41,304 nt of DNA from Anaerolineae bacterium (GTDB lineage: Bacteria > Chloroflexota > Anaerolineae > Aggregatilineales > Aggregatilineaceae), in the NCBI GenBank assembly GCA_023382715.1, contig JAHDWP010000029.1:1-41304 (forward strand). Direction: 5' to 3'. A model generated the notes under the pieces. The model ran no database searches and had not been told where the DNA came from. It saw only the letters and a program-made list of their open reading frames with translations. The position numbers and the translations under genes are program-made. Below, one piece after another: positions 1-41,304 of the stretch. Within the stretch, counting starts at the first letter, position 1, and every line of letters begins with the position of its first letter.

Positions 1-50
1 GGGGGGGGGCGCGGCGCGCCCGCGCCGCGCGGGGGTGAGGTCAACCAGGG
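1..50. repeat. Partial intergenic palindromic repeat (family A), cut by the window edge
   Basis: A GC-only tract is followed by GGGGGTGAGGTCA and CCAGGGCGCAG. The same junction recurs, in either orientation, near 23480, 26700 and 34910. It is therefore the right part of a dispersed repeat whose left part lies outside the window. No gene is seen from 1 to 224 apart from the candidate promoter at 88-117. Confidence 0.6.
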
Positions 51-87
51 CGCAGTTCGGCCTTCCCAGATCGGCCCGCACCCGCGT

Positions 88-117
88 TTGGACGCTTCGC
101 GCACGTGCTGTTAGAAT
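88..117 (+). promoter_or_regulatory. Candidate sigma-70-type promoter for the enoyl-CoA hydratase operon
   Basis: TTGGAC (88-93) and TAGAAT (112-117) are separated by 18 bp, followed by an untranslated leader of about 100 nt before the ATG at 225. TTAGAATA also occurs upstream of hutU (minus strand, near 14663) and of the lipoprotein gene (35054), which hints at a common -10 form in this genome. No transcript data support it. Confidence 0.4.
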
Positions 118-224
118 ACCGTCCGGGCGTGGCACCGGCATTGGCACAGAATCGCCGAGAACAGAAGCCCGTTTTGTTTGCCAAATAGTATTCTGCCAGC
201 TCACGCACGAGGAGCAAGCCCATC

Positions 225-1001
225 ATGGGATACCAGCATATTCTTGTCGAGAAACCCGCCGATGGCGTCGGCCTCGTCCGGCTGAACGAGCCGCGCACCT
301 TCAACGCGCTGACCGGCCCGCTGATGAACGAACTGATGAGCGCGCTCGCCGAACTCGACCGCGACGAGTCTGTGCGCTGCCTGGTGATCACCGGCACAGC
401 AAAGGTCTTCGCCGCCGGCGCCGACATCCACGAGATGGCCCAGGCCACGCCCGTTGAGATGATGGAGAAGGCGTTCATCGCCCGCTGGGAGCGGCTGCGC
501 GCGCTGCACAAGCCGGTCATCGCCGCTGTCAGCGGCTACGCGCTCGGCGGGGGCTGCGAGCTGGCCCTGGCCTGCGACATGATCGTGGCCTCGGAGACGG
601 CTATCTTCGGCCAGCCGGAGGTCAACCTGGGCGTGATACCGGGCGCGGGCGGGACGCAGCGCCTCACCCGGACGGTCGGCAAGGCGCTGGCCATGGAGAT
701 GTGCCTGAACGACCGCCGCCTGACCGCTGCCGAAGCCGAGCGCTTCGGCCTGGTCAACCGCGTCGCGCCTGTCGAGACATACCTGGAAGAAGCCATCGCC
801 CTGGCCACGCAGATCGCCGCGCGTGCGCCGGTGGCGCTGCGCATGGTCAAAGAAGCAATCAACATGGCCCTGGAGACGCCGCTCACCAGCGGGCTGGCCT
901 ATGAGCGCAACCTGTTCTACGCGCTGTTCGCCACCCACGACCAGAAAGAGGGCATGGCCGCTTTCCTGGAGAAACGCCCGCCCGCCTGGTCGGGCGAGTG
1001 A
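225..1001 (+). CDS. Enoyl-CoA hydratase/isomerase family protein
   Basis: A 258-residue crotonase-fold protein of normal length for a cytoplasmic enoyl-CoA hydratase, which adds water to 2-enoyl-CoA in fatty-acid or amino-acid degradation. The oxyanion-hole segments are AAGAD (about 63-67) and ALGGGCE. Both catalytic glutamates of true hydratases are present: E112 in GGGCE and E132 in GQPEVNLG, followed by PGAGGTQRL. GAGGAG lies about 10 nt before the ATG. It is first in a run of three same-strand genes spaced 27 bp and then overlapping, so probably co-transcribed. The chain length of the substrate cannot be read from sequence; a PaaF/Crt-like role is possible. Confidence 0.93.
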   Translation: MGYQHILVEKPADGVGLVRLNEPRTFNALTGPLMNELMSALAELDRDESVRCLVITGTAKVFAAGADIHEMAQATPVEMMEKAFIARWERLRALHKPVIAAVSGYALGGGCELALACDMIVASETAIFGQPEVNLGVIPGAGGTQRLTRTVGKALAMEMCLNDRRLTAAEAERFGLVNRVAPVETYLEEAIALATQIAARAPVALRMVKEAINMALETPLTSGLAYERNLFYALFATHDQKEGMAAFLEKRPPAWSGE

Positions 1002-1028
1002 GCGCCCGGCAGCACGAGGCTCCGGCCC

Positions 1029-1724
1029 ATGGGCGCGATTCCGCACGATGAGGACGGCGAGCGGCGCGAGCCGGGGAGCGCTCCGCAGACGGTCACCTTT
1101 CTGGCGACGGCTCACCTGTCCGGGGAATTGGGGCTGCTCCCGCGCCTGTTCACGCTCATTCACCAGGAACGGTGCTCGGCCCAGGGGCCGGTCGTCCTGC
1201 TCGACCTGGGCGATACCTGCGCTGTCCAGTCCTGGGTCTGCCGGGCGACGCTGGGGCGTGCGCCGTTCCTGGTGCTGGACAGCATGGGCTACGACGGCGC
1301 GGTGATCGGCGGGCCGGAGCAAGCGCCAATCCCACCGTCGTCGCTGCGCCTGCTGGCCGGGCGGATGATCATGCCGGTGATCATCTGGAACCGGCCCCGG
1401 ACGCTGACCAAGCGCGGCGTGACCTTCACCGTCGCTCCGGGGAACCCGGTCGCAGCGCTGGAACCGCCCGCGCTGGTCATTGACCGTTCGACAGAAGTGC
1501 TGCCTGCGCCCGGCAGCAGCCCGCCCGTCCTGGGCGACGTAGCCCAGGGGTGCCTGCTGCGCGTGGACGTGACCTGGCCCGCCTGGACGGTGCGCGAGGC
1601 GCGGCTGCTCGCGCTGAGCGGCGAGATGCCGCCCGATGCAACAATTGCCGCCATTGTGACCCTGGTCGAAGACGAAGCGCGGCAGTTGGCCCAGCCGCAA
1701 GGGGGAAGCGATGATACAGAGTGA
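1029..1724 (+). CDS. Degenerate 5'-nucleotidase/metallophosphatase-like protein
   Basis: 231 residues, not confidently assigned. The order of segments resembles the N-terminal half of UDP-sugar hydrolase/5'-nucleotidase proteins: a strand with LATAHLSGEL (about 25-34) where the family has a metal-binding HxNDxHG, then PRLFTLIHQER, VVLLDLGD (55-62) where the family has LLDAGD, and SMGYDGAVIGGPE (85-97) where the family has a GYDAxxxGNHE motif. The Asp of the LGD motif remains, but the N-terminal Asp/His and the Asn-His pair are gone, so catalysis is doubtful. GAGG lies 9 nt before the ATG. The stop overlaps the start of the Nif3-like gene by 14 bp, which implies translational coupling. Confidence 0.6.
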   Translation: MGAIPHDEDGERREPGSAPQTVTFLATAHLSGELGLLPRLFTLIHQERCSAQGPVVLLDLGDTCAVQSWVCRATLGRAPFLVLDSMGYDGAVIGGPEQAPIPPSSLRLLAGRMIMPVIIWNRPRTLTKRGVTFTVAPGNPVAALEPPALVIDRSTEVLPAPGSSPPVLGDVAQGCLLRVDVTWPAWTVREARLLALSGEMPPDATIAAIVTLVEDEARQLAQPQGGSDDTE

Positions 1725-2613
1725 GCTGGTGTACAAGCTGGATGAGTTTTTCAGCGTCCACGCCTACGACGAAAGCGTTCTCTGGTCGGAGATTCTCACG
1801 CCGGGCGAGCGAGCCATCTACCAGCGCGAAGCCCTGCCCGCCTTTCTGGAGAGCGGCTGGAATGGGCTGCTGCTGGATGCGACGCCCGACATTGACCGGG
1901 TGTATCTGATCGTCTTCCCCGACCAGGCCGTGCTCGACACCATCCTGGCCCTGGAAGTCGAGCGCGAAGCGCCCGGCGCGCTGATCTTCGCCCACCATCC
2001 AGCGGACTTCGAGGAATGCGGGCGCGGCTTCATCGGCATCCGCGAAGGACAGCTCGAAGACCTGCGCGAGCATCAGATCAGCTACTACTGCTGCCACGCC
2101 CCGCTCGACTGCCACCCAGAGGTGAGCACAGTGGTCGCGCTGGCGAAGGCGCTCAAGCTGCGCGACTGGGCGCCCTTCTCGCCGCACTTCACCGGCAGCG
2201 AGGGCATACACGGGCGCGTCGCGGACATCAGTTTCGGCGAATTCGCCGCGCGCCTGGCCGAAGTCACCGAGCTGCCCCACATCCGCTACAACCAGATTCG
2301 CTTCAACGCCCAGCCGGTCGAGCACATCGCGATCATCCCCGGCGGCGGCGATAACCCCAGGCATCTGCAGGAAGCGCACGACCTGGGCTGCGACACCTAC
2401 GTAACCGGTCACTGGTGGCTGCAAGGGGATTACGAGTACGCGGCGCGGCAGCGCGAGGCCATGCGCGCCCTGGTGCCCACGCTGCCCATGAACCTGATCG
2501 GCTCGTCGCACTACACCAGCGAGATGGTCGTCATGCGCGACCAGATGCCAGCCTGGTTCCGCAACGCCGGCATCGAGGCGCGCTTCATCAAGCAGCCCGA
2601 TCCCTGGCGCTGA
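1711..2613 (+). CDS. Nif3-like dinuclear metal centre protein
   Basis: 300 residues, in the range of the NIF3/YbgI family, hexameric proteins with a two-metal site whose molecular role is still unclear. Likely metal ligands are visible: FAHHP with H95/H96, CHAPLD around H129, and the C-terminal GSSHYTSE, which supplies the family's His and Glu. GGGGGAA sits directly upstream of the ATG. The start lies inside the end of the preceding gene, so the two are probably translated together. It converges with the M23 peptidase gene with only 6 bp between stops. Confidence 0.85.
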   Translation: MIQSELVYKLDEFFSVHAYDESVLWSEILTPGERAIYQREALPAFLESGWNGLLLDATPDIDRVYLIVFPDQAVLDTILALEVEREAPGALIFAHHPADFEECGRGFIGIREGQLEDLREHQISYYCCHAPLDCHPEVSTVVALAKALKLRDWAPFSPHFTGSEGIHGRVADISFGEFAARLAEVTELPHIRYNQIRFNAQPVEHIAIIPGGGDNPRHLQEAHDLGCDTYVTGHWWLQGDYEYAARQREAMRALVPTLPMNLIGSSHYTSEMVVMRDQMPAWFRNAGIEARFIKQPDPWR

Positions 2614-2619
2614 GACGCC

Positions 2620-4227
2620 TCAGGGCGTGGACGCGGAAATAGCCGCGCGCAGCGCCGTCCCGTCCAGCCCGACCACGGTCAGAAAGCCGCTGCTGAAGCG
2701 CAGCGAGTCATCCGGTCCCACCGCCAGCCAGCGCGCCGCCGATGTCCCCTGGACTCCGCCATCGTACAGGCTGAGCTGAGCGATCAGCCGCCCATCCCCC
2801 GTATCGAAGGCCAGAAGCTGCCCATCGGTGCTCAGCGCGTAGAGCAGCGCCCCATCCCCGATGCCCAGCAGCGGCGGGCGCAGGTGGCTGCCCGGCATGA
2901 AGGCGATCCAGCGGGCAACTCCGTCTGGCCCCCAGGCGTGCAGAACGCGGCCCTCGCCGCTGTAGGCGTAGAGCACCCCCTCCGGGCCGGTCACCAGATC
3001 CGCCCCCACGCTGAAGGTGCGCCCCGTCTCGAAAGCCGTGCTCCAGGCCAGGGCCGTGTCGAGCCGCCCGACGGCCATCCCCGCCAGCACCCAGAACGCG
3101 CCTTCCCCCGCCGCAACCGGCACGGGCAGCGCTTCGAACGCGCGCCGGGTGAGCACTGCGCCCGCGCTATCCACCACCGTCAGCGCATTGTCCGGTGTGG
3201 CGACGGCCAGCCGGTCGCCGCTGACGGCCCAGCGAACGGCGCGCTCGCCCAGCGGCTCCGTCTCCCAGAGGGGCGCGCCGTCCGGGGTGAAGGCGGCCAG
3301 CCGCCCCGCAGCCGTCATGAAGACGACGGCCCCGTCCAGCAGGATCGGCGGCGTGAGCATCTTCGGCGGCGCCCACAGCGCGCTCAGCCGCCCGCCAGCC
3401 AGCACGATCACCTGATCGGCTGAAGTGGCCACCAGCACGCGCCCGTCGGGCAACGCCAGCAGGCCGGTCACGCTGCCCAGCGTGTCGAACTGCCAGATCG
3501 CCGCTCCGCCCGCCGTGACGGCCTGCACATGGGCGCTGCTGACTACCACGTAGGTGCCGTCCTCCAGCGGCAGCGGGGCGAGCGTCAGGCGGTCGGCCAG
3601 CGTGAAATGCCAGCGGTAGGCGGGGTGCACCCACAGATTCGCCAGGTAAGTGAAGTCCACCGGGTGCAGCCAGCCCAGCTCCAACGGATTCTGCGCGGTG
3701 TAACCTGGCCCACCCTCGTGGCGATAGCGCGTGCGCACCTCGTAATGCAGGTGAGGTCGCCCGCGCGAAGGGAAGCCGATGGCCCCCACGATGTCGCCGC
3801 GCTCCACGCACTGGCCCATCGGCGGGAAGACGTGCCCGTTTAGCTCCTCCATGTGCCCGTAGAGCGTGTTCACCAGCGTGCCGTCCGGCAGCGTGTGCTG
3901 GACGACGACCACGCCCTTTTCGGTGTCCCAGCCCTGCGGATCGCTGAAGGTCACCTGGCCGCGCGCCGCCGCCCGCACTGGCTCGCCGAGTTGCTCAAAC
4001 GCCACATCTATGCCGGTGTGCAGCCCGCCGAACCGCGCGCGGTAGATGGCGAAGTCGGTGCGCTCGATGTCAATACCGGGCACCGGCAGGTCGAAGCCGT
4101 CGGCGTAGCCACATGGTGCGCTATCCGCCTGGGCCAGCGCAGCGGATCGGGCGGAGTGATCAAGCGGATTAGCGGGCCAGACCAGCCCGGTGAGGAAGAG
4201 GAGAGTCGCTATGCTTCGCCAGGTCAT
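2620..4227 (-). CDS. Secreted M23-family peptidase with beta-propeller-like C-terminal region
   Basis: 535 residues from the ATG at 4227. This start places a hydrophobic signal sequence (about residues 5-20) at the N-terminus and excludes the repeat upstream, which a longer frame would translate. The LytM/M23 zinc site is complete: H70 and D74 in GLHTGIDV, H125 in YGHM, and RPHLH with H159/H161. The fold cuts peptide cross-bridges in peptidoglycan. From about residue 215 the protein consists of repeated blade-like segments such as DGRVLVATS, DGAPLWETE and DGALLYALSTDG, resembling PQQ-type propellers. Its context with permease genes is not functionally informative. The ribosome-binding site is weak, so the start is the least certain point. 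Confidence 0.85.
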   Translation of the reverse strand: MTWRSIATLLFLTGLVWPANPLDHSARSAALAQADSAPCGYADGFDLPVPGIDIERTDFAIYRARFGGLHTGIDVAFEQLGEPVRAAARGQVTFSDPQGWDTEKGVVVVQHTLPDGTLVNTLYGHMEELNGHVFPPMGQCVERGDIVGAIGFPSRGRPHLHYEVRTRYRHEGGPGYTAQNPLELGWLHPVDFTYLANLWVHPAYRWHFTLADRLTLAPLPLEDGTYVVVSSAHVQAVTAGGAAIWQFDTLGSVTGLLALPDGRVLVATSADQVIVLAGGRLSALWAPPKMLTPPILLDGAVVFMTAAGRLAAFTPDGAPLWETEPLGERAVRWAVSGDRLAVATPDNALTVVDSAGAVLTRRAFEALPVPVAAGEGAFWVLAGMAVGRLDTALAWSTAFETGRTFSVGADLVTGPEGVLYAYSGEGRVLHAWGPDGVARWIAFMPGSHLRPPLLGIGDGALLYALSTDGQLLAFDTGDGRLIAQLSLYDGGVQGTSAARWLAVGPDDSLRFSSGFLTVVGLDGTALRAAISASTP

Positions 4228-4314
4228 ATCACGAACGACGGAATAACTCCCGTAACCAACGGAGAGCACCGTCCAGATTGTACTGGCGCGCGGCGCTTCC
4301 GGCCAGAAACAGGA

Positions 4315-4512
4315 GTCCACGAACGAGTCGTCAGGCAGTGATCGAAGGCCCCCATTCCCCGGCCCCTTCTCCCAGCAAAGCCAGGGGAAGGGGAAGTGTG
4401 GTACACCGCGATCAAAGTCCCCCTCTCTAGCTCGGCTGGAGAGGGGGATTGAGGGGGTGAGGCGCTCAGCGAGCATTCCCCAATTTCCCCTGGCGACAGG
4501 CTGTTCGTAGAC
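4315..4512. repeat. Palindromic repeat with terminal inverted repeats (family B, copy 1)
   Basis: The element begins GTCCACGAAC (4315-4324) and ends GTTCGTAGAC (4503-4512), inverted repeats matching at 9 of 10 positions. Inside are GC-rich arms such as CCCCCATTCCCCGGCCCC and GAGAGGGGGATTGAGGGGG. The first 54 nt recur in reverse orientation at 33001-33054 with three differences. It fills most of the gap between the M23 gene and the permease genes, and no gene is seen in it. Confidence 0.7.
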
Positions 4513-4545
4513 CCCCAAACAGCGGCGGACGGTATATGCGCAAGA

Positions 4546-4579
4546 AGACTTCCGGAGTTTTCGAAACCTTCGGAAGTCT
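4546..4579. terminator. Imperfect 34-nt palindrome, possible terminator of the permease operon
   Basis: AGACTTCCG (4546-4554) pairs with CGGAAGTCT (4571-4579), and the interior GTTTTCGAAAC is itself nearly palindromic. It lies just downstream of the minus-strand permease gene. A U-rich tract is missing on the minus strand (TCTTGCGC follows), so termination is uncertain; it may only be a repeat. Confidence 0.4.
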
Positions 4580-4606
4580 AAACTTCGGGAAGCCTGGCGG
4601 GAGCCG

Positions 4607-5926
4607 TCAGCCCTTCAGCCCCGTCGTGGCGATGCCTTCGGTGAACTGGCGCTGAGCGATCAGGTAGATGATCAGCACCGGCACCAGCGTGATGACCGAG
4701 GCGGCCATCAGCAGGTTGATGTCCGAGCCGGCCTCGGTGGTGAAGGCGTACAGCCCATAGGAGATGGGCCGCCATTTGTCGCTGAACGTCACCAGCAGCG
4801 GCCATTCGAGGGCGTTCCACGTGCCGATAAACGTGAAGATGATCGTGGTCACAATGGCCGCTTTGGAGATGGGCACCACAATGGTGAACAGGAAGCGGAT
4901 GTGCCCGGCCCCATCAATGCGAGCCGCGTCCCACAGGTCTTCAGGAATCTGGCGGAAGAACTGGCGCAGCAGGAAGATGCTGAACGTGCTCGCCAGGAAG
5001 GGCACCACCAGCGCCGGCCAGCTATCCATCCAGCGCCAGGAGATCGGCCCGTCCACCGTGAAGAAGCTCCCCAGGCCGAGGAAGTTCTCCAGTCCCAGTT
5101 TGTCGAGCGCCTCGTAGATCGGCTCGGCAATCGCCTGGCGCGCCTCGGTGATACCCCAGGCGTCCTGCTTGGCGGGGAAATCCTTGCTGAAGAACACGTC
5201 AATGTTCTTCACCATGTTGCGGTTGGGGATGAGCACGACCATCGTGGGGATGAAGATCGTCGCCAGGAAGATGCTGAACAGCAGGTTGCTGCCCGGAAAC
5301 TCGATGCGCGCAAAAGCGTAGGCGGCCAGGATGGAAGTCACCGTCTGGCCGATAATGGTCAGGATGGCCACTTTGATGCTGTTGAAGAAATAGCGCGAAA
5401 AATTGGACTCGTTCCACGCCTCGATATAGTGCGCTGCGCCGCCCACCACGACATAATCCTGATGCACCTCAAAGAGCTTGTTGAGCAGCGGCAAGTCAAT
5501 GTCCAGGCGCAGCGACGCATAGCCGATGCGCTGCGTGCGCAGGTACCCGTCGAGCGTCAGATCGCGCTTGAGCTTGCTGTCCTCGATCTGCGTGCGCACA
5601 TCGGCCAGGTAGGGCGGCACCAGGCCGGAGTCCAGCACATCCTGCATGGTGCGCCCCAGGTCCGCCTCTTCGATGGGCGTGACCGAGATGAACTGCTGCG
5701 AGGGGATCAGCTTCCCACGCACGATGTCGCCCTGCTTTTGCAGCGACGTGCTGACCATCCACAGGAAGGGCATCACAAAAAGGATCGCGCCCAGCGTCAG
5801 CATGATGTACACGAAAAGCCGGAAGAAGTTGATGCGCAGGCCCAGCCGTCGCAACGGGGCCATCGCCGCCTCCGCTGGCGGTGGAACCTTCAGCGATCGT
5901 GCGCCAGTCCCGGTGGTGCTAGCCAT
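4607..5926 (-). CDS. Carbohydrate-type ABC transporter permease (MalG-like), enlarged
   Basis: 439 residues against about 280 for a standard MalG-family permease. The first helix is at about 35-57. The EAA loop that contacts the ATPase is clear at 329-349 (DLWDAARIDGAGHIRF), followed by two C-terminal helices. The extra length is in two places: about 100 residues (68-165) after the first helix, predicted outside, and about 60 residues (236-300) before the EAA-containing core. Its ATG overlaps the end of the larger permease gene by 8 bp (ATGGCTAG). No ATPase or substrate-binding protein is encoded nearby, so the substrate is unknown beyond membership of the sugar-type family. Confidence 0.9.
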   Translation of the reverse strand: MASTTGTGARSLKVPPPAEAAMAPLRRLGLRINFFRLFVYIMLTLGAILFVMPFLWMVSTSLQKQGDIVRGKLIPSQQFISVTPIEEADLGRTMQDVLDSGLVPPYLADVRTQIEDSKLKRDLTLDGYLRTQRIGYASLRLDIDLPLLNKLFEVHQDYVVVGGAAHYIEAWNESNFSRYFFNSIKVAILTIIGQTVTSILAAYAFARIEFPGSNLLFSIFLATIFIPTMVVLIPNRNMVKNIDVFFSKDFPAKQDAWGITEARQAIAEPIYEALDKLGLENFLGLGSFFTVDGPISWRWMDSWPALVVPFLASTFSIFLLRQFFRQIPEDLWDAARIDGAGHIRFLFTIVVPISKAAIVTTIIFTFIGTWNALEWPLLVTFSDKWRPISYGLYAFTTEAGSDINLLMAASVITLVPVLIIYLIAQRQFTEGIATTGLKG

Positions 5927-8426
5927 AGAATACCTGCTCCCTTGCCAGCCGGTTTTGCACCAGGGTGAGGATCAGAATCACGCCGAACAGGCTGAAAGCC
6001 AGCGCCGCCGCATAACCGGGATCGTTGGCGGCGTAAAGCGCCTGAAAGATGTGCACGCTCATCGTGTCAATCTCTTTGCCGGTCGCCTGGCCACGTAATA
6101 CGTAAATGTGCGAGAAAGCCTTGAAGGTGCCGATGATCGAGAGCATGGACAGGAAGAAGGTCGTCGGCGAGAGCAACGGCAGGGTGATGTTGCGGAAGCG
6201 CGACCAGCGCCCGGCTCCATCCACTTCGGCGGCCTCGTACAGCTCGCCAGGGATCGCCCCCAGGCCAGCCAGAAAGACGACCGAGTTGTAACCGGCGAAG
6301 ACCCAGATGTTGTAGAGGATCACCGTGGTCAGGGCCAGGCTCGGCCCGGCCAGGCTCTCCGGGATGTGCAAAGGGTTGCCGCCCAACACCTGCTCGTAGA
6401 AGATGCGCACAATACCCGCCGGCTCCTTGAGCCAGGTCAGCGGCCCCAGCCCGAAGATGCCGACGATGCGGTTCGCCAGGGCTGTTGCGTCCAGGCGGAA
6501 GATGACCAGGAAGACGGTCGAGGTGGCGACGCTGGGCGCGATATAGGGCATGAAGTAAATCACGCGGTAGAGCGATTTGCCTATCGAAATCTCAGAAAAC
6601 AGCAGATAGGCCAGAAACAGCCCCAGCCCCAACTGGACCGGCACCGTGCCCACAGAGTACATGGCGGTGCGGTTCAGCGCGTCCAACGCCTCCTGCACCT
6701 CGCGCCCGCCCAGCGAGAGCGTGCGCGGCAGCTCGCCGATCAGCAGCCATCCCCCCACCATCATCAGCACGGCGAGCAGGATGGTCAGGCCGAAGCCGAG
6801 CGGCGTCTCGCGGCGCTGCGCGCTCTGCCAGACCAGGTAGGCCGCCCCGATCAGCAGCGCCCCGATCGCGATGGAGAACACCTGCGGCCAGTACAGAAGC
6901 TGCGCCTTAATCACGTCGGGCCGGACTGTCGGGTGTGGGGTGCTGCCGGTGGCGAACTCGTAGGCGCGCGCAAACTGCTCTTGCGTCAGCGACCCCATGC
7001 CCGCCGCTGTCTGCTGGCTCAGTTGCAGCGCGCCGACCAGGTAGAAGAACAGCATGAGAAGGGTCATCACCATGAGCACGCGGCCCAGGTGCAGCCAGCG
7101 GTACAGGCGCGGCTGTGTCTCATCATCCACGCGGCGGCGGGTGTAGGTCATGGTGAGTATGGCAGCCAGCCCAACGAAAATGCCCAGCGCCGCCGCCATC
7201 TGCCTGCCGAGCGGCTCGCTGTAGCCCTCGGTGCGCACAACGGTCTCACCCACATCCAGCGCCGAATAGATGGGCACCTGGCGCACAGCCCGCGCCCCCT
7301 CAGTGATGAAGGGCACGAACAGCTTCTCGCCCTGGGCAATGCCGGTGAGCTGCCCCTCACCCACCGTGCCATCCGGCAGAATGACGCGCACCTTCTGGTT
7401 GTTGACGAAGGCCGCCTCCAGGCGGGCGATGCGGTCTACCGATAGCTCGCCATAGGCCTCCGGTGCGAGCGGTGCCTGAATGGTCTGCCCCTTCACCGTG
7501 ACCTCGACCATCACCGCGCCGGACTCGAACTCCAGGCCGCTGATGCGCGTGCTGTCGTCGGGCACCACCACCACGCCCTGCGACACACGCTGGTTGAAGA
7601 CCAGCGCGGCGATCCGCTGCGCCTCGGCCACATTCGCCTGAAGCTGGTCAGTTGTGTACAGAGTCAGCAGCAGCGCCAGCAGAATGTACAGTCCCATCAG
7701 CAGCGCAGCGCTGACATAGCGCCCCGTGCGGATTTGCACCAGCCGCGTCAGCAAGAGATAGAGCAGCGCGCCGAACACTGCGAGGAGCAACAGCCAACCC
7801 AGCGTGCCCAGCCCCAATGCATCGTTCAGGCGCGGCCCGCCCACCCAGATCAGCCCCAGCCCCGCCAGGATCAACCACAAGACGGCTACCTGCCGCCCAT
7901 CACGCGCGGCGCGCCCCGGCTGAAAAGCGTCGGCGGTGTAGAAGCCCCCCAGGGCAATCAGCAGCAGCAGCGTGGGGAACCACCCATACCCATCGAGGCC
8001 CGTCACCAGGATGAAGGCCAGCACGATCAGCCCGGCCCCCGCCAGCAAACCTGGCACTACAAAGAATACCAGGCTGCCCCCATGCTCCTGCTGGTACTGG
8101 CGACCGCCGCGCCAGGCGCGATAGCCCATCCACAAGAAGATCAGGCTCAGCGCAAACAGTAACACGTAAGTCAGGCTGCCGAGCGAGCGCACGTAGTTGG
8201 CCAGGCCGACATATTTGTTGGTGATCGGCGAGCCGGACTTGAGGCTCTCATAAAAACCGGCTACGACCGGCCACAGTCCAAACAGCAGCGTGACAACCGT
8301 GGCAGGCAGCACAAAGAGATAGCCGGTCAGCGCTTCATGGAGTTTGCGACGGCGCTTCCCGGCGGCCAGCTCGTGCGTCACGGTGCTGGGTGACTCATCC
8401 TTGCTTCTCAACGACAGCGTGGTCAT
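5919..8426 (-). CDS. Carbohydrate-type ABC transporter permease (MalF-like) with about 500-residue insertion
   Basis: 835 residues, more than twice the family norm. Helix 1 (about 34-58, LTGYLFVLPATVV) and the C-terminal core (about 590-835) match a sugar permease, with the EAA loop at 729-749 (ELYEAAEVDGAGRWSRF). Between them lie roughly 500 residues with many further hydrophobic helices (around 84-102, 118-142, 150-164, 180-196, 208-228, 238-256, 408-428, 448-466, 516-534, 546-564) and a soluble segment (about 260-405) containing short beta-like motifs such as DGTVGEGQLTG. AGGGAG precedes the ATG by 5 nt. The gene is continuous with no frameshift. It presumably dimerises with the MalG-like protein encoded next. 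Confidence 0.9.
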   Translation of the reverse strand: MTTLSLRSKDESPSTVTHELAAGKRRRKLHEALTGYLFVLPATVVTLLFGLWPVVAGFYESLKSGSPITNKYVGLANYVRSLGSLTYVLLFALSLIFLWMGYRAWRGGRQYQQEHGGSLVFFVVPGLLAGAGLIVLAFILVTGLDGYGWFPTLLLLIALGGFYTADAFQPGRAARDGRQVAVLWLILAGLGLIWVGGPRLNDALGLGTLGWLLLLAVFGALLYLLLTRLVQIRTGRYVSAALLMGLYILLALLLTLYTTDQLQANVAEAQRIAALVFNQRVSQGVVVVPDDSTRISGLEFESGAVMVEVTVKGQTIQAPLAPEAYGELSVDRIARLEAAFVNNQKVRVILPDGTVGEGQLTGIAQGEKLFVPFITEGARAVRQVPIYSALDVGETVVRTEGYSEPLGRQMAAALGIFVGLAAILTMTYTRRRVDDETQPRLYRWLHLGRVLMVMTLLMLFFYLVGALQLSQQTAAGMGSLTQEQFARAYEFATGSTPHPTVRPDVIKAQLLYWPQVFSIAIGALLIGAAYLVWQSAQRRETPLGFGLTILLAVLMMVGGWLLIGELPRTLSLGGREVQEALDALNRTAMYSVGTVPVQLGLGLFLAYLLFSEISIGKSLYRVIYFMPYIAPSVATSTVFLVIFRLDATALANRIVGIFGLGPLTWLKEPAGIVRIFYEQVLGGNPLHIPESLAGPSLALTTVILYNIWVFAGYNSVVFLAGLGAIPGELYEAAEVDGAGRWSRFRNITLPLLSPTTFFLSMLSIIGTFKAFSHIYVLRGQATGKEIDTMSVHIFQALYAANDPGYAAALAFSLFGVILILTLVQNRLAREQVFYG

Positions 8427-8579
8427 GACCGCTCCCTTGCCAGGACGCCCGGCAACGCCGACCGGTGCTCAGGTGAAGACCCGCATATGCCTCAATGTCT
8501 GGCGACCTGCTCCTTCAGCATTTTACAGGAAGTGGGGTCAGGTGCAAAATCGCCGCACGAGATGAATACTCCCGGCATA

Positions 8580-10202
8580 TTACGGGCCGCAGCACGGCTT
8601 CGAGATCAGATCGCGCCGCTGGTACAGGATCATCCCCGTCCCGTAGTAATCGGTGGCGAAGATGCGCGCCTGGGCGTAACGCTGCTTGAAGGACGTATCG
8701 CGAGCCAGGCCGTTGCGCACGAAGCTCTCCATCAGCACAACGTAATCCGGCTCGTAGTCCATGATGAGCGCCGGAGGCACGGCGTAGTTCGCCCCCTCGG
8801 CCAGCAGGCTCGCGTCCAGCGGGTAATAGGCCGACACCTCTGGCGTGACCAGGCCCACCGTGTCGAGGATATGCGCCCGGCTGTAGTAGCCCACCGCGCC
8901 AATATCGCCCGCCGCGACCACGGTCGCCTCGTCAACTCCGTACTCATTGTGCAGAATTTCGCCCATGCGCCGGTAATTCAGCTCGATCTTGTGCCAGGCC
9001 ATCTCCGGCGCGGGCCGATCAGTGCCGTGATCGGGGTGCAGCACCCAGGCGTTGAGGGACAGCGCGACGAACAGCGCCCCCAGGGTCGCGCTCGCGACCG
9101 GCCCCAGGCGCGGATGCTGCACTGCTTCGGCCACCGCGCCAGCCAGCGCCCACACCCCCATGACAATCGCCACAAAGTAAGGCGGCAGCAGGGGAGCCAG
9201 ATACCAGCGGAAAATGAGCGGGTTCATGGCGCTGAAAATGGCGACGTACAGCCAGGGGTAGAGCAGGAAGGGCAGCGCGCGCGGCTGGCGCTTGACAGCG
9301 TACAACGTCCCGGCGGCGGCCAGCGCCGGATAGAGCACAATGCCCACGGCAATACCCGGCACGCCGAACGTTTCATACTCGAAGAACGGCGTTGCCATCT
9401 GCTGCAAGAGCCGGACAAGCGCCTGGAAGTCGTCCACGATGTAGGCGACGCGCTTGGCGCTCAGCGAGCGCGAGAGCAGCCCGCCGAAATAGGCCGCGCT
9501 GAACAGATACCAGGGGACCAGTGTCGCCACAAAGATCGCCCAGCTTCGCCAGGGCAATCGCGCCCAGCCGCGCCCTCTCCCCGCCCGCCAGGCAACGAAC
9601 AGTTGGTGAGCAAAGAACAGCCCGACCCACAGCAGCGCGTCCACGCGCGTCAGCACGCCCAGCGCGGCAAAAAGAGCCATCCAGCGCTCGCGGCCTGCAA
9701 CATAAGCAGACGCCGCCGCCACCATCCACAGAATGGCCACGCTGGTCTCCATGCCCCCGATAGCAAACGTCACGCTGGTCGGGGCGATCGCCCACAACAC
9801 GCCGACGATCGCGCCCGGCACGGCGCCGCCTCCCAGCCGCCGCACCAACAACGCCAGCAGCACGGCGCTCAGCGCGTCAGCGGCGGTATTGGCGATCAGC
9901 GCGAACCAGGGGTAATCGTCGCTGCCGGTGATCCAGCCGGCGCCGGCCATCAGCAGCGTGAACAGGGGGGTTGTGGTGCCCAGCGTGCGCACCCCAGGGT
10001 TGTAGACGAACCCATGCCCCTCGACGATGTTGCGGCTGTAGCGGAAGGTGATGAAGGCGTCGTCCACCGTGCGCGGGCCGGGCAGCAGCCGCGCCCCGAC
10101 GGTCAGCAGGATGATCAAGACTAGCGCGGCAGAAAAAGCCCGTGCGGATGTGATGGGGCGCACGCGCAGTCGCCCGGCAGAAGGTATGGACTCAGTGGTC
10201 AC
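8580..10202 (-). CDS. GT-C-type membrane glycosyltransferase
   Basis: 540 residues from a GTG at 10202, chosen because AGGAAGG lies 7 nt upstream; a longer frame opens at a TTG (10265) without such a site. About ten hydrophobic helices alternate with short loops. The first extracytoplasmic loop carries VDDAFITFRYSRNIVEGHG, in which the acidic pair is the usual catalytic/metal site of lipid-phosphosugar-dependent GT-C enzymes. The soluble C-terminal part contains a conserved-looking GDIGAVGYYS segment. The sugar and acceptor cannot be told from sequence. It lies upstream of the permeases on the same strand, 153 bp away. Confidence 0.85.
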   Translation of the reverse strand: MTTESIPSAGRLRVRPITSARAFSAALVLIILLTVGARLLPGPRTVDDAFITFRYSRNIVEGHGFVYNPGVRTLGTTTPLFTLLMAGAGWITGSDDYPWFALIANTAADALSAVLLALLVRRLGGGAVPGAIVGVLWAIAPTSVTFAIGGMETSVAILWMVAAASAYVAGRERWMALFAALGVLTRVDALLWVGLFFAHQLFVAWRAGRGRGWARLPWRSWAIFVATLVPWYLFSAAYFGGLLSRSLSAKRVAYIVDDFQALVRLLQQMATPFFEYETFGVPGIAVGIVLYPALAAAGTLYAVKRQPRALPFLLYPWLYVAIFSAMNPLIFRWYLAPLLPPYFVAIVMGVWALAGAVAEAVQHPRLGPVASATLGALFVALSLNAWVLHPDHGTDRPAPEMAWHKIELNYRRMGEILHNEYGVDEATVVAAGDIGAVGYYSRAHILDTVGLVTPEVSAYYPLDASLLAEGANYAVPPALIMDYEPDYVVLMESFVRNGLARDTSFKQRYAQARIFATDYYGTGMILYQRRDLISKPCCGP

Positions 10203-10308
10203 AGAGCGGCCTTCCTGGTACAAGAGCGAACCCACAGCCTGGGACAGCCCTGTCCCCTGGCGCAATTTCTATGGCTGATCGCCCCGGCACGCGCTCCATG
10301 CCAGCGGC

Positions 10309-11022
10309 TCAGTAGTCCGCTGCGTCGCCCGGCTGCGTGACGCTGCCCTGCGCTTCGGCCACGAGGCGCGCGCCGCTGCTCGTCCCGATGCGCGTCGCGC
10401 CCGCCTCGACCAGCGCCAGGGCGTCGGCATACGAGCGCACGCCGCCCGACGCCTTGACGCCCATCTCCGGCCCGACGGTACGGCGCATCAGGGCGATGTC
10501 GTGCACGGTCGCACCGCCCGGCCCGAACCCCGTCGAGGTCTTGACGAAATCGGCCCCGGCCTCCTGCGCGATCCGGCAGGCGGCGATCTTTTCGTCGTCG
10601 GTGAGCAGCCCCGTCTCCAGGATCACCTTGCAGATGCCGCCGTGCGCGCGCACAGCGGCGACGACCGCCGCGATGTCGCGGCCCACCAGGTCGAAATCGC
10701 CGGACTTCAGCGCGCCGACGTTCATCACCATGTCAATATCGTGCGCGCCGTTGAGCAGCGCCCGCTCCGCCTCAAAGGCCTTGACTTCGGGCGTCGTCGC
10801 GCCCAGCGGAAAGCCAGCCACCGTGCAAACCACCACGCCCTCGGCGCCGGACAGCAGTCGCGCCGCCAGCGCCACCCAGCACGGATTCACCGCCACCGAA
10901 GCGAAGCGGTGCGCCCGCGCTTCCTGGCACAGGGCGACGATCTGATCGTGCGTCACTTCCGGCTTGAGCAGCGTAGAATCGATCAGGCGCGCAAGCTCGG
11001 CAGCGCTGAGTGAGTGAGACAC
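10309..11022 (-). CDS. deoC: Deoxyribose-phosphate aldolase
   Basis: 237 residues, typical of the cytoplasmic DeoC aldolase that splits 2-deoxyribose 5-phosphate into acetaldehyde and glyceraldehyde 3-phosphate in deoxynucleoside breakdown. The Schiff-base lysine is K161 in [13 protein letters not shown]; the second active-site lysine is in [25 protein letters not shown] supplies the aspartate region. It starts at GTG 11022, with AAGGAG 7 nt upstream. No other deo genes are adjacent, though two deoxynucleoside kinases lie 22 kb away. Confidence 0.96.
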
Positions 11023-11066
11023 CAGGACGCTCCTTCTCTTGACAGACGACAGGCGGGCACAGCGCG

Positions 11067-11075
11067 ATTATACCA
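11067..11075 (-). promoter_or_regulatory. Extended -10 element upstream of deoC
   Basis: TGGTATAAT on the minus strand, 45 nt before the GTG start of deoC. No good -35 hexamer is seen at 16-18 bp. The same nonamer occurs at 31389-31397, and TGGTATACT at 31592-31600, so promoters here may rely on an extended -10. Confidence 0.45.
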
Positions 11076-11453
11076 CGCCGTCCCAACCTCAGTGGGCGTA
11101 TCTCATTGTCGGGGCAGGAAATCGCCACCGGGGCGCAGAGAAAAGACAGGTTGAAAAGGATCTTCGTCCTTCTCCGCGCTCTCGGCATCTCTGCGGCTCA
11201 GGCATTTCGCCCCCACCGCGAGATGCACCCGCCCTCAATTGGCTACTGGCGGGCAACGCCAATGTGCCTTAAGATTGTAAGCACTTCGTCGAACTGCACA
11301 AGGCTTCAGGGGCGGCGGGCGTCTGCACGAGCCGGTTGGCGGGACATTGGGGTATCTGCGCTGGCCGGTGTCCGCTGGCTCTCCGGCAGTCTCTGTGCAG
11401 ACCAGAATGGCTCGACGGTAGTCGCGCAGAGCATGGCGCGTCAGGGGGTCTTC
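11076..11453. repeat. Gene-free divergent region containing a CGCAGAG-type palindromic repeat
   Basis: About 380 bp without a convincing gene between deoC and the FHA gene. From about 11134 to 11210, GGGGCGCAGAGAAAAGACAGG is mirrored by a CTTCTCCGCGCTCTCGGCATCTCTGCGG stretch around a GGATCTTCGTCC centre, forming an imperfect long hairpin. A degenerate half-copy lies near 12915-12960. The rest shows no clear signal; a frame running through it in phase with the FHA gene has no ribosome-binding site. Confidence 0.45.
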
Positions 11454-12668
11454 ATGCAACAGTGTGGGAACTGCGGACATACAAATCGCTCCGGCGTTGT
11501 CTTCTGTGAGAACTGCGGCGCCAGTCTGATCGGCAAGATTCCGCTCAGCACCAAAGCGCTGGACTCTGCATCAGAGGCTGGGTCGGGCGAGATCGGGAGC
11601 GATTTACCCTCCAGCCAGGATATCGCCAAGGGCATGGCCACGTTCATGCCGGGCGACAGCCTCAAGCTGGATGTCGAAGGGGCCGCCGAGCCAATGGTGC
11701 TGGAACCGAAGGCCGAGACCATTCTGGGCCGTCGCGATCCCGCCACCGGCGCCACGCCAGATATTGACCTGACGCCCTTCGCAGGCTATCGCATGGGGGT
11801 CAGCCGCCGCCACGCCGCCATCCGGCACGGCGACGATCACACGCTCAACATCTGGGACCTGGGCAGCAGCAATGGCACCTTTCTCAACGGGCAGCGGCTG
11901 AACGCGCACCGCCCATACCGTCTGCACGATGGCGACGAGTTGCGCCTGGGGCAGATGGTGCTGCGCCTGTACTTCAAGCCCGTGCCCGCGTCTGCCAGGC
12001 CCAAAGTTGTCCCGCCTGCCCCGGCCCGCGAGACGGCGCCGAAGTCGGCCAGCGGCGAGAAGCCCAAGCCACAACCCAGCCCGCCGCGAGCCGCGCTCAC
12101 GCCGCCGCTCACGGTGGTCGCGCCGCAGGCACAGCCGCCCAAAGCTGCCGAGAAGTCGCCCACCTTGCCGGTGCCTCCTCAGCCGTCCAGGCCAGCCGAG
12201 GAAGCGCCCGCCGTCCCCCCACCTTCTCAGCCGGCAAAGCCCGTCGCCCCCGCGCCTGCGGAGCACCCCGAAGCTGCGCAGAAGCCTCCTGTTGTTCCAA
12301 CTATGGAGCAGCCCGAAGTGCCCGCAGCCTCGCCTACCCCGCAGCCCGAAGCGCAGTCTGCGCCTATCGCGCCCGTCGCGCCCAAAGCAGTGCCGGAAGC
12401 CGAAATCGCGCCCCCTGCGCCAGAGGGAGCGCCCCCGGCGGACACTGCTCCGCCAGCGCCCGCCCCACAAGCGCCCGCTGCCGCAGCAACGCCCGTCGCC
12501 CCTGCCGAGCAGCCAGCCGAATCGCCAGCGCCAGCGCCCAAGGCATCGCCGCCCGCCGAGGCAGCAGTGCCGACCGCGAAGAATGGGAAGCCCGCCGGGA
12601 GCGCGCCTTTCCCTTCCGGGCAACAGGCCGACCGGCCTAAGACTGGCGAAGACGACGTTTCGTCCTGA
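11454..12668 (+). CDS. Zinc-ribbon and FHA domain protein with long Pro/Ala-rich tail
   Basis: 404 residues from the ATG at 11454, chosen because the zinc ribbon then begins at residue 4 and AGGGGG lies 5 nt upstream. The zinc ribbon is C4-C7-C18-C21. The FHA domain is at about 88-175, with the usual phosphothreonine-binding features: ILGRRD, SRRHA (118-122), and LGSSNGTFLNG (136-146). FHA domains bind phosphothreonine peptides, usually as readers for Ser/Thr kinases; no kinase lies in the window. Residues 180-404 are almost entirely Pro, Ala, Glu, Lys and Gln, low complexity and probably disordered. No signal peptide, so probably cytoplasmic. Confidence 0.87.
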   Translation: MQQCGNCGHTNRSGVVFCENCGASLIGKIPLSTKALDSASEAGSGEIGSDLPSSQDIAKGMATFMPGDSLKLDVEGAAEPMVLEPKAETILGRRDPATGATPDIDLTPFAGYRMGVSRRHAAIRHGDDHTLNIWDLGSSNGTFLNGQRLNAHRPYRLHDGDELRLGQMVLRLYFKPVPASARPKVVPPAPARETAPKSASGEKPKPQPSPPRAALTPPLTVVAPQAQPPKAAEKSPTLPVPPQPSRPAEEAPAVPPPSQPAKPVAPAPAEHPEAAQKPPVVPTMEQPEVPAASPTPQPEAQSAPIAPVAPKAVPEAEIAPPAPEGAPPADTAPPAPAPQAPAAAATPVAPAEQPAESPAPAPKASPPAEAAVPTAKNGKPAGSAPFPSGQQADRPKTGEDDVSS

Positions 12669-12698
12669 CGCAAACGCGCCGGTCAACCGGTAACCGCG

Positions 12699-12850
12699 CC
12701 GTCCCCCCCACCCCAAACCCCTCCCCCGCGAGGAGGGAGGGGCTTAAGGCCGGCGCTCCGCTCCCCTCCCCCGCAAGGAGGGGGAAGCTCAGCGGGCGCG
12801 CTTTTCTCCCTTCCCCCCTCGCGGGGGAAGGGCCGGGGATGGGGGGCTGG
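12699..12850. repeat. Tandem GC-rich palindromic repeats between convergent genes
   Basis: Two or three related hairpin units in a row: CCCCTCCCCCGCGAGGAGGGAGGGG, then CCCCTCCCCCGCAAGGAGGGGG, then CTTCCCCCCTCGCGGGGGAAG followed by GGCCGGGGATGGGGGG. The last unit matches, in reverse, the repeat at 14754-14800. The convergent location between the FHA gene and hutU suits a transcription-stopping role. The remainder to 12965 contains a degenerate CGCAGAG-type half repeat. No gene is seen. Confidence 0.65.
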
Positions 12851-12965
12851 GCCAGGCTAAACTGTATGCTCATTTCCGCTCTGGCGCAGCAGTTCCCTGA
12901 AGAGTCTCAGGCCGCTCTTCTCCGAACTCTCTTCGGCGCTCTTGGTGCCTCTGCCGTGATGCTCC

Positions 12966-14618
12966 TCAGCGCATTGTCAACATCGGCAGCTTGATCCCGT
13001 GCCGGCGCGCGGCGGCGATGGCTTGCTCGTAGCCGGCGTCGGCGTGACGGGCGATGCCCATGCCAGGGTCAGTGGTCAGCACGCGCTCCAAGCGCCGCGC
13101 CGCTTCGGGCGTGCCGTCGGCGACGATCACCTGCCCGGCATGCTGGCTGTAACCAATGCCCACGCCGCCGCCATGATGGAAGCTGACCCACGTCGCCCCG
13201 CCGACCGCATTGATCAGCGCGTTGAGGATCGCCCAGTCGGAGACGGCGTCGGAGCCGTCCAGCATCCCCTCTGTCTCGCGGTTGGGCGAGGCGACCGACC
13301 CCGCGTCCAGGTGATCGCGCCCGATGACAATCGGCGCGCTGACCTGGCCAGAGGCCACCAGGTCGTTGAAGGCCAGCCCGGCCCGCGCCCGCTCGCCATA
13401 GCCCAGCCAGCAAATGCGCGCCGGCAGCCCCTGGAACTCGACTTCGCGCTGGGCCATCCTGATCCAGCGGGCCAGGTGCTCATCCTCCGGGAACAGTTCG
13501 AGGATCGCCTCGTCCGTGCGATAGATGTCCTGCGCATCGCCAGAGAGCGCCACCCAGCGGAACGGCCCCTTGCCCTCGCAGAACAGCGGGCGGATATAGG
13601 CCGGCACGAAGCCGGGGTAGTCGAAGGCAGCGCTGACGCCCGCATCGAGCGCCTGCTGGCGCAGGTTGTTGCCGTAGTCGAAGACGACCGCGCCGCGCGC
13701 CTGGAAGTCGAGCATGGCCTGGCAGTGGGCGGCCATCGTCTGGCGGGCCAGGCGCTGGTACTCGGCGGGATCGCGCTCGCGCAGCGCCGCCGCTTCGTCG
13801 GACGAAATGCCGGCGGGGATGTACGACAGCGGATCGTGCGCCGAAGTCTGGTCGGTGACCACGTCCGGCACGATGTCCATGCGCGCCAGCCGGGGGAAGA
13901 GATCGCCCGCGTTGCCGATGACGCCGACCGAGAGCGGCTCCTGGCGCTCTTTGGCGGTCAGGGCCAGCTCCAGCGCCTCTTCCAGATCGGTGACGACGCG
14001 GTTGACGTAGCGCATCCGCAGGCGGCGCTCGGCCATGCGCGGATCCGCCTCCACGATGAGCGCGACGCCCTCGTTCATGGTGACGGCCAGCGGTTGCGCG
14101 CCGCCCATCTCGCCCAGCCCGGCGGTCAGCACGAGCTTGCCTTTCAGGCTGCCCCATCCCTGCTGGCGGGCCAGCGAGCCGAGCGTCTCATACGTCCCCT
14201 GCAGGATGCCCTGCGTCCCGATGTAAATCCACGAGCCGGCGGTCATCTGACCGTACATGATCAGCCCTTGCCGCTCCAGCGCGTCAAAGTGCTCCTGCGT
14301 GGCCCAGTGCGGCACCAGGTTGGAGTTGGCGATCAGCACGCGCGGCGCGTCGGGGTGCGTTTTGAACACGACGACGGGCTTGCCGGACTGGACGAGCAGC
14401 GTCTCGTCGTTTTCCAATTCGCGCAGGGTGGCAATAATGGCGTCGAACGCCTGCCAGTTGCGCGCCGCCCGCCCGCGCCCGCCGTAAACGATCAGATGAT
14501 CGGGGTCTTTGGCGACATCGGGATCGAGGTTATTCATCAACATGCGCATGGCGGCTTCTTGCTGCCAGCCCTTGCAGGTGAGGGCCGTGCCGCGTGGAGC
14601 GCGAATCACACGGGTCAT
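12966..14618 (-). CDS. hutU: Urocanate hydratase
   Basis: 550 residues, the normal length of urocanase, the cytoplasmic NAD-dependent second enzyme of histidine degradation, which turns urocanate into imidazolone propionate. The family features are present: [11 protein letters not shown] near the N-terminus, [14 protein letters not shown] in the NAD-binding part, [13 protein letters not shown] with the active-site cysteine region, and [17 protein letters not shown] near the C-terminus. AGGAG precedes the ATG by 9 nt. The other hut genes are not in the window, so it stands as a single-gene unit. A TAGAAT -10 candidate lies near 14663-14668 on the minus strand. Confidence 0.98.
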
Positions 14619-14689
14619 AAGTCATTTCTCCTGGAACGAACCAACAACCTATCTTGGCGCGTATTCTAACACAATTCCCCCGGCGACAG

Positions 14690-14870
14690 GGGCGCAGAGG
14701 GGGGGGTAGTGTGTCGAATTCGGTTGAAATGGCGTGGGGACTGGCTGCCGTGTGCCCCCCATCCCCGGCCCTTCCCCCACGAGGGGGGAAGGGGGAAAAG
14801 CGGCGAGCCTGCTCCTCTTCCCTCCGCGCAGCGTGGGAGAAGGGGTTGGGAGATAGGGAGCCATCCCCGT
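14690..14870. repeat. GC-rich palindromic repeat region upstream of the aldo/keto reductase
   Basis: The core CCCCATCCCCGGCCCTTCCC is followed by CACGAGGGGGGAAGGGGG, forming a strong hairpin, and then by a second arm with CTTCCCTCCGCGCAGCG and GAGAAGGGG. The core matches 12800-12845 in reverse. It fills the roughly 395-bp divergent gap between hutU and the reductase gene. A frame through it in phase with the reductase translates to repeat-derived peptide and is not taken as coding. Confidence 0.65.
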
Positions 14871-15013
14871 GTGACAAGTTTCAACCGCAAAGACTACAGT
14901 ACCGGAGGGTCAAGCGCTGGCCGCCCACGCCAGACGATGCCATAATGGGGGCAGGAGCATGGGCGGTCAGGGCTGCGCATGGCGGCCAGGACACTGAGAA
15001 GGAGCAAAGCCAG

Positions 15014-15985
15014 ATGAACTACGCACACCTGGGGCGCACGGGCTTGCAGGTCAGCCGCCTGTGCCTGGGCACGATGAACTTCGGCCCCTACACCAGCGAG
15101 CCGGATAGCTTCGCCATCATGGACAAGGCGCTGGAGCTGGGCATCAACTTCTTCGACACGGCCAATGTCTACGGGCGCAAACTGGGCGAAGGTATCACCG
15201 AGCACATCATCGGGCGCTGGTTCGCCCAGGGCGGCGGGCGACGCGAAAAGGTCGTGCTGGCGACCAAAGTCTACGGCAAGATGGGCGACTGGCCGAACGA
15301 GTCCAGGTTGTCGGCCTACCACATCAAACGCGCGTGCGAAGAAAGCCTGCGCCGCCTGCAAACCGACCACATTGACCTCTATCAGATGCACCACATCGAT
15401 CGGGACGCCCCCTGGGAAGAAGTCTGGCAGGCGATGGAGCAGCTCGTCCGCGAGGGTAAGGTGCTCTACGTCGGCAGCAGCAACTTCGCCGGCTGGCACA
15501 TCGCCCAGGCGCAGGGCATCGCCGCCTCGCGCCACTTCATGGGCCTCGTGTCTGAGCAGAGCCTGTACAACCTGTCGGCGCGCATGATCGAGCTAGAGGT
15601 GATCCCCGCCTGCCAGGCCTATGGCCTGGGGCTGATTCCCTGGAGTCCGCTGGGAGGGGGCCTGCTGGCCGGCGTGTTACAGAAGGCAGGCGAAGGCCGT
15701 CGTTCTGAGGAGCGGATCGGCAAGCGCTTCGAGGACTCCTGGTCGCAGTTGGAGCAGTACGAGCAGTTCTGCGCCGGGCGCAGCGAGCATCCCGCCGATG
15801 TCGCCCTGGCCTGGCTGCTGCATCAGCCCGCCGTCACCGCGCCGATCATCGGCCCGCGCACGATGGAGCAACTCACCGGCAGCCTGCGCGCGCTGGAGAT
15901 CGCGCTGTCTGAGGACGATCTGAAGGCGCTTGACACCATCTGGCCGGGGCCGGGCGGCACCGCGCCCGAAGCCTACGCCTGGTAA
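15014..15985 (+). CDS. Aldo/keto reductase family oxidoreductase
   Basis: 323 residues from the ATG at 15014, chosen for AAGGAG 9 nt upstream and the family N-terminus MNYAHLGRTGLQVSRLCLGT. It is a cytoplasmic (beta/alpha)8 NADPH-dependent reductase. The catalytic tetrad is visible: D48 and Y53 in NFFDTANVYG, K85 in VLATKVYG, and the His of LYQMHHID (126/127). The C-terminal IIGPRTMEQL is the usual cofactor-binding segment. It resembles the YajO/Tas-like group, but the substrate is not predictable. It is a single gene between hutU (divergent) and lspA (convergent). Confidence 0.94.
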   Translation: MNYAHLGRTGLQVSRLCLGTMNFGPYTSEPDSFAIMDKALELGINFFDTANVYGRKLGEGITEHIIGRWFAQGGGRREKVVLATKVYGKMGDWPNESRLSAYHIKRACEESLRRLQTDHIDLYQMHHIDRDAPWEEVWQAMEQLVREGKVLYVGSSNFAGWHIAQAQGIAASRHFMGLVSEQSLYNLSARMIELEVIPACQAYGLGLIPWSPLGGGLLAGVLQKAGEGRRSEERIGKRFEDSWSQLEQYEQFCAGRSEHPADVALAWLLHQPAVTAPIIGPRTMEQLTGSLRALEIALSEDDLKALDTIWPGPGGTAPEAYAW

Positions 15986-16005
15986 TCCGGCGCGTTCCGA
16001 ACAAC

Positions 16006-16043
16006 AACGGGCAGGCCATCCGCGCGCGGATGGCCTGCCCGTT
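16006..16043. terminator. Perfect 19-bp palindrome, bidirectional terminator
   Basis: Arms 16006-16024 and 16025-16043 are exact inverted complements (AACGGGCAGGCC... to ...GGCCTGCCCGTT), followed by TCGTT on the plus strand. It sits between the convergent reductase and lspA genes, where a terminator for both is expected. The U-tract is short. Confidence 0.75.
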
Positions 16044-16081
16044 TCGTTCACCGTTCCGGTCCTGTCAGCCGGCGTTCAGCG

Positions 16082-16669
16082 TCACGACGCCTGCTCGCCG
16101 CAATGTTCGAGGGCGTTGTCTTCGCCGGTCTCCTCGCGGGCGGCGAGGCGCTGCCGCTCGCGGCGCTCCTCGCGCAGCATGAGCAGCACCAGCAGCCCCA
16201 CGCCGATCACGACGCAGCTATCGGCCACGTTGAAGACCGGCCAGCGCCATACGTCCAGAAAGTCCACCACATAGCCGAGCCGCACGCGATCTATGACGTT
16301 GCCCAGCGCGCCGCCCAGTTGCAGGCCGAGCGCCAGGCGGATCAGCCAGCCATGCGACGAAACCTGCCGGTAGTAGTAGAGGATGATCGCCGACACGATC
16401 ACGGCGATGACCAGGAACACCACCCCGCCCTGCGGGAACAGCCCGAAAGCCGCGCCCGTGTTGTGCACATGCGTGAAGCGGAAGACCCGTTCCAGGGCGC
16501 TCACCGGTGCCCAGGACTCGTACAGCCCCAAGTGCCTCACGACGTAGGCCTTGCTCGCCTGGTCGGCCAGGATAGCCAGGGTCGCCACGCTCAAAAGCAG
16601 CAGCCAACGGCCCATCGCCCGACGCGGCGTCGCGGCTGTCGCAGGGCATCCCTCGTGGGTCACGCTCAC
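16082..16669 (-). CDS. lspA: Lipoprotein signal peptidase (signal peptidase II)
   Basis: 195 residues from a GTG that overlaps the stop of the upstream zinc-finger gene (TAGTG). LspA is the four-helix inner-membrane aspartic protease that removes the signal peptide of prolipoproteins. The hallmarks are LADQASKAYVVRHLG in the first part, HNTGAAFGLF, and the two catalytic aspartates in GALGNVIDRVRLGYVVDF and FNVADSCVVIG. Alternative starts are a GTG at 16663 or an ATG at 16615, which would give 177 residues, nearer the family norm; none has a strong ribosome-binding site. Predicted lipoproteins occur in the window (35118), so a substrate is at hand. Confidence 0.95.
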   Translation of the reverse strand: MSVTHEGCPATAATPRRAMGRWLLLLSVATLAILADQASKAYVVRHLGLYESWAPVSALERVFRFTHVHNTGAAFGLFPQGGVVFLVIAVIVSAIILYYYRQVSSHGWLIRLALGLQLGGALGNVIDRVRLGYVVDFLDVWRWPVFNVADSCVVIGVGLLVLLMLREERRERQRLAAREETGEDNALEHCGEQAS

Positions 16670-17028
16670 TACACCCCAGCCTGATAGTCGCGCGTCTCGG
16701 CGCAGCGCAGGCACAGCGTCGTGTACGGGATCGCTTCCAGGCGAGCGATGTCAATCTCCTGCCCGCAGTTCTCACAAACCCCGTAGGTGCCATCGGCACA
16801 CTTCGCCAGCGCCTCGTCAATCTGGCGCAGCCGCGTCTGCGCGGCCCGCAGCGACGAAGCGCCGACCGTCTGCTCATACACGGCGGTCGCGTCCTCGGCC
16901 TGGTGGTTGGTGTAGCCCGTGCCAGTGATGTCGAGCACCTGCGCGCTCTCCATCTGCGCCACTTTGTCCCGATAAGTCTCGCGCAGCTCCAGCAGCACGT
17001 CGTATAGTTCCTGCTTCGTCGTGGTCAT
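16669..17028 (-). CDS. TraR/DksA-type zinc finger protein
   Basis: 119 residues. An N-terminal coiled-coil-like helix (about 5-75) is followed by a four-cysteine zinc finger, C85-x2-C88 and C106-x2-C109, in VCENCGQEID and LCLRCAE. This is the DksA/TraR layout; such proteins reach the RNA polymerase secondary channel and change promoter response. The acidic pair at the tip of the DksA coiled coil is not obvious, so it may be a YocK/YteA-type member. It is translationally coupled to lspA through a 1-bp overlap. The ribosome-binding site before the ATG is weak. Confidence 0.88.
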   Translation of the reverse strand: MTTTKQELYDVLLELRETYRDKVAQMESAQVLDITGTGYTNHQAEDATAVYEQTVGASSLRAAQTRLRQIDEALAKCADGTYGVCENCGQEIDIARLEAIPYTTLCLRCAETRDYQAGV

Positions 17029-17170
17029 TCTGTGGTTGCCTCAACTGGGTGTCTACCCGTGACGCTGCCCGCGAACCAGCGCTGTTCTGCCGCTCCCGGC
17101 GATTCACGGATAGGCTTCGAAGGCGCTCCCCTGGCTCTCATTGTAGCCCCGCCAGCACGGGCAGGCAAGC

Positions 17171-20100
17171 TCATGCCCGCCGCACGCCGATGACTACGCT
17201 CTCCTCGTCGAAGCTGAACTCAGCGCTGTGCGCGCCCGGCTCCGGCCCGGACTCGACCAGGGCATCGGCCAGCGTCTCGCGCTGGATGACCTCGGCGAAG
17301 GCGCGCACCGCGTCGCGCAGCCGGCTGCTGGCCTGGCAGGTGATGGTGATGCGGTCGCTGATGGCGAAATCGGCCTCCTTGCGCAGCGATTGCACGCGGC
17401 GCACGAACTCGCGGGCCAGCCCTTCCTGGATCAGCTCTTCGGTCAGCGTCGTCGCCAGCGCCGCCACGTAGCCGTACTCTCCGGCCACCGCGTAGCCCGC
17501 CGCCGCCGACTGCACGACCTCGCACTGCTCCGGCGTGATGGCGTAGCTCTGCCCGTCCACCTCCACCGCGATCGTCTCCCCGGCCAGCAGCGCCTTCGCC
17601 CAGCGCTGCACATCGGCGGGCGCGCCTTCGCGCAGGGCGCGCTGCACCTTCGGGAAATCGCCCCTCAGCACGCGGGCCAGGACTTGCGGCAGCGGATTCA
17701 GGCTGTAGGAAACCATCGCCTCCGCCGATTCGGCCACCTGCACCGTCTTGACGTTCAGCTCCTCGCTGATGGTCGGCGCCAGGTCGCGCACCACGTCGCG
17801 CTCGGCGCTGTAGCGCACGACGAAGACCGCCTCAGCCAGCGGCTGGCGCACCTTGATTCCGGCGCTGTTGCGTGCCGCGTGCCCCAGGCTCACCAGCTTC
17901 TGCGCCAGGCGCATGTCGGCCATCAGCTTCTCGTCAATCAGCGCCTCGTCCTGCGCCGGCCAGAAGGCCAGGTGCACGCTCTCTGGCGCGGCGGGGTCGG
18001 CAGCCGCCACCAGGTTGCGATATATCGCCTCCGAAAGGAAGGGCATCGTCGGGGCGAGCAGCCTGGCCAGCGTTTCCAGACACTCGTAGAGCGTCTGATA
18101 AGCGGCCAGCTTGTCCGCATCGCTCTCCGACTTCCAGAAGCGGCGGCGCGAGCGGCGCAGGTACCAGTTGCTCAGCCCGTCCACAAACGCCTCGATCGGG
18201 CGCGTCGTGCGCGGCACATCATACGTCTCGTAGCCCTGCGTCACCTCGCGCACCAGCGTGTGCAGCTCGCTCAGAATCCAGCGGTCGAGCGGGTCGCGCT
18301 CGCTGACGGGCACTGGCGGTGTGCGCGGGTCGAAGCCGTCCAGGTTGGCGTAGGTGACGAAGAAGCTGTAGACGTTCCACAGCGTCAGGGTGAAGTTGCG
18401 CACCACCTCGCCGACCAGCTCCACCGAGAAGCGGCGCGGCTCGCCGGGCGGCCCGGCGGTGTACATGTACCAGCGGAAGGCGTCCGCCCCGTACTTCTCC
18501 AGCACGCTCCAGGGTTCAACGATGTTGCCCAGGCTCTTGGACATCTTGCGGCCCTGCTCGTCCAGGATGTGGCCCAGGGAGATGCAGTTCTTGAAATTGA
18601 CGCTCTCGAAGGTCATGGCGGCGATGGCGTGCTGGCTGAAGAACCAGCCGCGCGTCTGGTCCACGGCCTCGCAGATGTAATCCGCCGGAAACTGCTGGGC
18701 GAACATCTCCTGGTTCTTGTAGGGGTAGCCCCACTGGGCGGCGGCCATCGCCCCGCTGTCGAACCACACGTCAATCAGCTCCGGCACGCGGCGCATCGTC
18801 CCGCCGCACTGCGCGCAGGGGAAAGTGACCTCATCCACATAGGGCCGGTGCAGGTCAAGCCCGGACAGGTCTTGCCCGCTCAGCTTCTCCAGCTCGGTCA
18901 CGCCGCCGACGCAGTGCTTATGGCCGCACGCCGGGTTCTCGCACACCCACACAGGCAGCGGCGTGCCCCAGTAGCGCTCGCGGCCCAGCGCCCAGTCGCG
19001 CAGTTCCTCCAGCCAGTTGCCGAAACGCCCGTCCTTGATGTGCGCCGGCACCCAGTTGATCGTCTGGTTGAGCGCGATCATTTTGTCGCGGTAGCGTGTG
19101 GACTCGATGTACCACGTCTCGCGGGCATAATAGAGCAGCGGCGTGTGGCAGCGCCAGCAGAACGGGTAGTTGTGCACGTAGTTCTCGGCCTTGTAGAGCA
19201 GGCCGCGCGCCTTCAGCTCCCTCTTGATCAGCGGATCGGCATCTTTGACCCACAGGCCCGCCCAGGGCGTCACGGCGTCAATGAACGCGCCGTCCGGCCC
19301 CACCGTCTGGATGATCGGCAGCCCATACTGGCGGCCCACGTCCATGTCGTCTGCGCCGAAGGCGGGCGCGATGTGCACGATGCCGGAGCCGTCCTCCATG
19401 CTGACGAAATCGCCGTGCAGCACATAAGCGTGATCCTGCTCCAGCGGCAGGAAGGCGTAGAGCGGCTCGTAGCGCATCCCCAGCAGGTCTTCGCCCTTCA
19501 TCTCGCGCACGACCGTGTAGGCGCGCGGGTCGTTGAGCGCTTTGTCCAGCAGGGCTTGCGCCAGGATCAGGCGCTCCGTCCCTTGCCCATCGGCGGCCGG
19601 CCCCTCCACCATGACATACGTCTCGCGCCGGTTGACGGCCAGCGCCGCGTTGCCAGGCAGCGTCCAGGGTGTCGTTGTCCACACGAGGAAGTACGTGCCC
19701 GGCTCACCCTTGACGGCGAAGCGCACAAAGACGCTCGGATCGGCCACTTCCTCATAGCCGAGCGAGACCTCATGACTGCTCAGCGGCGTCCCGCAGCGGG
19801 CGCAGTAGGGCACAACCTTGTAGCCCTGGTAGAGCATCCCCTTGTCCCAAAGCTGGCGCAGAATCCACCACACGCTCTGGATGTAGTCGTTCTCATAGGT
19901 GATGTAGGCGTTCTCCAGGTCCACCCAGAAGGCGATGCGCTCGGTCAGCCGCTCCCACTCCTTGATGTAGCGGAAGACGCTCTCGCGGCACTTGCGGTTG
20001 AACTCGGCGATGCCGTATTCCTCGATCTCGTGCTTGTGAGTGAGACCCAGCTCCTTCTCGACCTCGATCTCAACCGGCAGGCCGTGCGTATCCCAGCCGC

Positions 20101-20347
20101 CCTTGCGCAGCACATACGCGCCGGTCATGGTGTGGTAGCGCGGGAACATGTCTTTGAAGGCGCGCGCCAGCACATGATGGGTGCCGGGCCGCCCGTTGGC
20201 GGTCGGCGGCCCCTCGTAGAACACGTAGACGCGGCCTCCTTCGCGCTCCTTCATCGAGCGGCGGAAGATGTCGCGCTCGCGCCAGAAGGCGAGTTGTTCC
20301 ATTTCCACGGCTTCGATGTCTGCCTTCGGCGTAACTGGCTTGAACAT
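17171..20347 (-). CDS. ileS: Isoleucyl-tRNA synthetase
   Basis: 1058 residues, a class I synthetase that charges tRNA-Ile. The HIGH-equivalent is GTHHVLARAFKD (about 55-66), a form seen in type 2 (eukaryote-like) IleRS, and KMSKS is at 601-605 in GRKMSKSLGN. Between them lies the CP1 editing domain. Cysteine pairs that can bind zinc occur as CARCG, CWRCH, CENPACGHKHC and CAQCG. The anticodon-binding region follows residue about 680. AGGAGGAG lies 4 nt before the ATG. It is the last gene of a same-strand run that begins with an isoleucine-type T-box leader about 3 kb upstream; its own 183-bp leader has no T-box. Confidence 0.98.
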   Translation of the reverse strand: MFKPVTPKADIEAVEMEQLAFWRERDIFRRSMKEREGGRVYVFYEGPPTANGRPGTHHVLARAFKDMFPRYHTMTGAYVLRKGGWDTHGLPVEIEVEKELGLTHKHEIEEYGIAEFNRKCRESVFRYIKEWERLTERIAFWVDLENAYITYENDYIQSVWWILRQLWDKGMLYQGYKVVPYCARCGTPLSSHEVSLGYEEVADPSVFVRFAVKGEPGTYFLVWTTTPWTLPGNAALAVNRRETYVMVEGPAADGQGTERLILAQALLDKALNDPRAYTVVREMKGEDLLGMRYEPLYAFLPLEQDHAYVLHGDFVSMEDGSGIVHIAPAFGADDMDVGRQYGLPIIQTVGPDGAFIDAVTPWAGLWVKDADPLIKRELKARGLLYKAENYVHNYPFCWRCHTPLLYYARETWYIESTRYRDKMIALNQTINWVPAHIKDGRFGNWLEELRDWALGRERYWGTPLPVWVCENPACGHKHCVGGVTELEKLSGQDLSGLDLHRPYVDEVTFPCAQCGGTMRRVPELIDVWFDSGAMAAAQWGYPYKNQEMFAQQFPADYICEAVDQTRGWFFSQHAIAAMTFESVNFKNCISLGHILDEQGRKMSKSLGNIVEPWSVLEKYGADAFRWYMYTAGPPGEPRRFSVELVGEVVRNFTLTLWNVYSFFVTYANLDGFDPRTPPVPVSERDPLDRWILSELHTLVREVTQGYETYDVPRTTRPIEAFVDGLSNWYLRRSRRRFWKSESDADKLAAYQTLYECLETLARLLAPTMPFLSEAIYRNLVAAADPAAPESVHLAFWPAQDEALIDEKLMADMRLAQKLVSLGHAARNSAGIKVRQPLAEAVFVVRYSAERDVVRDLAPTISEELNVKTVQVAESAEAMVSYSLNPLPQVLARVLRGDFPKVQRALREGAPADVQRWAKALLAGETIAVEVDGQSYAITPEQCEVVQSAAAGYAVAGEYGYVAALATTLTEELIQEGLAREFVRRVQSLRKEADFAISDRITITCQASSRLRDAVRAFAEVIQRETLADALVESGPEPGAHSAEFSFDEESVVIGVRRA

Positions 20348-20530
20348 GACTCCTCCTGAATGCAGTCGGGTTATTGGTTGTTGGTTGCTGGGCGCTCAAC
20401 ACCCAGCGGCGAATCGCCGGGAAACAGGTGGCGCTGGCCTGGAGCGTGCTATTAACTCCATGCGCCCGGTGCAGTGGAAAGCGCGCAACGCCAGGTGCGG
20501 CGCATTTCACCAACCACCAACCACTCATTC
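20348..20530 (-). other. ileS 5' region with long-range inverted repeats, no T-box
   Basis: On the minus strand a GGTTGGTGGTTGG tract (about 20509-20524) could pair with CCAACAACCAA (about 20375-20386), one mismatch in eleven. A short hairpin with arms GCTGGG (20387-20392) and CCCAGC (20402-20407) lies beside it. The GGGTGGNACCGCG signature is absent. The role, if any, is unknown. Confidence 0.3.
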
Positions 20531-21010
20531 TCAACGAAACACGTATAGCCGGAACCTCGTCGGGCCGGCCTCGTCTGGATAGCCCGCATGGATGTGGACT
20601 TCCCAGGAAATGCCCAGCCCGGCGGCTTTCTCCTTCCCCACACAGGTGGCTACCGCGTAAGTCCCGCCCCAGGGCAGCGACCGATCCGTCACGTACCCCG
20701 GCACCGGCGCATACCGGCAGCTTGCTCCCTGGCCCTCGTAGAAGGCGGCGATCTCGTTCCCGGTCTGCGCCGTGCGGTATAGCCAGGACTCCGCGCCGCG
20801 CTCCGGCCTGTCATGACGCTCTTCGCTCGCGCCCGGCGGGACGGGCGCTTCGAGCGGGAAGAGCAGCCCGTACAGCGGCCCGGCTACCCGCCACAGGATC
20901 AGCCCGGCGACCACCAGCGCCGCCGCCATCGCCAGCAGCGCCACCCACAGCGGCACGCGCGCGGCGGGAACGGACCGTTCGTCCGCAGTTCCAGGCTCTG
21001 GCGCGGGCAC
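20531..21010 (-). CDS. Single-pass membrane protein with two-cysteine external domain (paralogue 1)
   Basis: 159 residues from a GTG at 21010, chosen because GGGGGGAG lies 7 nt upstream; it starts 4 nt after the stop of the preceding gene. One hydrophobic helix (about 20-44, VPLWVALLAMAAALVVAGLI) is preceded by a short cytoplasmic tail. The outer part contains EIAAFYEGQGASC and, about 35 residues later, a second cysteine in VATCVG. The neighbour at 21015 has the same plan (VEAFYFGRKGMDC ... STRC), so the two look like diverged duplicates. I do not recognise a named family. The two cysteines may form a disulfide. Confidence 0.75.
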   Translation of the reverse strand: MPAPEPGTADERSVPAARVPLWVALLAMAAALVVAGLILWRVAGPLYGLLFPLEAPVPPGASEERHDRPERGAESWLYRTAQTGNEIAAFYEGQGASCRYAPVPGYVTDRSLPWGGTYAVATCVGKEKAAGLGISWEVHIHAGYPDEAGPTRFRLYVFR

Positions 21011-21014
21011 AGGC

Positions 21015-21533
21015 TCACTCCCCCCAGTAGCGCTGAATGTCAATCACCACCTGGCCGGTCGGCTGCTCGGTCGCGTCATAGACCGGCTGGATCAGCACAG
21101 TCGCCACCTGAGTGATGCCATAGCCGGAGCGATCTACCTGGCAGCGTGTGGACAGGTGCCCCTCGCGGAGCGGTTCCTGGCCGGGGCGCTCCTCGACCGT
21201 GCGGTACTGGCGCACGCAGTCCATTCCCTTGCGCCCGAAATAGAACGCCTCCACCGTGGGGAACGGATCGTCGCTGGTGTATTGCAGGTGGTCGAATCCG
21301 TCGTAGAGCGTCTCATGATTGACCAGCCGCGCCCCGTGATAGATGGCGACATCGAGCGGCTTGTCGCGGCTGGCGCGCAGAGCCAGCACCGCTGCGACGG
21401 CGATCACCCCCAGCACCACTACGACTACGGCTGCAATCAGCGTGACGCGCACGACCCGGCTGGACAGACAGCCGCCCGGCGCTTCGCTTTGCGCCGCCCC
21501 ACGCTCTTCGGTTTGCCGTCCCTGTTCGGTCAT
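21015..21533 (-). CDS. Single-pass membrane protein with two-cysteine external domain (paralogue 2)
   Basis: 172 residues from the ATG at 21533, chosen because GGAGG lies 5 nt upstream; an ATG at 21557 is possible. A soluble tail is followed by a strong helix (about 27-54, VTLIAAVVVVVLGVIAVAAVLAL), then an external domain with VEAFYFGRKGMDC and STRC about 35 residues later. Spacing from helix to AFY and between cysteines resembles the neighbour at 20531. Function unknown. It sits in the probable T-box-controlled run between the TPR protein and ileS. Confidence 0.75.
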   Translation of the reverse strand: MTEQGRQTEERGAAQSEAPGGCLSSRVVRVTLIAAVVVVVLGVIAVAAVLALRASRDKPLDVAIYHGARLVNHETLYDGFDHLQYTSDDPFPTVEAFYFGRKGMDCVRQYRTVEERPGQEPLREGHLSTRCQVDRSGYGITQVATVLIQPVYDATEQPTGQVVIDIQRYWGE

Positions 21534-21563
21534 TACCCCCTCCGCTTCAGAGGCCATGCGGAA

Positions 21564-21662
21564 ACCTCACCCCCGCCCCTCTCTCCGTAAACCGAGAGGG
21601 GGAGTCGCTGTGCGGTCAAGTCCCCTCTCCGCGTGTGGAGAAGGGATTTAGGGGTGAGGTCA
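21564..21662. repeat. Palindromic intergenic repeat bounded by CCTCACCCC/GGGGTGAGG
   Basis: ACCTCACCCCC at 21564-21574 is mirrored by GGGGTGAGGTCA at 21651-21662, with inner arms CCCCTCTCTCC/GAGAGGGGGAG and TCCCCTCTCC/GGAGAAGGGA. It separates the TPR gene from the two-cysteine pair inside an otherwise compact minus-strand run. The 176-bp gap has no gene. Confidence 0.7.
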
Positions 21663-21709
21663 ATCGCAGCACAGGCCTTCCTGTACGATCTCTCAAGGCC
21701 AATTTGCCT

Positions 21710-22540
21710 TCAGCGCTCGCCGCCACGCGACTCTGTGAGCACTTCCCGCGCGGCTGCGCCCTCGCGCAGCGCCCGCGCGACCTGCACATCCGCCCCTAGC
21801 ATCGCACGAATCTGCCCGGCCTGCTCGCTGGCCAGAATCGCATCCCACTCGGCGAAAGCGCGCGAGTCCGCCCGCACCTGGCTCACGGCAGCGCGCGCCT
21901 CGTCCCACCGATCGAGCCGGGCATGGCCGCGCGCCAGCCACAAATGCACCAGCAGCCGGAAGCGCCGGTCGGGGATGCCCGCGTCCAGGGCAGCCTGAGC
22001 CTGGGTGATGGCCTCTTGCGCTTCGCCCAGCCGATCCGCGATCAGCGCCAGCGTGTAGGCAGGCGTCCAGCCGCGCGGGTCGCGCGCCGCGCCCTGGCGG
22101 GCGTACTCCCGCGCCCGTTCGTAGTCACCGCGCTGCACCCAAAGCTCAGCCAGCCCGATATACCCGTCGGCGGACTCCGGGAGCAGCGCGATCAGCCGCT
22201 CGTAATCGCGCGTGGCCTGCTCCAGATGGCCAGCCAGCCGGTGCAGCTCCGCCCGAAAGCGCAGATGCTCCGGGTCGTCCGGTTCGGCGCGGAACAGGTC
22301 ATCTATCACATCCAGCGCCCGGTCAAGCTCGCCCGCGCGCAAATGGCGGATCGCTATCCGGTACTGCGGGCCGGTGCGCCCGCGTTGGATGAACTGCGCG
22401 GCGAGCAGCCAGCCGAGCGCCCCGCCGGCGAAGAACAGCCGCCAATCCGCGACCAGGGCAGCCAGCACCAGCAGGACGAGCGCCGGCCCAAACGCCAGCA
22501 GCAGCCTCTTCCAGGCGCGACCTCGCCGGCGACCGCTCAC
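21710..22540 (-). CDS. Membrane-anchored TPR protein
   Basis: 276 residues from a GTG at 22540, chosen because AGGGGG lies 5 nt upstream and the start falls 11 nt after the stop of the acetyltransferase gene; a longer frame would overlap that gene by 100 bp. After a basic tail (SGRRRGRAWKR) come two adjacent hydrophobic helices (about 12-52), then helical pairs of TPR type, with recognisable units such as GELDRALDVIDDLFRAEPDD and ATRDYERLIALLPESADGY. TPR arrays mediate protein contacts. No enzymatic domain is seen. Probably cytoplasm-facing and anchored by the hairpin of helices. Confidence 0.85.
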   Translation of the reverse strand: MSGRRRGRAWKRLLLAFGPALVLLVLAALVADWRLFFAGGALGWLLAAQFIQRGRTGPQYRIAIRHLRAGELDRALDVIDDLFRAEPDDPEHLRFRAELHRLAGHLEQATRDYERLIALLPESADGYIGLAELWVQRGDYERAREYARQGAARDPRGWTPAYTLALIADRLGEAQEAITQAQAALDAGIPDRRFRLLVHLWLARGHARLDRWDEARAAVSQVRADSRAFAEWDAILASEQAGQIRAMLGADVQVARALREGAAAREVLTESRGGER

Positions 22541-22551
22541 GGTTGCCCCCT

Positions 22552-23073
22552 CTACTCCGGGCGCGACAGGCGCATCCGCATGGTCAGCGCGCGCCCGCCG
22601 ACCGCTTCCCAGAAGCGGCGCGCGTCGCCATTGGCGACGGCCACTTGCCACTCAATCTGGCGCACGCTCTGCGCGGCGAACCAGCCGCAGATCGCCTGGA
22701 ACAACTCCCGCGCGATGCCCCGCCGCCGGTGCTCCGGCTCCACGTAGATGTCGGCGATGAAGCCCACGTCCTCGTGCTCGAACAGGTCGGGCGTCAGGTC
22801 AACAATCGCGCCCAGCACGTAGCCGACAACCGCGCCCCCCGTCTCAGCGACGAAAGCGTGCGTCTGATCGTCATCGCACACTTCGACCAGGCGCGAAGCG
22901 TAAGCGGCAGACGCTCCGGCTGTCATCTGCGGCATCCGCGAGTCCAGCTGGGTGTGATAGACGCTCAGCGCCTCCCACATGCGCGCGATGGCTTGCTGAT
23001 CGCGCGGCTCGACCCTGCGAATCGTCACATCATCCGGCCCCATCTCAGTCACTCGCTTCTCTGTAAGTCGCAT
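22552..23073 (-). CDS. GNAT family N-acetyltransferase under T-box control
   Basis: 173 residues of the GNAT fold. The acetyl-CoA-binding motif is EPEHRRRGIARELFQAI (about 112-128), preceded by strands such as GYVLGAIVDL and FIADIYVE. The start at 23073 lies 10 nt after the T-box terminator tract; starts at GTG 23052 and ATG 23043 are also possible, and none has an ideal ribosome-binding site. The substrate is unknown; RimI-like protein acetylation or small-molecule acetylation are both possible. It is the first gene after the T-box leader, which suggests expression rises when charged tRNA (probably Ile) is short. Confidence 0.88.
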   Translation of the reverse strand: MRLTEKRVTEMGPDDVTIRRVEPRDQQAIARMWEALSVYHTQLDSRMPQMTAGASAAYASRLVEVCDDDQTHAFVAETGGAVVGYVLGAIVDLTPDLFEHEDVGFIADIYVEPEHRRRGIARELFQAICGWFAAQSVRQIEWQVAVANGDARRFWEAVGGRALTMRMRLSRPE

Positions 23074-23085
23074 AGTCCCTCGCAG

Positions 23086-23355
23086 AAATAAAACACCCGC
23101 CCCTCAACCAAAGGGACGGGAGTCTGGCTCGCGCGGTACCACCCTTGTTCCCCCAGGTAGCGGGGGCGCTTGGCTGCCATCATCATGGCAAGGTCGTAAT
23201 AACGGGGACCAGACCGGCCCGGCTTAGTAGCTCGCGCGTTCAGCCTGCAGCTCAGGAAGGATTTTCCGCCCTGCTCCCGCACCTGGCTCGCACTCTCCCA
23301 GGCTCGCTGACCGGCGCGCAGGGGCGTACTCGTTTCCGTCAACGCTTTTCTGCTT
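23086..23355 (-). promoter_or_regulatory. T-box riboswitch leader, probably isoleucine-specific, with terminator
   Basis: All main parts are legible on the minus strand. Stem I closes by GCGUU/AACGC with a GAGUA specifier-loop strand opposite GGAAAAUCC; the distal part has CAGCGAGCCUGG and CCAGGUGCGGGAGC. The T-box AAGGGUGGUACCGCG is at 23132-23146. The terminator hairpin is at 23096-23120 (CCCGUCCCUU/AGGGGCGGG) with UGUUUUAUUU at 23086-23095. The 3' arm CCCUU can pair with AAGGG to form the antiterminator. The specifier reads AUC (Ile, 23260-23262), or AAU (Asn) one base earlier. The UGGU bulge needs an A discriminator, which fits tRNA-Ile and not tRNA-Asn. Confidence 0.93.
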
Positions 23356-23361
23356 GCCGAG

Positions 23362-23390
23362 AGCATACCATACAGCCGGGGGCCGGTCAA
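23362..23390 (-). promoter_or_regulatory. Promoter of the T-box leader
   Basis: On the minus strand TTGACC (23385-23390) and TATGCT (23362-23367) are 17 bp apart, with TGG directly before the -10 (extended -10). A start near 23355 would place the whole Stem I in the transcript. Confidence 0.7.
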
Positions 23391-23400
23391 GGCTGGACGG

Positions 23401-23542
23401 GGGTGCAAAGAGTGACCTCACCCCCAGCCGCGCTACGCTCGGCGTGCCCGGCGGCGAGGCGCGCCAGCGCCGCGCGGGGGTGAGGTCAGCCGGGGCGCGG
23501 CAGAGCAGCACCCCTACCGCCTGACAGATTTTGCGCGCGCCC
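23401..23542. repeat. MITE-like palindromic repeat (family A, copy 2)
   Basis: The left end is GGGTGCAAAG and the right end, read in reverse, is GGGCGCGCGCAAAA. Inside is the inverted pair TGACCTCACCCCC (23413-23425) and GGGGGTGAGGTCA, flanked by CCGGGGCGCGGCAGAGCAG. The segment from the right end to GAGGTCA matches 26661-26725 in reverse nearly base for base. It lies between the T-box promoter and sucD. Confidence 0.72.
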
Positions 23543-23545
23543 GCC

Positions 23546-24400
23546 CTACAGCAAATCCGCGATCTGCTCCGGATGCTCCGCCACCTTGACCCCGGCGCTG
23601 TGCAGCGCGGCGATCTTGTCGGCGGCGGTGCCGCTGCCCCCCTCGACAATGGCCCCGGCATGGCCCATACGCTTGCCGGGCGGCGCCGTCTGCCCGGCGA
23701 TGAAAGCCACGACCGGCTTGGTCATGGCGGTGGCGATGAAGTGCGCCGCCTTCTCTTCGTCGGTGCCGCCGATCTCGCCGATGAGCACCACTTTTTCGGT
23801 CTGCGGATCCTCCTCGAACATCCGCAGCGCGTCAATGAAGCTCGTGCCGTTGATCGGGTCGCCGCCGATGCCCACGCACGTGCTCTGGCCGATGCCGCGC
23901 TGCGTGAGCGCGTAGACGACCTCGTAGGTCAGCGTGCCGCTGCGCGACACCACGCCCACACTGCCCGGCATGGCGATATGGCCCGGCATGATGCCGATCT
24001 TCGCCTGGCCAGGGGTCAGCAGGCCGGGGCAGTTCGGGCCGATCAGCCGGCTGTGGCCCTGATCCAGATGGGCGCGCACCTGCATCATGTCGCGCACGGG
24101 GATGCCCTCGGTGATGCAGACGATCAGCTCGATCTCGGCGTCGAGCGCCTCGTAGATCGCGTCGGCGGAAAAGGCCGCCGGGACGTAGATCACGGTGGCG
24201 TTCGCGCCGGTAGACTCGCGCGCCGACTTCACCGTGTCGAACACAGGCTTGCCCAGCACCCACTCGCCGCCCTTGCCAGGCGTCACCCCGCCGACTACCT
24301 GGGTGCCGTACTCGATCATCTGCTCGGTGTGGAACAGCCCTTCGCGCCCGGTGATGCCCTGCACCAGCAATTTCGTGTTGCTGTCTGCCAGAATAGCCAT
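23546..24400 (-). CDS. sucD: Succinyl-CoA synthetase subunit alpha
   Basis: 284 residues, normal for SucD. With SucC it interconverts succinyl-CoA and succinate with formation of a nucleoside triphosphate in the TCA cycle. The CoA-binding N-terminus is [41 protein letters not shown] and [14 protein letters not shown] follow; the phosphohistidine loop is in the C-terminal [23 protein letters not shown] lies 7 nt before the ATG, and the gene begins 11 nt after the sucC stop, so the two form an operon. Confidence 0.98.
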
Positions 24401-24411
24401 GAGTCGTCCCT

Positions 24412-25557
24412 CTACGCTTTCTGCGCCGCTTCGACGGCTTTGCGCGCTGCTTCGGCCAGGGTGCGGGCGGTCTCCATGTGGGGGATGTTCGCCGCGTCCA
24501 GCAGAGCGCGCCCTTCCTCCTCGTTGGTGCCTACCAGGCGCACGACCAGCGGCAAGTCCACCTGTACCTCAGCCAGCGCAGCCAGGATACCGCGCGCCAC
24601 CTCATCGCAGCGGGTGATCCCGCCGAAAATGTTGAACAGCACAGCCTTCACGTTGGGGTCAGAGAGGATGATGCGCAGCGCCATAGCCACCGTCTCAGCT
24701 TTGGCCCCGCCGCCGATGTCCAGGAAGTTGGCCGGCGCGCCGCCGAAGAGCTTGGTCATGTCCATCGTGGTCATGGCCAGCCCCGCCCCGTTGACCATAC
24801 AGCCGATCGTGCCGTCCAGCTTGATGTAGCTCAGGCCGGCGGCGCGAGCGTGCGTCTCGGCCTCTGGCTCGGCGCTGGTATCGCGCAGCTCGGCCAGGTC
24901 TGAGTGGCGAAACAAGGCGTTGTCGTCAATGGACATCTTGCCGTCCACCGCCAGAAGCTGCCCCTCTCCGTCAATGATCAGCGGGTTGATCTCGGCCAGC
25001 GTCGCGTCGCTCTCGACGTAGCAGCGGTAGAGCGCCTGGGCAATCTTCATGAACGACTTCCACAGCTCGCGCGGCAGCTCGATGCCATAGGCCAGGTTAC
25101 GAATCTGGTAGTCGCGCAGCCCCAGGAAGGGGTCAATGTGCTCGCGGATGATCTTCTCCGGCGACACACGGTTGACCTCCTCAATGTCCATGCCGCCCTC
25201 GGCGCTAGCCATGATCAGTGGCCGGCGCGCGGCGCGGTCGTTGGTCACGCCCAGATAGATTTCCTTCTGGATGGTGGACGCCGTGTCCACCAGCACCCGG
25301 AGCACCTTGTGATCGCGGATGTCCATGCCCAGGATCGCGTCGGCGTGGCGCTCGGCCTCTTCGGGCGTCGCGGCCAGCTTGACGCCGCCCGCTTTGCCGC
25401 GCCCGCCGGTGAGCACCTGCGCCTTGATGACGACCGGCGCGCTCAGCTCTTTGGCGATCTCATAGGCTTGTTGGGGAGAATGGGCGACTTTGCCCCTGGG
25501 GATGGGGATGCCGTACTCAGCAAATCGTGCTTTAGATTGATACTCGTGCAGGTTCAC
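24412..25557 (-). CDS. sucC: Succinyl-CoA synthetase subunit beta
   Basis: 381 residues from a GTG at 25557, which gives the family N-terminus (M)[11 protein letters not shown] and has GGAGG 7 nt upstream; a GTG two codons earlier would be only 1 nt from that site. The ATP-grasp domain occupies the first part ([20 protein letters not shown]), and the C-terminal domain carries [25 protein letters not shown] and [11 protein letters not shown]. It precedes sucD in an operon. Confidence 0.98.
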
Positions 25558-25678
25558 TCGCACGCCTCCATAAGTGTCTACAACGCATCACCTGCTCACG
25601 GACAACCGGGCGCGCCGCCGCGCAGCCCGTCCAGTTCGGCGCGCTCTGGCACGGCCTGGCCCGGCCTGCGCAGGGGGA

Positions 25679-26548
25679 TCAGCCCATGCCCGGCACCACG
25701 AATCCGAACGTGCTGCCCTGCCCCGCCGCGCTGCTGAAGAAGAACTCACCGCCCATCAGCTCGATCAGCCCCTTGGCGATGGGCAGCCCCAGCCCGTGCC
25801 CCTTGAACGAGCGCACGTGCTCGCTCTCGCCGCGCCAGAAAAGCTCGCCGACGCGCGCCTGCTCCTCTTCGCTGAGGCCGATGCCCGTGTCAATCACGCT
25901 GACGCGCAGCTTGCCGTCCACGCCCTCGGCGCGCACGGTGATTGTGCCGCCTTCTGGTGTATAGCGCAGCGCGTTGACGACCAGCTTGGTCAGCGCCTGG
26001 GCCAGGCGCTCGCTGTCCAGGTTGAGCAGCGGCAGGCTGGCCGGCGTCTCGAAGACGAGCGTATGCTTGTGCTCGGCAGCCAGCGGCGCGGCGGTCTTCT
26101 CCACCTGCATGGCGATATTCTTGTAGAGATCCATCTTCGACTCCAGGCGCAGCCGACCGGAGCGCAACTTGCTCATATCGCTGATGTCGCTGACAAGCTG
26201 CTCCATGCGGCTGACGTTGGCGCGGACGATCTCCACGAACTGGGCCTGCATCTCGTTCAGCTCGCCGGCGATGTTCTTGGCGAGCATGTCGGAATAGCCC
26301 TTGACGCTGGTCAGCGGGATGCGAATCTCGTGCACCATCAGCGAGGCGAAGCGGGCATTCTCCTGGATCAGCGCGTCCATACGCTGGCGCAGCGCCTCGG
26401 CGTCTTCGCCTGCGCCGCGCCGGGCCGCCTCTTCCAGCATCCGACCCAGGTCATCCAGCGCCGCCTGCTGCTCGACCGGCGCAGCCGCTCGCAGTGCCTT
26501 CACCACCACGCGCGCTTCTGCCAGCGGGTTCGGTAGCTCGTCGCTCAT
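25679..26548 (-). CDS. Histidine kinase without a recognisable sensor domain
   Basis: 289 residues from the ATG at 26548, chosen because GAGAGGG lies 6 nt upstream. Residues 1-65 are helical with no membrane segment or PAS/GAF pattern. HisKA has the phospho-acceptor H73 in VHEIRIPLTSVKGYSDML. The ATPase domain has the N box with N192 (VNALRYTPEGG), DTGIG (220-224) and GHGLGLPIAKG (250-260). It is cytoplasmic. No response regulator is adjacent, so it is an orphan. It lies downstream of nothing on its strand and 115 bp upstream of sucC, so read-through into sucCD is possible. Confidence 0.92.
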   Translation of the reverse strand: MSDELPNPLAEARVVVKALRAAAPVEQQAALDDLGRMLEEAARRGAGEDAEALRQRMDALIQENARFASLMVHEIRIPLTSVKGYSDMLAKNIAGELNEMQAQFVEIVRANVSRMEQLVSDISDMSKLRSGRLRLESKMDLYKNIAMQVEKTAAPLAAEHKHTLVFETPASLPLLNLDSERLAQALTKLVVNALRYTPEGGTITVRAEGVDGKLRVSVIDTGIGLSEEEQARVGELFWRGESEHVRSFKGHGLGLPIAKGLIELMGGEFFFSSAAGQGSTFGFVVPGMG

Positions 26549-26658
26549 CGTCATCCCTCTCATCAGCGAGCCGGCCTGCCGGCTCGCGTCCCATCACAGC
26601 GTATCACTGTGGTAAGGATACTCACCGCCGCGCAAAACCGCCACCTGGGGAGCGTTTT

Positions 26659-26808
26659 GGGTGCGTGCAAAACCTGTCCGGCGGTAGAGGCGCTGCTCTG
26701 CTGCGCCCTGGCTGACCTCACCCCCGCTCGGAGAGGGAGCAAGCCAAGCGTAGCGCGGCTGGGGGTGAGGTCAATCAGCGAGTCGCTGTCAGCCTTTGCA
26801 CGCATCCC
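26659..26808. repeat. MITE-like palindromic repeat with terminal inverted repeats (family A, copy 1)
   Basis: The ends are GGGTGCGTGCAAA (26659-26671) and TTTGCACGCATCCC (26795-26808), inverted complements with one extra base. Inside, TGACCTCACCCCC (26713-26725) is mirrored by GGGGGTGAGGTCA (26761-26773). Total length is about 150 bp and no gene is present. The left half matches the right half of the copy at 23401-23542 in reverse. The right end matches 31433-31470 in reverse. Confidence 0.75.
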
Positions 26809-26823
26809 TGGCGACACATGGCA

Positions 26824-26852
26824 TTGGCAGGGCCGCCCAAGTGTCCTATAAT
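26824..26852 (+). promoter_or_regulatory. Strong sigma-70-type promoter for the GntR regulator
   Basis: TTGGCA (26824-26829) and a perfect TATAAT (26847-26852) are separated by exactly 17 bp. A start is expected near 26858, about 60 nt before the ATG at 26918. It begins 15 bp after the end of the family A repeat. Confidence 0.75.
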
Positions 26853-26870
26853 CGTGTACAGGAGCGTCTG

Positions 26871-26902
26871 ATTGATCACATTAATCCAATTGATCGGATG
26901 AA
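26871..26902. promoter_or_regulatory. Candidate operator for the GntR/FCD regulator
   Basis: An AT-rich island inside GC-rich DNA, directly after the predicted transcription start. It holds two direct ATTGATC copies (26871-26877, 26889-26895) and an imperfect inverted repeat TTAATCC-8-GGATGAA (26881-26902). Its position would let a bound regulator block its own transcription. Confidence 0.5.
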
Positions 26903-26917
26903 TAATCGTCAGAGCAC

Positions 26918-27655
26918 ATGATCGCCATGCCCTATGCCAGCCTGAATTCCGCCATCCTGGACTACATCGTCCAGCACCAGCTTCAGCCGGGCGATTACCT
27001 GCCGACGATCCCGCAGTTGAGCCAGGAATTGGGCGTGAGCGTCAGCAAGATCCGTGAGGAGATGGCTACAGCGCGCGCGTTCGGGCTGGTGGACACCAGG
27101 CCGCGCGCCGGGACGCAGGTTCAGCCGTTCTGTTTCGCGCCGGCAGCCAGCCTCAGCGCCATCTACGCGCTGAGCCTCAACCGCCAGCACTTCTACGAGT
27201 TCTCGCGCTTGCGCGCCAGCCTCGAGTTGAGCTTCTGGCACGAGGCCGTCGTCCAACTGACGGCCAGCGACCTCCAGGCGCTGCGCGACACCCTCGCGGC
27301 GGCCCGTCTGAAGCTGACTCATGTGCCGGTCGAGGTGCCTTTCGAGGAACACCGCAGCCTGCACCTGACCTTCTTCAAACACCTGAACAACCCGTTCGTG
27401 CAGGGCATCCTGGAGGCGTACTGGGCGGCCTATCACGCTTTTGGTGTGGGGCTGTACGCCGAGCTTTCCTATCATCACGAGATGTGGGAGTACCACGAGC
27501 GCATGGTCGAGTGCGTGGCGCGCGGCGATTTCGACGGCGGGCACCAGGCCCTGCGCGACCATATGACGTTGCTGCGCTACCGGCCTGAGGAGCCGGAGGT
27601 CCTCGGGCAGGCGGTCACAGAAAGGTATGGGACATCGCATCATTTGCCAGAGTAA
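26918..27655 (+). CDS. GntR family transcriptional regulator (FCD-type)
   Basis: 245 residues. The winged helix-turn-helix is at about 5-72, with LQPGDYLPTIPQLSQELGVS and SVSKIREEMATARAFGLVDTRPRAGTQV, the GntR pattern. The remaining 170 residues are helical and resemble the FCD ligand-binding domain (EFSRLRASLELSFWHEAV, HLTFFKHLNNPFVQGIL, HERMVECVARGDFDGGHQALRDHM), which often binds a carboxylate through metal-coordinating His/Asp residues. ATG 26927 is an alternative start. The gene lies 93 bp upstream of korA on the same strand and could regulate itself and korAB; that is inference. Confidence 0.92.
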   Translation: MIAMPYASLNSAILDYIVQHQLQPGDYLPTIPQLSQELGVSVSKIREEMATARAFGLVDTRPRAGTQVQPFCFAPAASLSAIYALSLNRQHFYEFSRLRASLELSFWHEAVVQLTASDLQALRDTLAAARLKLTHVPVEVPFEEHRSLHLTFFKHLNNPFVQGILEAYWAAYHAFGVGLYAELSYHHEMWEYHERMVECVARGDFDGGHQALRDHMTLLRYRPEEPEVLGQAVTERYGTSHHLPE

Positions 27656-27748
27656 AGTGCTTTTGCAGACAGTTCTTCGCTTGATGACTTGGGGGCGCGC
27701 AAGCGCCGCAGACTACAACAGGGATAGGTAGCAGGAGCACAAGATATC

Positions 27749-29578
27749 ATGAGTGACGTCGAAGCCTCAGCCCTGGAATCGCTGCTGGTCGAGCGCGAGC
27801 CGATCATCAACGACTTCCAGATCATGATCGCTACGGTGAACGGGTCGGGTAGCCAGACGGCCAACACGGCGCTGCTGCGCTCGATCTTTCGCATGGGCGT
27901 GCCAGTCAGCGGCAAGAACATCTTCCCCTCGAACATCCAGGGGTTGCCCACCTGGTTCACAGTGCGCGTCAGCAAGGACGGTTATATCGCCCGTCGCGAA
28001 GACTATCACATCCTGGTGGCGATGAACCGCGATACCGCCACCGAGGACATCCGCAAGCTGCCGCCCGGCGGAGTCTGTCTGTATCCGCAGGAGTGGAAGA
28101 TCCGCGAAGATCGCGCCGACATCGTGTACTACCCGATGCCCGTCGCAGAGCTGCTCGAAGCCTCCGACGTGCCAGCCAACCTCAAGTCATACGTCGCCAA
28201 CATGGTCTATCTGGGCGTGCTGGCCACGCTGCTGGACATTGACCTGGACGAGATCGCCTTCTCGCTGGACTTCCACTTCGGCGGCAAGGCGAAGGCGATC
28301 AACATGAATATGGGGCTGGTCAAGGCCGCGGCTGAGTGGGCGCTGGACAACCTGGCCAAGCGCGACCCGTACAAAGTGGCGCGCATGGACAAGACCCAGG
28401 GCATGCTGCTGCTCGACGGCAATTCCGCCGGGGCGCTCGGCGCGGTGTTCGGCGGCGTCACCGTCGTCGCCTGGTATCCGATCACGCCCTCGACCAGCAT
28501 GATTGACGCGCTGAACGAGTATCTGCGCGATCTGCGCACCGACCCCGCCACCGGCAAAGCGACCTACGCCGTCATCCAGGTGGAGGACGAGATTGGGGCC
28601 ATTGGCACGGTGATCGGGGCCGGGTGGGCTGGCGCGCGCGCCATCACTGCCACCTCCGGGCCGGGCATGTCGCTCATGTCCGAATTCGCGGGATTGGCCT
28701 ACTTCACCGAAGTCCCGGCGGTGATCTGGAGCGTGCAGCGCGTGGGGCCGAGCACCGGCCTGCCAACGCGCACCTCGCAGGGAGACGTGCTCAAGGCTTA
28801 CTTCCTGGGGCACGGCGACACCAAGCACCCGGTGCTGCTGCCGAGCAACATCGAAGAGGCGTTCGAGTTCGGCTGGCGCGCGCTGGACCTGGCCGATCGC
28901 TTGCAGACGCTCATCTTCGTCCTCAGCGATCTCGATCTGGGCATGAACCTGTGGATGAGCAAGCCCTTCACCTACCCCGACCAACCGCTGGATCGCGGCA
29001 AAGTGCTCAGCGCCGAAGACCTGGAGCGGCTGGGCGGCTTTGCCCGCTACCGTGACGTGGACGGCGACGGCATCACCTACCGCACGCTGCCAGGGACCGA
29101 TCACCCGCGGGCCGCCTACTTCGCGCGCGGCACGGGCCACGACGAGAACGCTTTCTACAGCGAGCGCCCCGAAGACTGGGAAGCCAACATGGCCCGCCTG
29201 ACGCGCAAGTTCAACACGGCGCGGCAATTGGTGCCGGGGCCAGTCGTGGATCAGGCGGACGGCATTCCGGTGGGCATCATCGCCTATGGCACGACCGATG
29301 CCTGCGTGGTGGAAAGCCGCGACCGTCTGCGCGAGCGCGGCCTGAAGACAAACTATCTGCGGCTGCGCGCGCTGCCGCTCAACGAGACCACGCGCGACTT
29401 TCTGGCGGCGCACGAGCGCGTCTACGTGGTCGAGAACAACACCGACGGGCAGGTGGCCAACCTGCTGCGCATGGAGTTCCCAGACCTGGCGACCCGCCTG
29501 ATCTCGCTGGCTCACGCCGACGGGCTGCCCCTCACGCCGCGCTGGTTGACCGCCGTTATCTTGGAACAGGAGCTGTAA
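27749..29578 (+). CDS. korA: 2-oxoacid:acceptor oxidoreductase subunit alpha (gamma-alpha fusion)
   Basis: 609 residues. The N-terminal domain (about 25-185) is the gamma/POR-type region (NGSGSQTANTALLRSIFRMG, GKNIFPSNIQGLPTWF). The alpha region begins near 223 with GNSAGALGAVFGG and the family motif YPITPSTS (243-250), then ATSGPGMSLMSEFAGLAYF. With KorB it oxidatively decarboxylates a 2-oxoacid to the acyl-CoA, passing electrons to ferredoxin. The fused gamma-alpha form suits 2-oxoglutarate or a broad 2-oxoacid enzyme; the exact substrate is not certain. AGGAG lies 11 nt upstream of the ATG. korB follows after 3 nt. Confidence 0.95.
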   Translation: MSDVEASALESLLVEREPIINDFQIMIATVNGSGSQTANTALLRSIFRMGVPVSGKNIFPSNIQGLPTWFTVRVSKDGYIARREDYHILVAMNRDTATEDIRKLPPGGVCLYPQEWKIREDRADIVYYPMPVAELLEASDVPANLKSYVANMVYLGVLATLLDIDLDEIAFSLDFHFGGKAKAINMNMGLVKAAAEWALDNLAKRDPYKVARMDKTQGMLLLDGNSAGALGAVFGGVTVVAWYPITPSTSMIDALNEYLRDLRTDPATGKATYAVIQVEDEIGAIGTVIGAGWAGARAITATSGPGMSLMSEFAGLAYFTEVPAVIWSVQRVGPSTGLPTRTSQGDVLKAYFLGHGDTKHPVLLPSNIEEAFEFGWRALDLADRLQTLIFVLSDLDLGMNLWMSKPFTYPDQPLDRGKVLSAEDLERLGGFARYRDVDGDGITYRTLPGTDHPRAAYFARGTGHDENAFYSERPEDWEANMARLTRKFNTARQLVPGPVVDQADGIPVGIIAYGTTDACVVESRDRLRERGLKTNYLRLRALPLNETTRDFLAAHERVYVVENNTDGQVANLLRMEFPDLATRLISLAHADGLPLTPRWLTAVILEQEL

Positions 29579-29581
29579 ATC

Positions 29582-30619
29582 ATGGGCAACCGTCTGAACC
29601 TCATCGGCCTCGACCGCAACGACTACAAAGGTCGCCCATCCACGCTGTGCCTGGGCTGCGGCCACAATTCGATCTCGAGCCAGATCATCCAGGTCGCTTA
29701 CGAGTTGTCGCTCGATCCGCACCGCGTGATCAAACTGAGCGGGATCGGCTGTTCGAGCAAGTCGCCGGCCTACTTCCTGAACCGTTCGCACGGCTTCAAC
29801 GGGCTGCACGGGCGTATGCCCGCCCTGGCGACCGGCGCGACGACGGCCAACCGCGACCTGATCGCCGTCGGCGTCAGCGGCGACGGCGACACGGGCAGCA
29901 TCGGCCTGGGCCAGTTCAGCCACATGATCCGGCGCAACGTGCCCATCGTCTACATCGTCGAGAACAACGGCGTCTACGGCCTGACCAAGGGCCAGTTCTC
30001 GGCGACTGCCGACCTGGGCCAGGAACTCAAGTACGCCGGCGTCAACGAACTGCCGCCGATTGACATCTGCCTGGAAGCGCTCGTTGACAACGCTTCGTTC
30101 GTCGCGCGCTCGTTCGCCGGCGACGCCAAGCAGGTACGCGAGCTGCTCAAGGCGGCATTCAGCCACCAGGGAACGGCGGTGCTGGACATCATCAGCCCGT
30201 GCGTCACCTTCAACAACCATGAATCATCCACCAAGAGCTATCCCTACGGCAAGGCGCACGAGGAGCCGCTGCAGGACATCACCTACATCCCCGTATACGA
30301 CGAGATCAGTATCGAAGAACATGAGCCGGGCGTTGTGCAGGCCGTGGAAATGCACGACGGCTCGCACGTCATGCTCAAAAAGCTCGATCCCAACAAGCAC
30401 GACCCGACGGATCGGCTCGCCGCGATCACCCTGCTGGAGGAGGCGCGCCGCGATAACCTGTTCATCACGGGGCTGATCTACATTGACCGCAACCGCCGCA
30501 CGCTGCCCGAACTCTGCCGCCTGGTGGACGAGCCGCTGGCGTCTTTGTCGGATGAGCGCATCCGGCCCCCGCGCGAGACGCTCCAGGCTGTGATGAACAA
30601 GCTCATCTGTTGCGACTGA
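29582..30619 (+). CDS. korB: 2-oxoacid:acceptor oxidoreductase subunit beta (TPP-binding)
   Basis: 345 residues. The thiamine diphosphate motif is SGDGDTGSIGLGQF with the acidic GDGD at about 100-103 and the ENNGVYGLTKGQ end at 127-137. Cysteines for a 4Fe-4S cluster are in CLGCG (C23, C26), GIGCSSK (C57) and ISPCVTF near residue 206, the arrangement known for OOR beta subunits. It forms an operon with korA. Succinyl-CoA synthetase, the next TCA step if the substrate is 2-oxoglutarate, is encoded 2-4 kb away on the other strand. Confidence 0.96.
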   Translation: MGNRLNLIGLDRNDYKGRPSTLCLGCGHNSISSQIIQVAYELSLDPHRVIKLSGIGCSSKSPAYFLNRSHGFNGLHGRMPALATGATTANRDLIAVGVSGDGDTGSIGLGQFSHMIRRNVPIVYIVENNGVYGLTKGQFSATADLGQELKYAGVNELPPIDICLEALVDNASFVARSFAGDAKQVRELLKAAFSHQGTAVLDIISPCVTFNNHESSTKSYPYGKAHEEPLQDITYIPVYDEISIEEHEPGVVQAVEMHDGSHVMLKKLDPNKHDPTDRLAAITLLEEARRDNLFITGLIYIDRNRRTLPELCRLVDEPLASLSDERIRPPRETLQAVMNKLICCD

Positions 30620-30634
30620 GCCTGATCGCCAGAA

Positions 30635-30656
30635 GCGCGGGCAGTGAAGCCCGCGC
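30635..30656. terminator. Hairpin downstream of korB (first of two)
   Basis: GCGCGGGC (30635-30642) and GCCCGCGC (30649-30656) form a perfect 8-bp stem with loop AGTGAA, starting 16 nt after the korB stop. It lacks a U-tract and may act with the stronger hairpin that follows. Confidence 0.5.
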
Positions 30657-30669
30657 CAGGCGGAAGCAA

Positions 30670-30705
30670 AGCGGCGCACACTCTCACAACAGAGTGTGCG
30701 CCGCT
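30670..30705. terminator. Strong hairpin between convergent korB and DUF2344 genes
   Basis: A perfect 15-bp stem, AGCGGCGCACACTCT (30670-30684) with AGAGTGTGCGCCGCT (30691-30705) and loop CACAAC, followed by GCTGTT on the plus strand. The convergent position suits termination for both genes, though neither side has a long U-tract. Confidence 0.7.
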
Positions 30706-30727
30706 GCTGTTCACAAGGGGCGAAAAG

Positions 30728-31381
30728 TCACTCGTCGCTCAGAAACAACTGCCGCCGGTGCGCGCGGACCTGGTGCAGAGCCAGGTCGAGCGCGGCGATC
30801 AGCTCGTCGGCGCGGGCGTTGGCGCGCTCCCCGGTGCTCAGGCGGGCGATGAGCACACCATCCCCATCCAGGCGCAGCTCTTGAATCAGCGGGCGCAGAT
30901 CGTAGGGCTTGCCGCGCAGGGCGCGCTCAATGTGCGCCTGGGCGAGCAGCGCCTGCGCGCGCGCCCACAGGTCGTCCGCGCTGAGGTCAGGGTCGCTGGG
31001 CGTGATCGCGTACTCAGCGCCGATCACCTGCGGGGGCAACGCCGGCGCTTTGATCGACACCTCAGTCACCTGGAGGGTGCGCAGCCCGGCGGGACTGGTG
31101 ACATTCAGCCGCTCGATCAGCGCACTGGCGGGTTCGAGTGCGATGCGCTCGGTCAGCCAGGCGTCGAGCAACTCCGCTTCGCTGGTCAGACCGACGGGCA
31201 GCGCGGCAGCGAATTGCAGGCGCGGGCGCGGGTTGAAGCCCCGCGTGTACTCCAGCGGCAGCGCGGCGCGGCGCAGAATGCGCTCCCACGTTGTCGCCAG
31301 GTCGAGATGGCCGACATAGCGCAGCGCGCCCTGCTTGGCGAACCGGATGCGCAGCCGTTGTTGGGTGAGTGTCTGGCTCAT
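30728..31381 (-). CDS. TIGR03936 family radical-SAM-associated protein (DUF2344)
   Basis: 217 residues from the ATG at 31381. The N-terminus QRLRIRFAKQGALRYVGHLDLATTWERILRRAALPLEYTRGFNPRPRLQFAAALPVG is diagnostic in pieces: FAKQGALRYVGHLD and GFNPRPRLQFA. The family usually sits beside, or is fused to, a radical SAM protein of unknown target; that partner is not in the window. Upstream codons of a longer frame lie in a dispersed repeat and are rejected. The predicted -10 TATAAT (31389-31394) is 7 nt from the ATG, which suggests a leaderless mRNA; no ribosome-binding site is visible. Confidence 0.9.
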   Translation of the reverse strand: MSQTLTQQRLRIRFAKQGALRYVGHLDLATTWERILRRAALPLEYTRGFNPRPRLQFAAALPVGLTSEAELLDAWLTERIALEPASALIERLNVTSPAGLRTLQVTEVSIKAPALPPQVIGAEYAITPSDPDLSADDLWARAQALLAQAHIERALRGKPYDLRPLIQELRLDGDGVLIARLSTGERANARADELIAALDLALHQVRAHRRQLFLSDE

Positions 31382-31388
31382 GGACGCC

Positions 31389-31397
31389 ATTATACCA
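31389..31397 (-). promoter_or_regulatory. Extended -10 promoter element, probable leaderless start
   Basis: TGGTATAAT on the minus strand. Transcription starting 7 nt downstream would begin at the A of the ATG at 31381. No clear -35 hexamer. Confidence 0.55.
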
Positions 31398-31432
31398 GCC
31401 GGGCGAGAGCCATCCCACGTATCGTTTCCCCT

Positions 31433-31560
31433 GGATGCGTGCAAAGGTTGACAGCGACACGCTGGACGCCGGGCGAGATAGAGTTCTGTTGGGGCGCATT
31501 GCTATACGCCCCTTGACCTCACCCCCGCGCGGCGCTGACGCGCCTCGCCGCACCCTTCCG
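31433..31560. repeat. Dispersed repeat, family A related (copy 3, partial)
   Basis: GGATGCGTGCAAAGGTTGACAGCGAC at 31433 onward matches, in reverse, the right end of the copy at 26659-26808. After a stretch with GGGGCGCATTGCTATACGCCCC comes the internal TTGACCTCACCCCCGC (31513-31528). The other terminus is not recognisable. It occupies much of the divergent gap between the DUF2344 and sigma factor genes, which holds no gene. Confidence 0.6.
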
Positions 31561-31591
31561 CTCTGGTGCACTAGTGAGCGCGCCGGTTGCC

Positions 31592-31600
31592 TGGTATACT
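31592..31600 (+). promoter_or_regulatory. Extended -10 element upstream of the sigma factor gene
   Basis: TGGTATACT, 74 nt before the ATG at 31675. A convincing -35 hexamer is not seen. Confidence 0.4.
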
Positions 31601-31674
31601 CCGCCCATCTTCGTTCGTTCCCTGCTGTCTCGGCTGAGACTCGTAACGTCTGCCAGCGCGAGGTGTTAGTACGC

Positions 31675-32271
31675 ATGATTGAGTCGGATGGCCGTGACGG
31701 GCGCGATTACGCAGCCTGCGACGACCTGCAACTGGTGGCCTGGGCCAAAGACGACCGGGAGGCGTTCGGCGAATTGTACTCGCGCTACGTCGCCAGGATT
31801 TACAACTACGTCTACTATCGCACAGGCAATCACCAGGACGCCGAAGACCTGACATCGCGCGTATTTTTCAAGGCGCTGGCCCATATCGGGAATTATACCG
31901 ATCGCGGCGTGCCCTTCTCGGCCTGGCTGTATCGCATTGCGCACAACCAGGTCGCCAACTGGCACCGCGACCGGGGGCGGCAGCGAGTCGTCCCGCTCGA
32001 CGATTTCACGGTCAACAGCGCCGCAGCCGACGCGCCCGAAACCGCCGTCGTGTCCGGCGACGAAGAGGCGCGGCTGTTGCAGTCCATCCGCGAGCTGCCG
32101 TCCGAACGGCAACAGTTGCTCATTCTCAAGTTCGTCGAGCACCTGTCGAACGCGGAAATTGGCGCGGTTATGAACCGCACCGAAGGCGCGGTCAAATCGC
32201 TGTATCACCGCACGCTGCTGGCGCTGCGCGGGAGCCTGGAAGAGGAAGCCAGCGCGGGGCGCGACGCCTAG
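31675..32271 (+). CDS. ECF-type RNA polymerase sigma factor
   Basis: 198 residues from the ATG at 31675 (AGGTG 9 nt upstream). Region 2 is at about 30-95: EAFGELYSRYVARIYNYVYYRTGN and QDAEDLTSRVFFKALAHI, then FSAWLYRIAHNQVANWHRDRGR for the -10-recognising end. Region 4 is at about 135-185, with LPSERQQLLILKFVEHLSNAEIGAVMNRTEGAVKSLYHR cut here into its helix-turn-helix. There is no region 1 or 3, as in ECF sigma factors. The next gene encodes a membrane protein that may be its anti-sigma factor. Confidence 0.95.
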   Translation: MIESDGRDGRDYAACDDLQLVAWAKDDREAFGELYSRYVARIYNYVYYRTGNHQDAEDLTSRVFFKALAHIGNYTDRGVPFSAWLYRIAHNQVANWHRDRGRQRVVPLDDFTVNSAAADAPETAVVSGDEEARLLQSIRELPSERQQLLILKFVEHLSNAEIGAVMNRTEGAVKSLYHRTLLALRGSLEEEASAGRDA

Positions 32272-32342
32272 GGCGGGTAGCCCAGCTTTAGAACGAGAGC
32301 GGCGCATGGCGTTTTTCCGTGCGCGGTATGGGAGAGATAGGT

Positions 32343-32771
32343 ATGTCGTGGTGGTCACTGTCACCGAGAGTCTGGTCGCGGAACAGGCGCTGGCAGGAGG
32401 ACGTGCTGGCGGCTCACGCCGACGCGCTGATCAGCAATGGCGCCGCCCACGCCTCTCCGCGCCAGCTCTACGCCGATCCCGCCGAGGATGAGTTGGCGGC
32501 GCTGCTGCGGCTGGCCGAGCGCGTTGAGCGAGCAATGCCCCCTGTCGCGCTCTCGGAGGCGTATGTTGCGCAGCTTCGCCACCGCCTGCTGGAAAGCGAT
32601 CTTCAGGAAACGTTGTCGCTGTGGAGGCGCATCCGTCAGCTTCCGCCGCGCACCCAGTTGGCTGCGGGCATCGGCGGCGCAACCCTGACCGCCGGCGTGG
32701 TCATCCTGGCCACGCGCTCTGTGTACGACGTGCTGGACAGCCGGCGCCATCGCCGGACGGTCACCGCTTAA
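32343..32771 (+). CDS. Putative membrane anti-sigma-like protein
   Basis: 142 residues from the ATG at 32343, chosen for GGGAGAG 6 nt upstream. The N-terminal 100 residues are soluble and helical (EDELAALLRLAERVERAMPP and AYVAQLRHRLLESD), and one helix near the C-terminus (about 112-130, AAGIGGATLTAGVVILATR) is followed by a short basic end. An HxxxCxxC zinc motif is absent. The soluble-then-helix order and the position 71 bp behind an ECF sigma gene are the main reasons for the call; sequence alone does not prove it. Confidence 0.6.
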   Translation: MSWWSLSPRVWSRNRRWQEDVLAAHADALISNGAAHASPRQLYADPAEDELAALLRLAERVERAMPPVALSEAYVAQLRHRLLESDLQETLSLWRRIRQLPPRTQLAAGIGGATLTAGVVILATRSVYDVLDSRRHRRTVTA

Positions 32772-32944
32772 GCCCGCGCCATGCGCACGAACGGGCAGGC
32801 GCGCCGTCTATCAGGCCGGGCTGACGCCGGATAATCCTGGCCTGCTTATCCCTCGCCAGGCCAACGCGCGCATCCTCAAGGCGGCGTACTTTCTGCTCCC
32901 CCCGAGCCTGAGCCTCTCATCATCCCTGTCTCGGCGCTGGCGTG

Positions 32945-33054
32945 CCTCGCCGCCCCCTCTGATCGGAAGGGAGGCAAGCCAGGCGCAGCGCGGCTGGGGA
33001 AAGGGGCCGGGGGATGGGGGCCTTCGATAACTGCCTGACAACTCGTTCGTGGAC
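32945..33054. repeat. Palindromic repeat, family B (copy 2)
   Basis: 33001-33054 is the reverse complement of 4315-4368 with 51 of 54 positions equal, ending GAGTTGTC and GTCCACGAAC when read on the minus strand. The other half holds GCCCCCTCTGATCGG and GGCAAGCCAGGCGCAGCGCGGC, related to inner arms of family A (26738-26760). It lies in the 400-bp gene-free gap between the anti-sigma-like gene and the kinase fusion. Confidence 0.7.
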
Positions 33055-33175
33055 CCCCGCTGCTGGACAGTCTGCGGGCCGGGGCGTATACTGAACGGTG
33101 GCGCGCACGACCTGCGCCGCCCTGCTGTCAGCCGCCAGATACCCTGGTGCCGGTTCCACGCACGGACAGGTGACC

Positions 33176-34204
33176 ATGACCGCTCCGCAAGCGTATATTG
33201 CCATTGAAGGCGTCATCGGTGTCGGCAAGACGACGCTGGCGCGCATGTTCCACAAGGAGATGGGCGGCCAGCTTGTGCTGGAGGTCTTCGAGGAAAACCC
33301 CTTCCTGAGCGACTTCTACACCGACCGCGCGCGCTATGCCTTCCAGACGCAGATCTTCTTCCTGCTCAGCCGCTATCACCAACAGCGCCAGCTCGCCCGC
33401 ATGGCCCGCCCGCTGATCAGCGATTACATGTTCGACAAAGACCGGCTCTTCGCCCAGGTCAACCTGTCCGGCGACGAGCTGCAAACTTACTACAGCGTCC
33501 AGGAGGCGCTCGCCGAGAACATCCCCCTGCCCGACCTGGTGGTCTTCCTCAAGGCGGACACCGAAACGCTGATGAACCGCATCACCGCGCGCGACCGGCC
33601 CTATGAGCGCAACATGGAAGCGGCCTACCTCAACAGCCTGCGCGCCGCCTACGAGCAGTTCTTCGCCGCTTACGAGGCCGCGCCGGTGCTCACCATTGAC
33701 ACCAACAGTCTGGACTTCGTGACGAACCCCGAAGACCGCGCCGCCGTCTTCGACCGCATTCGCGGGGCGCTGGGCGCCGGGCCGCGCCAACCCGCCCTGC
33801 CGGGGCTGGAAGCTGGCGAGACGGCACTATCCACCCCGCCAGCGGCGAACAGCGCGCCATTGGAGCAGACCGCCCGGCGGCTGGGCGACTTTCAGCAGTT
33901 TCATCGGCGGCTGGACCAGGACAAGCAATTCCTCACCGACCCATACCTCAACTTCATCCTGCTGCAGGAAGAAGTGGGCGAACTGGCGCGCGCCTTCGCC
34001 CGCCGCTGGATCGCCAGGGCGACGGGCGGCCCGGACGACGCGCAGCCCGCCCTGCGCGAGGAGATGGCCGACGTGCTGGCCTACCTGCTCAAGCTGGCGA
34101 ACTACGCCGGCGTAGACCTGGAAACGGCCTACCTGGAAAAGATGCGCCGCAACCAGGCGCGCGAGTGGCCCAGCCCGCCCGTAACAGAAAGCGAAGGGGC
34201 ATGA
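33176..34204 (+). CDS. Deoxynucleoside kinase fused to a MazG-like nucleotide pyrophosphohydrolase domain
   Basis: 342 residues from the ATG at 33176. Residues 1-205 are a deoxynucleoside kinase (dGK/dAK type): P-loop EGVIGVGKTT (11-20), EENPFLSDFY, and SDYMFDKDRLF in place of the commoner DRS motif. After a Pro/Ala linker (about 208-230), residues 235-340 are an all-alpha MazG-like domain with the acidic metal site EEVGELARAF and EEMADVLAYLLKLANYAG. The kinase salvages deoxynucleosides; MazG domains hydrolyse NTPs, often abnormal ones, to monophosphates. The stop overlaps the next gene's start (ATGA), which is a second kinase, so they may pair as a heterodimer. Confidence 0.9.
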   Translation: MTAPQAYIAIEGVIGVGKTTLARMFHKEMGGQLVLEVFEENPFLSDFYTDRARYAFQTQIFFLLSRYHQQRQLARMARPLISDYMFDKDRLFAQVNLSGDELQTYYSVQEALAENIPLPDLVVFLKADTETLMNRITARDRPYERNMEAAYLNSLRAAYEQFFAAYEAAPVLTIDTNSLDFVTNPEDRAAVFDRIRGALGAGPRQPALPGLEAGETALSTPPAANSAPLEQTARRLGDFQQFHRRLDQDKQFLTDPYLNFILLQEEVGELARAFARRWIARATGGPDDAQPALREEMADVLAYLLKLANYAGVDLETAYLEKMRRNQAREWPSPPVTESEGA

Positions 34205-34875
34205 TCCAGCCAGCGAACTCCAACAAGTTCTTCGTGGCCATTGGCGGCAACATCGGCGTCGGCAAGTCCACGCTGACCGGCATCCTGGCCGAGGCGCTGG
34301 GCTGGAAGCCGTTCTACGAAGCGGTGGACGAAAATCCCTACCTGGCCGACTTCTACGCCGACATGCAGCGCTGGAGCTTTCACTCGCAGGTGTTCTTTCT
34401 GTCGCGGCGGCTGCAACATCACCGCCGCCTGGTGGATCACCCCGGCTCGGTCGTGCAGGATCGCAGCGTCTACGAGGACGCCGAGATCTTCGCCCACAAC
34501 CTGTACAAGCGCGGCCAGATGTCCGAGCGCGACTACGGCGCGTATCACGACCTCTATGAGGGGATTCGCGCCTTCCTGCCGCCACCCGATCTGCTGATCT
34601 ACCTGAAAGCCAGCGTCGAGACGCTGCAAGCGCGCATTCACCAGCGCGGGCGTGATTTCGAGCGCGACATCTCCGCCGACTATCTGCATCAGCTCAACGT
34701 CCTGTACGACGAGTGGATCGCGCGCTGGGATAGCTGCGCCGTGCTGGTCGTGCCCGCCGACGACATGGACTTCCAGCACGACGCCGCCGCGCGCCAGGCC
34801 ATCCTGGAGGCCGTCCGCGAGTCGCTCAAGCCCGCGCCGGTGCGCACCCTGCGCTATCCCGTGCGCACGCCCTGA
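34201..34875 (+). CDS. Deoxynucleoside kinase (second, single-domain)
   Basis: 224 residues from the ATG at 34201, overlapping the preceding stop by 4 nt with GAAGGGG just upstream. P-loop GGNIGVGKST (15-24), DENPYLADFY, VQDRSVYEDAEIFA with the catalytic DRS arginine, and a LID-like RGRDFERDI segment. These match the cytoplasmic dAK/dGK/dCK family, which phosphorylates deoxynucleosides. The tandem with a divergent paralogue recalls the dAK-dGK heterodimers known in lactobacilli; exact substrates cannot be read here. Confidence 0.92.
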   Translation: MIQPANSNKFFVAIGGNIGVGKSTLTGILAEALGWKPFYEAVDENPYLADFYADMQRWSFHSQVFFLSRRLQHHRRLVDHPGSVVQDRSVYEDAEIFAHNLYKRGQMSERDYGAYHDLYEGIRAFLPPPDLLIYLKASVETLQARIHQRGRDFERDISADYLHQLNVLYDEWIARWDSCAVLVVPADDMDFQHDAAARQAILEAVRESLKPAPVRTLRYPVRTP

Positions 34876-34889
34876 CGGCGGATCAGGGT

Positions 34890-35010
34890 CCCGCCGGGGC
34901 GCGCTCTGCCGCGCCCTGGCTTACCTCACCCCCAGCCCTGAGAAGTCACGCGCCGGCCTTAAGCCCCTCCCTCCTTGTGGGGGAGAGGCTTGGGGTGGGG
35001 GGAAACAGCT
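34890..35010. repeat. Dispersed GC-rich repeat (family A-related, copy 4)
   Basis: GCGCGCTCTGCCGCGCCCTGG and CTTACCTCACCCCCAGCC (34900-34938) match the block upstream of the inner palindrome at 26690-26728. The second part, AAGCCCCTCCCTCC then GGGGGAGAGGCTTGGGGTGGGG, resembles 12705-12750 in reverse. A TAGAAT -10 candidate (35055-35060) lies behind it. No gene is seen from 34876 to 35117. Confidence 0.55.
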
Positions 35011-35117
35011 TCTCAAAGGGTCTCCAACTCACTGCGCGACGCCCCCGGTCGTGTTAGAATAGGCATCAGGCAGCTTCCGCAAGAGGCGGGCAGCACTCGG
35101 CAGTGGGCAGGGACATC

Positions 35118-36188
35118 ATGCGCCAGCGAAGAAAGCGGCAGGCATCGAGCGGAGCAGCGCGCGTGCGTTGTGGGCTGGCGATCCTGGCGTTGGCGCTGCT
35201 GCTCGCCGCATGTGGCGGCAACGCCCAGCCGAGCATTGTGACGATGGCCCCCAGCCCAACGCGCACGCCCTCTCCTAGCCCGACGGCGATACCGGTCGGC
35301 GCCATCCCCAGCCCGCCGCCGAGCGCCACGCCAACGGCGCAGACGCCGACCACGCCGACGCCCGGCCCTTCGCCGACCAACCCGCTCGCGCCGACCCTCT
35401 CGCCGGCCCCGGCCACGCTCACCGCGACCAGCGCCCCCACGCGCGCCGGTCTGTCCATCGAGTATTTCACGACGGACACGGCCTCTGTGCGGCCCGGCGA
35501 CACGGTGACGCTCTTCTGGAGCACGCGCGGCGCGACGAGCGCGCGCATCTACCGCCTGGACGCCGAAGGCGAGCGAGTCTGGCGCTGGGATGTGAACACG
35601 AGCGGCAAGCTGGTCGTGTCAACAGGGGGCGAAGATCGCGAGCTTGCCCGCTTCATGCTCGAAGCGGCGAACGCGAGCACCTCCGTCGAGCAGCCGCTGC
35701 TCATCCCTCTCTCGTGCCCGGAGATATGGTACTTCGATCCGCCGCCGGAGTCGTGCCCGGCAGCGCCCGCCCAACTGACGACACAGGCCGAGCAGACCTT
35801 CGAGCGCGGGCGCATGATCTGGGTGGACGTGCAGGATCGCATCTACGTGCTGTTCGAAGACGGCGCCTCGCCGGCCTGGGCGCAGTATCCCGATGAGTTC
35901 CAGGAAGGCGACCCCGACCGCGACGAGTCGCTTGTCGCGCCGCCGGGCTTGCAGCAGCCGATTCGCGGATTCGGCCTGGTGTGGCGCAGCAACCCGCGCG
36001 TCCGCGACCGGCTCGGCTGGGCCACGACGCCGGAAGTCGCCTTCGAGGGCATGATCCAGGCCGATTCGCAGGAAGCGAGCGTGGCGACGACCTATCTGCG
36101 CACCCGCGACGGGGCCATCCTGGCGCTGAATGCGCTAGCCGGGGAGTGGGAGATGCTGCCTCCGGTTGTGGCTGGTATTGGTGAGTAG
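35118..36188 (+). CDS. Lipoprotein with Pro/Thr-rich linker, function unknown
   Basis: 356 residues from the ATG at 35118 (CAGGG 5 nt upstream). A basic start and hydrophobic stretch end in the lipobox LLAAC, placing the lipidated cysteine at residue 32. Residues about 43-115 are nearly all Pro, Thr, Ser and Ala, a surface linker. The next domain (about 117-205) looks like an immunoglobulin-type beta sandwich (LSIEYFTTDTASVRPGDTVTLFWST), and the C-terminal part holds GFGLVWRSNPRVRDRLGWATTPE, a motif common in Chloroflexota surface proteins. It may act in the cell envelope; no enzyme motif is seen. Confidence 0.82.
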   Translation: MRQRRKRQASSGAARVRCGLAILALALLLAACGGNAQPSIVTMAPSPTRTPSPSPTAIPVGAIPSPPPSATPTAQTPTTPTPGPSPTNPLAPTLSPAPATLTATSAPTRAGLSIEYFTTDTASVRPGDTVTLFWSTRGATSARIYRLDAEGERVWRWDVNTSGKLVVSTGGEDRELARFMLEAANASTSVEQPLLIPLSCPEIWYFDPPPESCPAAPAQLTTQAEQTFERGRMIWVDVQDRIYVLFEDGASPAWAQYPDEFQEGDPDRDESLVAPPGLQQPIRGFGLVWRSNPRVRDRLGWATTPEVAFEGMIQADSQEASVATTYLRTRDGAILALNALAGEWEMLPPVVAGIGE

Positions 36189-36209
36189 TAACTGGAAGGC
36201 AGCAAGCCG

Positions 36210-37379
36210 ATGATTAACGAACCGTCCGCGTTCGATTCGAGCCGGGGGCCGGCTGGCCCCTTGCCTCCAAAGGAAACCCCCACCCCCCTGGACCCGGTTC
36301 GCGCCCAGCTTCAAGAGGCCGTCTCGACGGTGATGCAGATTAGCCGCGCCGACCTGCACACGCCGCCCCCGATGAGCGGGCGCTTCATCGGGCGGCTGCG
36401 CGTCGGCAGCGAGATGGCCTACGCGCACCTGGACTCCATCTTCGCGCCGTTAGATCATCACGTCGTGCTGACGACCGACGAGGGAGACGAGCACGTCATT
36501 CTGGCCATCAAGGGGCGCATCCGGCCCAGGCCGCGCCCCATCTGGCCGAATATCGTCCTGCTGATCCTGACTGTGCTCAGCCTGCTTTTCGTGGGTGCCT
36601 CGCAAGACGCCGTCCTGCAGGAGGGCGAGAGCCTGCCGCTCTCGTCCATCTGGCGCGGCTGGCCCTATGCGCTGAGCGTGCTGCTGATCCTCGGTGCGCA
36701 CGAGCTAGGCCACTACTTCGCGGCGCGCTTTCACGGCGTGCACGTCACCCTGCCCTATTTCATCCCGCTGCCCCTGGGGTTCTTCGGGACGCTGGGCGCG
36801 TTCATCCAACTGCGCGAGCCGGTGCGCAATCGCAAGATTCTGTTCGATGTCGGCGTTGCCGGGCCGCTGGCCGGGTTCCTGCTCGCCGTGCCAATTCTTT
36901 TCATCGGGCTGGCCACCTCCGATGTCACGCCGCTGCCGGCGGACGGGTACATTCTGGAGGGCGATTCGCTGCTCTATGGCCTGGCGAAGTTCATCGTCTT
37001 CGGCCAAATGCTGCCCAATGGGCACGAGGACGTGCTGATCAACCAGGTGGCCAAAGCGGGCTGGATGGGCCTGTTCATCACCGGTCTGAACCTCATCCCG
37101 GTCGGCCAGCTTGATGGCGGCCACGTGGTTTCCACGCTGCTGGGTCGTCGCGCACAGCGCCTGTACCTGCCGGTGCTCGGTGTCTTCCTCATTCTCTCGT
37201 TCCTTAACTCGATGTGGCTGCTCTGGACGATGCTGTTGTTCCTGCTGGGTCGGCTCTACGCCATGCCGCTCGACGCCATCACCCCGCTCGATCCGCGCCG
37301 GCGGCGGCTGGGCTATGCGGCGCTGCTCATCTTCGTGCTGGTCTTCGTGCCCAATCCGCTGCAGATCGTCCAGCCCTGA
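36210..37379 (+). CDS. Site-2 protease family (M50) membrane metallopeptidase
   Basis: 389 residues. The zinc motif HELGH is at 164-168 inside a hydrophobic helix, and the third ligand is in NLIPVGQLDGGH (D302). The family's NPxxPxGF-like GPLAGFLLAVP segment follows. Residues 1-110 are a soluble N-terminal part, followed by about seven hydrophobic helices. Such enzymes cut transmembrane segments, for example of anti-sigma factors. The ECF sigma/anti-sigma pair 4 kb upstream would be one conceivable target, which is inference only. It follows the lipoprotein gene by 21 bp. Confidence 0.93.
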   Translation: MINEPSAFDSSRGPAGPLPPKETPTPLDPVRAQLQEAVSTVMQISRADLHTPPPMSGRFIGRLRVGSEMAYAHLDSIFAPLDHHVVLTTDEGDEHVILAIKGRIRPRPRPIWPNIVLLILTVLSLLFVGASQDAVLQEGESLPLSSIWRGWPYALSVLLILGAHELGHYFAARFHGVHVTLPYFIPLPLGFFGTLGAFIQLREPVRNRKILFDVGVAGPLAGFLLAVPILFIGLATSDVTPLPADGYILEGDSLLYGLAKFIVFGQMLPNGHEDVLINQVAKAGWMGLFITGLNLIPVGQLDGGHVVSTLLGRRAQRLYLPVLGVFLILSFLNSMWLLWTMLLFLLGRLYAMPLDAITPLDPRRRRLGYAALLIFVLVFVPNPLQIVQP

Positions 37380-37401
37380 GCGCAGCGTCCGTCGAGCGCC
37401 C

Positions 37402-38082
37402 ATGACGACAAACGCCCCCCGCCCACAGCCGTCGCAGCGCCCGCCGCGCTGGCGCGGGCTTGCCCTGTATGCGGCCCTGCTTGTGCTGATGACGATCGCG
37501 CTGCTGGAGGCGCTGGGCGTGGTCGCGCTGGAAGATCTGCTGCCCGGGAGGGGCAGCGACCGCCGGGTGCACTTCATCACCGATGCCAGCGCGCCGCTGG
37601 CCGCCTTCTACACGCCGGAAGTCCTTCACTGGCGGGACGAAATCCGCGAGTGGGCCAGGACGTACCAGGTGAACCCGAACGTGCTGGCGATTGTCATCCA
37701 GATCGAATCCTGCGGCGACGCGACCGCCATCTCGTCAGCGGGCGCGCTGGGCCTGATGCAGGTGATGCCCTTTCACTTCGAGTACGGCGAGAACATGATC
37801 AGCCCGCAGACGAACGTGCAGCGCGGGATGGAAGTCTTCCAGGAATGCCTGACCGTGTTTGCGGAGTACGACCTGGGCCTGGCCCTGGCCTGCTACAACG
37901 GCGGCCCCAGCGTGACGCAGCGCCGCTACCAGGACTGGTACCCGGAGACACGCTACTACTACGACTGGGCGACCGGGCTGTGGCAGGACGTGCAGGCGGG
38001 CGTGACCAGGAGCGAGACGCTGGCGAGCTGGCTGGCAGCGGGCGGCCAGCGGCTGTGCGAGCAGGCGGCGCGCCCCCAATAG
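37402..38082 (+). CDS. Membrane-anchored lytic transglycosylase-like protein (SLT domain)
   Basis: 226 residues from the ATG at 37402. One N-terminal helix (about 19-42, LALYAALLVLMTIALLEALGV) works as anchor or uncleaved signal. The SLT fold spans about 82-190: catalytic glutamate E102 in VIQIESCGD, then SSAGALGLMQVMP and the NGG motif in ALACYNGGPS. Such enzymes cleave the glycan strand of peptidoglycan with formation of 1,6-anhydro ends. It follows the protease gene by 22 bp, so an envelope-related operon of three (35118, 36210, 37402) is plausible. Confidence 0.9.
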   Translation: MTTNAPRPQPSQRPPRWRGLALYAALLVLMTIALLEALGVVALEDLLPGRGSDRRVHFITDASAPLAAFYTPEVLHWRDEIREWARTYQVNPNVLAIVIQIESCGDATAISSAGALGLMQVMPFHFEYGENMISPQTNVQRGMEVFQECLTVFAEYDLGLALACYNGGPSVTQRRYQDWYPETRYYYDWATGLWQDVQAGVTRSETLASWLAAGGQRLCEQAARPQ

Positions 38083-38107
38083 GCGGCAGCGGCGAAGCTG
38101 ACCCCCC

Positions 38108-38143
38108 AAAAACACGACCGGAGGCTGATGCGCTCCGGTCGTG
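38108..38143 (-). terminator. Intrinsic terminator of the ribosomal protein operon
   Basis: An exact 11-bp stem, CACGACCGGAG (38113-38123) and CTCCGGTCGTG (38133-38143), is followed on the minus strand by TTTTT (38108-38112) and a G-run. It is 40 bp past the rplA stop and also faces the convergent transglycosylase gene. Confidence 0.88.
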
Positions 38144-38183
38144 CGTTGATCGGCTGTCGGTAGGCGGTGAGGTCAGGAACAGG

Positions 38184-38903
38184 TCAGGCGCTGGGGGTCA
38201 TCGCCAGCGCAGCGTTCGGCTCCACGCGGATGCCCGGCCCCATCGTCGTGCTGATGACCACGCGGCGGACGAACGTGCCCTTCGCCGCCGTCGGGCGGTT
38301 GCGGCGCACAGTATCCATCACGGCGGCCATATTGCCCAGCAGTTGCTCCTCGCCAAAGCTGACCTTGCCAATGGGAATGTGCACATTGGCCGTCTTGTCG
38401 TTGCGGAACTCAATACGACCGGCGCGCGCTTCTTCGATGGCGCGCGCAATATCTTCGGGCTGCACCAGGGTACCCGCCTTGGGGTTCGGCATCAGGCCCT
38501 TGCGGCCCAGCACCTTGCCGAGCCGACCAATCTTGCGCATCATGTCCGGGACGGCCAGCGCCACGTCGAAATCCGTCCAGCCCTCATTGGCAATGCGGGC
38601 GATCATCTCGTCGTCGGCGACGTAATCGGCGCCGGCGTCCTGGGCGAGCCGGGCGGCCTCGCCTTCGGCAAAGACCAGCACGCGCACCGTCTTGCCCAGG
38701 CCGTGTGGCAACAGCACCGTGGTGCGAATCTGCTGGTCGGAATGGCGCGGGTCAATGCCCAGGCGCAGGTGCAGTTCCACCGTCTCATCGAACTTGGCAG
38801 GGGCGGCCTGCTTGGCGAGCTTGATCGCCTCTTCCGGGGTATAGAGCGTCTCGCGATCCACCTTGGCGGCGGCTTCGAGATATTTCTTTCCGTGCTTGGT
38901 CAT
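38184..38903 (-). CDS. rplA: 50S ribosomal protein L1
   Basis: 239 residues from the ATG at 38903, chosen because GAGGAG lies 6 nt upstream and [14 protein letters not shown] is the family N-terminus. L1 binds 23S rRNA at the L1 stalk and can repress its own operon. Recognisable segments are [27 protein letters not shown] (in part), [21 protein letters not shown] and [15 protein letters not shown]. It follows rplK by 85 bp, but rplJ does not follow it. Confidence 0.98.
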
Positions 38904-38988
38904 GTCTGTCTCCTCAGTGGTCATAGTGGGCAATGCCCTCCCACGATCGAGGAACGGCGCGAGGCCGCTCGATCTTCATGCGGTCTGT

Positions 38989-39414
38989 TCAGTCTTCAAT
39001 CGTGACGCCCATGCTGCGGGCGGTGCCTTCGATCTGGCGCATCGCGCCTTCCAGGTCAACGGCGTTGAGGTCTTTCATCTTGATCTCGGCGATCTCGCGG
39101 ACCTGAGCGCGGGTCAGCTTGCCCACCTTGTCGCTCTTCGGCGAGGCCGAACCCTTGTCCAGGCCGGCGGCGCGGCGGATGAGAAAGGCGGTCGGCGGGC
39201 TTTTGAGAATGAACTTGAACGAGCTATCGGAGAAGATGGTGATCTCCGCCGGGATGATCTCGCCGATGCGGTTGCTGGTCCTGGCGTTGTATTCCTTGCA
39301 GAAGCCCATCAGGTTGATGCCGTGCTGGGCGAGCGCCGGGCCGATGGGCGGCGCCGGATTCGCCTTGCCGGCTGCGATCTGAAGCGTGACAACAGCTTTG
39401 ACTTTCTTGGCCAT
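38989..39414 (-). CDS. rplK: 50S ribosomal protein L11
   Basis: 141 residues from the ATG at 39414, the exact usual length, beginning [32 protein letters not shown] when read in family order (here cited as [19 protein letters not shown]). L11 binds the GTPase-associated centre of 23S rRNA. The C-terminal [10 protein letters not shown] is also typical. AAGGA lies just upstream. It lies between nusG and rplA as in most bacteria. Confidence 0.99.
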
Positions 39415-39508
39415 GTTCCTTCGATCCTCGCGGTGTCGAACACAGAACACCCCCCAGAACAGGGGGCCTCCCGTCGAGCGAAACGTACAACGAATCAGCT
39501 AAACAGCG

Positions 39509-40204
39509 TCAGGCCTTCTCGACCTGGAGGAAGTCCAGCTCCACAGGCACCTCGCGCCCAAAGAAGGACACGAGCACGCGCACTTTGGCTTTCTCCATGT
39601 CAATATCGCCCACCGTGCCGATAAACTCATTGAACGGCCCGTCCACAATGCGCACTTTCTGGCCGGGCTTGAAGGTGACTTTGAGCTTGGGGGCCTCGGC
39701 TTCCATGCGGCGCATGATCTGCGAGACCTCTTCGGGGCGCAGCGGCGTCGGCTCGTTGCCCATGCCCACAAACCCCGTGACGCCCGGCGTGTTGCGCACC
39801 ACGTACCAGGAGTCCTCATCCATCTTCATCTGCACTAGGATGTAGCCGGGAAAGACGCGCCGCTCGATGGTGCGGCGCTTGCCCTCGCGAACCTCGATCT
39901 CCTCTTCCGTCGGCACAACCACGTCGAAAATCTTATCCTGCATCCCCATCGTCTCGATGCGCTGCTCGATGGCGTGGCGAACCTTGTTCTCCTGGCCGGA
40001 ATAGCAGTGCACAACGTACCATTTGCGATCGTCAGCCGGCTCTTCGCCGGAGAGGGCCTGAATGCCAGCGGAGAGCACCGAAGAGACGTCCACCAGCCCC
40101 GTATCCTCAGACTCGCTGGCAGCGGACTCGTCAGTCTCTTCGTCCAGATAGAGTGGTTCCGGATCGAAGTCTACGTCCTCGTCGCGGAAATCGTCTTCAT
40201 ACAT
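39509..40204 (-). CDS. nusG: Transcription termination/antitermination factor NusG
   Basis: 231 residues from the ATG at 40204 (GAGG 8 nt upstream). The NGN domain starts near residue 60 with RKWYVVHCYSGQENKV and includes RRVFPGYILVQMKMDEDSW and NTPGVTGFVG; the C-terminal KOW domain has FKPGQKVRIVDGPFNEFIGTV. It binds RNA polymerase and, through KOW, Rho or S10. The first 58 residues are an unusually acidic extension (YEDDFRDEDVDFDPEP) absent from the usual 180-residue form. It lies downstream of secE. Confidence 0.97.
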   Translation of the reverse strand: MYEDDFRDEDVDFDPEPLYLDEETDESAASESEDTGLVDVSSVLSAGIQALSGEEPADDRKWYVVHCYSGQENKVRHAIEQRIETMGMQDKIFDVVVPTEEEIEVREGKRRTIERRVFPGYILVQMKMDEDSWYVVRNTPGVTGFVGMGNEPTPLRPEEVSQIMRRMEAEAPKLKVTFKPGQKVRIVDGPFNEFIGTVGDIDMEKAKVRVLVSFFGREVPVELDFLQVEKA

Positions 40205-40323
40205 ACGTGCATCCTCGTCAATCTCTCGGCCCTGTGGACGTGGTGCGTGCCCTGTTAGCTGGACGCCCCGACACAACGCGCGTGTGGCCACAGCGCAAGA
40301 AGCGCGAAAGCAGCCGCCCCGCG

Positions 40324-40806
40324 CTAGATGCGGTGGCGCAAGGCGAAATATCCCCCGCTCACCAGCACCGCGACCGCTGCGCCAACCGCCAGGAAAACCC
40401 ACTCCGTATTGGCGTGGAAGGCCTGGCGGAACCACCAGCTATAGAATGTGTCGAGCAGGCCCAGGCCAATCGAAAAGGCGATGGTGACGGCCAGCACCAC
40501 ACTGGTCAGACGCGAAGTCTCTTCGCGCGAGGGCCAGGTGACCTTCTGCATCTCGGAGATGACGCCGCGAAAGTAGCCAGCCACGTTCCGCACAACCGGG
40601 ATACGATCGAGCAGCCCCCCGATACCGAGGCTCAGGCCGCGTCGGCCCCTGCGCGCAGCAGGCGCAGCGCGCTCCTTGCGCACAGCGGACTGACCGTTGC
40701 TGGCTGCTTCATCAGCCGCTAGCTGTGTCCGCGCGCGACGTTCGGCGACGGCGGCAGCATTGGGCTGCGTCTTGGGGTCTTCAATACGAGTACGTGTGCG
40801 TGCCAC
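40324..40806 (-). CDS. secE: Protein translocase subunit SecE
   Basis: 160 residues from a GTG at 40806, with GAGGAG 6 nt upstream. The SecE core is at about 75-155: YFRGVISEMQKVTWPSREE, the conserved amphipathic helix, then a hydrophobic helix VVLAVTIAFSIGLGLLDTF, and a further C-terminal hydrophobic segment (WVFLAVGAAVAVLVSGGYF). SecE braces SecY in the Sec translocon. The first 70 residues are an added basic, Ala-rich extension. The extra second helix differs from minimal single-helix SecE. It lies between tRNA-Trp and nusG. Confidence 0.95.
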   Translation of the reverse strand: MARTRTRIEDPKTQPNAAAVAERRARTQLAADEAASNGQSAVRKERAAPAARRGRRGLSLGIGGLLDRIPVVRNVAGYFRGVISEMQKVTWPSREETSRLTSVVLAVTIAFSIGLGLLDTFYSWWFRQAFHANTEWVFLAVGAAVAVLVSGGYFALRHRI

Positions 40807-40840
40807 TGTCCACTCCTCGGCGTGATCAACAGCCTATACC

Positions 40841-40867
40841 AAGACACCGTCGCAAGGACGGTGTCTT
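40841..40867 (-). terminator. Hairpin between tRNA-Trp and secE
   Basis: A perfect 11-bp stem, AAGACACCGTC (40841-40851) and GACGGTGTCTT (40857-40867), loop of five. On the minus strand it follows the tRNA and is followed by GGTATAGG, so it could be a weak terminator or processing site, with a promoter for secE just after. Confidence 0.55.
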
Positions 40868-40891
40868 AACGTAGCGAGCGAGTTCTCAAGG

Positions 40892-40964
40892 CAGGGGTGG
40901 TAGGGCTCGAACCCACAACCTACGGTTTTGGAGACCGTTGCTCTGCCAATTGAGCTACACCCCT
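40892..40964 (-). tRNA. tRNA-Trp (anticodon CCA)
   Basis: A 73-nt cloverleaf read on the minus strand: acceptor AGGGGTG/CACCCCT, D arm GCTC/GAGC, anticodon stem ACGGT/ACCGT with loop CTCCAAA (anticodon CCA at 40929-40931), T arm GTGGG TTCGAGC CCTAC. The discriminator is G, as expected for tRNA-Trp. The 3' CCA is not encoded (CCT follows), so it must be added by the CCA-adding enzyme. The location between rpmG and secE is common in bacteria. Confidence 0.97.
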
Positions 40965-41007
40965 CAATGATCGGGCAGGAATGCCCAATCCTTGCACGCG
41001 CCGTCAG

Positions 41008-41175
41008 TCACTTCGTCTCACGGTGAAGCGTGTGTTTCCGGCAGCGCGAGCAGAACTTCTTGATCTCCAGGCGCCCCGGATCGTTACGCCGGTTTTTCAT
41101 GCTGGTGTAGTTACGCTCTTTGCACTCGGTGCAGGCGAGCGTGATCACCATGCGAATGTCTTTCTTCTTGGCCAT
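41008..41175 (-). CDS. rpmG: 50S ribosomal protein L33
   Basis: 55 residues, too short for many gene lists. The translation begins [18 protein letters not shown] and includes [17 protein letters not shown] and [16 protein letters not shown]. Cysteines C15, C18, C43 and C46 make it the zinc-binding (C+) form of L33. It lies between tuf and tRNA-Trp, the usual order tuf-rpmG-tRNA-Trp-secE-nusG. Confidence 0.98.
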
Positions 41176-41204
41176 GTTCTACCTGTTCCGTCGTTCGGGA
41201 GTCA

Positions 41205-41231
41205 GGGGCCGGCTTCAGTCTCGCCGGCCCC
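41205..41231 (-). terminator. Hairpin between tuf and rpmG
   Basis: A perfect 9-bp GC stem, GGGGCCGGC (41205-41213) and GCCGGCCCC (41223-41231), 16 nt after the tuf stop on the minus strand. There is no U-tract, so it may be a partial terminator or an mRNA-stabilising hairpin. Confidence 0.45.
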
Positions 41232-41247
41232 CAGCAACCTAAGTCGT

Positions 41248-41304
41248 TTAGTCGAGGATCTCGGTGATGACACCGGCGCCGACGGTCAGGCCACCTTCGC
41301 GGAT
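41248..41304 (-). CDS. tuf: Elongation factor Tu, C-terminal fragment cut by the window edge
   Basis: Only the last 18 codons and TAA stop are inside the window. They read IREGGLTVGAGVITEILD, which matches the conserved EF-Tu C-terminus (REGGxTVGAGVVxxI), and the location upstream of rpmG, tRNA-Trp and secE fits. The rest lies beyond position 41304. Confidence 0.93.
   Translation of the reverse strand: MREGGLTVGAGVITEILD

Follow-up and report, generated by a model that had tools for sequence, protein, structure and literature searches.

A permease gene within the window analysed here, a stretch of 41,304 nucleotides from an Anaerolineae bacterium, raises the question of how the core of an ABC importer subunit came to be interrupted by some 500 residues, and what such an interruption might do. 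The sequence-only reading had described an uninterrupted 835-codon frame in which a normal first helix and a normal EAA-containing core are split by about ten helices and a soluble segment of about 145 residues, and both statements held. The frame of this gene, termed F, lies on the minus strand, with stops on the plus strand over 5919-8426, and its high codon score (309.5) is exceeded in the window by the called gene at 17171-20347 alone (453.5). Hydropathy, a structure model and alignments make it almost certain that the core is split by membrane hairpins and an extracellular soluble segment. The parts of F are as follows:

5919..8426, minus strand: permease F, MalF/UgpA-like ABC importer subunit of 835 residues, whole gene including the stop
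8247..8330, minus strand: core helix 1, residues 33-60, from hydropathy and alignment
6687..8183, minus strand: insertion, residues 82-580, between core helices 1 and 2, at the position of E. coli MalF P2
7647..8189, minus strand: inserted hairpins A, B and C, six helices, residues 80-260, from hydropathy and the model
7212..7643, minus strand: predicted soluble extracellular segment, residues 262-405, partly beta in the model
6729..7208, minus strand: hairpins D and E of the insertion, with four helices over residues 407-566, from the model and the hairpin E profile
5922..6674, minus strand: core helices 2-6, residues 585-835, from BPD_transp_1, structure and sequence alignment
6186..6260, minus strand: cytosolic EAA coupling loop, residues 723-747; the motif stretch ELYEAAEVDGAGRWSRFRNITLPLL at 728-752 aligns with MalF and UgpA

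The insertion of ~500 residues thus comprises ten transmembrane helices in five hairpins plus the ~145-residue soluble segment, hydropathy by itself giving a count of nine or ten. A first structure prediction from a 15-row alignment was poor (pLDDT 57); the second AlphaFold model (pLDDT 65.9, pTM 0.53; poor in the soluble segment) placed inserted helices 1-5 at residues 75-115, 120-142, 149-167, 177-204 and 207-229 and helices 6-10 at 235-276, 406-432, 439-478, 503-536 and 542-570. With helix limits set by hand, Lys/Arg content per residue was 0.187 in predicted cytosolic loops versus 0.078 in short outside loops. The insertion begins after an F-x-G-L-x-N-F/Y motif that follows core helix 1 and ends before core helix 2. 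This site was derived from alignments with Firmicutes permeases cut at the motif and with uncut insertion-free relatives; an uncut Firmicutes alignment put helix 1 in the wrong place, and the cut version was used instead.

Sequence and structure alignment both put the insertion after the first of the core helices and before the second, which is the extracellular loop that carries P2 in E. coli MalF (MalFGK2), a protein also similar in core fold and EAA loop. MalF P2 spans ~180 residues, is soluble and contains no membrane helices. Its limits are given as 91-271, and the EAA loop motif as EAA-X3-G, in PMC3150292. Residues 570-785 of the F model align with MalF 267-481 (4ki0_F; Z 8.9, 28% identity). 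Unlike P2, the F insertion contains ten helices, and in its soluble segment no similarity to P2 could be detected (hhalign probability 0.5%, with shallow profiles and a model that is poor there). The earlier description of MalF-type permeases as having about 300 residues and six helices does not fit E. coli MalF itself, which has 514 residues and carries P2 at the same place; PMC8603345 describes six conserved transmembrane segments in ABC importer permeases. The core of the F model (571-784) also aligns with mycobacterial SugABC (7cad chain A; Z 9.0, 21% identity), a chain of 277 residues, which therefore has no such insertion.

The sequence-only reading had allowed for the middle part being a well-known permease extension, and none was recognised with Pfam, PDB profiles, Foldseek with the whole model or the MalF P2 comparison. 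All Pfam matches in the insertion were sub-threshold, a PDB profile search returned a designed protein at E 0.094 as its best match and BamB from 0.11, both taken as chance, and Foldseek with the F model gave no match at E 0.001. Structure matches obtained with VIA covered mainly residues 397-785; exporter helices matching ~400-570 (Z 7-8.4) were set aside as within the range usual for helical models. Among the open-licence papers listed by literature searches, none describes such a permease in its title or the opening of its abstract.

F is paired with a second permease gene, G; the two encode the membrane subunits of a single importer belonging to the Ugp/Mal (CUT1) group, mostly single-copy per genome in the source Chloroflexota order.

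4607..5926, minus strand: permease G, MalG/UgpE-like, 439 residues, with an 8-base overlap with the end of F
5378..5749, minus strand: enlarged first extracellular loop of G, about residues 60-183, from helix spacing
5033..5221, minus strand: second, smaller enlarged loop of G, about residues 236-298, from helix spacing

BPD_transp_1 matches F at residues 599-829 with 50.8 bits (cut-off 26.4) and G with 49 bits. The best NCBIfam matches of both belong to the glycerol-3-phosphate importer UgpA/UgpE/UgpB, yet lie far below the equivalog cut-offs (80 bits versus 335 for the UgpA type in F, 128.4 versus 297 for the UgpE type in G), and UgpA has 295 residues. The start of helix 1 and that of helix 2 in G are 147 residues apart, compared with 63-86 in most shorter-form loci. 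Enlargement of F and of G is loosely related (Spearman 0.54 over 41 length pairs, uncorrected for descent and including three paralog pairs).

A search of relatives for the same insertion, as the sequence-only reading had proposed, revealed long forms of 830-853 residues with 60-90% identity in several independent Chloroflexota assemblies, together with a graded series of intermediates. The series leads from no insertion (320-362 aa) through one hairpin, two or three, and four, to four with a soluble domain, five with a soluble domain (F) and a 1223-residue form with ~19 inserted helices. As relatives with none to ~19 inserted helices exist, growth of the loop can be traced step by step, and stepwise growth is very likely. 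The underlying tree was built from the last 255 residues, i.e. the core alone, and a second tree was computed without L014, L017, L018, L019 and L080; in the table for this second tree the gap lengths of L172, L175 and two 'None' rows are unreliable. Hydropathy and the core tree indicate that helices were gained in pairs with topology preserved; a separate clade (L089, L103) also stands at ~10 inserted helices, and long forms of a second family, f84, also have a soluble segment. Hairpin E was found in 57/68 permeases, eight of them outside the profile-building set (L166-L171, L175, L176), and ten of the 11 permeases lacking it are insertion-free. It has W, Y, G and P positions that do not vary across 15 aligned rows. 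In the relatives search, 15/27 matches begin within hairpin E, and the genomes concerned include the insertion-free G501 and G037. Copies of hairpins can be made out in L087, L104, L089 and L103; among the hairpins of F, hhalign singled out A-E (51%) and B-C (37%), which is not conclusive, while a core45/core56 match was discarded as the product of overlapping segments. Viral contigs gave 20 pattern matches, none of them a relative. Here one orthologous transporter carries from 0 to ~19 inserted helices, with intermediates and a little-changed core, making usefulness versus tolerance of such growth testable.

Of the three readings that had been offered for the insertion, an extra scaffold fits best, because the relatives show hairpins being gained pairwise. 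A polymer-handling platform found nothing in its support, and a built-in substrate domain was dropped since a separate cognate binding protein exists, very probably encoded elsewhere in the genome.

G000:C30:34803-36161, elsewhere in the same genome: binding-protein ortholog of the SBP_bac_8 family

The source genome contains one strong ortholog (501 bits; the next 52 bits). Its pairing with F/G, which we infer from linkage in shorter forms and from co-occurrence, is likewise held with high confidence: the binding-protein gene sits two genes after F in 19/20 shorter-form or side-clade loci, with no family member adjoining L023 and L024, and over 154 genomes permease and binding protein occur together in 116, are both missing from 27 and occur alone in 7 and 4 (11 discordant).

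Comparison with E. coli UgpB (23% identity) revealed that all four phosphate ligands (Y65, S144, S270, Y346) are kept in 50/56 family rows, the source-genome ortholog included, and the full set in 0/20 other binding proteins of that genome, L155 being a near miss with Y-S-T-Y. The Trp clamp for glycerol is absent, with W at position 192 in 0/56 and at 195 in 3/56. The best PDB matches, 7c0f and 7c0x, are titled 'sugar ABC transporter, periplasmic sugar-binding protein' and represent what we take to be the Thermus U3G protein. In UgpB two Tyr and two Ser coordinate phosphate, and the U3G (dinucleotide)-binding protein of Thermus thermophilus and the GPC-binding protein of M. tuberculosis have phosphate ligands with the Trp clamp missing (PMC12718374), as the sequence suggests here; a beta-glucoside-binding protein as closest relative was dropped given the same source. 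The retained UgpB-type phosphate-binding residues make a phosphate ester the probable substrate, perhaps glycerophosphodiester- or nucleotide-like. The earlier label 'sugar-type' holds for the permease family, but the binding protein has phosphate-binding residues of the UgpB type, and the annotation would be corrected from a sugar permease to a probable phosphate-ester importer. All three GDPD enzymes of the source genome lie on other contigs, which was counted against this picture, as was the L155 near miss. OB_MalK matches number 0 on the window's contig and nine elsewhere in the genome, none linked to F/G.

A lipobox was found in the binding-protein family at 17/17 loci outside the source order and, with the same pattern, at 3/39 inside it, where the three matches probably lie upstream of the true start. 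One-hairpin forms within the order (L088, L090-L092) likewise lack it in their binding proteins, and none of the 20 other binding proteins of the source genome has one (0/20, one pattern).

The fullest explanation, which we regard as evenly balanced, is that F/G form a phosphate-ester importer whose insertion acts as a docking platform. A MalK-type ATPase encoded elsewhere in the genome would presumably power it; the hairpins would form a lipid-embedded platform next to core helices 1-2 bearing the outside segment; this segment and the enlarged G loop would hold the binding protein above the pore, as MalF P2 and MalG P1 do with MalE; and translocation would proceed via the ordinary core. MalE contacts MalF P2 and MalG P1 according to the title of a reference in PMC3150292. 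By this analogy the insertion itself may engage the binding protein as P2 does, a tentative assignment. The lipobox distribution and the enlargement of at least five other permeases of the source genome were counted for docking. Counted against it were the missing P2 similarity of the soluble segment, a lack of lipid anchors that is not specific to this system but seen throughout the genome sample, the middling quality of the structure model, the fast-evolving hairpins A-C, which would suit tolerated ballast, and a G enlargement that follows F loosely.

A serious rival, itself possible but short of probable, is that a permissive loop gains hairpins which are hard to lose, leaving a bundle that has no transport role of its own, with the soluble segment as the one part that might be of use. 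Pairwise, topology-preserving gain, the recognisable hairpin copies and the separate arrival at ~10 helices are consistent with it. So are the extra parts, unrelated and at other places, in at least five further permeases of the source genome, which are expected if the lineage simply tolerates them. Hairpins A-C had the highest dN/dS in 3/4 comparisons (0.52-0.65; 0.17 versus L009), whereas every dN/dS value was <1, pointing to purifying selection, and within the insertion constraint was strongest in the soluble segment (lowest dN/dS in 5/5 comparisons). Against L009, the core of F gave 0.06 and the three insertion parts 0.10-0.21. The invariant residues of hairpin E also argue against mere tolerance. 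A broader reading is conceivable though less likely than not, in which paired helices accreted, partly by hairpin duplication, in at least two lineages, the bundle of the largest forms mounts a segment capturing an anchorless binding protein, and the embellishment of other permeases is the same solution reached repeatedly.

The genes adjoining F and G suggest another role, in which the bundle would recruit envelope proteins and couple uptake to envelope turnover.

8580..10265, minus strand: multi-helix protein, GT-C-like by appearance (weak glycosyltransferase match), upstream of F
2620..4518, minus strand: M23 peptidase and PQQ-propeller protein, downstream of G

In family f1, 10/11 genomes with sufficient sequence have the GT-C-like gene before F, and in 10/13 the M23/PQQ gene comes after G, but neither adjoins the f84 long forms (0/4 loci) despite their common soluble segment, making this role improbable. 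Still less credible is lateral entry, in which a phosphate ester attached to lipid would reach the core by way of the extra helices: the phosphate-type binding protein and the large membrane part beside core helices 1-2 would suit it, yet the importer already relies on a separate binding protein and no lipid-binding fold was recognised with Foldseek or VIA, whose matches barely cover the inserted helices. Finally, joining of two genes by error, for which the unusual length alone would speak, is excluded for practical purposes since independent Chloroflexota assemblies contain genes built in the same way, under purifying selection and with graded intermediates. Separately from F, the source genome encodes an ordinary MalF that includes the long loop (L187, scoring 378.6 bits; MalF model cut-off 392).

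The permease F and its partner G are encoded by overlapping genes with the following neighbours in the window:

5919-8426, minus strand (read from 8426 down): F, a MalF/UgpA-like permease of 835 residues
4607-5926, same strand, 8-base overlap with F: G, a MalG/UgpE-like permease of 439 residues
2620-4518, same strand: fusion of an M23 peptidase with a PQQ propeller
8580-10265, same strand: GT-C-like membrane protein

The single frame of 835 codons described in the sequence-only reading was recovered at 5919-8426 on the minus strand. A BPD_transp_1 match at residues 599-829 places the importer core at the C-terminal end of F; in NCBIfam, UgpA and MalF were matched with scores far under the cut-offs. 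F belongs to a known class of importers, and searches of open-licence papers, by title and opening of the abstract, turned up none that describes its architecture.

The AlphaFold model of F (42-row alignment; mean pLDDT 65.9, pTM 0.53) shows five hairpins, A to E, at 75-115/120-142, 149-167/177-204, 207-229/235-276, 406-432/439-478 and 503-536/542-570, with a soluble stretch between the third and the fourth and a short helix at 482-493. Inserted helices mostly reached a pLDDT of 70-90 and the soluble segment mostly 30-60. Hydropathy recovered 9 or 10 of these helices; the earlier count of about ten was confirmed, as was the splitting of the core. With helix limits set by hand, Lys/Arg per residue amounted to 0.187 in presumed cytosolic loops vs 0.078 in short outside loops, which assigns the soluble stretch to the outside of the cell and the EAA loop to the cytosol.

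The insertion is bounded on one side by the F-x-G-L-x-N-F/Y motif that follows core helix 1 and on the other by core helix 2, a site located with Firmicutes permeases cut at the motif (an uncut alignment misplaced their first helix) and shown independently by relatives lacking the insertion. VIA comparison aligned residues 570-785 of the model to MalF 267-481 (4ki0_F; Z 8.9, 28% identity) and the model to 7cad chain A of SugABC (Z 9.0); middling VIA Z scores are common, but the sequence alignment agrees. Since the P2 loop comprises MalF residues 91-271 in the excerpt of PMC3150292, the insertion occupies the position of P2 in E. coli MalF; no similarity between the two was found.

A check of relatives, proposed in the sequence-only reading, yielded 39 loci from a scan of genome contigs, some from the same assemblies as the 154 genomes surveyed below. 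The long form, whole or partial, was found in L009-L021 (59-92% identity), and shorter insertions in L022-L024. Across the order, F matched at E 1e-40 in 123 of 154 genomes, a count including a few weaker paralogs (e.g. G367, G438), and in 17 of 18 genomes of the window's family f1, where G308 has a 552-residue frame. In samples of the phylum, the insertion matched 3 of 301 genomes, the soluble segment alone only the own genome (1/301), and hairpin E plus core 27 of 400; 15 of these 27 matches begin within hairpin E, two of those genomes lacking an insertion.

The relatives form a staircase of insertion sizes, ordered by a tree of the core only (the C-terminal 255 residues of 63 rows; stars on 41 of the 60 inner branches; midpoint root, several deep nodes with support of only 80-91), with helix counts from hydropathy that differ by one or two among close relatives.

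Insertion forms, with the distance in residues between helix 1 and core helix 2
No insertion: 46-57 (L173, L174, L177-L181; paralogs L093, L095, L101)
One hairpin: 108-115 (L166-L171)
Side clade in family f2: 128-139 (one hairpin), 204-219 (two), 420-440 (about five; L089, L103)
Three hairpins: about 273-299
Four hairpins: 352-363
Four hairpins and soluble segment: 491-507 (family f84)
Five hairpins and soluble segment: 537-539 (f1, window)
About nineteen inserted helices: 929 (L020)

Growth rather than loss is suggested as the dominant direction, because forms without insertion lie outside and UgpA has 295 residues. In L020 (1987-5655), a 1223-residue relative, inserted helices flank the soluble segment on both sides; its partner permease (5627-7075) is in two frames of 100 and 378 residues, so that the contig may hold a frameshift.

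A hairpin E profile detected this element in 57 of 68 permeases (49 used in building it, 8 independent), the 11 negatives being the ten forms without insertion and L172. Extra copies were detected in the first inserted hairpin of L087 (E 2.5e-9), L104 (4.5e-7), L089 (1e-5) and L103 (9e-5); among 649 other neighbour proteins, once five F duplicates and an F-like fragment (L105) are set aside, the best match was 0.012, to the L103 partner permease. A likeness of hairpins A and E in F itself is only suggestive.

For F against L009, dN/dS was 0.06 in the core, 0.17 in hairpins A-C, 0.10 in the soluble segment and 0.21 in hairpins D-E; against L013, the values were 0.12, 0.65, 0.33 and 0.46. Within the insertion, the soluble segment was lowest in all five comparisons and hairpins A-C highest in three of four (the fifth, L014, lacks coverage of A-C). 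For hairpins A-C, that they are merely tolerated is about as likely as a part in holding the binding protein, as proposed below; the soluble segment and hairpin E are constrained, which argues that those two do something.

Enlargement extends to G, whose helices 1 and 2 start 63-86 residues apart in most shorter-form loci (108 in L097), 122-123 in family f83, 147-149 in f1 and 279-290 in f84. In L087, L089 and L103 of the f2 side clade, G has four additional helices at its N-terminus rather than an enlarged loop, and four-hairpin forms of family f87 have a G of normal size; F and G lengths correlate loosely (Spearman 0.54, 41 pairs, kinship ignored). The outside loop of about 280 residues in G of L073 (6378-8018, minus; f84) gave a sub-threshold CE2_N match (E 0.078) as its sole match.

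The pairing of F with a binding protein of the SBP_bac_8 family (five members tested) is strongly supported. Its gene lies two genes downstream of F in 19 of 20 loci (L082-L092, L094, L096-L099, L102-L104, L109; exception L082), among them L089 and L103 with about five hairpins. In the f83, f84, f87 and f1 loci examined that have at least four hairpins it was not found beside F-G, except divergently in L136 and in L078, the latter from the f2 genome that groups with these families; in G441 (f87) the matches to F and to the binding protein lie within about 1 kb, judged from coordinates only. The family profile was present in 120 of 154 genomes: F occurred with the binding protein in 116, alone in 7, the binding protein alone in 4 and neither in 27 (Fisher p 1.4e-19, kinship among genomes ignored). 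One f83 genome holds two tandem copies (L128:7330-10229; 442 and 554 bits).

The own-genome ortholog (G000:C30:34803-36161; 501 bits, runner-up 52) shares 23% identity with E. coli UgpB, in which two Tyr and two Ser coordinate phosphate (PMC12718374); mapped here to E. coli numbering, these are Y65, S144, S270 and Y346. All four are complete in 50 of 56 family rows, including this ortholog, and the other six have one position changed; none of 20 other binding proteins of the genome has all four (L155 reads Y-S-T-Y). Tryptophan, which clamps glycerol in UgpB, occurs at position 192 in 0/56 and at 195 in 3/56 rows. Judged from these residues, our best guess for the substrate is some phosphate ester, though not glycerol phosphate itself. 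Three GDPD-family enzymes in the genome, all on other contigs, offer weak support, as such genes are common.

By analogy with MalF P2 and MalG P1, we infer that the extracellular enlargements of F and G may hold the binding protein. A lipobox pattern was present in all 17 members of the binding-protein family that come from other orders (15 outer loci, L098, L099). Inside the order it was seen in 3 of 39, each time at a place that probably precedes the true start, and among the other binding proteins of the own genome (L146-L165) in 0 of 20; lipid anchoring of binding proteins seems to have been abandoned in the order. This genome makes a habit of embellishing its permeases: of 19 further permease loci examined, at least five, which lie on other contigs, carry extra parts without similarity to the window insertion (best blastp E 0.39). 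In L005 (636 aa), core helices 3 and 4 are separated by an insert of about 300 residues that includes helices (position by eye). L185 (662 aa) is extended at the N-terminus by a part containing a PDZ domain above cut-off, and its first loop is longer. L186 and L007 (484 and 445 aa) have additional helices at the N-terminus, and the first loop of L188 (405 aa) contains a soluble stretch (by eye) with a sub-threshold SH3_3 match; L187 (600 aa), whose long loop is the usual one, is an ordinary MalF. This habit would be expected if the permeases all had to capture binding proteins without an anchor, and equally if the lineage tolerates such additions; it leaves the odds between the two unchanged.

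OB_MalK had no match on the window's contig and nine elsewhere in the genome. In most f1 genomes the permease pair is flanked on the same strand by the GT-C-like and M23/PQQ genes: the former stands before F in 10 of the 11 unique genomes whose sequence reaches far enough (not in L021), the latter after G in 10 of 13 (not in L010, L019, L070). Genes for a deoC aldolase (10309-11022) and a urocanase (12966-14618) lie nearby.
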